Source: an uncultured Flavobacteriales bacterium
GTDB taxonomy: Bacteria; Bacteroidota; Bacteroidia; Flavobacteriales_G; Salibacteraceae
NCBI GenBank assembly: GCA_937899835.1
Contig: CALCCE010000147.1
Coordinates: 1 to 48,321 of the forward strand
DNA: 48,321 bases
Direction of reading: 5' to 3'
Notes under the pieces: model-generated
The model's input: only the letters and a program-made list of their open reading frames with translations
Told to the model about the DNA's origin: nothing
Database searches by the model: none
Position numbers and translations under genes: made by a program
Part shown: positions 1 to 48,321 of the stretch, piece after piece
How the letters are laid out: every line of letters begins with the position of its first letter
Numbering within the stretch: position 1 is the stretch's first letter

Positions 1-10
1 CAAGGGCTTA

Positions 11-37
11 CAAACACAAAACCCCGCGAGTGCGGGG
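11..37 (-). terminator. Rho-independent terminator of ssrA
   Basis: On the minus strand a 6-bp GC stem (CCCCGC/GCGGGG, arms at 32-37 and 22-27, 4-nt loop) is followed by TTTTGTGTTTG. It lies about 35 nt beyond the 3' CCA of the tmRNA, as expected for ssrA transcription ending. Confidence 0.8.
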
Positions 38-73
38 AGTGTGTTAGATGGTGCAGGCGGTAATTGTCCTGCG

Positions 74-476
74 TGGTGGAGTCGGAGGGATTCGAACCCT
101 CGTCCAAACAAGGAAAGTCCGTGCCTTCTACATGCTTAGCTCATTCTTCGTTTTCGACCCAGGCCTGGCAACAAGCGACCCAGCAAGGGCTTAGTTCCTT
201 AAATTTCGCCGAAAGACCAGAACTTTCTTTCGACTAGTCCAAACGTTTGATACCCCGTATACGGAAGAATGTCAGACAAACCCTTCCGCGGGATACTCGT
301 TCTGTCCTACTGTACTTCAAACAGAATTAAGCTTACCTGCCTTGGGCAGGATTAAGCTGCGAGTGCGTAGTTATTATCGCCTGTTATAAGGCTTGCACCA
401 GAGATTTACGAGCTACGGTACCACGCTCGACATGCTTACACGACCAGTCATCTCGCTGTCAAAACCAGTCGACCCC
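74..476 (-). ncRNA. ssrA: transfer-messenger RNA (tmRNA)
   Basis: The RNA rescues stalled ribosomes by trans-translation with SmpB, tagging the nascent peptide for proteolysis. On the minus strand it begins GGGGTCGACTGG at 476 and ends with a tRNA-like T-arm (GGGTTCGAATCCC) and the encoded TCCACCA at 74-80. The internal reading frame at 381-352 reads GGC GAT AAT AAC TAC GCA CTC GCA GCT TAA, giving the tag GDNNYALAA, close to the GENNYALAA-type tags of Bacteroidota. Pseudoknot-like GC stems lie between the tag and the acceptor half. Its length of about 403 nt is normal for one-piece tmRNA. The mature 5' end is inferred from the acceptor pairing and would be made by RNase P. Confidence 0.95.
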
Positions 477-489
477 AAAGAACAGGCTA

Positions 490-497
490 CAAAGATA
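490..497 (-). promoter_or_regulatory. -7 box of the ssrA promoter (TATCTTTG)
   Basis: TATCTTTG on the minus strand fits the Bacteroidota TAnnTTTG -7 consensus and sits 13 nt upstream of the mature tmRNA 5' end. That leaves a few nucleotides of 5' leader for RNase P to remove. No clear -33 element was seen. Confidence 0.6.
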
Positions 498-689
498 CCG
501 TTTCTGGCGAACGGGGGCGTGCAAAGACCCATTTTCCGTTGATCTGCTTCTGACGGCAGTTGGCCAACAACCAGCATCCGTTGCCCAAAAATCAAAATCA
601 GGAGCGGGAAAAAGTGACAACTTCAAAAGGAACTGACCACCAGACGATGTTCGATTGCCCCTTCCATTGTCACCCTCAAAACCCAAAAT

Positions 690-2270
690 ATGAACTCCCA
701 CCTTTTTCCACGCCCCTTTCTTTGTCTGGTCCTATGGACTGTGCTGATCTTTCCTGTGCAATCTCAACCTGTTTCTGCAGTCGATAGTCTAACGGCCCAA
801 CTGTGGCGCCCTTTAGACGATACCGTTAGAGTACAGGTGTTGCTGCGCTTGTGCGAACACCATGCGCAGCAATTGGATGCGGCCCAGCGATACGGCGAAG
901 AAGCCTTGCGGCTGGCCCAACGGCATCACCTCACGGAAGCGCGGGTAGCCGCCCACCGCTATTTGGGTAAGGCCTACGGCAACCGTGGTGCAGTAGAATC
1001 ATCACGGGCGCATTACTTGTTGGCCATCGAAATACTCCGGCAAGAAGAAGCGGAGGCCCAGGTCGGTTGGCTCTTCCACCAATTGGGCAGCATGTATGCT
1101 TCGGTAGGCGATTTGGTCGAGGCGCTACGCTACTACCAGCTGGCCCTGGAAAGTGGGGAGCAGTCCAGGGAAAACGCTATAGTGGCTCAGGCTTACCAAC
1201 ACCTGGGCAATATTTTGCGCGACCAGGGAAAGTATACGGAAGCCCGGGAGCACTTTGTTCACGCGTTCCACATTCGCCGAAACCTCGGTGATCCGAAGCG
1301 CGCAGTCTTGTTATTCAACCTGAGCTCGGTATACCTCAAACAACAGCAATGGGATTCTGCTTTGTGGGCCATTGACAGTGGCAGGGCGTTGGCCGAGCTA
1401 CTGGACCAGGAGATGCTGTTGCGACAACTCAACATTAATCGTGCGGTGGTAATGGCTCAAAGGGGCCAACTAAACCAAGCTGCTATCACCCTTGAAAATG
1501 CTTTTAAATGGATGGAGCAAAGCGGAAATACCTGGAACCAGGTGGAGTGTGGACATCATCTGGTTGCGGTTTACCTGAAGCAAAACCGCTATCCAATGGC
1601 CCAGGTAGTGTTGCAAAAATGTAAATCGATCAATCGGCATTTAAAGCACCCCCAACAGGTACAGACCCAACTGGAACTGTGTCTGCAGCTGTACGAGCAA
1701 ACCGGAGCACTTGGGAAATCCCTTGACGCTGCCCGGCAGCTGTTGTCCATAAAAGATGCTACGATAGCCAACCTGAAGGCCAAACACTTCGATGCAGTGG
1801 CGTTTCAACCCAATGTGGTGGAAAAAGAACAAAGCATTGACCAATTGGAAGCGGAACATGCGCAGTTAGAAGCCCAGACCGCCAAAGCCGCTCGGGTGGT
1901 AGGACTGGGAGGAGCCATTGTATTGCTTTTGATATTGCTTGGGAAGTGGCAACACCGGAGTAAAAGAAACCTGTTGGAGAGGCATCCAATTTTCGAAACC
2001 GTGGTCCAACGGGCAAATCCTACGGCATCGGGATCAGCGACTGGCTTGGAGCCTACCCGGTTTTCGGCCATCTCAGCACTGAGGCTCACCCGCCGGGAAC
2101 TGGAAATCCTTGAACTCATCGCTCAAGGAAAAACCAACAAATCCATTGCTTCGGAACTCTACATCTCTCAAAATACTACCAAAACACACCTGAGTAATAT
2201 TTATTCGAAGCTGGCAGTGGCCAACCGCACCCAGGCAGCAGAAAAAGCCCGATTCCTGCAATTGGTGTAG
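690..2270 (+). CDS. TPR-repeat LuxR-type transcriptional regulator
   Basis: This 526-residue protein is a probable membrane-anchored transcription factor. Residues 1-28 form a signal peptide. Residues ~45-390 are helical repeats with TPR spacing (clearest at ~85-215) and end in a coiled coil. A single TM segment lies at ~400-418 ([18 protein letters not shown]). The C-terminus (~462-526) is a GerE/LuxR helix-turn-helix: [20 protein letters not shown], then [17 protein letters not shown]. This architecture (periplasmic TPR sensor, TM, cytoplasmic LuxR HTH) is common in Bacteroidota, and its ligands are mostly unknown. It stands alone upstream of two small secreted-protein genes that share a direct repeat in their 5' regions, so it may control them (inference). 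The ATG at 690 is favoured because it gives the signal peptide. Confidence 0.85.
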
Positions 2271-2334
2271 CCCCAACCGAGGGGAGCACAGGGTTACAGC
2301 GTTACATCCACCCACCCAACTGAAGCGCGCAAGA

Positions 2335-2351
2335 TCACCCGAAACTCACCC
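2335..2351. promoter_or_regulatory. TCACCC-N5-TCACCC direct repeat, copy 1
   Basis: The 17-nt sequence TCACCCGAAACTCACCC contains two TCACCC half-sites 11 nt apart, about one helical turn. It lies 79 nt before the ATG at 2431. The identical 17-mer occurs at 2978-2994 before the paralogous gene. It may be an operator, with the LuxR-type protein encoded upstream as candidate binder (inference), or a remnant of the duplication. Confidence 0.45.
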
Positions 2352-2430
2352 AGAAGCATGAGGAGAAATCCCCATGGTGGAAGCACCTTGGCGGTGACAA
2401 ATTTATTCTTCCACCAAAACCCAAACTGTT

Positions 2431-2835
2431 ATGTTTAAAAATTGGAAATGGCTACCCTTCTTACTGTTGCTGGTGAGCTTTTCACTAAGTCAAAATGTAA
2501 AATCGCAGATCGTCTTAGAAAACAAGACCAATTGCGATTACATCGTTAAAGTCAATACCATTCCCACAGTGCCGGTGTTGCACTGCTTTGTCAACGGTAT
2601 GGGACCAGCGTATTATGTACCCGCCTCGGTAACCCTCACGGTGCCTGGTCCCTCTTCCGGATTATGGACACCAGCCTTTGGCTGTGAAGAAGCCTTGCCT
2701 CGGGTGTTGTCCAGGCACATTGTGGGAGAGCCTCTCCCTTTGTGCGGTACCTACCCGCAGGTATTTGGACCTTACGGTTCTTGCCTGGCTACTTTCGAGT
2801 ACATCAACCAAAATCATTTGTTGATTCGTCCGTGA
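2431..2835 (+). CDS. small secreted cysteine-containing protein, paralogue A
   Basis: This 134-residue protein has no recognised function. A signal peptide of about 26 residues (basic N-terminus, then LPFLLLLVSFSLS) precedes a mature start near QIVLENKTNCDY. The mature part carries five cysteines, is rich in Pro, Gly, Val and aromatics, and looks like a small all-beta secreted domain. It ends in the motif FGPYGSCLATFEY followed by NHLLI. The next gene is a clear tandem paralogue, with the same IVLENKTNCDY start and the same C-terminal GPYGSC...HLLI end. A strong terminator follows directly, so it is probably monocistronic. Secretion to the periplasm or outside is inferred from the signal peptide only. 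Confidence 0.75.
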   Translation: MFKNWKWLPFLLLLVSFSLSQNVKSQIVLENKTNCDYIVKVNTIPTVPVLHCFVNGMGPAYYVPASVTLTVPGPSSGLWTPAFGCEEALPRVLSRHIVGEPLPLCGTYPQVFGPYGSCLATFEYINQNHLLIRP

Positions 2836-2861
2836 GTTAGCCCGACAGTCCCCTACTTATC

Positions 2862-2904
2862 AACCGCTTCCGGACCTTTTGGTGAGGAAGCGGTTTTTAT
2901 TTTT
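2862..2904 (+). terminator. Rho-independent terminator after paralogue A
   Basis: A perfect 10-bp stem, AACCGCTTCC (2862-2871) with GGAAGCGGTT (2886-2895), is followed by TTTATTTTT. It is 27 nt after the stop codon of the 2431 gene. Confidence 0.85.
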
Positions 2905-2977
2905 CATCACAGCACCACAAGCAAGCAAAAATGGGTGGGCGAGTAGGAAGTACTAAACCATGCCATCTTTCGGGAAT

Positions 2978-2994
2978 TCACCCGAAACTCACCC
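2978..2994. promoter_or_regulatory. TCACCC-N5-TCACCC direct repeat, copy 2
   Basis: Exact second copy of the 17-mer at 2335-2351, here 68 nt before the ATG at 3063. Nearer the two ATGs, a second short stretch (TTATTC followed by CACCAAAA) is also shared, so the 5' regions were probably duplicated with the genes. The flanks between these blocks have diverged, which hints at selection on the repeat. Confidence 0.45.
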
Positions 2995-3062
2995 TTTGGG
3001 ATGAAAAATTAGTGCCTGATTCCGGCCAACTTGCCATCAATTATTCACCAAAATATTTTCAA

Positions 3063-3449
3063 ATGATAAAGAAACTCAGCTTACTTCCAGTAATGGTATT
3101 GTTCGTCGGATTGCTCGTGAGCCTTTCGACGGAAGCACAAATCGTTTTAGAAAACAAAACCAATTGCGACTACAAGGTAAAAGTGAATACGCTTCCGCAT
3201 GGGGTTTGCCATGTTAACGGAGCCGGGCCAGTATACATCGTTCCGGCCGGTACCACGATTGTAGTGCCCAGCCCACCGCCTCATTTGTGGGTGCCAGCCT
3301 TTGGGTTCAATGAAGTGGTTGCTATGGTATTGCCACCTTTCATTGTGGGCGATCCGGGTTGTGGGGTGTATCCCGCCATTTTTGGGCCCTACGGATCCTG
3401 CGTATCTACCGCCGTATATATGAATCCGCATCACCTATTGATCTATTAA
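3063..3449 (+). CDS. small secreted cysteine-containing protein, paralogue B
   Basis: This 128-residue tandem paralogue of the 2431 product has unknown function. The ATG at 3063 is chosen over an in-frame ATG at 2931 because it begins a clean signal peptide (MIKKLSLLPVMVLFVGLLVS) and aligns with paralogue A. The upstream in-frame stretch also contains the shared direct repeat. The mature part begins QIVLENKTNCDYKVKVN and has four cysteines against five in A. It keeps the C-terminal pattern FGPYGSC...NPHHLLIY. The central segment is more hydrophobic than in A. A terminator follows at 3496. Confidence 0.75.
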   Translation: MIKKLSLLPVMVLFVGLLVSLSTEAQIVLENKTNCDYKVKVNTLPHGVCHVNGAGPVYIVPAGTTIVVPSPPPHLWVPAFGFNEVVAMVLPPFIVGDPGCGVYPAIFGPYGSCVSTAVYMNPHHLLIY

Positions 3450-3495
3450 ATTGGGGTAGTGGGTTAAGCCCAGTGTGCCTTGCTGGCGCACCAAG

Positions 3496-3528
3496 AAGCA
3501 GGTTCCGAGGGGTCGGGCCTGCTTTTTT
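3496..3528 (+). terminator. Rho-independent terminator after paralogue B
   Basis: Stem AAGCAGG (3496-3502) with CCTGCTT (3518-3524), followed by a further four T residues, 47 nt after the stop of the 3063 gene. Confidence 0.7.
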
Positions 3529-3606
3529 GTTTGGGACAATTGCAGGAAGACCTTGGCCTTTCTGGTGGCGAGAAGGGAATGGCCTGTGCCAACAAGACGG
3601 ATTTTT

Positions 3607-3614
3607 TACATTTG
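3607..3614 (+). promoter_or_regulatory. -7 box TACATTTG for the SGNH hydrolase gene
   Basis: A perfect match to TAnnTTTG, with 23 nt to the TTG start at 3638. Most in-frame codons further upstream would lie before the transcription start, so this box supports the TTG. Confidence 0.55.
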
Positions 3615-3637
3615 TGGCCCTATCAGTCTGCCAACCG

Positions 3638-4717
3638 TTGAAAAAACTACGTCAATTTCTCAGCAACTTTCTGAAAGTAAGCCTGCCCACCCTGGTAGTG
3701 CTGTGGTTGCTGTTGGAATTGTTTTTCCGGTGGGGCATCTCGGCCAGCGAGCGGCCCGATGGCGATTTTGATGCGGACCACCTGTTGGTGAAGTTTGATT
3801 CAACGGCAGGGGAGGGGACCTACACCATTGGGCCTTTTGCCGGGCAACAAGGCCGTTGGCACATCAACAACCGGGGGTGGAATAACCTGCGCCATTACCA
3901 ACTTGGGAAAAGCAACAAAACCCGCATTGCCATCATCGGCGATTCGTTTGTAGAATCGTTTCAGGTGGATGTGGACAAGAGCTTCCACCATTTGATGGCG
4001 CAGCAATTGGGAGACGGCTACGAGTGCTATTCTTTTGGGTGGTCGGGCAGCCCGCTTTCGCACTACCTGCACGTGGGCCGCTATGTGAAGGATACCTACC
4101 AGCCTGATATTGTGGTGGTGAACTTGGTGCACAACGATTTTGTGCAGAGCCTGGCGGAGTACAACCCCTACCGGGGCATTTTCAAAACCTTGGACGTGGG
4201 CGAAAACATTGATGAGGTAGATCCCGTTCCCTACCACTTGCCGTGGATGAAGCAGGTGCTTAAAAACAGCGCGGTGTTTCGCTACCTGCATTACAACCTG
4301 AAGTTCGAAACGCAATTCCGAATGCTGTTTGACCGCGAAGCTTTGGTCCACGATAGTTTGGCTTACATGAAACTGATGGACCAGGAGGAGGAACGCATCC
4401 ATAGGGCGGCCACCTATTCCATCGAAGGGTTGCGCGAGGTATTTGCTGACCAACGGTTGATCTTTGTGATGGATTGTCCGCGGCCTTCGGTGTATGCCGG
4501 GAAGATGGAAAAAGATTGGCAATACCGCTACAACCAACTCGCCCGGGAGCTGGTGACCGCCACCGGAGCCGAGTTCATCGATTTGGCCGACACCATGAAG
4601 GAAGATTTTGCGAAAAATCAGCAGCCCTTCAACACCGAACTCGATTTGCATTGGAACGAATATGGCCATGAGGTAGTCGCCCGGCGGCTCTTGCAACAAT
4701 TGCAATTGGCACCCTGA
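3638..4717 (+). CDS. membrane-anchored SGNH/GDSL hydrolase family protein
   Basis: Probable serine esterase or acyl-hydrolase of the SGNH fold, 359 residues. Starting at TTG 3638, the N-terminus is a basic stretch and a TM helix (residues ~12-31). The catalytic pattern is visible: IIGDSF with nucleophile Ser103, a glycine-containing block GWSGSP, Asn in LVHND, and the C-terminal DLH motif (Asp336, His338). The open frame runs further upstream to 3359, but that part overlaps the previous gene and a terminator. The TTG start is supported by the membrane helix and by the -7 box at 3607. The active site would face the periplasm. The substrate cannot be told; polysaccharide or lipid deacylation is typical of the family. 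Confidence 0.75.
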   Translation: MKKLRQFLSNFLKVSLPTLVVLWLLLELFFRWGISASERPDGDFDADHLLVKFDSTAGEGTYTIGPFAGQQGRWHINNRGWNNLRHYQLGKSNKTRIAIIGDSFVESFQVDVDKSFHHLMAQQLGDGYECYSFGWSGSPLSHYLHVGRYVKDTYQPDIVVVNLVHNDFVQSLAEYNPYRGIFKTLDVGENIDEVDPVPYHLPWMKQVLKNSAVFRYLHYNLKFETQFRMLFDREALVHDSLAYMKLMDQEEERIHRAATYSIEGLREVFADQRLIFVMDCPRPSVYAGKMEKDWQYRYNQLARELVTATGAEFIDLADTMKEDFAKNQQPFNTELDLHWNEYGHEVVARRLLQQLQLAP

Positions 4718-4745
4718 GTTCCGGTGCGCATTAAGGCGCAATTTC

Positions 4746-4753
4746 TACCTTTG
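4746..4753 (+). promoter_or_regulatory. -7 box TACCTTTG for the 4775 gene
   Basis: A perfect TAnnTTTG match with 21 nt to the ATG at 4775. This makes the in-frame ATG at 4724 unlikely, because it lies upstream of the box. Confidence 0.6.
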
Positions 4754-4774
4754 CGCGAATTCAATCAGCACACC

Positions 4775-5986
4775 ATGAGCACCTTACGTCTCGGCATCAT
4801 TCGGGAAGGCAAAACGCCACCCGATAAGCGGGTTCCGCTTACGCCCAAGCAATGCAAAAGCCTTTCGGCCACCTATCCTAATTTGCACATTGCCGTGCAG
4901 AAAAGTCCAATACGGGCTTTTGTAGACGATCGCTATGCCGCCGAAGGGTTTGATCCGGTAGACGAGGTGAACGACTGTGAGGTGTTGATAGGCGTGAAGG
5001 AAGTACCGCTGGACATGTTGCTGCCCAACAAAACTTACTTCTTTTTTTCGCACACCATCAAAGAGCAGCCCTACAACGCCGAGTTGTTGCGCACTGTTCT
5101 GCAACGCAACATCCGCTTGATTGATTACGAAACCTTGACGGCCGCCTCAGGCCGGCGGCTCATTGGGTTTGGTCGCTATGCGGGTATCGTGGGCGCCTAC
5201 AACGGATTTTTAGCCTACGGAGCGCGCAGCGGAGACTATCAACTCAAGCCCGCTCACCAATGCGAAGACCGGGTAGAGTTGGAGGCAGAATTAAAGAAGG
5301 TAGTGCTGCCCAACATTAAGATTGCCCTCACTGGCGGAGGTAGAGTAGCCAAAGGCGCCAAAGAAATTTTAGAAGCCTTGCAGATTCGCGAAGTGAGTGT
5401 GACGGAATACCTGAACCAGGAATTTGAGGAGCCCGTATTTGTGCAGTTGGCGGTGACCGACTACAACCGCAAGAAGGATGGCAGCGACACCAATATGCAA
5501 GAGTTTTTTGAGCATCCCGAGCGTTTCGATTCCGATTTCTTTCGATTTGCCAAAACTACCGACCTCTACATTGCCGGCCATTATTGGGAAAGTGGATCGC
5601 CCTACCTCTTCACCCGCCAAGACATTCGCCAACCCGAATTTCGCATAAAAGTGGTAGCCGACATCAGTTGCGACATCGACGGGCCGGTGGCCAGCACCTT
5701 GAGGCCTTCCACCATCGAAGACTCGCTCTATGGCTACGACCCACAATCGGAGCAAGAAACTGCGTTTGGTAACGAAGCAGGTATCACGGTAATGGCTGTA
5801 GACAACCTGCCTTGCGAGTTGCCCAAAGATGCCTCCGAAGATTTTGGAAACGAGTTCATGCAACACATTTTACCGGCTCTCATAGGCAACGATCCCGACG
5901 ACATCATCGGTCGGGCGACCATTGCTGCCAATGGAGCGCTTACCGAGCACTACGCCTATTTACAGAACTACGTAGACGGAAAGTAG
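4775..5986 (+). CDS. NAD(P)-dependent AlaDH/PNT-type dehydrogenase, saccharopine-dehydrogenase-like
   Basis: A 403-residue oxidoreductase of the alanine dehydrogenase / pyridine nucleotide transhydrogenase N-terminal fold, closest in pattern to lysine-forming saccharopine dehydrogenase. The N-terminal domain begins LGIIREGKTPPDKRVPLTP, the usual substrate-binding Arg block, followed by GVKEVP and FSHTIKEQ. The nucleotide-binding segment is ALTGGGRVAKGAKE (~residues 185-198). The C-terminal part contains VVADISCDIDGPV and AVDNLPCELP, typical of this subfamily. The ATG at 4775 follows a -7 box and aligns with the family start. Whether the substrate is saccharopine, alanine or another amino acid is undecided. 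No lysine-pathway gene is adjacent. Confidence 0.8.
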   Translation: MSTLRLGIIREGKTPPDKRVPLTPKQCKSLSATYPNLHIAVQKSPIRAFVDDRYAAEGFDPVDEVNDCEVLIGVKEVPLDMLLPNKTYFFFSHTIKEQPYNAELLRTVLQRNIRLIDYETLTAASGRRLIGFGRYAGIVGAYNGFLAYGARSGDYQLKPAHQCEDRVELEAELKKVVLPNIKIALTGGGRVAKGAKEILEALQIREVSVTEYLNQEFEEPVFVQLAVTDYNRKKDGSDTNMQEFFEHPERFDSDFFRFAKTTDLYIAGHYWESGSPYLFTRQDIRQPEFRIKVVADISCDIDGPVASTLRPSTIEDSLYGYDPQSEQETAFGNEAGITVMAVDNLPCELPKDASEDFGNEFMQHILPALIGNDPDDIIGRATIAANGALTEHYAYLQNYVDGK

Positions 5987-6018
5987 GCCAACACCTTTTC
6001 CATTTTTGAGATGACGAG

Positions 6019-6189
6019 TGTTGCGTGGCATTGCTTTGCGCAACATGAACTTCCTGTTCGAATTGTTTGTTGCGTGCCATTTCTACGCGCAACATTTTGT
6101 TGAGCTACGGATTTTGTTGCGTTGAATTTTTGCACGCAACACCAACCGCCTTTTTGAATTTATGTTGCGCGGGATTTTCTTGCGCAACA
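6019..6189. repeat. array of four phased 27-nt hairpin elements (TGTTGCG-N13-CGCAACA)
   Basis: Four copies start at 6019, 6068, 6115 and 6163. Each has 7-nt arms TGTTGCG and CGCAACA separated by exactly 13 nt, and the starts are 49, 47 and 48 nt apart. Loops and spacers vary in sequence, while arms and lengths are kept. They fill the first half of the 400-nt gap between the genes ending at 5986 (+) and 6387 (-), so they lie 3' of both. The rest of the gap (6190-6386) holds nothing recognisable. The same element recurs at 41177-41464. Confidence 0.75.
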
Positions 6190-6386
6190 CGTTGGTGTTG
6201 GCGGGAAGGCTTCCGCTTGGTGGTTGGGCAAACTGTCGTATTGGATTTTTCTACCTAACAAGGTGGTGTGCGGCTTCGATCTGCTCTTGACGCGATGCCA
6301 TTCAATCGTGGACGGAATCAACCGAAGTGACAGACTGTATTCGTTAGGGAAAGGTGTACCAGGAGCAGGGGAGGGTTCCCCAACTG

Positions 6387-7037
6387 TTACACCCGCTTCA
6401 ACTCCGCAATGGTAGCCACCGGATCTTCCGAGCGAAATACGAAGCTCCCTGCTACCAGTACATCGGCTCCCGCATCGATGAGTTGGCGGGCATTGTTGGC
6501 TTTTACACCACCATCAATTTCAATTTTGGTGTTGCAGCCCCGTTCGTCAATCATCTTGCGCAGTTGCTCCACCTTGCGGTAGGTGCCTTCAATAAACGAC
6601 TGCCCACCAAAGCCCGGATTTACCGACATAAGGCAAACCAGGTCAATGTCTTCCAAGGTATCGGCCAGCAGGCTCACCGATGTGTGTGGGTTGAGGGCCA
6701 CGCCGGCTTGCATGCCCAAGCCTCGTATGGATTGCAAACTGCGGTGCAGGTGCGTACTGGCTTCGTAATGCACCGTCAGCACGTCGGCACCCACTTCTTT
6801 GAAGGTTTCCAGGTAGCGTTCGGGCTGCACAATCATCAGGTGTACATCAATGGTTTTTTTGGCGTGCTTGGAAATGGCCTGGATTACCGGCATGCCAAAG
6901 CTGATGTTGGGCACAAACACACCATCCATCACATCGAGGTGAAACCAATCGGCTTCACTTTGGTTGACCATCTCACAGTCGCGTTGGAGGTTGGCAAAAT
7001 CAGCGGCAAGAATGGAGGGAGCAATAAGTGCAGGCAT
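6387..7037 (-). CDS. rpe: ribulose-phosphate 3-epimerase
   Basis: Interconverts D-ribulose 5-phosphate and D-xylulose 5-phosphate in the pentose phosphate pathway, in the cytoplasm. The 216-residue TIM barrel has the family motifs in order: APSILAADFANL at the N-terminus, FHLDVMDGVFVPNISFG with metal and catalytic Asp, DVHLMI, VNPGFGGQSF (phosphate and flap region) and EIDGGV with the second catalytic Asp. The ATG at 7037 gives MPALIAPSILAAD, the canonical start; the upstream in-frame extension would begin before the -7 box. It lies downstream of rpoD on the same strand but is separated from it by a terminator and has its own promoter. Confidence 0.95.
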   Translation of the reverse strand: MPALIAPSILAADFANLQRDCEMVNQSEADWFHLDVMDGVFVPNISFGMPVIQAISKHAKKTIDVHLMIVQPERYLETFKEVGADVLTVHYEASTHLHRSLQSIRGLGMQAGVALNPHTSVSLLADTLEDIDLVCLMSVNPGFGGQSFIEGTYRKVEQLRKMIDERGCNTKIEIDGGVKANNARQLIDAGADVLVAGSFVFRSEDPVATIAELKRV

Positions 7038-7055
7038 GAGCAACGGAATTTTGGG

Positions 7056-7063
7056 CAAAAGTA
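7056..7063 (-). promoter_or_regulatory. -7 box TACTTTTG of rpe
   Basis: A perfect TAnnTTTG match with 18 nt to the rpe ATG. A TTTG 16 nt further upstream (7083-7080) could be the -33 element, though the spacing is short. Confidence 0.6.
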
Positions 7064-7110
7064 AATGAAATCTTTGGCCCAAAAGGGGAAGCAGGGGAAC
7101 AGCTTGGCAC

Positions 7111-7143
7111 AAAAAAAGACCGCCCGATGAGGCGGCCTTTTAA
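7111..7143 (-). terminator. terminator after rpoD
   Basis: On the minus strand GGCCGCC-TCATC-GGGCGGTC forms a GC-rich hairpin followed by seven T residues. It lies between the rpoD stop (7167) and the rpe promoter. A-rich sequence on the other side could let it also work on the plus strand, but no plus-strand gene reads into it. Confidence 0.85.
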
Positions 7144-7166
7144 AGAGGTGAAAAGGATTAGAGAGC

Positions 7167-8036
7167 TTAGCCCAAATACGATTTCAAAATTTTACTTCGG
7201 CTGGTGTGCTTCAGCCGTCGGATAGCTTTTTCTTTGATTTGCCGCACCCGTTCCCGGGTAAGGTCAAATTTTTCGCCTATTTCTTCCAAAGTCATGGCGT
7301 GCTGACCGGCCAGCCCAAAGTAGAGTTTCACTACATCTGCCTCACGCGCAGTGAGGGTAGACAGCGAACGCTCAATTTCTCTGCGCAGCGATTCGTGCAG
7401 CAATCCTTCTTCAGGATTAGGGCTGTCTTCGCCGGTCATGGTGTCGTACATGTTCCGGCTTTCGTTTTCCCCGCTCACAATGGGCGCATCCATAGAGACA
7501 TGACGGGCCGAATTTTTCATCGACTCCCGCACATCGTTCATGGGCAGATCGAGCACTGCGGCAATCTCGTCCATCGAAGGCTCGCGTTCATATTCCTGCT
7601 CCAACTTCGAAAAGGCTTTGTTGATCTTGTTGATCGAGCCAATCTTGTTGAGCGGCAAACGAACAATGCGCGATTGTTCGGCCAGTGCCTGCAAGATGGA
7701 TTGGCGAATCCACCAAACGGCATAAGAAATGAATTTAAACCCACGGGTTTCATCAAAACGTTGGGCGGCTTTGATGAGTCCCAGGTTGCCTTCATTAATC
7801 AAGTCAGGCAAGCTTAAACCTTGGTTTTGGTATTGCTTGGATACGGAAACAACGAAGCGAAGGTTGGCCTTCGTCAGTTTCTCAAGGGCGAGTTGATCGC
7901 CATCTCGAATCTTTTGGGCCAGTAATACTTCTTCTTCGGCGGTGATGAGATCGACCTTGCCGATCTCTTGCAGATACTTGTCCAGCGAGGCGGTCTCGCG
8001 GTTGGTGATCTGCTTGGTGATTTTTAGCTGTCTCAT
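7167..8036 (-). CDS. rpoD: primary RNA polymerase sigma-70 factor
   Basis: The housekeeping sigma subunit of 289 residues, the short form normal for Bacteroidota, with regions 1.2, 2, 3 and 4 but no region 1.1. Region 1.2 starts at [17 protein letters not shown]. Region 2 contains [15 protein letters not shown] and the promoter-melting segment [17 protein letters not shown]. Region 4.2 carries the helix-turn-helix [20 protein letters not shown]. It is the factor expected to read the TAnnTTTG boxes listed in this window. An imperfect inverted repeat at 8055-8088 overlaps its own predicted promoter. A terminator follows the gene. Confidence 0.95.
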
Positions 8037-8054
8037 GGCGGGTCTAGGGGTTAG

Positions 8055-8088
8055 CTACAAGGATATAAACGGAGCTATATCATTGTAG
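8055..8088 (-). promoter_or_regulatory. inverted repeat over the putative rpoD -7 box
   Basis: CTACAA-G-GATATA (8055-8067) pairs with TATATC-A-TTGTAG (8076-8088). The arms are 13 nt with one mismatch, around an 8-nt loop. On the minus strand the left arm contains TATCCTTG (8065-8058), one change from TAnnTTTG, 21 nt from the rpoD ATG, the same distance as at other promoters here. It could be an operator or, if transcription starts further up, a leader hairpin. Confidence 0.5.
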
Positions 8089-8157
8089 GTTACAGCCAAT
8101 GGCCGGATGGAGTTAAAAGTTACTCCATATTTCCTAGTTCCCGAACAAGAGTTCAGA

Positions 8158-8180
8158 AAAAAGATTTCACACCGAAGTGT
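8158..8180 (-). terminator. weak terminator candidate after pnp
   Basis: On the minus strand ACAC-TTCG-GTGT, a 4-bp stem with a stable UUCG tetraloop, is followed by GAAATCTTTTTT, 10 nt after the pnp stop. The stem is short. Confidence 0.4.
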
Positions 8181-8189
8181 CGGTTTGGA

Positions 8190-10403
8190 TCAACTGTTCT
8201 GCTCGCCGTCAGAATTCCGCGGTTCTCTTGGGGGGCGATTCCCGTGAGGTCTGCGATCGCGGTCTCCTTGTGGCTTGCGCTCAGGTCGTGGAAGCAACGC
8301 TTTGCGAGAGAGACGTAGTTTACCGGATTTTTCATCGATTTCGATGAGTTTTACCTCAACTTCGTCACCTTCTTTGAGCACTTCCTCTACCGATTCCAGT
8401 CGTCTCCAATCGATTTCCGATATGTGGAGCAGTCCGTCCCGGCCGGGCAGTATCTCGATAAACGCACCGAAAGGCATAATATTTTTCACTTTGCCTTTAT
8501 ATACCTCACCCGCTTCAGGAACGGCGGTGATGGCACGGATGCGCGCCAAAGCTCCGTCGATGGAGGCCTTGTCGTCAGACATAATGTCTACGATACCATT
8601 GCGGTCGTCCTCGTCGATAGAGATGGTCGTGTTGGTTTCCTTTTGAATTTCCTGAATGATTTTACCACCGGGTCCAATCACTGCACCAATCATATCTTTT
8701 GGAATAAAGATTTGTACGATGCGTGGTGCGTGGTCTTTGTAGTCTTCACGTGGCTCAGAGATCACTTTGTTCATCTCTTCGAGAATGTGGAGACGACCCT
8801 CGCGTGCTTGTTCCAGTGCTTCTTTCAAAATATCTGCCGAAAGGCCGTCTACTTTGATGTCCATCTGGCATGCGGTAATACCATCTGCGGTACCGGTTAC
8901 TTTAAAGTCCATATCACCGAGGTGATCTTCATCACCCAGGATGTCGGAAAGTACCGAGTAGTTTTTTGTTTCAGGATCCATGGCCAATCCCATAGCGATT
9001 CCCGAAACAGGTTTTTTGATTTTCACACCAGCGTCCATCATCGCCATCGAACCGGCACAAACGGTAGCCATCGAAGACGATCCGTTCGACTCCAGAATGT
9101 CGGATACTACCCGTACAGTATAAGGGTTCGACTCGTCGGAGGGTACCACTTGCTTGAGGGCGCGCAGTGCGAGGTTTCCGTGTCCGATCTCACGACGGCT
9201 GGTGCTCCGAATAGGACGGGCTTCACCGGTAGAGAAAGGCGGGAAGTTATAGTGCAATAAGAATTTTTCGCTGCCTTCGTGGAAAGCACCGTCAATACTC
9301 TGCTCGTTCATTTTGTTACCCAAGGTCACGGTAGTGAGCGATTGGGTTTCACCACGGGTAAAGATAGAAGAACCGTGAGGGCCGGGCAGGTAACCGACTT
9401 CGCCCCAGATCGGACGAATTTCGTTGAGCTTACGACCATCGAGACGCATTTTGTCTTCGATCATCATTTTGCGCACGGCCGCTTTCTCTACTTTGTAAAA
9501 ATAAGTTTTGATCAGGTGGCCTTTTTCTTCCAATACTTCTTCGCTCAAGGTAGAAGTATATTCTTCCAATACCGCTTTAAAAGCTTCTTTGCGGCCTTTT
9601 TTGTTGGCAATTTGTTGCTTGGCTACTTCGTAAGATTTGTCGAAAGTAGCTGCTTTCACCTGCTCGTAAAGCTCTTCATCGTGTTCTTCGTGGCTGTATT
9701 CGCGTTTTACGCCAGCACCTTTCACACGGGAAGCGAGGGTCATTTGTACGCCTACTTGATTTTTAATGGCTTCGTGCCCAATTTGAATGGCTTCCACCAT
9801 GTCCGCTTCAGAAACTTCTTTCATTTCGCCTTCCAACATCATAATGTTGTGCAGGGTGGCGGCCAACATAATGTCGATGTCGGCATCGGCCATTTCCGAG
9901 AGTTTTGGATTAACGCGCCATTCTCCGTTGATACGGGCTACCCGTACTTCAGAAACCGGTCCGGCAAATGGAAGGTCGGAAACTGCGATGGCAGCGGAGG
10001 CTGCCAAACAGGCCAAAGAATCTGGTTGAGTGTCTTTATCAGACGAAACCAGGCTGATCATCACTTGAGTATCGCTGTGGTAGTCTGACGGGAAAAGTGG
10101 GCGTAAGGCCCGGTCAATTAAACGGGCAGTAAGAATTTCTGAGTCGGCTGGGCGCGCTTCGCGCTTGATAAAACCACCAGGGAATTTACCGGTGGAGGCA
10201 TATTTTTCGCGGTATTCAACGGTAAGCGGGAGGAAATCGATGCCTTCTTTGGCTTCCTCATTAGATACAACAGTGGCCAAGAGCATGGTTTTTCCTTGTT
10301 TTACAACAACGGAGCCGTGTGCTTGCTTGGCCAACTTACCGGTTTCAATTATAATTTCTTGACCATCCGCCATTGTGATGGTCTCTTGAATTCCAATGTT
10401 CAT
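8190..10403 (-). CDS. pnp: polyribonucleotide nucleotidyltransferase (PNPase)
   Basis: Phosphorolytic 3'-5' exoribonuclease of the RNA degradosome, 737 residues, trimeric in known homologues. Domains in order: first RNase PH domain (to ~residue 210), helical domain, second RNase PH domain with FTRGETQSL and the phosphate-site region [16 protein letters not shown] domain with [11 protein letters not shown] (~570-600), and S1 domain [18 protein letters not shown] (~625-695). The tail is rich in Arg, Pro and Gly. It follows rpsO on the same strand, the widely conserved rpsO-pnp order, with a hairpin terminator between the two that would leave only read-through for pnp unless it has its own promoter. 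Confidence 0.97.
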
Positions 10404-10445
10404 GTGTTTGGTAAAATGGTGTGTCCTGAAAAAAGCTTACATACT

Positions 10446-10474
10446 AAAAAAGGGCAATCAATGTTGCCCTTTTT
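10446..10474 (-). terminator. rpsO-pnp intergenic terminator hairpin
   Basis: A perfect 11-bp stem AAAAAGGGCAA (10447-10457) / TTGCCCTTTTT (10464-10474) with a 6-nt loop. It is symmetric, so it can end transcription from either side. On the minus strand it follows the rpsO stop closely, as the rpsO terminator does in other bacteria. Confidence 0.85.
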
Positions 10475-10483
10475 GGTATAAGC

Positions 10484-10753
10484 TTATTTCCGAAGATTCA
10501 GTTCTTTAATGATTGCGCGGTAACGCGCAATGTCTTTGCGCTTGAGGTAGTCTAATAAACCTCGTCTTTTACCTACCATCGCAACGAGCGATTTCTGGGT
10601 AACGAAATCTTTGCGATTTTGCTTAAGGTGGTTGGTCAGGTGGTTGATGCGGTGGGTAAACAACGCAATTTGTCCTTCAGCCGTACCGGTATCGCTCTCC
10701 GTTTTAGAGTGCTTCCGGAAGATTTCCTTCTTGGTTTCAGGCGTTAAGTACAT
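10484..10753 (-). CDS. rpsO: 30S ribosomal protein S15
   Basis: An 89-residue small-subunit protein that binds the central domain of 16S rRNA. The sequence is canonical: the S15 signature runs from GQIALFTHRINHLTNHLKQN to SLVAMVGKRRGLLDYLKRKD, and the end is YRAIIKELNLRK. It starts at ATG 10753 with its own -7 box 44 nt upstream and is followed by the intergenic terminator and pnp. Confidence 0.98.
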   Translation of the reverse strand: MYLTPETKKEIFRKHSKTESDTGTAEGQIALFTHRINHLTNHLKQNRKDFVTQKSLVAMVGKRRGLLDYLKRKDIARYRAIIKELNLRK

Positions 10754-10797
10754 GCTTCTTCGTTCGAAATGTTATAGTCTCTTCTTAAATCAAGGTG

Positions 10798-10826
10798 CAA
10801 ATATAGATTTTTTTTCTTACCTGCAA
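10798..10826 (-). promoter_or_regulatory. rpsO promoter (TTG-N18-TATATTTG)
   Basis: On the minus strand TTG (10826-10824) and TATATTTG (10805-10798) are separated by 18 nt. This is close to the Bacteroidota -33/-7 arrangement, with a 44-nt leader to the rpsO ATG. The spacer holds an A-run. Confidence 0.65.
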
Positions 10827-10840
10827 TCTTGTGAAAAACC

Positions 10841-11686
10841 CTAATGTTTAAAGAGTTTTAGCGAAAGGGCCAGCTTCGATTTGAGTTCTTTACGGGCCAC
10901 AATGTAATCGAGGAAACCGTGCTCCAACAAAAACTCTGAAGTTTGAAAGCCTTCTGGCAAGTCTTTGCCAATGGTTTCTTTCACTACCCGAGGACCGGCA
11001 AAACCAATGAGTGCTCCCGGCTCGGCAATGTTCAGGTCGCCCAACATGGCGAAGGAAGCAGTGATGCCACCGGTGGTCGGATCTGTCAATATAGAGATAT
11101 AAGGAATTTTGGCTTTGGCCAACATCGAGAGCTTGGCCGATGTTTTGGCCATCTGCATGAGCGAGAACGCGGCTTCCATCATTCGGGCTCCCCCGGATTT
11201 ACTGATGCTGATGAAAGGCACATTGTGTTTCAACGAGTGGTCGATTCCTCGTGCCAATTTCTCACCTACTACCGAGCCCATCGAGCCACCAATGAAAGAA
11301 AAGTCCATGGCACCGATCACCACCTCTTGCTCGTTGAGCAAGCCGGTAGCAATGCGCACTGCGTCTTTCAATCCGGTTTTCTTGCGCGAAGCTTCCAGGC
11401 GGTCTACGTAGTTTTTCGTGTCCCGAAATTTCAGAGGATCACCTGAAATCAGATCCGAAGCCAACTCAACGTATTCCCGGTTGTCGAATAAAAAGGAGAA
11501 ATATTCATAAGACCCGATGCGCTCGTGATAGCCACAATTTTCGCACACCCAAAGGTTAGCGCTGTGGTCTTCAGAAGACATCACGTGCTTGCACTTTGGA
11601 CATTTGTACCAAAGGCCTTCAGGGGTTTCCCGTTTTTCACGGGTAGGCGTCTTAATGTTTTCTTTGATCCGTTTGAACCAACCCAT
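10841..11686 (-). CDS. accD: acetyl-CoA carboxylase carboxyltransferase subunit beta
   Basis: Transfers the carboxyl group from carboxybiotin to acetyl-CoA, making malonyl-CoA for fatty acid synthesis, together with AccA. The 281-residue protein starts with the AccD zinc ribbon: Cys29, Cys32, Cys48, Cys51 (C-X2-C-X15-C-X2-C). The crotonase-like core follows, with [19 protein letters not shown] and the oxyanion region [11 protein letters not shown]. It lies 36 nt downstream of fbaB on the same strand with no terminator seen, so co-transcription is likely. accA is not in the window. Confidence 0.96.
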
Positions 11687-11722
11687 AGGTATAAGATTTA
11701 GGGTTGTACCTCAGCGGTTCGG

Positions 11723-12790
11723 TTATGCAATGGTCACCGAATCGTCGAGATAAACGTTTTGAACTGCATTGAGAATTTCTACACCCTCTTTCATCGGGCG
11801 TTGGAACGCTTTGCGACCAAGGATCAACCCCTGGCCTCCAGCCCGTTTGTTGATCACTGCTGTAGTTACCGCTTCTGCCATGTCGGAAGCGCCAGAAGAA
11901 GCCCCGCCAGAGTTGATCAAACCGATGCGGCCCATGTAGCAGTTGGCTACCTGGTAGCGGCACAAATCAATCGGGTGGTCCGAAGAAAGCTCCGAATACA
12001 CTTTCGGGTGGGTTTTGCCAAAGTTCACCGCATTGTAGCCACCGTTGTTGGTCGGCAATTTTTGCTTGATGATATCGGCCTGAATGGTAACCCCAAGGTG
12101 GTTGGCTTGCCCGGTAAGGTCGGCCGAGGTGTGGTAGTCAACACCATTGGTTTTAAAAGCCGAGTTGCGGGTGTAGCACCACAAGATAGTAGCCATGCCC
12201 AATTCGTGCGCACGCTCAAAAGCTTGTGCAATTTGTACAATTTGATGGTTGCTGCCTTCAGAACCAAAATAAATGGTGGCACCAATTGCTGCCGCGCCCA
12301 GGTTCCAGGCCTCGTCTACACTGCCAAATTCAATTTGATCGTAAGTAGAAGGATGGCTCAAAAATTCGTTGTGGTTAATTTTTACCACGAATGGAATCTT
12401 GTGCGCATACTTGCGCGAACAACTGGCCAATACCCCGAAGGTGGAGGCTACTGCATTGCAGTCTGCTTCCAAGGCCAGTTTAATAATGTTTTCTGGGTCG
12501 AAATAAATCGGATTGGGCGAAAAGGAAGCTCCGGCAGAGTGCTCGATGCCTTGGTCAACCGGCAAAATAGAAAGGTAACCACTCTTGCCCAATCGCCCAT
12601 GGTTGTAGAGCGAAGCCAGGCTGCGCAACACCTGTGGGCTGCGGTTGGTGCTTTCGAAAATGCGGGACACGAAGTCAGAGCCCGGAAGGTGGATATTGCT
12701 CTGGTCAATGGTATTGCATTGATGCTCCAGAAGGTAAGACGCCTGATCTTGCAGAATGTCTTCGGTCTTGCTCACGCTTGCGGTGGTCAT
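11723..12790 (-). CDS. fbaB: class I fructose-bisphosphate aldolase (DhnA/FbaB type)
   Basis: Splits fructose 1,6-bisphosphate into glyceraldehyde 3-phosphate and dihydroxyacetone phosphate by Schiff-base chemistry, in glycolysis and gluconeogenesis. The 355-residue sequence matches the FbaB family: [38 protein letters not shown] and the block ADIIKQKLP, whose Lys242 corresponds by pattern to the Schiff-base lysine of DhnA-type aldolases. The C-terminus has [15 protein letters not shown], a phosphate-binding region, and [12 protein letters not shown]. It differs from the zinc class II enzyme. It has its own -7 box and is followed closely by accD. Confidence 0.95.
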
Positions 12791-12835
12791 AGTGCTGTCG
12801 AAGGATTAAAGTTAATTTGATCCCGGGTGAAGCGA

Positions 12836-12843
12836 CAAAACTA
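12836..12843 (-). promoter_or_regulatory. -7 box TAGTTTTG of fbaB
   Basis: A perfect TAnnTTTG match on the minus strand with 45 nt to the fbaB ATG. The same octamer precedes tamL and the aminotransferase gene. No -33 seen. Confidence 0.5.
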
Positions 12844-12897
12844 ATTATTTATGTCATTGGGTGAATAGGCTACTTCAAAAATGCTGTAGTGCCCCAC

Positions 12898-15357
12898 TCA
12901 GAAAGGATAGCCAATTCCTAAATTGATAGAGCCCTGTGGAAACTGATAAGGGGCGAACCCCCTTTCGTTGCGCATAGCATTCAATTGGTCTTTCGATTGA
13001 AACACCCAGCGTTCTCCTCTGGGAAAACTGGGATCTTTCATTTGTATCGCTCCATCGATGCGGAGAATGAAAAAGCTAAAATCGAAACGTACGCCCAGGC
13101 CGGTGCCAATGGCCAACTCGTTGTAAAACCGGTCCGAACGAATTTCGGCTCCGGGCAAATCGGGATTTTCGTTCAAATTCCAAATGTTGCCGATGTCTAC
13201 AAAAGCCGCTCCTTCGAGTAGTTCAATAATGTCGAAACGGTACTCGATGTTGCCCTCCAATTGTACTTCGCCGATTTTGTCGATTCCAGTGCGCAAGGTA
13301 TCCGGGAGCGCACCAGGCCCCAATGATCTGGCCCTCCAGGCACGCATAAAGTTTGCACCCCCACCAAAGTAACTCTTCTCAAAAGGTAACACATCCAGGT
13401 TGTCCACCGGATTGCCAAGGCCCGTGAAGGTGCGGTATACAAATTCGGTAGTTCGGGTAAAACTCACCTTGCGTTTCACCTCCAGGTCTACCTTAAAGTA
13501 ATTGGCAAAACGAATGTTGTCGATCCGGTAGCTGCCGTCTTCGGTTTCGGCTCCGGCTAATCGGAAGGCCTGGTAGAGCGAAAAACCAGCCAACTCAAGC
13601 CTTGGCCTCAGGTACCAGGTGTTGCTGCGCGGCTTGTTGGGATTGTAGTTATTATAGGTATACTGAAAACGACCCGCCGGGATAAAGTGGTCGTTGTAGC
13701 TCGCCGAAAGCTGGCTGTTGTTCAAGGCATCGAGCAAAGCCCTGAAATCATCGTCGGCACTGATTTGGATCAAGCTGATGTCTACCGGATAGATCGAAAA
13801 GCTGTGAAAGTCTTTGTAATTCAGTTTCCAACCATAGTTGATCTCCGCAATGGTGCGCGAAAAAGTGGGCCGGTTTTGAAAGTTGTAAACCACGTTGATC
13901 TCGGTGCGCGGTTGCGTGTAGGCCAGCTTAGTGAGGTATCTCTTGGCCAGAAAGAGGTCGGGAATCGCCAGCTTTATCTCACTACCAATTTCAATGGTGT
14001 TGAAAGGAGTAAATTCTTCTACCGTGCGTTCTACGGTGCCTTCGTCGGTATTGGCATCGTCTTCGGGCAAAGGCTCGTCGTCGTTGGCAATTTGCTGTGC
14101 CTCCAAACCGCCCTTGAGGCGAAACTCTAAGGCTTCTGCACCTTTGAAAGAATTCTTATTTAAATAGATGGCACTACCGGCAATACCGAGGTTGCCTTGC
14201 TGGTTGGTGCCCTCTGCCTCCAGCGTTACCGCCTGCCGGGGCGATGGGGTGAGGCGAATGATGCAATCCAATTGATTCTCTCCCACCCGTTCGTAGCGGA
14301 TGTTGATGAACTTAAAGGTGCGTAACTCGGCCAGCCTGCGGTTGGTGAGCTGGTGGTTGGTGAGGCTGTAGCGTTCGCCTTCCCGCAGAAATACCGCTTT
14401 TAAAATCACCTCCGGTCGAAACCTCGGCGATTGGCTGTAAACAAAGCTGTAGCCCTCTACTTCTAAGGTATCGGTCGTAATCACCTGATTGGTAGCCAAC
14501 GCATCTCTTTCTTTGGCCCGTAAGGCCAGGTCTTGCTGGTTGTAGTCGGTTTGTATGTAGACGTTGGAGATATAATAGGGCCGGTGTTTTTCGGTAATGA
14601 GGGTGTCTTTTCCATTGGGCAAGGTCTGCAGCCGGGTAGGGTTTCTTACGATCGTGTTCACTGCTACCTTAAAAGGTGCGTTGGGCAGGGCAGTATCTAC
14701 CTCGTAGCTCAGGTACTGTTTGTCGAAATAGAAATACCCAAGGTTTTTTAAGTGATTGGTAAAAGCAGTACGGTCGGCCTCAAAAGCATCCACGTCAAAG
14801 TTGTCGCCATATTTCAACAGGGTTTTCTTCGATGCACTGATGACCTGCGGTATAAATGAAGAGTCTTTAGGGTCGTAATCGATGCTGCTAAGGGTATAGG
14901 CAGGCCCAGCCTTGATGGTATAGACCACCTTGGTTTTTTTCGGATTACGGGGGCTCACCCAAACACTGTCGGTTACCGTGGCCCTGAAATACCCCTTGTT
15001 GCGCATATAGATGGTCAGCTGGTTGGCCGATTTTTGGGTAAGCACCGAATTGAGCACCACCGGTTCCTCGCCAACCGTGTTCATCAACCAATCGTTGACC
15101 CGGTTGCGCTTTTTGCGCTTGCCATAATTATAAACGTGCAGGTAAGGACGCCAAAAACCCAGCAGGTTTCGGTTGGGTTGTTGTTTTAGGATAGAGCTAA
15201 GTTCGTCCTTATCTACGTTGGGATTGTCTACCACGATGGTATTGCGCAAGAGCAGCCGCTCATCTTCGGCCAGGTGCTTGGTGGGGTTGCAGCCCCATAA
15301 CCAACACAGACACAAAAACAGTAGCCCAAAAGGATATGTGGAAAAACGCTTTGTCAA
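12898..15357 (-). CDS. tamL: TamL, BamA/TamA-family outer membrane lipoprotein
   Basis: An 819-residue Omp85-family protein thought to work with TamB in assembly or lipid transport at the outer membrane. The N-terminus is a lipoprotein signal with the lipobox ending at Cys23 (LCWLWGC), the feature that separates Bacteroidota TamL from proteobacterial TamA. Residues ~35-420 hold POTRA-like modules (VVYTIKAGPAYTLSSIDYDP, then YYISNVYIQTDYNQQD). The C-terminal half is the beta-barrel, with a conserved core around FGGGANFMRAWRARSLGPG and an aromatic C-terminus GIGYPF. An acidic insertion (DDEPLPEDDANTDEG) sits early in the barrel region. tamB is not in the window. A -7 box lies 40 nt upstream. 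Confidence 0.88.
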   Translation of the reverse strand: MTKRFSTYPFGLLFLCLCWLWGCNPTKHLAEDERLLLRNTIVVDNPNVDKDELSSILKQQPNRNLLGFWRPYLHVYNYGKRKKRNRVNDWLMNTVGEEPVVLNSVLTQKSANQLTIYMRNKGYFRATVTDSVWVSPRNPKKTKVVYTIKAGPAYTLSSIDYDPKDSSFIPQVISASKKTLLKYGDNFDVDAFEADRTAFTNHLKNLGYFYFDKQYLSYEVDTALPNAPFKVAVNTIVRNPTRLQTLPNGKDTLITEKHRPYYISNVYIQTDYNQQDLALRAKERDALATNQVITTDTLEVEGYSFVYSQSPRFRPEVILKAVFLREGERYSLTNHQLTNRRLAELRTFKFINIRYERVGENQLDCIIRLTPSPRQAVTLEAEGTNQQGNLGIAGSAIYLNKNSFKGAEALEFRLKGGLEAQQIANDDEPLPEDDANTDEGTVERTVEEFTPFNTIEIGSEIKLAIPDLFLAKRYLTKLAYTQPRTEINVVYNFQNRPTFSRTIAEINYGWKLNYKDFHSFSIYPVDISLIQISADDDFRALLDALNNSQLSASYNDHFIPAGRFQYTYNNYNPNKPRSNTWYLRPRLELAGFSLYQAFRLAGAETEDGSYRIDNIRFANYFKVDLEVKRKVSFTRTTEFVYRTFTGLGNPVDNLDVLPFEKSYFGGGANFMRAWRARSLGPGALPDTLRTGIDKIGEVQLEGNIEYRFDIIELLEGAAFVDIGNIWNLNENPDLPGAEIRSDRFYNELAIGTGLGVRFDFSFFILRIDGAIQMKDPSFPRGERWVFQSKDQLNAMRNERGFAPYQFPQGSINLGIGYPF

Positions 15358-15397
15358 GGCCTTGAATTCAGCAGAAGGAAAGTGTTTTTTTGCGTCA

Positions 15398-15405
15398 CAA
15401 AACTA
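15398..15405 (-). promoter_or_regulatory. -7 box TAGTTTTG of tamL
   Basis: A perfect TAnnTTTG match on the minus strand in the 77-nt divergent gap between tamL and the plus-strand methyltransferase gene. No box was found for the plus-strand gene. Confidence 0.5.
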
Positions 15406-15434
15406 ACCATTATATAGCGGTAGCACTTCGGAGT

Positions 15435-16196
15435 ATGTTTTCTAAAAACCAGGTGAAGCGGATAAAAGCCTTGGCGCGTAAGAAAGTACGGCAGGAATCG
15501 GGCCAATTTGTGGTAGAAGGACACAAACTGGTGACCGAGCTATTGCAAAGCGAGCTTCGGGTACTAGAGGTATGGGCCTTGCCCGAGTGGATCGAAAATG
15601 CCAGCTTACCCTTGGCCCACCAGCCTGAAGTGAAGGTTTTTCCGGTAAAACCCAACGAAATGGAACGCCTCACTTTGTTGAACAGTCCCTCTCCGGTATT
15701 GGCCATATTGGCCATACCCGAACCACAAAAAGCCGACATTAATCCACGAGGCTTAACCTTGGTGTTGGACCGCATCAACGATCCGGGAAATTTGGGAACG
15801 CTTATTCGGATAGCCGACTGGTTTGGCGTGCAACAATTGGTCTGCTCCTCCGATACGGTAGACGCCTACAATCCGAAGGTGGTACAGGCCACCATGGGAT
15901 CATTGGCCCGGGTATACCTTATATATACCGATTTGGTGTCATGGCTACACACCTCTAAGGCACAGTTCCCTGAAATTCCTATTTGTGGGGCAGTTATGAA
16001 CGGTGAAAACCTCTACCAAAGTGAGTTAAAGGCACCCGCAGTGGTGGTGATGGGCAGCGAAAGCCATGGAATCGATTCCAATTTACTTCCGCTTTTGTCG
16101 CATCAGCTTACCATCCCTGTTTATGGTGGAGCCGAGTCGCTAAATGTTGCTGCTGCAGCCGCGATAATGTGCGCTGAATTTAGGCGCAGGCGTTGA
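15435..16196 (+). CDS. SpoU/TrmH-family RNA 2'-O-methyltransferase
   Basis: An SAM-dependent RNA ribose methyltransferase of the SPOUT superfamily, 253 residues from ATG 15435. That start is preferred to an ATG at 15390 because it follows GGAG and aligns with the family N-terminus FSKNQVKRIKALARKK. The N-terminal substrate-binding domain (VEGHKLVTELL) is followed by the SpoU knot: motif 1 NDPGNLGTLIRIADWFG, motif 2 VVMGSESHGI and motif 3 IPVYGGAESLNVAAAAAIM. The target, rRNA or tRNA, cannot be read from the sequence. It is divergent from tamL. Confidence 0.9.
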   Translation: MFSKNQVKRIKALARKKVRQESGQFVVEGHKLVTELLQSELRVLEVWALPEWIENASLPLAHQPEVKVFPVKPNEMERLTLLNSPSPVLAILAIPEPQKADINPRGLTLVLDRINDPGNLGTLIRIADWFGVQQLVCSSDTVDAYNPKVVQATMGSLARVYLIYTDLVSWLHTSKAQFPEIPICGAVMNGENLYQSELKAPAVVVMGSESHGIDSNLLPLLSHQLTIPVYGGAESLNVAAAAAIMCAEFRRRR

Positions 16197-16253
16197 ATTT
16201 CGTGCTTCATTCCGCTACTACAGCCCTATTTATGAAAAATAAGGCAACCTTAA

Positions 16254-16273
16254 AATACCTAAGGTTAGGTATT
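16254..16273. promoter_or_regulatory. perfect 9-2-9 inverted repeat, putative operator
   Basis: AATACCTAA (16254-16262), GG, TTAGGTATT (16265-16273) is a perfect inverted repeat whose right arm overlaps the -33 TTG of the promoter at 16272. The position suits a repressor site. The half-site resembles the TTAGG words of DtxR/MntR-type metal regulators but in the opposite polarity to the IdeR box, so the binder is unknown. No second copy was noticed in the window. Confidence 0.5.
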
Positions 16274-16302
16274 GGTCAAACTTAAGGTGGCGGGTACATT
16301 TG
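16272..16302 (+). promoter_or_regulatory. promoter of the DUF4856-imelysin-HTTM-TonB operon
   Basis: TTGG at 16272 and TACATTTG at 16295-16302 are separated by 20 nt after TTG, a full Bacteroidota -33/-7 promoter. The -7 box lies 39 nt before the ATG at 16342. Confidence 0.7.
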
Positions 16303-16341
16303 CGCTGCAATTTAGAATTAGTCTAAATAAGATCTAAACAA

Positions 16342-17448
16342 ATGAATTATTCTTCCTTCTTTAAGTATTCACGCTACGCTGTAGCGGCTGCCTTGGTACT
16401 AACACTTGGTGCTTGTGGCAATGACGATGATGGTGACGATGATCCCGCACCAGATAACAGTTATACAGTTCCAGAAACGTATAACTTCGAAAATGTAAAG
16501 TATACCGGTCAAACCGAGCGTTTGGACATGTTGGCTGAAATGACCACCTACATGAAAACCGGTAACACGCAGGGCACCACCTTGGATGCTCAGATTTTGA
16601 AAGACAAGTTTGCTAACGTCAATGGTCAATTTTCTACCACGTATAGCAAAAACCTGGAAAGCAAAACTTTTGCTCCTGATGTAGCCATGTTTCAGGGATT
16701 TATGGATGACATTGCTACTGCAAGTCAATCAGCCACTCCAGGATCTGACGGTACCGCCGGTGTTGTAACCAGTATCGATGGTGCTAAGTCTTACTTATTG
16801 AACGAAGACGGAGTAGAGTACACCCAGCTGATCGAAAAAGGTTTGATGGGCGCTACTTTCTATTACCAAGCTACCGCTGTTTACCTCTCTGATGATCGTA
16901 TTGGTGACGCTGTGGACAACACTACTGTTGTTCCTGGTGAAGGTACCGATATGGAGCACCACTGGGATGAAGCTTTCGGATACTTTGGAGTTGAGAAAGA
17001 TTTCCCAACCAACACTGACGTTCGTTTCTGGGGTAACTACTGCAACGGTCGCGATGGTGTTTTGGGTACCAACAGCCGTTTGATGGATGCCCTTCTCAAA
17101 GGTCGTGCTGCCATCAGCAACAACGACAAAGACGCCAAATTGGAAGCTCGTACCGAAGTAAGCAAGGTGTGGGAAGAAGTAGTAGCGGGAACCGCTATTC
17201 ACTACATTAATGGTGGTCTTGAAGATTTTAACGATGATGCGCTGCGCTGCCACCAATTGAGTGAAGCTTGGGCTTTCATCCTCTCTCTGAAATACAACTC
17301 TAACGGAACTTTGAGCGCTTCTCAAGTAGATGCTTTGCTCGCTCAATTGGGTGCTGACTTCTACGACATTACCGTAGCTGACCTGAATGCTTTGAAAGAT
17401 AGCATGGCTGCCACCTTCGGTTTGGAGTCGGTAAAAGACCAACTTTAA
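16342..17448 (+). CDS. DUF4856-family lipoprotein
   Basis: A 368-residue lipoprotein with lipobox LTLGAC (Cys25). Cys25 is followed by an acidic run GNDDDGDDD, which resembles the acidic export signals that send Bacteroidota lipoproteins to the cell surface. The body is mostly helical and matches, from memory, the DUF4856 family found beside imelysin genes. Segments such as GLMGATFYYQAT and MEHHWDEAFGYFGV carry paired His and acidic residues that could bind metal. The function is unknown. It is the first gene of a four-gene operon, 22 nt before the imelysin gene. It probably acts with imelysin as a surface component of a metal or haem uptake system (inference). Confidence 0.8.
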   Translation: MNYSSFFKYSRYAVAAALVLTLGACGNDDDGDDDPAPDNSYTVPETYNFENVKYTGQTERLDMLAEMTTYMKTGNTQGTTLDAQILKDKFANVNGQFSTTYSKNLESKTFAPDVAMFQGFMDDIATASQSATPGSDGTAGVVTSIDGAKSYLLNEDGVEYTQLIEKGLMGATFYYQATAVYLSDDRIGDAVDNTTVVPGEGTDMEHHWDEAFGYFGVEKDFPTNTDVRFWGNYCNGRDGVLGTNSRLMDALLKGRAAISNNDKDAKLEARTEVSKVWEEVVAGTAIHYINGGLEDFNDDALRCHQLSEAWAFILSLKYNSNGTLSASQVDALLAQLGADFYDITVADLNALKDSMAATFGLESVKDQL

Positions 17449-17470
17449 TTTCTACTTAACTTAAGTTGAA

Positions 17471-18607
17471 ATGCAAAGGATAGTAATGATCGGTCGAACC
17501 ATTACTCGTTATTCATGGATGCTACTGCTTACAATCGCAGTAGCATCCTGCGTTAATGACGATGATGGGGATGACCCCGAAGTTAATTTCGATCAAGGAG
17601 CCATGCTTACCACTATTGGTAATAATGTGATTGTTCCTTCCTTCGAAACCTTGAATAATGAAGCGGCAACCTTGGAAACTGAGGTAAGTGCTTTCGTAGG
17701 AAGCCCTACTGAATCGGGGCTGGCATCCGTTCGCGCCCAATACATCAAAGCCGATAAGGCATGGCAACGCTGCGCTGCCTTTAATTTCGGCCCGTCTGCT
17801 ACCTTCGCTACCCAATCTGTTCTCAATACCTGGCCTACGAATCCGACCAAGATTGAGGACAACATTACCAACGGAGGCTACAACCTTCAAACTTCTAGTA
17901 ACCTCACTGCTTCTGGTTTTCCAGCGTTGGATTACTTGCTTTACGGTTCGGCTGCTGATGAGGCGGCTATCGTTAACCGGTTTTCGCAAGAACAAGCACT
18001 GAAAGATTACCTGGTAGATGTAGTAGACATCATTGTTTCGGTTTCCGGAACTACGTATGATGGATGGTTGGCTTCTTCCAGCACCAATTACCTGGAAACC
18101 TTCGTTCAAACGACGGGTACTGATATTGGTAGTTCCATCGGTTTGATGGTCAACGAATTCAGCAAGGAAATTGAATTGGTGAAAAACGCCCGAGTAGGTA
18201 TTCCACTTGGTAAAAAATCACTCAACGTCACCCGCCCGGATCAGGTAGAAGCTTTGTATTCAGGCATGTCAGTGGAGTTCTCCGTTGAAAACATGAAAGG
18301 GCTCAAAGCGCTGTTCATGGGCTTGGGAGAAACCAGTTCTACAGCCAATGGCCTGTTCAACTACTTAGAAGCTATCAATGCCCAAGAAGGCGATGGGTTG
18401 CTGTCCAATGCCATTCGGGATCAATTCGATTTGATCGATACGCGCTTAAACGATATTCAGGGTAACCTCTTTGATGCAGTAGACAATGACTTTGCCACGG
18501 TAGATGCCGCTTACACTGAAATTCAGCGTTTGGTGGTATTGGTGAAAACCGACATGACTTCTGCCATGGGAGTTCAAATTACCTACCAGGACAACGACGG
18601 TGATTGA
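17471..18607 (+). CDS. imelysin family lipoprotein (peptidase M75-like)
   Basis: A 378-residue lipoprotein of the imelysin/IrpA fold, iron-regulated in known cases but not shown to be a peptidase. Lipobox VASC (Cys27) is followed by VNDDDGDDPE, almost the same acidic tag as in the gene before. The first bundle has the imelysin segment AWQRCAAFNFGP; the second contains ASGFPALDYLLYG, where the GxHxxE motif of classical imelysins is replaced by GFPALD, as in many Bacteroidota members. The C-terminal repeat has FNYLEAINA. A tandem helical-bundle layout is consistent with the length. It overlaps the next gene by 8 nt, so translation is probably coupled. Confidence 0.88.
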   Translation: MQRIVMIGRTITRYSWMLLLTIAVASCVNDDDGDDPEVNFDQGAMLTTIGNNVIVPSFETLNNEAATLETEVSAFVGSPTESGLASVRAQYIKADKAWQRCAAFNFGPSATFATQSVLNTWPTNPTKIEDNITNGGYNLQTSSNLTASGFPALDYLLYGSAADEAAIVNRFSQEQALKDYLVDVVDIIVSVSGTTYDGWLASSSTNYLETFVQTTGTDIGSSIGLMVNEFSKEIELVKNARVGIPLGKKSLNVTRPDQVEALYSGMSVEFSVENMKGLKALFMGLGETSSTANGLFNYLEAINAQEGDGLLSNAIRDQFDLIDTRLNDIQGNLFDAVDNDFATVDAAYTEIQRLVVLVKTDMTSAMGVQITYQDNDGD

Positions 18608-19973
18608 TCGGATTCGCCCTCTTTTCACAACACTCTCTACGGAAGATTCGGCAGCCCCTTTAGCGGGCTTCCGAATCTTTTTTGGTTTCATGATGTTGGT
18701 TAGCGTAGTGCGTTTCGCAGCCTACGGTTGGATCAACACTGTTTATATTGAACCTGATTTTCACTTTACTTACTTCGGCTTTGCTTGGGTAAAGCCCTTT
18801 GGCGAAATAGGCATGTACCTGGTTTTTATTGCCATGGCCTTAGCGGCAATCTGCATCATGCTGGGTTTTCTTTACCGCCTGTCCACCGTGGCTTTCTTCT
18901 TGCTTTTTACTTACGTAGAACTGCTCGATAAAACCACTTATCTCAACCATTACTACTTCGTTAGCCTGGTAGCCTTCATCCTTATCTGGTTGCCGGCCAA
19001 CCGCGCCTGGTCCATAGACGCCTGGCGCAGCCCCAAACGCTTTCAGGCCACGGTTCCCCGTTGGACCATTCGTATTCTTCAGCTGCAATTGGCCATTGTG
19101 TACGTTTATGCAGGCATCGCCAAGATCAATCCTGATTGGATGTTAGAGGCCATGCCCTTGAGGATGTGGTTGCCGGCCCACTCCGATTTGCCCCTTATCG
19201 GCTCATACTTTACCAAAACCTGGGTAGCCTACCTCTTCAGTTGGTTTGGCATGGTCTACGATCTTACCATTCCTTTCTTTCTGCTTTACCGCCCTACTCG
19301 GCTCTGGGCTTATGCAGCGGTAGTCGTTTTCCACGTGCTCACTTGGGTATTGTTTCCGATTGGCATGTTTCCGTTCATCATGATCGGAGCCACTCTTATT
19401 TTCTTTTCTCCTCAATGGCACATGCGCTGGCTCAACCGCCTTTGGCCTGCAATATGGAAACCCGAACCCAGCATTCAACCCACTACGCGATTTCGCATGC
19501 CAACGCTTGGCCTTTATGGAATTGGGCTATTCTTAGTTTTCCAACTTTTATTTCCTTTTCGATACCTCGCTTATCCAGGAGAACTTTTTTGGACCGAAGA
19601 AGGTTATCGTTTCAGCTGGCGTGTCATGTTGATTGAAAAGGCAGGCTACGTCACCTTTAAGGTGAAAGATCCTGCAACCGGCCGGGAAGGCGAAGTATGG
19701 CCTTCCGATTACCTCACCAAGTTCCAGGAAAAGCAAATGAGTACTCAGCCAGATATGATTTTGGAGTTCGCCCATTTCATTGCTGCGGAATACCAGGAGC
19801 TGGGCATTGAATCCCCTGAAGTTCGGGCAGAAGCCTACGTGACCCTCAATGGCCATCGGAGCAGATTGCTGATCGATCCTGAAGTGGATTTAGTCAAGGA
19901 GAAAGACAGTTTTGCTCCCAAGACCTGGATACTTCCATTTGAAAAATCAAATGCTTTTGCAAACTCTCAATAA
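18600..19973 (+). CDS. HTTM domain / vitamin K-dependent gamma-carboxylase-like membrane protein
   Basis: A 457-residue polytopic protein starting at GTG 18600 inside the end of the imelysin gene. The HTTM domain (roughly residues 15-290) has several TM helices and family motifs: APLAGFRIFFGFMML, TYVELLDKTTYLNHYYF, YVYAGIAKINPDWM with MPLRMWLPAHS, and YDLTIPFFLLYR. The C-terminal soluble part (~330-457) contains WRVMLIEKAG and VTFKVKDPATGREGEV, like the region after the TM part of eukaryotic gamma-glutamyl carboxylase. In animals the enzyme carboxylates Glu using vitamin K hydroquinone; bacterial substrates are mostly undefined. Its place between an imelysin lipoprotein and a TonB receptor suggests processing of operon proteins or a metal-related role (inference). 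Confidence 0.85.
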   Translation: MIDRIRPLFTTLSTEDSAAPLAGFRIFFGFMMLVSVVRFAAYGWINTVYIEPDFHFTYFGFAWVKPFGEIGMYLVFIAMALAAICIMLGFLYRLSTVAFFLLFTYVELLDKTTYLNHYYFVSLVAFILIWLPANRAWSIDAWRSPKRFQATVPRWTIRILQLQLAIVYVYAGIAKINPDWMLEAMPLRMWLPAHSDLPLIGSYFTKTWVAYLFSWFGMVYDLTIPFFLLYRPTRLWAYAAVVVFHVLTWVLFPIGMFPFIMIGATLIFFSPQWHMRWLNRLWPAIWKPEPSIQPTTRFRMPTLGLYGIGLFLVFQLLFPFRYLAYPGELFWTEEGYRFSWRVMLIEKAGYVTFKVKDPATGREGEVWPSDYLTKFQEKQMSTQPDMILEFAHFIAAEYQELGIESPEVRAEAYVTLNGHRSRLLIDPEVDLVKEKDSFAPKTWILPFEKSNAFANSQ

Positions 19974-22395
19974 ATACCTGTTTTTACTCGGGTTGCTCCT
20001 GCTACCCAGTGTTTTGTTGGCCGCTTCGCTTACTGGCGTGGTGAAAGACGGCGAAACGGGCGAAAAGCTTTTTGGTGCTGAAGTGCTGTTGCAAAACACC
20101 TTTTTCAAAGCGACTACCGACGAGAATGGTCGTTTTGTTTTCAAAGGTGTACCGGAAGGAAAACACGTACTCCAGGTGTATCTTTTTGGCTTTGCGGCCT
20201 ACCAGCAGGAAGTGATCATGACCAATGAAGATCAGACGATTGAAACGGTGTTGAACCCCCTACAGCAGTCGCTGGACGAAGTGGTTGTAGAAGCAGAGAA
20301 AGACAATTCTTTTGGCATTACCCGCTTGCGTGCCATTGAAGGAACTGCCATTTATGCCTCCAAGAAAAACGAGGTGGTAGTACTTGAAGACCTCAACGCT
20401 AACCTGGCGCAAAATAACGGCCGTCAGGTCTATGCCCGTGTTGCTGGCCTAAACATTTGGGAGAGCGATCCCGGTGGACTGCAACTGGGGGTAGGAGGCC
20501 GTGGTTTGAGTCCCAACCGCACCTCAAATTTCAATACCCGCCAAAACGGGTACGACATTAGTGCCGATCCTTTGGGCTATCCCGAAAGCTATTACACCCC
20601 GCCTACTGAAGCGGTGAGACGTATTGAAGTGGTGCGTGGTGCGGCTTCGCTCCAGTATGGACCTCAGTTTGGGGGCATGATCAACTTTTCGCTCAAAGAG
20701 GGGCCGCGAGACAAGCCCATTGAAGTGGTTACCCGGCAAACCGTGGGTAGCTTTGGTTTCTTCAACTCCTTCAACAGTGTTGGCGGAACCCACGGAAAAA
20801 TCAATTACTACGGCTACCTGCAATACAAACAAGGAGACGGCTGGCGGCCCAACTCCAATTTTGAATCTACCTCCGGGTATGGCGCTTTGCGCTATAAAGC
20901 TAATAAGCGCATGGAGCTGGTGTTCGAGTTCACGCACCTCAACTACCTGGCCAAGCAACCCGGCGGGCTCACCGATGCTCAATTTGAGCGCGATGCCCAA
21001 CAATCGAACCGGGAGCGCAATTGGTTTGCAATTGATTGGAACATTGCCTCGGCCACCGTCAATTACAACCTCACCGAAAAAACCAGGATCAACAGCCGCT
21101 TCTTTGGCCTTTCAGCCAAACGGGAAGCTTTGGGCAATTTGGACCGTATCGACCGTGCCGACGATCCTACCGCTAACCGCGATTTGATTTACGGTGACTT
21201 CAACAACTTCGGCAACGAAACCCGATTCATCCATCAATACCGCATCAAAGGCCTTAATGCCGCACTGCTCACCGGAGTGCGCTATTTTCAGGGACAAACG
21301 GTGAGCCAGCAAGGGGAAGCCGACAATGGGAGCAATGCATCTTTCAACTTCATCAATCCCGATGGATGGCTGCAATCGGATTACGAATTCCCGAGCCGCA
21401 ACATTGCTTTTTTCGCCGAGCATTTATTTACCCTCGCCCCGCGTTGGACCCTTACGCCAGGTTTCCGTTTCGAGTACCTCTACACCGAAGCCAATGGCTA
21501 CTACCGGCAAACCAACCTCCATCCGCTTACCGGGGAAATTCTGCTGGATGTGTTGAATGAAGAAACCAATTCGCGCACCCGTAGCTTCTTCTTAGGTGGT
21601 TTGGGTACCAGCTACCGGCCCTTGGAAAGTGTAGAAGTGTATGGCAATTTTTCACAAAATTATCGGCCGATCAACTTCAACGATATTCGAATCATCAACC
21701 CCAACCAGGTTGTAGATCCCAACATTAAAGATGAGCGGGGTTTTAGTTTAGACCTTGGTTTCCGGGGCAACGTGAAAAGGGCTTTGAACTTTGATGTGAG
21801 CTTCTTTATGCTGGCCTACAAAGACCGTATTGGTACTTTCCTCACCACGGTGCCCGATCCGGCCCTCATCGAAAGAGTGGTGCGGTTGCGCACCAACATT
21901 GCCAACTCGCGTTCGATAGGCGTAGAGGCTTTTGGAGAGTTAGACCTGTGGCGGGTGGTGCGTGGCGATTCGGCCAAGAGCTCGCTGGCATTGTTTGTGA
22001 ATGTTTCGCATGTGAATGCCCGGTATATCTCTTCCGACGAAGCGGCCTTTGATGGCCGAAAAGTTGAATTGGTTCCGGAATACACCACCCGAAGTGGACT
22101 TACTTTCCGGCGAAAAAATTGGAGCCTTAGCTACCAGTTTTCCTGGATCGCAGAGCAATTCTCCGATGCGACCAACGCCGAGTTCTATCCTACAGCAGTA
22201 GCAGGCATCATTCCGGCCTACCATGTTTCTGATTTGAGTGGCTTCTACCGTTGGAAACGTTTCCGTGTGGAAGCAGGCATCAACAACCTGACCGACGAGC
22301 GCTATTTCACCCGACGAGCGACCGGATATCCTGGTCCGGGTATTCTCCCGTCAGAAGCGCGCAGCTTTTACACCACGCTTCAAATTACGATCTAA
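19951..22395 (+). CDS. TonB-dependent receptor with carboxypeptidase-like N-terminal domain
   Basis: An 814-residue outer membrane active transporter from ATG 19951. That start overlaps the end of the HTTM gene by 23 nt and gives the signal peptide LFLLGLLLLPSVLLA. Next comes a CarboxypepD_reg-like beta-sandwich (LTGVVKDGETGEKLFGAEV), then a plug domain with VEVVRGAASLQYGPQFGGMI-like features (IEVVRGAASLQYGPQFGG), then the 22-strand barrel ending in RSFYTTLQITI with the usual aromatic-rich last strand. Parts such as NFNDIRIINPNQVVDPN and GFSLDLGFRG match FecA/Fe-siderophore-type receptors. The substrate is unknown; imelysin context suggests iron or another metal. No SusD partner follows. Its 3' end overlaps the convergent oxidoreductase gene by 11 nt. 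Confidence 0.9.
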   Translation: MLLQTLNKYLFLLGLLLLPSVLLAASLTGVVKDGETGEKLFGAEVLLQNTFFKATTDENGRFVFKGVPEGKHVLQVYLFGFAAYQQEVIMTNEDQTIETVLNPLQQSLDEVVVEAEKDNSFGITRLRAIEGTAIYASKKNEVVVLEDLNANLAQNNGRQVYARVAGLNIWESDPGGLQLGVGGRGLSPNRTSNFNTRQNGYDISADPLGYPESYYTPPTEAVRRIEVVRGAASLQYGPQFGGMINFSLKEGPRDKPIEVVTRQTVGSFGFFNSFNSVGGTHGKINYYGYLQYKQGDGWRPNSNFESTSGYGALRYKANKRMELVFEFTHLNYLAKQPGGLTDAQFERDAQQSNRERNWFAIDWNIASATVNYNLTEKTRINSRFFGLSAKREALGNLDRIDRADDPTANRDLIYGDFNNFGNETRFIHQYRIKGLNAALLTGVRYFQGQTVSQQGEADNGSNASFNFINPDGWLQSDYEFPSRNIAFFAEHLFTLAPRWTLTPGFRFEYLYTEANGYYRQTNLHPLTGEILLDVLNEETNSRTRSFFLGGLGTSYRPLESVEVYGNFSQNYRPINFNDIRIINPNQVVDPNIKDERGFSLDLGFRGNVKRALNFDVSFFMLAYKDRIGTFLTTVPDPALIERVVRLRTNIANSRSIGVEAFGELDLWRVVRGDSAKSSLALFVNVSHVNARYISSDEAAFDGRKVELVPEYTTRSGLTFRRKNWSLSYQFSWIAEQFSDATNAEFYPTAVAGIIPAYHVSDLSGFYRWKRFRVEAGINNLTDERYFTRRATGYPGPGILPSEARSFYTTLQITI

Positions 22396-23944
22396 GTATA
22401 GCTTCTGCCATTTTGCGGGCACACCGTTGCCCGTCCATGGCCGCAGAAACAATTCCCCCTGCATATCCGCCTCCTTCTCCGCAAGGGTACAAACCGGGTA
22501 CTTGAGGGTGTTGCAAGCTTTCGGGATCGCGTGGAATGCGCACCGGTGAAGAAGTGCGGCTTTCTACGCCTACTACAACCGCTTCAGGGTGCATGTAGCC
22601 ACGCATCTTTTTGCCAAAGGCCTTGAAGGCCCGTTGTAACCTGCGGTTGACAAATGGGGGAAGTACCTCACCCAGTTTAGCCGGGGCAACCCCGGGAAAA
22701 TAGGAAGTTTTGGGCAGTTCATGCGAAGCGCGGTTGGCCACAAAATCCACCAATCGCTGGGCCGGGGCGACCTGGCTGCGGCCACCTGCTTCCCAAGCCA
22801 ACTTTTCGATGTTCTGCTGAAAACGCAATCCCGAAAGGGGATCGTTTGCAGTAGCTTGATAATCTTTTGGATCAACCGAGACTACGATGCCCGAATTGGC
22901 GTAGGGAGTGTTGCGCTGGGAAGGCGACCAACCGTTGGTCACTACCTCGCCAGGAGAAGTAGCACACGGAGCGATGATGCCTCCCGGGCACATGCAAAAC
23001 GAAAACACACCACGGCCATCTACTTGATGCACCAGGCTGTAGGAGGCAGCCGGAAGCCACTCTCCCCGTTGGGGCTGGTGGTATTGAATTTGATCAATGA
23101 GGCTTTGGGGATGCTCTACCCGTACCCCAAGGGCAAAAGGCTTAGCCTCCAGGGCAATGGATTTAGCGTGTAGCAACTCAAAAATATCCCGGGCCGAATG
23201 CCCGGTAGCCAACAAAACGGCTGCCCCTAAAAAAGTCTTACCCTGTGCCGTACTCACCCCGGTAAGTCGACCATTTTCGCGATGAAAATCGGTTACCTGT
23301 TGCCCAAAATGCACTTCTCCACCGCATTGTTGAATGTACTTGCGCATGGTGCCAATAATACCGGGCAGCTTGTTGGAGCCAATGTGTGGATGGGCATCGA
23401 CCAAAATTGATTTTGGGGCACCAAAGCGCACCAAGGTTTCCAAAATCTCGCGTACATCGCCTCTTTTGGTGGATCGGGTATAGAGTTTACCATCAGAATA
23501 GGTACCTGCTCCGCCTTCGCCAAAACAATAATTACTGTTGGGGTCCACCACATGCTGTCGACTGATGGCGGCTAAATCTTTCAAACGGGAACGAACGTCT
23601 TTGCCCCGTTCCACCAACACCGGCTTCAGGCCCTTTTCGATCAGGGTAAGGCAAGCGAATAAGCCGGCGGGCCCTGCTCCAACGATAACTACCGGGGGCG
23701 CATGATCGACCGATTGTACTTCAGGTGCCCTGAATTCGGTCAACTGCGGTGCGGCTCCGAGGTAGGCGGCCACCTTCAAGCGAATCTTTACCCGTTTCGA
23801 GCGGGCATCGATCGATCTGCGCAATGGCTCTACGTGTGCAATGGTTTTGGCATCGACCGAAAGTTCTCTGGCCACCCGATTTTTCAATCGATCAGGATTG
23901 CCGGCAGTTTCAGGACTAATGAGCAACAATACCTCTTCGCGCAT
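22385..23944 (-). CDS. FAD-dependent oxidoreductase (COG2509-type)
   Basis: A 519-residue flavoprotein dehydrogenase of unknown substrate. An N-terminal ~80-residue alpha/beta domain (SVDAKTIAHVEPLRRSIDAR) precedes the Rossmann FAD motif VVIVGAGPAGLFACLTLIEK at ~85-104. The block NYCFGEGGAGTYSDGKLYTR is typical of this family, as are FCMCPGG and the C-terminal FAD-binding GLYPCGEGGGYAGGIVSAA. Cysteines in FSFCMCPGG and YPCGEG could be redox active. The -7 box ends only 5 nt before the ATG, so the mRNA may be nearly leaderless. It converges on the TonB receptor gene and overlaps it by 11 nt. Confidence 0.88.
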   Translation of the reverse strand: MREEVLLLISPETAGNPDRLKNRVARELSVDAKTIAHVEPLRRSIDARSKRVKIRLKVAAYLGAAPQLTEFRAPEVQSVDHAPPVVIVGAGPAGLFACLTLIEKGLKPVLVERGKDVRSRLKDLAAISRQHVVDPNSNYCFGEGGAGTYSDGKLYTRSTKRGDVREILETLVRFGAPKSILVDAHPHIGSNKLPGIIGTMRKYIQQCGGEVHFGQQVTDFHRENGRLTGVSTAQGKTFLGAAVLLATGHSARDIFELLHAKSIALEAKPFALGVRVEHPQSLIDQIQYHQPQRGEWLPAASYSLVHQVDGRGVFSFCMCPGGIIAPCATSPGEVVTNGWSPSQRNTPYANSGIVVSVDPKDYQATANDPLSGLRFQQNIEKLAWEAGGRSQVAPAQRLVDFVANRASHELPKTSYFPGVAPAKLGEVLPPFVNRRLQRAFKAFGKKMRGYMHPEAVVVGVESRTSSPVRIPRDPESLQHPQVPGLYPCGEGGGYAGGIVSAAMDGQRCARKMAEAILRS

Positions 23945-23949
23945 GGCGG

Positions 23950-23957
23950 CAAAGGTA
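23950..23957 (-). promoter_or_regulatory. -7 box TACCTTTG of the 23944 gene
   Basis: A perfect TAnnTTTG match on the minus strand. Only 5 nt separate it from the ATG, so the start of transcription should fall at or beside the start codon. Confidence 0.5.
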
Positions 23958-23961
23958 GGGT

Positions 23962-24678
23962 TTAGCCTTCGAAGTGAAAGGAGAGCACAAAGATGCGCGA
24001 CCGCAGGCTGGAAATGGGGTCGGAAAGTGGAGTATTGTCGTTGATGATCAAGTTGTTGATGCCCTGAACGAATTTTAGTTCCGGCGAAAACTTGAAATAG
24101 GTTAGAAAAAAGTCAAAACCCACACCCACTTCCGCCGAATAACTATTCCGCGCCAGTTTGATCACAATCTCATTAGGGTCGTTAAACTGGTTGTCGGTGT
24201 TTTCTTGCGAGGCAAAATCAAAACTGTATCGGCCGCCAACAATAAAATAAGAGGCAAAATTGTTGAGCCGGAAGGAGCGGTATTTTAGACTTAAGGGAAG
24301 GTTGAGCCAGGTGGATTCTACTTTTTTCACCAGGAGTGAGGCGGTACCATCCGACCTTAAGAAGCTGTATTCGAGGTTGCGCTGACCGAAACTGAGGTCG
24401 GGTGTAAAACGCAATCCTAAAGTGGGGCTAAGGTGCAAATCGGAGATAATACCGATGTTGAATCCGCTTTGTTGTACGCTTTGAATCCCGGCCAGAGAAT
24501 CGCTCAGGCTCAGGTCCGATTCCATGGCAAAGTCGGCGGTATTGATGCCCAACGTAAATCCAAAATGAATTTTCTTGTTGTCGAAATCGTTCAGGTTCTT
24601 CACCTTGTCTCTCTGTGCCCAGGCCGATGCGGCATTCAACAACAGCAGACCCAAAACGAAATATCGAAACGATTGCAT
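23962..24678 (-). CDS. porT: PorT-like outer membrane protein (type IX secretion/gliding)
   Basis: A 238-residue outer membrane beta-barrel of the PorT/SprT type, needed for type IX secretion in studied Bacteroidota. The ATG at 24678 begins the signal peptide (FRYFVLGLLLLNAASAWAQ). The mature part has the family start KKIHFGFTLGINTADFAM, repeated amphipathic strands (LHLSPTLGLRFTPDLSFGQR, TWLNLPLSLKYRS), and the end SLRSRIFVLSFHFEG with a terminal aromatic strand. It lies just downstream of ubiE, a neighbourhood often seen for porT in this phylum, which supports the call. It has its own -7 box. Other PorT-fold porins of unknown function are the main alternative. Confidence 0.75.
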   Translation of the reverse strand: MQSFRYFVLGLLLLNAASAWAQRDKVKNLNDFDNKKIHFGFTLGINTADFAMESDLSLSDSLAGIQSVQQSGFNIGIISDLHLSPTLGLRFTPDLSFGQRNLEYSFLRSDGTASLLVKKVESTWLNLPLSLKYRSFRLNNFASYFIVGGRYSFDFASQENTDNQFNDPNEIVIKLARNSYSAEVGVGFDFFLTYFKFSPELKFVQGINNLIINDNTPLSDPISSLRSRIFVLSFHFEG

Positions 24679-24725
24679 CGTGGTATCAAACGGAATGGAA
24701 CTCAAAAAATTGAGCGCGTTTCGGG

Positions 24726-24733
24726 CAAAGGTA
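24726..24733 (-). promoter_or_regulatory. -7 box TACCTTTG of porT
   Basis: A perfect TAnnTTTG match on the minus strand in the 64-nt gap between ubiE and porT, with 47 nt to the porT ATG. Confidence 0.5.
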
Positions 24734-24742
24734 GAAGAATTC

Positions 24743-25489
24743 TCAATTGCCGGTTTTGCTTCCCATGTAAAGGGTGGCAATGCCAAAGGTGAGGGCATAG
24801 GCCTTCATTTCCTTGAAGCCAGCCTGGTGCATACGGCCAATGAAATCTTCCCCGTCGGGAAACGCCTGCACCGATTCGGGCAAGTAAGAATAAGCGCGGG
24901 CATCTTTGGAAAACCACCGACCAATAGCCGGAAGAATTTTGAGGAAATAGAAGAAGTACAGTTGTTTGACGGGAAATTTGCGCGGCCGCGAAAACTCAAT
25001 GATTGCCGCTTTGCCACCAGGGCGCAACACCCGGTGCATTTCCGATAGGCCCTTGTCGAGGTTTTCGAAGTTGCGCACACCAAACGCTACTGTGATGGCG
25101 TCAAAACTATTGTCTTCAAATTGCAGGTTTTCGGAATCTCCCGACCGCATGTCAATGAGATTTTCCAGGCTTTTGCGCACCATTTTCTTGCGCCCAACTT
25201 CCAGCATCTCATGGCTGATGTCAACCCCCACAATTTTGTTGGGCTTTAGGCGACTGGCCTCCACGGCAAAATCACCCGTGCCGGTAGCAATGTCGAGAAT
25301 TGCTTTGGGTTGGATAGAGCGCAATTTGCGAATCGCTTTGCGCCTCCAGGTAATGTCGATGCCCAACGATAAAAAATGGTTGAGAAAGTCGTAGCGCCCC
25401 GCAATGTTGTCGAACATTTCGGCTACCTGCTCTTTCTTGCCGGAGGACTTATCGTGATAAGGTGTTACGGTGCTTGGATCCTGTGCCAT
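24743..25489 (-). CDS. ubiE: demethylmenaquinone methyltransferase
   Basis: The SAM-dependent C-methyltransferase of the last step of menaquinone synthesis (UbiE/MenG), 248 residues. The start at ATG 25489 fits the family length better than the ATG at 25522. Motif I is ILDIATGTGDFAVEA; further signatures are MFDNIAGRYDFLNHFLSLG at the N-terminus, FDAITVAFGVRNFENLDKGL, and MHRVLRPGGKAAIIEFSRP. The C-terminal region has the usual FPDGEDF. A CAACTTTG (25506-25499), one change from the -7 consensus, lies 9 nt upstream. porT follows. Confidence 0.95.
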   Translation of the reverse strand: MAQDPSTVTPYHDKSSGKKEQVAEMFDNIAGRYDFLNHFLSLGIDITWRRKAIRKLRSIQPKAILDIATGTGDFAVEASRLKPNKIVGVDISHEMLEVGRKKMVRKSLENLIDMRSGDSENLQFEDNSFDAITVAFGVRNFENLDKGLSEMHRVLRPGGKAAIIEFSRPRKFPVKQLYFFYFLKILPAIGRWFSKDARAYSYLPESVQAFPDGEDFIGRMHQAGFKEMKAYALTFGIATLYMGSKTGN

Positions 25490-25529
25490 AATCGGGGGCA
25501 AAGTTGCGAAATAATGCACCATTTGAACA

Positions 25530-27356
25530 TCAGCCTACCAGGATATGTTCATCGGGATATTTGTATTGTGCGCTCACGGTTTTGCTGAGGGCAAATGCAA
25601 TGGTCAAGGTGCCCAGGCGACCGATGTACATCGACAAGATCAACACGATCTTTCCCGCGGTGCTAAGGTCACTCGTAATGCCTGTAGACAGGCCACAAGT
25701 AGAAAAAGCCGAAACTTCTTCGAAGATCAGATCGGCCAGGTTGCGGCCGGGCATCTCCAAAATGTGTGCTTCGGTGATGCTCAGAACAAAAATTCCGGTA
25801 AGGATACCACCAATGCTAAAGAGCAATACCGAATACGCTTTCAACAGATCGTCTTGCGGAAGAGTTCGTCGAAAAAGCTCGATGTTGCGCTTGCCGCGAA
25901 TGGTGCTCCACACCGAAAGCAGAATAAGGGCAAATGTGGAGGTTTTGATTCCTCCGGCAGTAGAGTAGGAGTTGCCCCCAACAAACATTAAAAATACCAG
26001 AAGAATAATGGTGGGCACCGCCAGTGCATGCACATCTACGGTGTTGAGTCCGGCCGACCGGGCTGAGATAGACTGAAAAGCGGCAGTAATGAGGCCCTCT
26101 ACCACATTTTGTCCCTCAAGGGTATTTCGATATTCTAAAAGGTAGAAAGCCGCCATTCCAATGACGGCCAAACCTATATAAACGTACAAGGCGATCCTGG
26201 TGCTGAGCATCGGACGTTTCCAAGGGTTTTTTAGCCGGTCGCGGAGCTTTTTCCAACTTCCCAGATCAAACATGGTGGTGAAGCCCAGCGCCCCCACAAA
26301 CATCAAAACGGTGACGAAGAAATGAAACAGGTAAGCCGACTGCATCACCTCGTTGTACATGCCGTTGGTGAACGTGGAAAATCCCGCATTGTTGAAGGCC
26401 GAAACCGAATGGAACACTGCAAAAAATACCTTGTCGCCAACCGTATCAAGTTCCCAGCTCGGTTCAATCACCACATAAACGGCCAAACAACCGATGAATT
26501 CGATGATGAGGCTCAAGCCGAGAATACGCGAAAACAAACCCTTGGAACCGAAGATGGAATCGCGGGTAATGAGGTCTTCGAGAATGCTGTGGTGCTGCAC
26601 CCCCACGCCCCATTTGTTGAGAAAAGCTAGCAAAGCGGCAAAAGCAACGATGTTGAGACCACCCAATTTCATCAACAGCAGGATGATGAAATGCCCCTTG
26701 AAGGTGAAATAGGTGCCAGTGTCTACCACAATGAGTCCGGTAACGCAGCTGGCAGAGGTAGACGTGAAAAGCGCATCCACAAAACCCATACCTCCCGGCT
26801 CTACGGTCATTTCTGGCAACATGAGCATGCCGGTGCCGAAAGTGATCAGCACGCCAAAGGAAATCATGAACAAACGAGCCGGGTGAATTTTGAAATTGGG
26901 AATGATGTTCGTGGATTTCCCGATTTCAACCCCAACTACGATCAGTAGGATCAGTTGAATGATGAGTGTGGAAAAAGCCGGGAAACTCCGGATGCCGATT
27001 CCCACGAAAAACGACTCGATCAACAGCACATCAAAAAGGTTGTAACTCAGCCCCTCTACAATGAGCAGTACCATCAATGTGCCTTCAAACCACGTCCGCC
27101 GGATAAATTTTAGGGGCGCAAAATCGTAGAAAATGCGAAGGAGGTATTGAAGAACGTAGAATATGAAGGAGCCTTGAATAACGCGCAACGACCAATCTGC
27201 CGAGCCTTGCAATCGTGGGAAACCGTAGTAATAGACCAAGGTGCCCAACGCCAACAAAGAAATGAGAAAGCTTATGATCCGAAGGACCCGAAGCACCTTG
27301 GGCTTGCTGTCGTAAATCAGCAAGTTGATACGTTCACGTAGTGCCCTCAGCGACAT
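25530..27356 (-). CDS. trkH: Trk/Ktr-type potassium uptake channel subunit
   Basis: A 608-residue inner membrane K+ transporter of the TrkH/KtrB superfamily. Four pore-loop repeats are visible: STSASCVTGLIVVDTG, FHSVSAFNNAGFSTF, FQSISARSAGLNTVDVH and FEEVSAFSTCGLSTGI, each with the filter glycine. The extra N-terminal TM region (residues ~25-160) is longer than in KtrB. The regulatory TrkA/KtrA RCK subunit is not adjacent. The gene sits 1 nt after the stop of the heptose kinase gene, so they form an operon with the aminotransferase gene. KtrB is an equally fair name. Confidence 0.92.
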   Translation of the reverse strand: MSLRALRERINLLIYDSKPKVLRVLRIISFLISLLALGTLVYYYGFPRLQGSADWSLRVIQGSFIFYVLQYLLRIFYDFAPLKFIRRTWFEGTLMVLLIVEGLSYNLFDVLLIESFFVGIGIRSFPAFSTLIIQLILLIVVGVEIGKSTNIIPNFKIHPARLFMISFGVLITFGTGMLMLPEMTVEPGGMGFVDALFTSTSASCVTGLIVVDTGTYFTFKGHFIILLLMKLGGLNIVAFAALLAFLNKWGVGVQHHSILEDLITRDSIFGSKGLFSRILGLSLIIEFIGCLAVYVVIEPSWELDTVGDKVFFAVFHSVSAFNNAGFSTFTNGMYNEVMQSAYLFHFFVTVLMFVGALGFTTMFDLGSWKKLRDRLKNPWKRPMLSTRIALYVYIGLAVIGMAAFYLLEYRNTLEGQNVVEGLITAAFQSISARSAGLNTVDVHALAVPTIILLVFLMFVGGNSYSTAGGIKTSTFALILLSVWSTIRGKRNIELFRRTLPQDDLLKAYSVLLFSIGGILTGIFVLSITEAHILEMPGRNLADLIFEEVSAFSTCGLSTGITSDLSTAGKIVLILSMYIGRLGTLTIAFALSKTVSAQYKYPDEHILVG

Positions 27357-27357
27357 T

Positions 27358-28386
27358 TTAGTTGTTTTCTGCCAGCAAAAGCAAGGCCTCAGATCGAAGC
27401 TTATCCCGGTCGATGGGCACTACGCCCACTTCCTCGCAAACCAGGCCACCCGCAAGGTTGGCCAATTGCGCCCAAAAACCAGGGTCGAGGTTCAAAGCCA
27501 GACCAAGTGCGGCTACACTGATCACTGTATCACCAGCGCCAGAAACATCGGCGATAGAGCGCAAATGCGCTGGGAAAATTTGAGCTTCTGCATTGGCAGC
27601 AACAAAAACACCCCGTTCCGATAAGGTAATGAGCGACATCTCGTGGGCCAACTGCAAACGAAGTTGCGCGTTGGCGTGCTGGAGGTTTTCCAGATTGGGT
27701 TGATCCAGATCGATTTTTAAGCCTTCGCGCAGTTCTTTGAGGTTGGGCTTAAATAAAGTGACGCCAGCATATTCAGTGAAATTTCGGCGTTTGGGGTCTA
27801 CTGCCACCGGAATTTTCCGTGTTTGGCAAGCATGCACCACCCGTTGTATCAGCTGCGCACTGATGACTCCTTTATCGTAGTCTTCAAAAATGACCACGTC
27901 CACCTTTTCAGCGTCCAGCAAGTGCTCAATACGATCGCCCAGCTTTTGAGACGTATCCGCATCCAGCTCATTGGTCACTTCTTCGTCTACCCGCAACATT
28001 TGTTGGCTGTCGCTAATGATTCGGGTTTTAACTGTAGTAGGTCGATTAACGTTGGTGATAATCCCTGCCGTACTCATGCCTTCTTGTTGCAAAAGCTTAC
28101 TGAAGGTAGTACCGTGGTCGTCATCGCCAACGGTAGCGCATAAAATGGGCTTGGCTCCCAATGCTTTTATATTCAAGGCCACGTTGGCCGCGCCACCCAG
28201 CCGTTGATCTTTGCTCACGACCGAAACAATCGGTACCGGAGCTTCTGGCGAAATCCGGCTTACCTTACCATAGTAGTAAGCATCGATCATCACGTCACCG
28301 ATGATCAGGACCCGCAGTTGCCCAAAGGCTTCAAAAACTCGGGTTATCTCTTCTTGGCTCAAAACTCTTGGAATTGGCTGGCCCAA
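27358..28386 (-). CDS. hldA: D-glycero-beta-D-manno-heptose-7-phosphate kinase (RfaE1/HldA domain)
   Basis: A PfkB-family sugar kinase of 342 residues, corresponding to the kinase half of HldE, which phosphorylates heptose 7-phosphate on the way to ADP-heptose for lipopolysaccharide core. Motifs: VLIIGDVMIDAYYYG, RLGGAANVALNIKALG (PfkB signature 1), and DVSGAGDTVISVAALGLAL (signature 2 with catalytic Asp). The nucleotidyltransferase half is absent, as in split systems. There is no ATG near the 5' end. TTG at 28386, two nucleotides after the preceding stop, is the first possible start; a TTG about eight codons later is also plausible. Some PfkB proteins of this type have other substrates. Confidence 0.85.
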   Translation of the reverse strand: MGQPIPRVLSQEEITRVFEAFGQLRVLIIGDVMIDAYYYGKVSRISPEAPVPIVSVVSKDQRLGGAANVALNIKALGAKPILCATVGDDDHGTTFSKLLQQEGMSTAGIITNVNRPTTVKTRIISDSQQMLRVDEEVTNELDADTSQKLGDRIEHLLDAEKVDVVIFEDYDKGVISAQLIQRVVHACQTRKIPVAVDPKRRNFTEYAGVTLFKPNLKELREGLKIDLDQPNLENLQHANAQLRLQLAHEMSLITLSERGVFVAANAEAQIFPAHLRSIADVSGAGDTVISVAALGLALNLDPGFWAQLANLAGGLVCEEVGVVPIDRDKLRSEALLLLAENN

Positions 28387-28388
28387 TT

Positions 28389-29588
28389 TCAGACCAGCGG
28401 TTCAAGGCGATCGATGGCCTTTTTAATTCGTTGCATGGCTTCCCGAATTTGGTCGTCAGATGCCGCGTAGGAAATGCGCAGGTAGCCGGGCGAACCAAAT
28501 GCCTCGCCAGGAACTACCGCTACGTGGGCCTCGTTGAGCAAATACATGCAGAGGTCGGTAGCGTTGTGTATCTCAGTGTCACCAAATCGGGTGTTGAGGT
28601 TGGCCGAAACATCCGGGAAAAGGTAAAAAGCTCCAATGGGTTGGTTCACTTTCCAACTGGGAATTGCTTTGGCCAGTTCGAGGATCAGTCCCCGGCGGTT
28701 GCGAAAAGCTTCTACCATCGAATCACACACCGAAGGATCAGCAGCAACCGCGGCTTTGGCCGCTTTTTGCGCAATACTGCAAGTTCCGGAAGTTACCTGG
28801 CCCTGCATTTTGGTGCAGGCATCGGCAATCCATTGTGCCGCTCCTAAATAACCGATCCGCCAACCGGTCATGGCAAATGCTTTCGAAACACCGTTTACGG
28901 TGATCACCCGATCGCGAATGGCTTCAAAACTGGCCAGACTTACGTGCGTTCCTTCAAAACGAATGTGCTCGTAGATTTCATCGCAAATCACATAAACATC
29001 TGGATACTTCTCCAGTACCTGAGCCATGGCCGCCAACTCTTCACCGGAATAGGCGGAGCCCGTCGGGTTGCAGGGACTCGAAAAAATGATCATGCGGGTG
29101 TTGCCTCCAATCGCAGCATCTAACTGCTCGGCCGTAACCTTGAAATCATTTTCCAGGTTGGTGGAGACCACCACCGGTGTGCCCTCTGCCAATTTCACGA
29201 TTTCGCGGTAGCTCACCCAAAATGGAGCGGGCAACAGCACCTCCTCGCCAGGGTTCACCAGGCTCAACACCACATTGGTGATGGATTGCTTGGCTCCGGT
29301 AGACACCACAATCTGACTGGCCTTGAAATCGAGGCCGTTGTCGCGCTTGAACTTGTGTGCAATCGCTTCTCGCAAATCCAAAAAGCCCGGCACCGGCATG
29401 TAATGCGTGAAATTATCGGCAATGGCCTGATTGGCCGCAGCTTTCGCAAAGTCGGGCGTATCGAAATCTGGTTCGCCAAGGCTGAGGTTGATCACATCAA
29501 TGCCTTGTGCCCGAAGCTCACGGCTTTTTTGCGACATGGCAATGGTTTGCGATTCGCTGAGGTTTTGAATCCGATCGGATAGCTTCAT
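28389..29588 (-). CDS. aspC: aspartate aminotransferase (class I PLP-dependent)
   Basis: Transaminase of 399 residues, probably interconverting aspartate and oxaloacetate. Fold type I features: LSLGEPDFDTP at the N-terminus, SSPCNPTGS, YVICDEIYEHIRF with the PLP-binding Asp and Tyr, and the PLP lysine at ~236 in VNGVSKAFAMTGWRIG. The conserved Arg of the C-terminal substrate site is in YLRISYA. The ATG at 29588 is chosen because the upstream extension crosses the -7 box. It is the first gene of a probable aspC-hldA-trkH operon. Confidence 0.92.
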   Translation of the reverse strand: MKLSDRIQNLSESQTIAMSQKSRELRAQGIDVINLSLGEPDFDTPDFAKAAANQAIADNFTHYMPVPGFLDLREAIAHKFKRDNGLDFKASQIVVSTGAKQSITNVVLSLVNPGEEVLLPAPFWVSYREIVKLAEGTPVVVSTNLENDFKVTAEQLDAAIGGNTRMIIFSSPCNPTGSAYSGEELAAMAQVLEKYPDVYVICDEIYEHIRFEGTHVSLASFEAIRDRVITVNGVSKAFAMTGWRIGYLGAAQWIADACTKMQGQVTSGTCSIAQKAAKAAVAADPSVCDSMVEAFRNRRGLILELAKAIPSWKVNQPIGAFYLFPDVSANLNTRFGDTEIHNATDLCMYLLNEAHVAVVPGEAFGSPGYLRISYAASDDQIREAMQRIKKAIDRLEPLV

Positions 29589-29594
29589 TCTTTG

Positions 29595-29616
29595 CCTTAA
29601 TAAGGTGTCAAAACTA
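29595..29616 (-). promoter_or_regulatory. aspC promoter and leader palindrome
   Basis: TAGTTTTG (29616-29609) is a perfect -7 box with 20 nt to the ATG. A TTG 17 nt upstream (29636-29634) is a possible -33. The leader contains the 11-nt palindrome CCTTAATAAGG (29595-29605), which could be a binding site or chance. Confidence 0.55.
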
Positions 29617-29695
29617 AGAAAAATGCCCCAAGTCAAGCGTTGTAGGCTCGGTGGGAAGATTGATCCTAAGGAGCGGAAAAATTACGATATTTGGG

Positions 29696-29703
29696 CCTTC
29701 TCC
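29696..29703 (+). promoter_or_regulatory. possible -7 box GATATTTG for the 29716 gene
   Basis: One change from TAnnTTTG, 12 nt before the ATG at 29716. Position is right, match is imperfect. Confidence 0.3.
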
Positions 29704-29715
29704 AAAACCAGGAAC

Positions 29716-30237
29716 ATGGAAATTCTATCGAACCTCATTTTGATTATTGTGCCTTCGGGAGTGGTTTTTCTTACCACCTTCTACATCCTGAAAAAGTTTT
29801 TCGAAAATGAGGAGAAGAAGCGCATGGTGGAATTGAGCAAGGTAAATTCGGCTACCCTAACGCCCATCCGGCTGCAATCTTACGAACGCCTGGTGCTCTA
29901 CATGGAGCGCATTACTCCCGACAACCTGGTGATGCGCACGTATCGCAAAGGAATGAATGCCCAAAAATTGCGGGAAGACCTCCTGGCTACCATCCGTACG
30001 GAGTTTGAACACAACTTGTCGCAGCAGATTTATGTTTCCAAGGCAGGTTGGGAGTTGGTAAAAGCAGCCAAAGAAGAAGTGATTCAACTCATCAATGTGG
30101 CCGCTACTAAAGTGCAGGAAAATGATTCGGGGATCGAATTGAGCAAGGTGGTGGTTACCATGACCTCGCACCTCGACCGGGTGCCAACCCAGGTCGCCAT
30201 CGATTACCTCAAAAAAGAGGTAGGCCAAAGCTTCTAA
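29716..30237 (+). CDS. single-pass membrane protein, DUF7935-like
   Basis: A 173-residue protein with one N-terminal TM helix (residues ~5-25, MEILSNLILIIVPSGVVFLT) followed by a charged linker (KKFFENEEKKR) and a helical cytoplasmic domain. It resembles the DUF7935 family of Bacteroidota, a name given from memory. The soluble part has ITPIRLQ-type text (TLTPIRLQSYERLVLYMERI) and ends EVGQSF. The function is unknown. The ATG at 29716 is preferred to 29605 because the TM helix starts at once and the upstream stretch carries promoters for both strands. It overlaps the convergent meaB gene by 4 nt. Confidence 0.75.
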   Translation: MEILSNLILIIVPSGVVFLTTFYILKKFFENEEKKRMVELSKVNSATLTPIRLQSYERLVLYMERITPDNLVMRTYRKGMNAQKLREDLLATIRTEFEHNLSQQIYVSKAGWELVKAAKEEVIQLINVAATKVQENDSGIELSKVVVTMTSHLDRVPTQVAIDYLKKEVGQSF

Positions 30238-31256
30238 CTTTTCCGGTAAACTTGAAACAGCTGACTGGCAGCTGAAAAGCTACTCAGTTTGCCTTCGCGC
30301 ACTTCTTTTTCCAGGGCTTTCAAGGCTTCAGCTACTTCTGCTTTTTGGTAGAACGAATCGTTGAGGCGGTTGCCGATTTCTTCACGCATCCAATAGATGG
30401 ACTGTTCTTCGCGCTTGCGCTGAAAAAAGCCGTTAGAGCGCGTAGTATCCAGGTAGGAGTGAACGGTTTCCCAAATTTGATCCATCCCCGATTTTTGCAT
30501 GGCCGAACAGGTCAACACTTGCGGGCTCCATCCGCTGGCATTGGGAGGAAAAAGGTGCAAGGCGCTTTTGTATTGTGCCCGGGCACGTTTGGCTGGTGTT
30601 AAATTATCACCATCGGCTTTGTTGATGACCAAGGTGTCCGCCATTTCCATGATGCCGCGCTTAATGCCTTGAAGCTCATCGCCGGCACCTGCCAACATCA
30701 ATAAAAGGAAAAAATCGACCATACCGTGCACGGCAGTTTCTGATTGCCCTACACCAACGGTTTCAATGAAAATGGTATCGAAGCCAGCGGCTTCACAAAG
30801 TAGGGTGGTTTCGCGGGTAGCCCGGGCAACCCCTCCAAGCGAACCTCCTGAAGGGGAGGGGCGGATGTAAGCATTGGGATCGGAGGCCAAATGCTCCATG
30901 CGGGTTTTGTCTCCAAGAATGCTTCCGCGGCTGCGTTGGCTGGTTGGGTCTACGGCCAACACGGCCAGCCGATGACCTTGGTTGGTGAGCCATTTTCCCA
31001 TGGCTTCTATAAAGGTGCTTTTGCCTACTCCCGGTACACCAGTGATGCCAATGCGGATGGCGTTACCACTGTGCGGCAGACATTGGTCGATGATGCGCTC
31101 GGCTAATTTTCGATGATTGGGGCGTGTGCTTTCGACCAGGGTAATGGCTTGACTGAGTAAGGTTCGGTTGCCCGCTAAAATACCTTCTACATAAACCGCC
31201 GGGGAATGCAGAGGAGATTTGCGCAATTGCAGTGGGCGAACCGATCGGGGACTCAT
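30234..31256 (-). CDS. meaB: methylmalonyl-CoA mutase-associated GTPase MeaB
   Basis: G3E-type GTPase chaperone that protects and reloads adenosylcobalamin in methylmalonyl-CoA mutase. 340 residues with Walker A GITGVPGVGKSTFIEAMG (~70-87), switch region LAVDPTSQRSRGSILGDKTR, ETVGVGQSE (Walker B region) and the base motif NKADGDN. The C-terminal helices form the MeaB dimerisation arm. The mutase subunit genes are in the same window (42865-47847) but about 12 kb away, not in one operon. A TTATTTTG box, one change from consensus, ends 5 nt before the ATG (31269-31262). Confidence 0.93.
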   Translation of the reverse strand: MSPRSVRPLQLRKSPLHSPAVYVEGILAGNRTLLSQAITLVESTRPNHRKLAERIIDQCLPHSGNAIRIGITGVPGVGKSTFIEAMGKWLTNQGHRLAVLAVDPTSQRSRGSILGDKTRMEHLASDPNAYIRPSPSGGSLGGVARATRETTLLCEAAGFDTIFIETVGVGQSETAVHGMVDFFLLLMLAGAGDELQGIKRGIMEMADTLVINKADGDNLTPAKRARAQYKSALHLFPPNASGWSPQVLTCSAMQKSGMDQIWETVHSYLDTTRSNGFFQRKREEQSIYWMREEIGNRLNDSFYQKAEVAEALKALEKEVREGKLSSFSAASQLFQVYRKS

Positions 31257-31279
31257 GAATGCAAAATAAGGATTTCCGC

Positions 31280-31447
31280 TTAGGTACTTTTCTTACGATA
31301 GAGGTAAACCACTGCTGCAGCTAAAACCGTCAATTCGATGAAGCCAACCCATAAATTTTTCCATACGAAAAAGGTGAGGGCAAGGGTGGGAAGAAAAAAC
31401 AAAATGAGTAAGTGCCCCTTGCCGTTGAGGCCCGACTTAGGCGCCAT
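31280..31447 (-). CDS. 55-residue two-TM microprotein
   Basis: ATG at 31447 opens a 55-codon frame ending TAA at 31280. The predicted protein is basic at both ends, with two hydrophobic segments: LLILFFLPTLALTFFVW (~13-29) and FIELTVLAAAVVYLY (~36-50), then RKKST. It overlaps the stop of the preceding gene by 11 nt in another frame, the same overlap length seen elsewhere in this genome at coupled pairs. Unknown function; probably a small inner membrane protein. Coding evidence is the clean hydrophobic pattern and the operon position. Confidence 0.55.
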   Translation of the reverse strand: MAPKSGLNGKGHLLILFFLPTLALTFFVWKNLWVGFIELTVLAAAVVYLYRKKST

Positions 31448-31631
31448 TGTCAGCATTTCTGTTGCGCATGGTTTTTACCTGCCAAATGATGATAGCGACT
31501 ACTGGTAGGGCGGCTATTAGGGCTGTGATGGTCCGTTGCTGAGACCATGCCGTGTAGGCGATGTAGGCAAAAAATAGCACCAAAAAGTTGCGTAGAAAGC
31601 CCGTCAGAAATTTTTTAGCAGAAGGACTCAA
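31437..31631 (-). CDS. 64-residue two-TM microprotein
   Basis: A frame from TTG 31631 to TAA 31437, six nucleotides after the preceding lipoprotein gene stops. Two TM segments are seen: FLVLFFAYIAYTAW (~16-29) and ALIAALPVVAIIIWQV (~37-52), with a basic N-terminus (SPSAKKFLTGFLRN) and a charged C-terminus. No function recognised. The TTG is the only initiator-type codon near the 5' end, so the start is uncertain. It overlaps the next microprotein, suggesting that the two are made together. Confidence 0.6.
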   Translation of the reverse strand: MSPSAKKFLTGFLRNFLVLFFAYIAYTAWSQQRTITALIAALPVVAIIIWQVKTMRNRNADNGA

Positions 31632-31637
31632 GGTGTT

Positions 31638-31997
31638 TTATTGAACCGAAAAATCACTGTCGAAAGACACCACCACCGGTTGGCAGGAACCGGAATTGAT
31701 TTCGCTCACCGTACCCAGGTAGACATTGCCCACTTTAATGCGCCTTTTGTCGATCATTTCCTGGGTCACTTCTTCGGTGATGAAGTCGGAAAGGTCTTGT
31801 GTTTCCATGGCCAGCGTGCTGACATTGAATTCCAACTTTACGGCAATTTTTCCGTCGTCACCGGTGGCGATTTCACTCACTGTCGCCTGAAAGGGAGTTT
31901 GCTTGTAGTCGCACGGACCGCCGGTTTTTGACCCACCTTGGCAGGCTGCAAAAAAGAAGACCAGCGCAAAAAACGCTGGTCGTAAAATTCGATTCAT
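31638..31997 (-). CDS. small lipoprotein of unknown function
   Basis: A 119-residue lipoprotein from ATG 31997. The signal peptide ends in the lipobox FFAAC (Cys19), followed by QGGSKTGGPCDYKQTPF. The mature part is a small beta-rich domain with the repeated theme VSEI (ATVSEIATGDDG, GTVSEINSGSC) and probably three Cys including the lipid anchor. No family recognised. The ATG at 31997 is chosen over 32036 because it begins the signal sequence. It is part of a minus-strand run from the TauE permease gene to the microproteins. Confidence 0.7.
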   Translation of the reverse strand: MNRILRPAFFALVFFFAACQGGSKTGGPCDYKQTPFQATVSEIATGDDGKIAVKLEFNVSTLAMETQDLSDFITEEVTQEMIDKRRIKVGNVYLGTVSEINSGSCQPVVVSFDSDFSVQ

Positions 31998-32011
31998 GTA
32001 TGTTGTGTGGT

Positions 32012-32752
32012 TCAATTGAAGAATTTGCTGTTCCAAACGTTGGAACTAAAATCGCGGATGGTTAGTATTCCGATGATCAAACCGGTAACAAAAAACATCC
32101 CTGACATAATGAATGTGGCAAAAAACTTAAAATAAACAACCCGAGCAGTAGAAATAGCGCCCAAAGATTCACTTAGGAACGCTTCTCCTGGCACCATTAG
32201 GGCTACTATCAGACCCAATAGAGTAGCAGTCATGGCCAAAGTAAAAATACTTCGATAAGGGAAGTAGGCTAATTTGCGATACCATGCGAGGTCGTCTCCC
32301 CATTGGTGCAACAAATAGTATTGGCCATTGCCCAATGCTGCAAACAACAAAGGGTCACTCGTAGCATCTTTCAATCGAAAACGACTGGCCGGGGCCATGA
32401 TCTTAAACGTTTCCGCTTCAAAGCCATATTCCGCTTCGAAATTCTTCACTTGCTGAAGTGCTTCATAGGGGATTTCTCCCTTGAAGAGCGGAATTTCAAG
32501 AAAGCGCAGTCGGAAGTTGGTACACACCGATTGAATCATTTCTTCGGTATACACCCGATCCGAGTTGGGTACTTTCTTTTCTAATTTGGGGCTTGCCCCT
32601 GAATTTTTTTGGTAGAGACGATCGACCAGTTGTTGATCCTTATCCGCTGATTCGGCTAAGATCGTATTCACAGTGTCCATCAACGAAGCTTCAGTCTTTG
32701 CGCGCTTCTCCTTATCTAACTCATCCTGTAGGTTCACTGAATCAAAAAGCAT
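32012..32752 (-). CDS. two-TM protein with coiled-coil N-terminus, unknown function
   Basis: A 246-residue protein with a soluble N-terminal region rich in charged residues (~1-165) and two C-terminal TM helices (IFTLAMTATLLGLIVALMV at ~170-188 and FFATFIMSGMFFVTGLIIGI at ~210-230). The central part contains DRVYTEEMIQSVCTNFRLRF and FKIMAPASRFRLKD. No DUF recognised. Its place next to a lipoprotein and microproteins suggests an envelope role, but nothing is proven. Topology is probably N-terminus in the cytoplasm. Confidence 0.7.
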   Translation of the reverse strand: MLFDSVNLQDELDKEKRAKTEASLMDTVNTILAESADKDQQLVDRLYQKNSGASPKLEKKVPNSDRVYTEEMIQSVCTNFRLRFLEIPLFKGEIPYEALQQVKNFEAEYGFEAETFKIMAPASRFRLKDATSDPLLFAALGNGQYYLLHQWGDDLAWYRKLAYFPYRSIFTLAMTATLLGLIVALMVPGEAFLSESLGAISTARVVYFKFFATFIMSGMFFVTGLIIGILTIRDFSSNVWNSKFFN

Positions 32753-32810
32753 GTATCAAGATTTAATTCGCTAAAAATACAAATCGATCGGTGTATAGTT
32801 GACATGATTG

Positions 32811-32972
32811 TCAACTTTCTTGGCTGTTATTGATTTTCTTTTGGGCTTCCATTCTCTTTCGGTCAGCTCTTGATTTTTTGAGGAATGTGAAGACCACAAA
32901 CCCTCCAAGGGCAAAAAACGCTAATACAAAGAGAAGAATGGCGATTTCTCCTCCACCCAAATTACTGGTCAT
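32811..32972 (-). CDS. 53-residue single-TM microprotein
   Basis: ATG 32972 to TGA 32811 gives 53 residues: a glycine-rich start (TSNLGGGE), a TM helix (IAILLFVLAFFALGGFVVF, ~10-28) and a strongly basic cytoplasmic tail (LKKSRADRKRMEAQKK). This design, short outside, one TM and basic tail, is typical of small accessory membrane proteins. It starts 21 nt after the TauE/SafE gene, so co-expression with that permease is likely. Function unknown. Confidence 0.6.
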   Translation of the reverse strand: MTSNLGGGEIAILLFVLAFFALGGFVVFTFLKKSRADRKRMEAQKKINNSQES

Positions 32973-32993
32973 GACAGTGTAAGATAACAGTTT

Positions 32994-33791
32994 TTATGGC
33001 AGATTGTTGGCTTGCCAGTCCAAAATTCCTGAACCAAGTGCTAAGGCCAACAAAATGAGAAAGATGGCAACCACCCGGTGCAACCATTCGAGGGTAACTT
33101 TTTTGAGGAGTTGGCGCCCCAAATAGGCACCTAAAAAAGCGGCTCCTGTAGCCATAGCTAAAATGGGCCATTCTTTTACCATGTTTTGCAATTCCGCATT
33201 TCGGAAATAAATGGAAATCCGAGTTACATCGATGAAACAGGCAATGGATACGCCACAGGCAATGAAAGCATTTTTTGAAAGTCCGTAACGAACCAAAAAC
33301 GCTGTACGCAGCGCCCCTTGGTGTCCTGACAGGCCCCCGAAAAAACCGCTGATAAAGCCTCCCGGAATCAACCATTGGGAATTGAATTTGAAGTTGGCCA
33401 ACCTTGGAATGAGGTCGTAGATGGAAAACAAAATGATAAGCAAGGCCAACACGCCATTGAGGGCGGTTACCCGAAAGGCAGAACCGAAGAGGTTATAGGT
33501 TAGCCAAACCGTATCCGTTGATAGACCTTCTAAAGTCCATGCTCCAAGGGCTGCTCCTGCCACTCCTGGTAGCCCAAAAACCAAAACTACTTTCCAAACA
33601 ATGCTCCGACCAATCAACCCTAATTTGAAAAGGTTGTTGAGCAAATGAACGATAGCGGTGAGGGTAATGGCCGTCTCACCTGGAAAAAAAATCCAGAACA
33701 CCGGGGTGAGAATGGTACCCAGTCCAAAGCCTGAAAAAAAGGTGAGTAGCGAAGCAAATCCTGCTGCCAAAGCAACTACAACAAATTCCAT
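32994..33791 (-). CDS. TauE/SafE-family permease
   Basis: A 265-residue inner membrane protein of the TauE/SafE family (COG0730), members of which export sulfite or sulfoacetate or take part in sulfur-compound transport. About eight TM helices, with the two family repeats beginning AAGFASLLTFFSGFGLGTIL and PGGFISGFFGGLSGHQGALR. GGLSGHQGA is the conserved glycine-rich turn. The substrate cannot be told. It starts the minus-strand run 33791-31280. The gap upstream to the ECF sigma gene is 182 nt and holds no gene. Confidence 0.88.
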   Translation of the reverse strand: MEFVVVALAAGFASLLTFFSGFGLGTILTPVFWIFFPGETAITLTAIVHLLNNLFKLGLIGRSIVWKVVLVFGLPGVAGAALGAWTLEGLSTDTVWLTYNLFGSAFRVTALNGVLALLIILFSIYDLIPRLANFKFNSQWLIPGGFISGFFGGLSGHQGALRTAFLVRYGLSKNAFIACGVSIACFIDVTRISIYFRNAELQNMVKEWPILAMATGAAFLGAYLGRQLLKKVTLEWLHRVVAIFLILLALALGSGILDWQANNLP

Positions 33792-33973
33792 CGGATCGAA
33801 AATAGCGATTTTGCCCCCATACCTATCGAGGTTTGATTACGTTCTTAAAGGAAGGCCAATGGAGGGACGAAACACTCTGATGTTGAGTTTTTTGTAAATT
33901 TCTTTTTGGGAGAGACAACCTTGGATGGAAATTCGGTATCTACCCTCCAACACCGCGAGAAGCAAACTAAACC

Positions 33974-34555
33974 GTGAAACTAATCTACCGCAAAGAGACC
34001 AAAGACCTGGTGAAAGGCTGTAAGGCCGGAAACGCCGAATGTCAGCGTCAGCTCTATGAGCGCTATGTGGACAAGATGTATATGGTTTGTATGCGCTATG
34101 CGCGGGACGAAATGGAAGCGCAAGACATGTTGCAAGACGGTTTTGTGCGCGTATTCAATAAAATCAACACATTTAAAGGAGAGGGTTCGCTCGAAGGGTG
34201 GATCAGGCGAGTGATTGTGAATGTGGCCATCCGGCATTGCCAAAACCGGAACCGTCACAACCAGTTGATGAGCATCAACGATGTGGAAGAGAAGATTAGT
34301 GTGCCGACCAGTGAGATCGATTTTGATTACGAAGACTTGATAAAAATGGTAAGAAGCCTTCCGGATGGTTACCAAACGGTTTTCAACCTGTATGCCATCG
34401 AAGGTTTTTCACATAAGGAAATAGCGGCCAAGCTGGGCATCTCTGAAGGAACCAGCAAATCCCAAGTGGCCCGTGCGCGTCAGCAACTGACCCGGATGGT
34501 AAACCGCTACCGGTATTTTCATGGAAAAGTGAAAGGGGAACAAAGTGCAGGATAA
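33974..34555 (+). CDS. ECF-type RNA polymerase sigma factor
   Basis: A 193-residue extracytoplasmic-function sigma factor from GTG 33974. Region 2 contains QDMLQDGFVRVFNKINTFKG, and region 4 has SLPDGYQTVFNLYAIEGFSH plus the helix-turn-helix KEIAAKLGISEGTSKSQVAR. The spacing between regions is normal for Bacteroidota ECFs. The next gene overlaps by 11 nt and encodes a protein with an anti-sigma-like N-terminus, so it is the likely regulator of this factor. No clear autoregulated promoter motif was seen in the 182-nt gap upstream. Confidence 0.92.
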   Translation: MKLIYRKETKDLVKGCKAGNAECQRQLYERYVDKMYMVCMRYARDEMEAQDMLQDGFVRVFNKINTFKGEGSLEGWIRRVIVNVAIRHCQNRNRHNQLMSINDVEEKISVPTSEIDFDYEDLIKMVRSLPDGYQTVFNLYAIEGFSHKEIAAKLGISEGTSKSQVARARQQLTRMVNRYRYFHGKVKGEQSAG

Positions 34556-36140
34556 CCCAATTGATGAATTATTCCGGGATGGATTAAATTCACCACGTGT
34601 AGCGCCTTCAGAGGCCATGTGGTCGAACATTTCCGGAACGCTTGCTGCCCAAAAGCAACGCAAACGCATGTTGTGGTGGCGGTGGTCGGCCGCGGCATTG
34701 CTGCTTTTTGCCTTTGGTGCTGGCGGTGTTTGGGTAGGAAGTACCTTTTTGGGAGATACTCAAACCGTAGTGATAACTGTACCAGCTACTCCTAATACTA
34801 CAGTTGACAACTCGGTTTCTGGTGCTCCTTGGGTTGCTACGCAGCCTTCCGTTTATCCACCTATGGGAACGGCAGCCAGTGCCGAAGCGTCTTTGGCATC
34901 AGTAGTGCCCAATCAAAATACAGTAGTACTCTCTGCGCCACCACCTACTCCTTCGACTTCGGCAATTGGTACGGCTGCCGCTTCTAAAAAAGCATTTCCT
35001 GAAATGGAAAGTGAAGCGATGGCGGTGCATGCTACTACTCCTGATGGTTTGAATACCGAATCTGGAAATTCGCGCTCTATTGCTTCCTTGGCCGGTTTGA
35101 TGGGGTCTTCTACCTCATCTGAAAACGTTTCAATGGCCGCTTCTTCTGAAAGTGTTGATGCGGTTGATCCTGAGTTGAACAGCAAAACTTCTGCCACCAC
35201 CTCTCCCAATTTGACTTTACGCAGTGCCAACCTGCCTGCCAAGTCGGTATGGGGATCTGATAAAAACTTAGAGACTCCGGTGAAGCGCGAACAGGCTATT
35301 TTAGAATATGAGCAAGCTATCGACGATGAACTTGGATTGATTGCCTTAAAAATTCAGCGCAGGTCTGCCTGGAAAAATGCTCCACGTTGGACGGTTGGAG
35401 GTTATTATGATATAGGGTCTACCAACGCTTGTTTGGATGGTTTTGCGACCGGGCCGTTTGATCATTATTACAACTCCAACTACCGTATTTCTAACGTAAG
35501 TGAAACGGGAAGTAGTGCTTCTCCCCATACTGTTAATGGCTATGGTGCCGAACTACGCTACCGACTCAACCGCCGTTGGGTGGTGGGCACCGGTTTTGGA
35601 ACGGAGTATTGGGATGGTTGGGCACAAACCGTTACGGAGAAAGAATCGGAAACGGTAGTACGCGACAGCATTCGCATTGAGGCCAGTATTATCGGAGGTT
35701 CCGGTGGTGGCTTCGGCGGGATTTATCAGTATTTCAACGATACGAGTTATTCCTACAGCTACGATACCACGCAAATCAAGTATCACGCACAATGGCTCGA
35801 AGTTCCTTTAACCCTACAGTACAATGTTTGGGATCGGCGGGTGCGTTATTATGTCGGTACTGGTGTTACTGCTTCTTTGTTGTGGAAGCTACAATCAAAT
35901 GCTACCTATTCTACCAACGAGATTTCTCGTCAAATGGAAAACCGGGTTTATGGCGGTGCAGAGTTGCACCAATTGAACCTTTTGCTTTCTGCCGGGGTAG
36001 AAATTCCGCTCTGGCAGCAAAACCTAAGCTTCCGGTTTGAGCCCATGCTACGGCACGGAGTCTACGTTCCTGAGAAGTCTATCCTCCAAAAATCGGCTAC
36101 CACGGTTAGTGCCCGTATGGGACTTAACCTACATTTCTGA
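34545..36140 (+). CDS. anti-sigma-like TM protein with beta-barrel-like C-terminus
   Basis: A 531-residue protein from GTG 34545. Residues 1-45 are soluble and resemble the start of ECF-linked membrane proteins (DELFRDGLNSPRVAPSEAMW). A TM helix at ~47-70 follows (LWWRWSAAALLLFAFGAGGV). Residues ~70-250 are a low-complexity Ser/Thr/Ala/Pro linker. Residues ~280-531 have porin-like alternating strands, with RWTVGGYYDIGS at the start and TTVSARMGLNLHF as an aromatic-ended last strand. Having an inner-membrane helix and an outer-membrane-type barrel in one chain is odd: the linker may span the periplasm, or the barrel-like part is a soluble sensor. A role as anti-sigma factor for the ECF protein is inferred from overlap and topology. 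Confidence 0.75.
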   Translation: MQDNPIDELFRDGLNSPRVAPSEAMWSNISGTLAAQKQRKRMLWWRWSAAALLLFAFGAGGVWVGSTFLGDTQTVVITVPATPNTTVDNSVSGAPWVATQPSVYPPMGTAASAEASLASVVPNQNTVVLSAPPPTPSTSAIGTAAASKKAFPEMESEAMAVHATTPDGLNTESGNSRSIASLAGLMGSSTSSENVSMAASSESVDAVDPELNSKTSATTSPNLTLRSANLPAKSVWGSDKNLETPVKREQAILEYEQAIDDELGLIALKIQRRSAWKNAPRWTVGGYYDIGSTNACLDGFATGPFDHYYNSNYRISNVSETGSSASPHTVNGYGAELRYRLNRRWVVGTGFGTEYWDGWAQTVTEKESETVVRDSIRIEASIIGGSGGGFGGIYQYFNDTSYSYSYDTTQIKYHAQWLEVPLTLQYNVWDRRVRYYVGTGVTASLLWKLQSNATYSTNEISRQMENRVYGGAELHQLNLLLSAGVEIPLWQQNLSFRFEPMLRHGVYVPEKSILQKSATTVSARMGLNLHF

Positions 36141-36416
36141 TTGCGGTAGCATTTTCCACTTATTTTCTTGAGGCCAATAGTTGTGGACTTTTAAGCGTAC
36201 CAATCGGCTCACGCTTCGCAGATACTTTTGTTCTAAGCGCTTTTAATTAGCTGGAAAAGGACTTGTGCTAACCCGAAGGATAATTGTCTGCTTTCCAAGA
36301 AAAGAAATAGGTGGAGAAAAAGAAAGGTTCCTGAGGGCACTTTACTGTTCCAAGTATTTCCTCGAATCCCTTATCATATTTTTATGCACGTGATAGCCAC
36401 CGCGCCAAACCAATTT
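36141..36416. other. 276-nt intergenic region, possible structured RNA
   Basis: No protein frame of note. On the plus strand a perfect -7-type box TACTTTTG (36223-36230) points into the gap although no plus-strand gene follows. Downstream, nested complementary pieces suggest a long interrupted hairpin: GGAA 36253 with TTCC 36348, GTG 36265 with CAC 36338, CCC 36272 with GGG 36335, GGA 36278 with TCC 36329. A small RNA is possible; it does not match 6S RNA clearly. Confidence 0.25.
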
Positions 36417-36956
36417 TTAATCCAGGTGGGTAGGCACCGGACTGTTGGCTTTTTCAGAATTCCAAAGCAGGTTGGCGATCCACCAACGGCCTTCAAAATA
36501 TAAGAGTTGAAAACAAGCTACCCCGTTGGTACGGTTGGGTTGGCTGCGGTTCTGGAAATAGGTGGTAGCGTAATAGGAGCTAAAAACCTGGGCCATGTGT
36601 CCGTAGTACTGTACCTGATTGGTGACCTCGCGAGGATAATAATCGGACCTACGGAAAAAAGCATCGGAATTTCGGATGTAATCTTCTAAGGAACCCATGC
36701 GTGAAATGGCACGTCCTTCCTTGGAATAGTTGACGGCATCTATGCGCGCACTGGGCAGGAATAGCGACCGAAAGCGGGTCCAATCGCGCGCTCCGGCTTC
36801 CCCTTGCAGCACTTGATAGTAGGCAGAGATAATGCCATCGATGGAATTGACATCGGCGGTATCTGGAGCGGCTGCTTTTAGTTGTGCATGGTTGGTTTGA
36901 GCCGAAAGTTGCAGCGCAACCAACACGAAAAAGAAAGAAAGCATTCTAATTTTCAT
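36417..36956 (-). CDS. secreted NTF2/SnoaL-like protein
   Basis: A 179-residue protein with signal peptide (MLSFFFVLVALQLSAQ) and a cone-shaped NTF2-like domain: IDGIISAYYQVLQGEAGARD, then RFRSLFLPSARID, SLEDYIRNSDAFFRRSDYYP, and VACFQLLYFEGRWWIANLLW. NTF2-like folds act as enzymes or ligand binders; active residues cannot be assigned. It follows three nucleotides after the gene upstream, which encodes a paralogous NTF2-like domain fused to a TonB C-terminal domain. The shared pattern (YYQVLQGEAGARDW against FYQLLSGPAGPRDW) shows duplication. Confidence 0.8.
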   Translation of the reverse strand: MKIRMLSFFFVLVALQLSAQTNHAQLKAAAPDTADVNSIDGIISAYYQVLQGEAGARDWTRFRSLFLPSARIDAVNYSKEGRAISRMGSLEDYIRNSDAFFRRSDYYPREVTNQVQYYGHMAQVFSSYYATTYFQNRSQPNRTNGVACFQLLYFEGRWWIANLLWNSEKANSPVPTHLD

Positions 36957-36959
36957 GGC

Positions 36960-37865
36960 TCAAGGATTAAAGGGTATGGAAAGGTTGAACATCACCCTTA
37001 CCGGTTGTCCATTGAGTCGGCCCGGTTGCCAATCGGGCAGCGTAGAAAGGGCTTTGAGCTGGGCCAAAGAAAGGGGCTCAGTAGCACCAACCACTTGAAA
37101 TTGCTCTACTTTGCCTTCTTGGTTCACAATGAATTGAACATTGATCCAGGTGGAACCGTCGGGCCGGCGAAAGTAAGATTCGCCCGAAGGCTTGAGGTGT
37201 TTTTTTAAATCGTTTTTGAGGGCGGCTTCTCCACCGGGATAGCGCGGAGGCAGATCGATTTCGCCTGGTTTGTAGAGGTAAGCTCCGGGAGCTGCTTTTT
37301 GGGTCGGTTGAGTAGGAGGAGTAGACGCTTTGGTTTTGGGAACAACAGCAGGAGCACTATTCGATTTTGGTGGGAGGTGTTCTTCTGGCAGGGGATCGAA
37401 AGGCGATTCCACATTCCAGAACACGTGTAAGAATTGCCAACCACTACTGGTGCGGATCAGCTGAAAGCTGTAAACGCCACGTTCTTCGAATTTTTCGGCA
37501 TTGCCGGCTAAGGTGTAGCTGGCTTGGTAGGTGCTGAAGATTTGGGCAATGTTGCCGTAGATCTGTGTCTTCCGTTTGATTTCCCGAATCTCGAAACCAT
37601 TTTTCTCGAAGAAGGGCCCGGCATTGTTGATGTAATTGTCGATCGTACCGATCAATGGGCTCGGGCTTCCGTCTTCAGCGTAGGTTACGGCATTGAATTG
37701 GGCGTCTGCGGCACAATAGCCACGGAGTTTTTCCCAATCGCGCGGCCCGGCAGGGCCACTCAATAACTGGTAAAACGTAACGATGGTGGCATCCAGTGAA
37801 GTAGATGCCTGTGTAGGAGCCTGGAAGCAACTAAGCAGTAGGATGAAAAGAAGTGCTCGTATCAT
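36960..37865 (-). CDS. NTF2-like domain fused to TonB C-terminal domain
   Basis: A 301-residue exported protein. Signal peptide (ALLFILLLSCFQAPTQA) is followed by an NTF2-like domain (~24-155: TIVTFYQLLSGPAGPRDWEK, then VYSFQLIRTSSGWQFLHVFW), a Pro/Thr linker (~165-195), and a TonB C-terminal domain (~205-301: PPRYPGGEAALKNDLKKHLK, INVQFIVNQEGKVEQFQVVG, PVRVMFNLSIPF). There is no N-terminal TM anchor like that of true TonB, so it is unlikely to energise a receptor in the normal way; free TonB-CTD proteins in Bacteroidota may act as periplasmic adaptors. It is co-transcribed with its NTF2 paralogue. TTAGTTTG, one change from the -7 consensus, lies 11 nt upstream of the ATG. Confidence 0.82.
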   Translation of the reverse strand: MIRALLFILLLSCFQAPTQASTSLDATIVTFYQLLSGPAGPRDWEKLRGYCAADAQFNAVTYAEDGSPSPLIGTIDNYINNAGPFFEKNGFEIREIKRKTQIYGNIAQIFSTYQASYTLAGNAEKFEERGVYSFQLIRTSSGWQFLHVFWNVESPFDPLPEEHLPPKSNSAPAVVPKTKASTPPTQPTQKAAPGAYLYKPGEIDLPPRYPGGEAALKNDLKKHLKPSGESYFRRPDGSTWINVQFIVNQEGKVEQFQVVGATEPLSLAQLKALSTLPDWQPGRLNGQPVRVMFNLSIPFNP

Positions 37866-37906
37866 TGGCTGGCCTCCAAACTAACAAACATTGTGCCGGT
37901 TGGGTT

Positions 37907-38206
37907 TTACATCAAACCTGGCATCATTCCTTTGGCGGCTCCTTGCATTTCGGCTTCGTTTACCTGGTCTGCTTTTGCCAGGGCACTGTTCACAGCCATT
38001 ACCAAAAAGTCTTCCAGCTGTTCCTTGTCTTCTTGCAACAGCTCTTCCGCTACTTGAATATCGGTAACCTTCCGGTTGCCGGTAACGGTCACTTTTACTT
38101 TACCACCGGGAGCTTCACCGTCTACGGTGATGGTGTCGAGGCGTTGTTTGATGTTGTCCATTTCCTGCTTCATTTGCTGAAGCTTGCCCATCATGTCTCC
38201 AAACAT
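37907..38206 (-). CDS. YbaB/EbfC nucleoid-associated protein
   Basis: A 99-residue DNA-binding protein of the YbaB family, which forms dimers that coat or bend DNA. It starts at ATG 38206 with MFGDMMGKLQQMKQEMDNIK and continues KVKVTVTGNRKVTDIQV; the C-terminal helix has LEDFLVMAVNSALAKADQ. Ends KGMMPGLM, a Gly/Met-rich tail seen in many family members. An upstream ATG at 38260 is rejected since it lies before the -7 box. Confidence 0.93.
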   Translation of the reverse strand: MFGDMMGKLQQMKQEMDNIKQRLDTITVDGEAPGGKVKVTVTGNRKVTDIQVAEELLQEDKEQLEDFLVMAVNSALAKADQVNEAEMQGAAKGMMPGLM

Positions 38207-38226
38207 AGTTCGTGTTTTTAGTGGAG

Positions 38227-38234
38227 CAAAAGTA
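38227..38234 (-). promoter_or_regulatory. -7 box TACTTTTG of the ybaB-type gene
   Basis: A perfect TAnnTTTG match on the minus strand with 20 nt to the ATG at 38206. Confidence 0.6.
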
Positions 38235-38268
38235 GGGAAAAGGCAGGCGTTGGAAGCCATGTCATCGC

Positions 38269-41028
38269 TTATCGATAACCAGCAATCGGACTTTGGGGGT
38301 CAATCCATTGGGCCACCTGTTTCCAGGGAAGCAAAATCTCCACATTGGGGTACCAGGTATCGCCCGATTGTCGACTATCCACAATGCTAAACCATATTCC
38401 TTTTTCCGAAAGGTACCATTCTACCGATGCGCTCTCAATCAAGGCATCGGGTTGACTGCAATCGATTTCATAACGTTCTTCCGAATGCAGGGTATCATTT
38501 AGCCGCCCGAGATTTTCCACGCACCAGCGGCTGAATTGGGAAACAAAACCCTCCATAAAAAGCTCGGAAAGCTGCACCTGGCGCATATTATTCTGTTCGA
38601 AGGTGAAGGTTTCATAGGTCTCGCTCACATCGTGGTAGCGCCTCCAGGTGGTTTCCTTGTAGTTGAAAAATGAAACAGTAGTGGCCGTAAAGCTTTGGAT
38701 TTGAGCACTACGGTATTCTTCGGAGTAGTAGTAATTATGATCGTACATCCAGCTGATGCGTAGGTTTTCATCTACCTCCCGATTCACAAAATAAACCTGA
38801 GCCTCCCAATCCCGCCATTCCGATAATCGATCGGAGTGCAGAATGCTTTCCGTGGAAGAAGCTGTTTCAGCAATCGCCTCTATCCACTGTTGCAAGAGGT
38901 AGTGATTGATGGGGCGCTTTCTCCAATCGGGCCAGGATTTGGGCCAGGAAATAGACTTTTCTTCATCCAACTGTCCTTCTGCGATGGAAAGTAGTTTGAA
39001 ATCATTATCCACGAAAGTGGGAAGTAAATCTGCTTGCATCGCCTGGTACAAGGGCAAAGGGTAGGCTTTGTTTTGATTGGGTTGATCCAGGAAAAAAAGG
39101 TGCAAACTATCACTGGTTTTTCCCAGTACAAGTTGATGCTGAATGGCGATCAAATTCTCGAATTGCAACGGGATTACTTCTTTTCCACGAACGTTCAACA
39201 AGCCCGTTCCCTGGCTGTTTTTTGCCAACAGATAAGGAGATTCGTATTCATCCAGGTTTTCTTCATCGGTCCACCAGTCGAGGTATTCATAGATGAATGG
39301 CACTAAGGTATCTCCTTTGCTGGCAATAAGCCCCGAAAAACCATCGGTGGTATTGATGGAAGCCTCATCACCAGAAGGCAACAGGAGCCAATCGCTGGGC
39401 TGAGCAAAGGCAGTGTCTATGATCAAGCCATTTTCGGGAGACCACACCCCCCAGGTGTTTTCCTGAAACCCGCCCACCCAATAGCACGGTTGAAAAAGCG
39501 AATCGAAAAAAGCCGGATAATTGAGTACCCCTCCAAAAAGTGTATCCACCAGCAATCCGCCGTTGAGGTCCCAGATGCCAGCTTTTTGGTTGCTTCCCCG
39601 CACCCAACTGGCCGAAGGAAAATAAATCTCAGCATAGCTGTCGATCTCCGGGTGAACCGGTAGGCCGAAGGCGGTAAACTTTTCGGAAGGGATGCTCCAC
39701 TTTAGTGTAGGAGACAACAGGCCCTGTTTTTCAGAACCTGGTTCTTTTACCATAAAGTAGCCTTTATCGGAGCGCTGGATGTCTTGGGCGGAAGGTGGGA
39801 GACCTAATGTGCCTTCATCGGATACAATGCCTTTCATTCGGTCTCCAAAAATGGCGGTACTCCGCTCAAATGAAAAGTGCTTTTTCCATTCGTAGCCCAC
39901 CTTCGGATTGATTACTTTTTGCTGCACCGGGTTGATGACGAACACGGTATCGTTTCGCATTCCAAAAGCCAGTTCTCTGCGGTATTCGTTTCTCCAGACA
40001 ATAGCATCAAAACGGGGTAGGGTGCGCCAACTCCCGTCTGCATCAATGATTCCCCAGTACCCGCCCTGTTTCGCGCTCCGATAGATATACCGATCAGGGG
40101 AACCTCGTTTAAACGGAGTGATCGCGTCAAACTGCGGTGGGCATACCCAGGCTCCGACGGAGTTGATTAAGCCAAATTGTTTTCCTTTTTTAGCGATAGC
40201 AGTTATGCCCGCATAGGTGGAGTAAACGCGGTTAAATTTTTGCTTTCCGATGCGTTTTCCGTTTACATCTATTAAAAAGACTTTGCCCTTTTGGGGAAGA
40301 ATATAAGGCCCGGGACGATTATAATATAGCGCTTGAATGCGCTCGTATTTGTATGGAACAATGATTTTTCCGGTAGTGTCCACCATGCCTTCGAGTTGGG
40401 TTTCCGGCCATTCTACGGCAATAAGATCGTTGTGATCCACGCCAAAATTGGCGTTGGCGGTAGGAGGTACAATGGTATCTCCGTTGTAATGGATCAATCC
40501 ACGATGATAGATGCCCTCAGCAGAAGCGGTAGAAATTTCCACCAACTGTCCCCAAATGTTGATGATGCCTTCGTATTGGGGTGAAAGCAAGGTTTTACCA
40601 GGAATAAACAGCCCATATTTTCCATCTTGGTGCAAGCGCATGGCCCGTTGACTTTGGGCAACCATGCTGATTTGGTCGTATTCCAACGGAAGAATTACCT
40701 GACTGTTGGTATCGATCACGCCACAACGCCCTCGTTCCGATTGCAGTTGGTAGTATTTTCCGGTAAGTGCATCCAGGCGAAAGTGAACGGCTGGAATTAA
40801 CTCCCGTCCATTCCGATCAATCACACCAAAAAGACCGGCCTCCACCACTATGTAACCGTTCCAAACTTCTTCCATCGACTCGTAGCGGGGAGAAACTTTC
40901 CAGTTGCCCTCCTCGTCCAGCAGACCATAAAGGCAAGAAGCATTGTCTTTGGTGATGTAGCTATCCTGCCCCAAGGCAGGGAGCATCACCATCCAATAGA
41001 AAAACATCGCAAATCCGTAACGCAACAT
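38269..41028 (-). CDS. large WG-repeat protein with C-terminal DUF3298-like domain
   Basis: A 919-residue exported protein. A signal peptide (FFYWMVMLPALGQ) is followed by about ten WG (YG) repeats through residue ~660, for example YGLLDEEGNWKVSPRYESM, FGVIDRNGRELIPAV, GMVDTTGKIIVPYKYERI, FGLINSVGAWVCPPQFDAI and GLLNVRGKEVIPLQFENL. WG repeats are beta-hairpin units of unknown ligand. The C-terminus (~730-919) ends YPNVEILLPWKQVAQWI, like the DUF3298/RsiV-type domain. The frame opens at ATG 41028, only 5 nt after a -7 box. An in-frame ATG at 41007 would give a 21-nt longer leader and still a signal peptide, so the start is uncertain. Confidence 0.82.
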   Translation of the reverse strand: MLRYGFAMFFYWMVMLPALGQDSYITKDNASCLYGLLDEEGNWKVSPRYESMEEVWNGYIVVEAGLFGVIDRNGRELIPAVHFRLDALTGKYYQLQSERGRCGVIDTNSQVILPLEYDQISMVAQSQRAMRLHQDGKYGLFIPGKTLLSPQYEGIINIWGQLVEISTASAEGIYHRGLIHYNGDTIVPPTANANFGVDHNDLIAVEWPETQLEGMVDTTGKIIVPYKYERIQALYYNRPGPYILPQKGKVFLIDVNGKRIGKQKFNRVYSTYAGITAIAKKGKQFGLINSVGAWVCPPQFDAITPFKRGSPDRYIYRSAKQGGYWGIIDADGSWRTLPRFDAIVWRNEYRRELAFGMRNDTVFVINPVQQKVINPKVGYEWKKHFSFERSTAIFGDRMKGIVSDEGTLGLPPSAQDIQRSDKGYFMVKEPGSEKQGLLSPTLKWSIPSEKFTAFGLPVHPEIDSYAEIYFPSASWVRGSNQKAGIWDLNGGLLVDTLFGGVLNYPAFFDSLFQPCYWVGGFQENTWGVWSPENGLIIDTAFAQPSDWLLLPSGDEASINTTDGFSGLIASKGDTLVPFIYEYLDWWTDEENLDEYESPYLLAKNSQGTGLLNVRGKEVIPLQFENLIAIQHQLVLGKTSDSLHLFFLDQPNQNKAYPLPLYQAMQADLLPTFVDNDFKLLSIAEGQLDEEKSISWPKSWPDWRKRPINHYLLQQWIEAIAETASSTESILHSDRLSEWRDWEAQVYFVNREVDENLRISWMYDHNYYYSEEYRSAQIQSFTATTVSFFNYKETTWRRYHDVSETYETFTFEQNNMRQVQLSELFMEGFVSQFSRWCVENLGRLNDTLHSEERYEIDCSQPDALIESASVEWYLSEKGIWFSIVDSRQSGDTWYPNVEILLPWKQVAQWIDPQSPIAGYR

Positions 41029-41033
41029 AAAGT

Positions 41034-41041
41034 CAAATGTA
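41034..41041 (-). promoter_or_regulatory. -7 box TACATTTG of the WG-repeat gene
   Basis: A perfect TAnnTTTG match on the minus strand. Five nucleotides separate it from ATG 41028 and 26 from ATG 41007. Confidence 0.5.
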
Positions 41042-41176
41042 GGGTAGTCAAAAAGTACGTTGGATGAAGAACTATTATTCGTTTGAAATAATTGAGGATT
41101 CGTTGGGGGAGTGAAACAGGGATCAATGGTCCTGAGCTATTAGGAATCTTCGCGCCACCAAGTCCAGAATTTATTT

Positions 41177-41464
41177 TGTTGCGTGCTTCCGTTGCGCGCA
41201 ACGTTGCGTTGGATTTTACCGCGCAACACTTTTTATAGGATGGGTCATGAGCAGGTTAGGCCACATCACACGGGGCCATAGCGGTTTATCATTTTGTTGC
41301 GTGCTTCCGTTGCGCGCAACGTTGCGTTGGATTTTACCGCGCAACACTTTTTGTCTGATGGGTCGTGAGCAGGTTAGACTAAATCGTTTGGGACCATATC
41401 GGTTTATCATTTTGTTGCGCGCTTCCGTTGCGCGCAACGTTGCGTCCGTTTTTATCACGCAACA
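41177..41464. repeat. three tandem 118-bp units carrying six TGTTGCG-type hairpins
   Basis: Units start at 41177, 41295 and 41413 (exact 118-nt period). Each unit carries two 27-nt elements with 7-nt arms and 13-nt loops overlapping by 2 nt; in unit 1 these are 41177-41203 (TGTTGCG/CGCAACG) and 41202-41228 (CGTTGCG/CGCAACA). Inside the first lies the 12-bp palindrome GTTGCGCGCAAC. The 66-nt stretch between pairs is also shared but has diverged. The array sits in a 545-nt gap (41029-41573) that otherwise holds only the WG-gene promoter. Same element as at 6019-6189. Confidence 0.85.
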
Positions 41465-41573
41465 ATTTTTCCCAAATCGATTCGTGACAGGAAAGTACAC
41501 CTGATTATGCGTAAGGCTTCCCGCACCTACTTCAAGTATCAATAGAAAAAGGAAAGTTGGTTGATGGAAGTCC

Positions 41574-42864
41574 TTAACCTTTGTAGACCACTCCATCCTT
41601 CATCACGAAGGCCACATTCATCAGCACCGATACATCTTGTAAGGGATCGCCATCCACGGCGATGATGTCGGCCACTTTTCCGGTTTCAAGTGTGCCATAA
41701 TCGGCTTCGATGCCCAACAGTTGCGCACTGTACAAGGTGGCGCAACGAATGGTTTCCATGGCAGGCATGCCGGCCTCCACCATGTATTGAAATTCGAGGG
41801 CATTCAGTCCGTGTTTGAATACGCCCGCATCGGTGCCAAAGGCAATTTTTACGCCTCGTTTGTAAGCCACGCCAAAAGTATTTTGGATTTGTGGACCAAC
41901 CTTTAGCGCTTTAGGAACTACTACCTTTGGGTAATACCCCATGATCTTCGCTGAATCGGCTACAGCACGACCCGCGGTGATGGTAGGCACATACCAGGTA
42001 CCCCGCTCAATCATCAGTTTCATGGTTTCCTCATCCATGTAGGTGCCGTGCTCAATGGAGGTAACGCCTGCCCGAACGGCTCGTTTCATGCCCTCCGCAC
42101 CGTGGCAATGGGCCGCGATTCGCATGCCGAGATCGTTGGCGGTTTCTACAATGGCACCCATTTCAATTTCGGTGAAGTGAGGACCGGTACCGTCTTTTGC
42201 CACACTTAACACGCCTCCGGTGGCCGTGATTTTAATGAGGTCAGTTCCATTTTTGTAGCGTTGTCGCACTGCTTTCCTGCAATCATCAGTGCCGTTGACC
42301 ACCCCTTCCTGTGGACCGGGATCGCCCATCAAAGTTTGATTCCATCCGTTGGTGGGATCGGCATGGCCGCCGGTGATGGCAATGGCTTTTCCGGCGGTGA
42401 AAATGCGTGGTCCGATCACCGTACCTCGGTTGATGGCATTGCGCAAAGCAATGTTAACCCCAGTGCCACCCAAGTCGCGCACGGTAGTGAAACCGGCCAT
42501 TAAGGTAGTTTTCGCATAGTTTACTGACTCAAAAGCGTAATCAGCATCGTTCCAACGAAAAGATTTACTGTATCCATCGGGGCTGGTTTCGTGGTCCATG
42601 TGCACGTGCATGTCCATGAGACCGGGAAGCACCGTACGGTTCTTGTGATCGATCAAAGTTGCGCCTTGAGGAACCTCCAAATAGCCTTTTTGGATGGAAG
42701 TGATGCGACCATCTTGTACAATAATGGTCATTTCGGTTTGCACCTTTTCGCTGCTACCGTCAATCACTTTGCCGCAATGCAGGTAGGTGAGTGCCTGGCC
42801 GAAAACTGTGGGTGAAAGTAAGAGTGCGAAGAGGCCTGCTAAAATGCTTTTCCGCCCGAAAACA

Positions 42865-42875
<11 letters not shown>
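41574..42875 (-). CDS. secreted metal-dependent amidohydrolase (imidazolonepropionase-like)
   Basis: A 433-residue amidohydrolase-superfamily protein from ATG 42875 with signal peptide ([18 protein letters not shown]). The metal site pattern is present: [11 protein letters not shown] (His90, His92), the bridging lysine region [24 protein letters not shown] and SIEHGTYMD (His pair), and FGTDAGVF with the catalytic Asp. This arrangement is that of Xaa-Pro dipeptidase and imidazolonepropionase-like hydrolases, often annotated as prolidases. The substrate is unknown; being exported it may act on peptides. Its start overlaps the end of the methylmalonyl-CoA mutase large subunit gene by 11 nt, so translation is probably coupled although no metabolic link is evident. 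Confidence 0.88.
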
Positions 42876-45013
<2,138 letters not shown>

Positions 45014-45024
<11 letters not shown>

Positions 45025-46393
45025 GTGCGTTTTCGATTGAAGGTGCTTTGGGCGGTGGTTGCAGCTTTTGGTACCAGGCTTGAAGCACGAACATTACCCC
45101 TATAAACAGGGCGGTCCAAACAAATATGGCAATTTTTGGGGCCAGCCCAAAGAGCTGACTTAGCAGGTTTTGATCGTTGAATATGCCTTGGCTCCATTTG
45201 GTAGCCAGGTAGCCAAATACGGGAAACATTTCTTCGCTTGGGATGGCGTAGAGCACGGTAGCCTTTGCCAGGAGTGCGCAAATCAAGCCAAAACCGGCTG
45301 CGCCCAATAGCACAATGGCCGGTGTTTTTTGCCTTTGAAGCAGCCGCAAGCCTTCATAAAGTAACAACACTGCTGGTGCAGCCATGTGTCGCGGGCCGTA
45401 GCTCCAACCTCCCCACCAAATGGCGTGTGTAGAAATGAGCAGAAAATGACAGGCTAAAAATCCCCACAAATACCAATCGGAACGTTGCCACGCCTGCCAG
45501 GTTTTGTGCCGAACCACTACCCACAAAACGGGTAGCAATGCGGGAACGAAAAAGAGCAGGCCACGGTATTGGCCCATAATGAGGCCCCACAAAGCACTCG
45601 GGTGGGGGTACTGAAATCCAATCGTATCGCTCAGGCGTGCGAAATCTTCGTGAGCCACCATCTGGTATAGAAAGGTGAAGGGGGAACCTGTGAAATGGGC
45701 ATTGTAGAAGGCAATGAATAGCAAGGCTGGTGCAAAACCGCCCAAAAATTGAAGCATCGACTTCCAACCTCCTCGATTTACCCAAAGTACGACCAACCAA
45801 ACCGGCAGCAGCAATCCCATTGGAAATTCGGTGAGGAAAGCCATGCCTGCGAGCAAACCGCCTGCCCAAAACTGTTTTCGATAGCGCATCAACAGGTAGG
45901 CGGAAAGCACGAAACACGCCGAAAGCACGTGGTTGTAGAAGGTGCCGGCAAAGATGAATAAGAAACTGCCGAAAAGAGGGAGCGTAGCCCACCAGATCAG
46001 GAGTTTTTCGCGCCCTTGTTGCTGAAGCCCACGCAACAGCAACAGCGCAAGGAGCGCAAACGGTAGGCTGGCGCAAAAAAATGAACCCAACAGGTAAATA
46101 GGGCGGTGAAGCAAAGGTTGATAGTTGCCAGCGAGCCCCAAGGATTTTAGCGTTCCATAAATGGGTAAAACAAGCATGCTGGGAAGCGGGGCCTTGTCCG
46201 AATAGTAGTGTCCCTCCACCACGCTCTTGTCCATCGTTTGTTCGTGGTAGGCATCGATACAAAAGGTGCCTTGCTCAAACCAGGCCACAATGGGCAATAC
46301 CCTCGAAGTTGTGTTGGGGCTCAGGTTGGTGTCGAGGTACACCCCGGTAAACCCAAGCACCACCAGAAAAAATATGACATAGAAAAACCGCAC
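45014..46393 (-). CDS. GT-C-type polytopic membrane protein between mutase subunit genes
   Basis: A 459-residue inner membrane protein with about ten to twelve TM helices from GTG 46393. The first loop holds [20 protein letters not shown], a SDKAP motif found in GT-C-like glycosyltransferases and related Bacteroidota membrane proteins, and a later loop has [20 protein letters not shown]. No catalytic residue can be assigned. It lies in the operon between the two methylmalonyl-CoA mutase subunit genes: 8 nt after the small-subunit gene and overlapping the large-subunit gene by 11 nt. Function and reason for this position are unknown; chance insertion or a coupled role are both open. Confidence 0.75.
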
Positions 46394-46401
46394 CTGCGCG
46401 C

Positions 46402-47847
46402 TTATTCTTTGGCAAAACGTTCCTGTTCAAGCGCTTCGGCTCCACGAAACGAAGGCAAAGGAACAATAGCTCCGGAAGGAGCCGCCTCTTCGGTCGGTAG
46501 TGCAGTAAGTTGTTCGCTCAGGCGCTCCGCTTGATTGGGGTGCTTGTTGACGCCCAATAGCGTGGTTTCTCCGGAGGCAATAGCTGCTTTTTTTTGTGCT
46601 GCCACTTGTGCGATTTCCCCTTGGAGCCATCCTGATTGTAATGCTGGTAGAATACCGCCTTGTGCCTCAATGCTTTGAAAAAAGCCCCAAGCCTTTTCGG
46701 CCAGTTGATCGGTGAGGTATTCCAGGTAATAAGAGCCAGCCGCCGGGTCTACAATGCGATCCAGGTAACTCTCTTCTTTCAACATCAGTTGGAGGTTGCG
46801 CGCGATGCGCAACGCAAACCCATCGGGCAATTCCACCGGTGTGGTGTAAGGCAAAACCGTAATGTAATTTACCCCACCAAGTGCTGCCGACATGGTTTCG
46901 GTGGTGGCTCGAAGCAAATTGGTGTTGGCATCGTAGGCCGTTTGATTCCAGGGAGAAGTAGTGGCCCGCAGCTCGGGTGCCACAAGGGCAGGTTGAGGTT
47001 GATAAGCATCTACCACCCGATTCCAGAGTTGGCGGAAAGCACGAAACTTGGCCAATTCGGGAAAGTAGGAACTGCCGGTTCCAAAACTGAAACGCATTTG
47101 ATTGGCGGCCTCAGCAGCCGTGTGTCCCTTTGCAGTGAGGTAGGAGAGGTAAGCGTTGCCATGTGCTAAGGCCCAACCCAATTCCTGGATGCGGTTGGCA
47201 CCCGCACTGTGTACTACAAGCGTGTCTACTTCCAATACCCGAAAGGGACTTTCACTGGATTTTGACCGCTGCACCAATTGGTGCAACAATTCAAAATCAT
47301 CGTTTTCAGAAATCCACCAATTGCCCGTTGATGCCAATTTTGCCAAGGGATCATAGCCCAGGCAACCGCGAATTTTCGAAGCTTTCTCTTTCCACAGCGT
47401 TGACCATGCTTGGAAAACCTCCAAGGCCCGGGCATCGGTTCGAAAGTCTACCGGAGCGTATTCGGGTAAAATGTCTTTGCACAGCCGAGCTACGGCAGCT
47501 CCGGCCATTGGGGTGGTGAAGGCCACACAGGTAGCACCGGAATTAAGGGCTTCTAAAGAAGCTTTGTTGGCTTTTTCAGGTGCGTCATCAGCAATGACTT
47601 CCCGAATTTCCCAGTGGTTGTTGTCTGTTTTTCCACCTCTACGGTAGGGAGCCTGCCCAGGATTTCCAGCAGTTGCTTCCGCTGGATGATTTCGAAGAAA
47701 GGGTGGAACTTCCAACCCATCTTCAGTATTCCACAGAAGGGTAGCGTCAAAGTCTTTGCCTTTGAGGTCTTTGAGAATCCGGGCTTGCCATTCTTCGTCA
47801 GAAACGGCCGAAAAATCAGAAAAAAGCGATTGGGATGTACCAGACAT
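46402..47847 (-). CDS. mutA: methylmalonyl-CoA mutase small subunit
   Basis: The non-catalytic partner of the mutase, 481 residues. The barrel-like domain is recognisable (SDEEWQARILKDLKGKDFDA at the N-terminus, EVPPFLRN, GCLGYDPLAKLA, RIARNLQLMLKEESYLDRIV, DPAAGSYYLEYLTDQLAEKA). It ends shortly after, at about residue 481, and so lacks the C-terminal cobalamin-like domain of the ~620-residue proteobacterial MutA; such short forms are usual in Bacteroidota. The residues for cobalamin binding are therefore only in the large subunit. It precedes the membrane protein gene by 8 nt. Confidence 0.92.
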   Translation of the reverse strand: MSGTSQSLFSDFSAVSDEEWQARILKDLKGKDFDATLLWNTEDGLEVPPFLRNHPAEATAGNPGQAPYRRGGKTDNNHWEIREVIADDAPEKANKASLEALNSGATCVAFTTPMAGAAVARLCKDILPEYAPVDFRTDARALEVFQAWSTLWKEKASKIRGCLGYDPLAKLASTGNWWISENDDFELLHQLVQRSKSSESPFRVLEVDTLVVHSAGANRIQELGWALAHGNAYLSYLTAKGHTAAEAANQMRFSFGTGSSYFPELAKFRAFRQLWNRVVDAYQPQPALVAPELRATTSPWNQTAYDANTNLLRATTETMSAALGGVNYITVLPYTTPVELPDGFALRIARNLQLMLKEESYLDRIVDPAAGSYYLEYLTDQLAEKAWGFFQSIEAQGGILPALQSGWLQGEIAQVAAQKKAAIASGETTLLGVNKHPNQAERLSEQLTALPTEEAAPSGAIVPLPSFRGAEALEQERFAKE

Positions 47848-47866
47848 GAAGTAGCGTGTGAGGCTA

Positions 47867-47874
47867 CTAAAGTA
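47867..47874 (-). promoter_or_regulatory. possible -7 box TACTTTAG of the mutA operon
   Basis: One change from TAnnTTTG on the minus strand, 19 nt before the ATG at 47847. The leader between them contains GTAGC-N7-GCTAC, a small hairpin. Confidence 0.3.
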
Positions 47875-47907
47875 GGAAAACTAAGGCAAGAGGAGGTGCG
47901 GGAAGCG

Positions 47908-48219
47908 TTAAGACTCAGGTTCTTCTACAATGACGAAAATGACTTCATCGTCTTTTTTCATCAAGTATTTTTCCCGGGCAAACTTTTCCAGTTTGGCATC
48001 ATCGCCGAGCAGTTCCTGTAAACGGTCGTTGGTTTCTTCAATGGCTTGCTCGTAATAGGTCCTACGTTCTTCGAGGTCACGTAGTTGGCGACTGAGCTTC
48101 CATTGGGATATGAAATCGTTTTGATCGATGGCCAACATCCAGATCAGAAAACCGATGGTAGTGAGGCTATAGCGGTTTTTCAACCAAGAAGGTACCCGAT
48201 CCCAATATTGCTTGAACAT
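47908..48219 (-). CDS. septum formation initiator (FtsB/DivIC family)
   Basis: A 103-residue divisome protein from ATG 48219. A TM helix at ~19-34 (TTIGFLIWMLAI) is followed by a coiled coil (WKLSRQLRDLEERRTYYEQA to ~80) and the family C-terminus EKFAREKYLMKKDDEVIFVI. FtsB/DivIC bridges FtsL and FtsQ in cell division. The upstream in-frame ATG at 48267 is rejected because it lies before the -7 box. 60 nt separate it from the mutA gene downstream, which has its own possible box, so they may not be one operon. Confidence 0.9.
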   Translation of the reverse strand: MFKQYWDRVPSWLKNRYSLTTIGFLIWMLAIDQNDFISQWKLSRQLRDLEERRTYYEQAIEETNDRLQELLGDDAKLEKFAREKYLMKKDDEVIFVIVEEPES

Positions 48220-48227
48220 ATCAATTA

Positions 48228-48235
48228 CAAAAATA
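48228..48235 (-). promoter_or_regulatory. -7 box TATTTTTG of the ftsB-type gene
   Basis: A perfect TAnnTTTG match on the minus strand, 8 nt before the ATG at 48219, so the leader would be very short. The rest of the window end (48236-48321) holds nothing recognisable. Confidence 0.5.
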
Positions 48236-48321
48236 GGGGAGGCTCCAGCTTCGTGTAAGAGAGCCACCGGATATTTTTAACACTTCGACTGTGGAAACCT
48301 TATAAATAGCTGATCAAAGCT

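Follow-up and report, generated by a model that had tools for sequence, protein, structure and literature searches.

What does a homologue of the vitamin K-dependent gamma-carboxylase (VKGC) do in an operon that otherwise encodes two lipoproteins and a TonB-dependent receptor (TBDR)? To our knowledge, no substrate is known for the bacterial VKGC relatives. The question is raised by the following features within the window, which is the whole 48,321-nt stretch of DNA analysed here, from an uncultured Flavobacteriales bacterium.

16272–16302, forward strand: probable promoter, read from the sequence only, with TTGG at 16272–16275 and TACATTTG at 16295–16302
16310–16328, forward strand: predicted Fur-type operator, ATTTAGAATTAGTCTAAAT (19 bp)
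16342–17448, forward strand: DUF4856 lipoprotein gene (Pfam PF16148)
17471–18607, forward strand: imelysin (M75) lipoprotein gene (Pfam PF09375)
18600–19973, forward strand: gene for a membrane protein with HTTM and VKGC lumenal domains (Pfam), GTG start
19951–22395, forward strand: TonB-dependent receptor gene (Pfam), ATG start

The spacing along the four genes, taken from the ORF list of the window, is +22, −8 and −23 nt, with the receptor counted from its ATG at 19951 (a listed TTG at 19912 would extend it). The sequence-only reading had given exactly the same gaps; its description of the products as two lipoproteins, an HTTM protein and a TonB receptor agrees with Pfam and with the lipobox cysteines. 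The neighbours by Pfam are a SpoU-type RNA methyltransferase gene upstream and a convergent gene for a FAD-dependent protein downstream.

A search for co-occurrence of the four families had been proposed as a check, and the linkage proved to be conserved. VKGC relatives are present in 46 of the 198 Bacteroidota genomes sampled (about a quarter), an operon-type unit in 40, and the complete DUF4856-imelysin-VKGC-TBDR unit in the same order in 38, so the four-gene grouping is not due to chance. A VKGC domain lies within about 3.3 kb in 31 of the 33 DUF4856 genomes. The complete order is found in 104 of 133 distinct fetched loci, and some units lack DUF4856, imelysin or the receptor. Three loci were present twice (L147 = L082, L191 = L084, L153 = L097); without these doubles there are 117 (not 120) distinct operon enzymes and 104 (not 106) complete operons, 94 (not 96) of them with a Fur-type box, while the doubles are still contained in the Asp/Glu means, identity means, divergence correlations, gap medians, the 308-ORF Fur control and the tree. 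The recount left every conclusion and probability as it was. The pairwise divergences of the four proteins are correlated (r 0.87–0.91), and mean pairwise identity is highest for the VKGC protein (0.53, against 0.35 to 0.48 for the other three). In a tree rooted on human GGCX, the operon enzymes form one clade together with L105, with a support of 0.91. Judged by gene order across genomes, the four-gene unit is a real, conserved system. It had been called undescribed: as a system it was not found in the literature searched, nor is it treated as one in the available part of PMC5609570, but four Riemerella genes are rows of the Fur/iron table of that paper.

Upstream of the operon, TACATTTG fits TAnnTTTG, which we take to be the −7 element of Bacteroidota promoters. 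The Fur-type box is separated by 7 nt from this upstream element and by 13 nt from the first ATG downstream, and agrees with a predicted Riemerella Fur box at 18 of 19 positions. The sequence-only reading had described the promoter with no such box. Scoring 14 arm positions, allowing for over-extended starts and reaching 60 nt into the ORF, we found a Fur-type box with at least 12 of 14 matches in 94 of the 104 distinct complete operons, compared to 23 of 2080 shuffled sequences and 8 of 308 other ORFs. The bacterium's own genome holds 15 distinct Fur-type sites and none for the reversed pattern; others of these sites lie upstream of genes for Fe-S assembly, for ABC-type solute-binding and HmuY-like proteins and for glutamyl-tRNA reductase. 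Of 13 solo VKGC genes used as controls, 12 have no such box (9 of 14 or lower), the exception being L105 with a score of 12. Upstream of imelysin-VKGC-TBDR loci without DUF4856 the best scores are 11, 12, 11, 12, 11, 14 and 14, the last two representing one locus fetched twice, and the box is therefore weaker there. With this promoter box the operon is a predicted member of the Fur regulon, and Fur would repress it in this organism in response to iron.

Expression data on Riemerella anatipestifer point to iron as well. Its genes RAYM_09779-09794 encode a receptor, a vitamin K-dependent gamma-carboxylase, an imelysin and a hypothetical protein at neighbouring tags, the orthology resting on names and tag order. 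According to the available part of PMC5609570, the matching genes respond to low iron with increased expression (the ratio used by that paper is 2.1 to 3.1), and Table 4 places them among 17 Fur-regulated genes. On the other side, the response remains in a fur mutant (2.7 to 3.1), and the same part has none of the four in its Fur-box table or among its EMSA targets. Because the Riemerella genes rise in low iron, the metal handled by the operon is very probably iron. The general metal role proposed earlier is thus narrowed to iron by the Fur-type boxes and the Riemerella expression, and we regard it as highly likely that the operon serves iron acquisition.

The third gene encodes a protein of 457 residues that matches PF05090 (HTTM) with 291 bits and PF22777 (VKGC_lumenal_dom) with 193.6 bits (both cut-offs 27.7). 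Its profile match to human GGCX has an E value of 1e-68, and a template-free model of it superimposes on human GGCX with a TM-score of 0.84. Sequence and model thus identify the HTTM protein as a genuine homologue of VKGC. Window residues N116, H117 and K175 correspond to human N159, H160 and K218; PMC12589487 links H160 with the carboxylation of Glu and K218 with deprotonation of the quinol. In human numbering, and leaving a 304-residue match (L118) out of the residue counts, K218, H160, N159, A214, W223, F286, F299 and M402 are identical in all 117 distinct operon enzymes, F294 (116), G259 (116) and V210 (114) are near-invariant, and residue 395, a Tyr in GGCX, is Tyr in 91 enzymes and Phe in the other 26. 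K218 and H160 are also present in 13 of 13 solo VKGC enzymes. When every residue named in the GGCX paper was taken, the 19 quinone-tunnel and Glu-pocket residues had a mean identity of 0.63, which none of 20000 random column sets reached; an earlier test on 12 active-site residues (0.977) used hand-chosen positions and is hence biased. Seven of the 19, namely N158, V254, V255, G258, N290, M401 and R436, are kept in less than one fifth of the enzymes, and Y425 stays Tyr in only 38. The profile match stops at residue 505 of the 758-residue GGCX chain, so much of the propeptide clamp is missing. To judge from residue numbers in PMC12589487, the region beyond would comprise a large part of the second propeptide-binding lobe and the Arch, and we therefore do not class the window enzyme as GGCX proper. 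The operon enzymes share with human GGCX the fold, K218, H160, N159 and most of the quinone-ring pocket, but differ in the end of the chain, in residue 217 (Ala or Ser for Lys in 117 of 117), in Val for M401 and in having no C99–C450 cysteine pair.

Since the GGCX catalytic residues are invariant, the earlier suggestion that the HTTM protein is a carboxylase has become more likely, and the operon enzyme has probably kept a quinol-driven carboxylase-type chemistry. In animals, vitamin K epoxide is recycled by VKOR, the partner of the carboxylase. VKOR shows no association with the operon (8 of 40 operon genomes have it, against 34 of the 158 others; Fisher p = 1.0), and its co-occurrence was dropped as support for a vitamin K cycle. 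Bacteroidota make menaquinone, so this result is compatible with carboxylase chemistry.

The DUF4856 protein matches PF16148 with 130.6 bits (cut-off 22.3) and has a lipobox cysteine, C25, with an acidic GNDDDGDDD stretch; Y233 and E308 are present in 104 of 104 distinct sequences. It scores 23.8 bits against the NCBIfam FEA1-related lipoprotein model NF038033 (cut-off 250). Of the 16 matches to this model, FEA1_rel_lipo, in the 198 genomes, 15 fall on DUF4856 genes, and no genome exceeds the cut-off. The profile likeness to FEA1, an algal iron-assimilating periplasmic protein, is thus weak and lies below the family cut-off, and any homology is tentative. The model of the DUF4856 protein is helical and of high confidence (pLDDT 90.9). 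Foldseek with this model returned no chain at E 0.001 or better; the best VIA-align match, alpha-catenin (Z 7.4, 176 residues, rmsd 4.2), may represent a common helical arrangement. Among the 50 matches listed per structure search there was no imelysin or FEA1, which rules out nothing, and a profile search of solved structures gave chance-level rows only.

The imelysin matches PF09375 with 119.7 bits (cut-off 23.5), as do the solved imelysins 3n8u, 3pf0 and 4ecg the family profile, and carries a lipobox cysteine, C27, an acidic VNDDDGDD stretch and a C-terminal DNDGD. It departs from GxHxxE, presumably the imelysin motif, reading G149-F-P-A-L-D-Y in the window; among the 104 distinct sequences, 89 have Pro for His and 91 have D154. 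In EfeUOB/FTR1 iron uptake an M75-type protein stands beside a redox protein, but the window operon has no FTR1 permease or DyP peroxidase. The receptor contains a TonB barrel (122.9 bits), a plug (37.5 bits) and a CarboxypepD_reg-like N-terminal domain by Pfam. Its likeness to siderophore-type receptors (NCBIfam TIGR01783, 120.4 bits) is below the family threshold of 223.5, its score against the FecA ferric dicitrate model NF041676 is 71.8 bits where the cut-off is 1100, and a phmmer search of the PDB with an E-value limit of 1e-8 found nothing.

The Glu/Asp-rich regions of the lipoproteins had been proposed as the site of carboxylation, a proposal that does not fit their composition. The 12 residues after the lipid cysteine contain on average 2.6 Asp and 1.0 Glu in DUF4856 proteins and 2.2 Asp and 0.9 Glu in imelysins. 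These Asp-driven stretches stand directly behind the lipid cysteine, like the known lipoprotein surface-export signals SDDDD and SDDFE given in PMC5080379, and they look like export signals rather than Gla sites. As a Gla substrate they were set aside as first choice. No Glu-rich substrate segment was found, and inspection by eye saw no Gla-like substrate beside the solo VKGC genes.

We propose, with a probability of about 0.5, that this is an iron-acquisition operon whose enzyme would perform menaquinol-driven Glu-carboxylation chemistry on a partner. When iron falls, Fur would leave the box and the operon would be transcribed. The DUF4856 protein and the imelysin would be lipoproteins whose acidic signals probably direct their export to the cell surface, and they would trap iron, or a ferric chelate, for delivery to the receptor. 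The enzyme would reside in the inner membrane with its active site, by homology, toward the periplasm, bind menaquinol and use O2 and CO2 to carboxylate a glutamate or similar carboxylate on an operon partner as that partner crosses the periplasm. The Gla formed in this way would offer a hard metal ion a malonate-like ligand. Candidate targets are the imelysin, the DUF4856 protein and the receptor, and that one of the operon's own products is modified is plausible, if somewhat short of an even chance.

The same chemistry might act on a small molecule, such as a carboxylate-type ferric chelator brought in via the receptor, in which case no protein of the operon would carry Gla. The enzyme's end near human residue 505, without much of the propeptide clamp, the replacement in 117 of 117 enzymes of the two residues that fix the peptide backbone in GGCX, N158 and R436, and the want of any one partner constantly beside the enzyme would all fit. 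However, N159 and H160 on the Glu side are invariant, with Y395 Tyr or Phe, and the conserved linkage with two lipoproteins favours protein partners, so that we consider a small-molecule substrate unlikely. A similarly low probability attaches to a menaquinol-dependent redox factor without carboxylation, whose electrons or altered quinol would free ferric iron from imelysin or a chelate. A parallel is the LruB-type imelysin/di-haem oxidoreductase (DHOR)/imelysin operon of Leptospira, in which imelysins also adjoin a redox protein and which is induced by iron limitation; it has DHOR in place of the VKGC enzyme, with no mention of DUF4856 in its description. In Flavobacterium, moreover, DHOR-imelysin pairs are divergently oriented next to VKGC units, as scanned at L131 and L185. 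Against a redox factor, H160, which GGCX requires for carboxylation, is invariant, and GGCX epoxidation does not run without Glu according to a review (PMC9146348).

A polytopic membrane protein within an uptake operon could also act as a permease or transporter, either for imported iron or for a lipid-like cofactor; movement of such a cofactor was the other option of the sequence-only reading. A transport role is very improbable, as the fold and active site are those of an enzyme, and the genome also encodes an ABC-type solute-binding protein whose gene has a Fur-type box. Nor is there much to commend an ordinary TonB uptake unit with an inactive VKGC remnant. Activity assays of VKGC enzymes from bacteria are scarce, as far as is known, and the one from Leptospira has reportedly lost both K218 and carboxylation. 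Yet none of the other three proteins is as conserved as the VKGC protein, and neither K218 nor H160 changes in any of the 117 distinct sequences, which makes a remnant a most unlikely explanation.

Carboxylation of an operon partner is our preferred reading. It raises the tentative idea that Bacteroidota make Gla, with an iron-starvation-induced, menaquinol-driven periplasmic carboxylase, homologous to the enzyme of animal clotting factors, building metal sites into the surface iron-capture lipoproteins or the receptor. If true, iron acquisition would be a function of the VKGC family in bacteria, perhaps an ancestral one. One VKGC subfamily can now be linked with low iron as a probable condition, with a Fur-type site and with three possible partners encoded alongside it. 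Its invariant catalytic residues together with this operon context make the job of the bacterial enzyme testable.

The operon in the window comprises the following genes.

16342–22395, + strand: four genes, coding in order for two lipoproteins (DUF4856, then imelysin), an HTTM protein that carries a VKGC lumenal domain (homologous to human GGCX; here the VKGC enzyme) and a TonB-dependent receptor (TBDR)

The intergenic gaps given by the sequence-only reading are exact. At its far end, the receptor gene shares an 11-nt overlap (22385–22395) with the end of a convergent FAD-dependent protein gene.

We analyzed 198 Bacteroidota genomes, spread evenly over the phylum and including the window's own. 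Pfam searches revealed the VKGC lumenal domain in 46 and DUF4856 in 33 genomes, and in 31 of the latter a VKGC domain lies at most about 3.3 kb away on the same strand. The two others are G109, where DUF4856 stands alone in 11 kb (L086), and G128, where it lies beside a more distant TonB receptor (L094). Mapping of fetched loci with profiles built in this analysis placed an operon-type unit in 40 of the 46 VKGC genomes, 38 of them with the complete order DUF4856-imelysin-VKGC-TBDR; one of the two incomplete units sits on a 3.7-kb contig, and the remaining six genomes carry solo VKGC genes only. The run is also complete in 68 of 80 named loci, which are the best 80 of 571 relatives and, being chosen as most similar, are biased towards the window's operon type; their titles include Flavobacterium, Pontibacter, Hymenobacter, Fodinibius and Rhodothermaceae. 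Of these 68, 64 are exact, two have an additional imelysin and two an additional DUF4856 in front. The other 12, some cut by contig ends, are imelysin-VKGC-TBDR (6), VKGC-TBDR (2), DUF4856-VKGC (2), imelysin-VKGC (1) and DUF4856-imelysin-TBDR-VKGC (1). The DUF4856-VKGC pairs of Roseivirga (L149, L196) have no adjacent imelysin or receptor. Removing three named loci that duplicate unnamed ones leaves 133 distinct loci, of which 104 carry the complete run. Median gaps are 61, 3 and -23 nt (102 exactly complete units, doubles included). The four proteins diverge in a correlated manner (r 0.87–0.91), with mean pairwise identities of 0.53 for the enzyme, the highest, 0.48 for the receptor, 0.37 for the imelysin and 0.35 for DUF4856. 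Thus the four-gene unit is conserved.

A Fur-type box, ATTTAGAATTAGTCTAAAT, is located 13 nt upstream of the first ATG, preceded by a promoter-like pair, TTGG and TACATTTG. The box agrees at 18 of 19 positions with the Fur box predicted for Riemerella. In 94 of the 104 distinct complete operons, the region upstream of DUF4856 holds a site that agrees with the Fur box at 12 or more of its 14 arm positions; in 72 the agreement extends to 13 or more. Shuffled upstream regions reached at least 12 in 23/2080 cases and 13 in 0/2080, and 2.6% of other ORFs of the same loci (n = 308) reached 12. The box is absent from 12 of 13 solo VKGC genes. In the window's own genome, the pattern with at most two mismatches gave 27 strand-wise matches, by our count 15 distinct sites, and the reversed pattern gave none. 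Genes behind such sites include those for Fe-S cluster biosynthesis (L200), an ABC-type solute-binding protein (L202), glutamyl-tRNA reductase (L207) and an HmuY-like T9SS protein just below the Pfam cut-off (L205); for some of the rest, among them an AraC regulator and an FG-GAP protein, a connection with iron is not evident.

Four matching Riemerella genes, which are probably this operon's counterpart in a relative, have a published iron response: they show low- versus normal-iron ratios of 2.11, 2.64, 3.07 and 2.41 and are counted among 17 Fur-regulated genes (PMC5609570). The response persists when fur is mutated (2.70 to 3.07), and in the presence of iron the mutant-to-wild-type ratio is just 1.36 to 1.93 (PMC5609570), so there is control besides Fur in Riemerella. 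The linkage and metal role proposed from sequence alone are upheld, the latter by the Fur-type box and the published low-iron expression, both of which that reading had overlooked.

Imelysins also occur in other arrangements. In four Flavobacterium loci (L131, L134, L169, L185) an imelysin-VKGC-TBDR unit without DUF4856 has a divergent imelysin alongside, so that two iron-type systems have one intergenic region in common; a DHOR di-haem oxidoreductase gene follows the divergent imelysin in both loci scanned (L131, L185). On another contig, the window's own genome carries three consecutive genes for an imelysin, a DHOR-like protein (named by eye) and again an imelysin (G000:C86; L214, L215). 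This trio resembles the LruB operon of Leptospira, an imelysin/di-haem protein/imelysin operon whose expression reportedly rises under iron limitation and in a host model; no Fur-type box lies just upstream of the trio (at most 9/14).

A profile built from 32 VKGC proteins of the operon type aligned with GGCX residues 51–505 (E 1e-68), and a template-free model (pLDDT 88.7) overlays GGCX 9wf3_A with a TM-score of 0.84 and rmsd of 3.8. In GGCX, K218 is the base deprotonating the quinol, and N159, H160 and Y395 form the Glu side-chain pocket (PMC12589487). All 117 distinct operon enzymes share K218, H160, N159, A214, W223, F286, F299 and M402 with GGCX; F294 and G259 are each shared by 116 and V210 by 114, and position 395 holds Tyr in 91 enzymes and Phe in the other 26. 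Over the 19 residues listed in PMC12589487, mean identity is 0.63, matched by 0/20000 random column sets, and seven are kept in fewer than one-fifth of operon enzymes. The operon enzymes thus have intact active-site residues. K217, M401, R436, N158, the C99-C450 pair and everything past residue 505 are lost. Taken together, catalysis looks retained and propeptide recognition does not.

The operon enzymes and one solo enzyme, L105, form one clade (support 0.91). All 13 solo enzymes keep K218 and H160, and 12 have His in place of Y395. The window's own genome has a second full-length VKGC gene, standing alone (G000:C188, L092:5231–6586), which falls outside the operon clade, keeps K218 and H160 and has no Fur-type box (best 8/14). 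A separate solo clade spans seven genomes (L098, L100, L101, L114, L115, L116, L117), with a riboflavin kinase/FAD synthetase-like gene directly upstream (Pfam-checked in L098 only) and, by eye, a seryl-tRNA synthetase-like gene next after VKGC in five.

DUF4856 is helical, with Y233 and E308 in 104/104 distinct sequences and K166 (103), D209 (100), H304 (97) and H206 (92) near-invariant. There is just a weak hint of similarity to the FEA1-related family, and no match stood out in fold comparison. The operon imelysin profile matches solved imelysins. Imelysins carry a GxHxxE motif, at whose expected position the window's protein has GFPALD; D376 and D378 near the C-terminus are present in 104/104. 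Both proteins have lipoprotein signals, with a lipobox recognized in 104/106 DUF4856 and 101/106 imelysins, and at least three acidic residues, mostly Asp, among the 12 after the Cys in 88/104 and 73/101, respectively (doubles included). These stretches resemble the lipoprotein export signals SDDDD and SDDFE (PMC5080379); both lipoproteins are therefore probably at the cell surface. Being mostly Asp and export-signal-like, they were probably the wrong choice as residues for modification in the sequence-only reading.

We propose that iron would be captured at the cell surface and that the VKGC enzyme may perform a menaquinol-driven carboxylation, the reaction and its target both being putative. 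This mechanism is weakened by the missing propeptide clamp, by VKOR, which is not associated with the operon (8/40 operon genomes versus 34/158 others), and by our finding no obvious Glu-rich substrate. In the literature searched, which left most subscription journals outside, the Riemerella paper alone brought gamma-carboxylase together with imelysin, or with TonB-dependent and Fur; DUF4856 was not mentioned, HTTM was not found with iron and operon, and HTTM appeared in none of the 10 texts that contained two of imelysin, HTTM and TonB-dependent receptor. Overall, we rate the unit as a TonB-linked iron unit that includes a VKGC enzyme.
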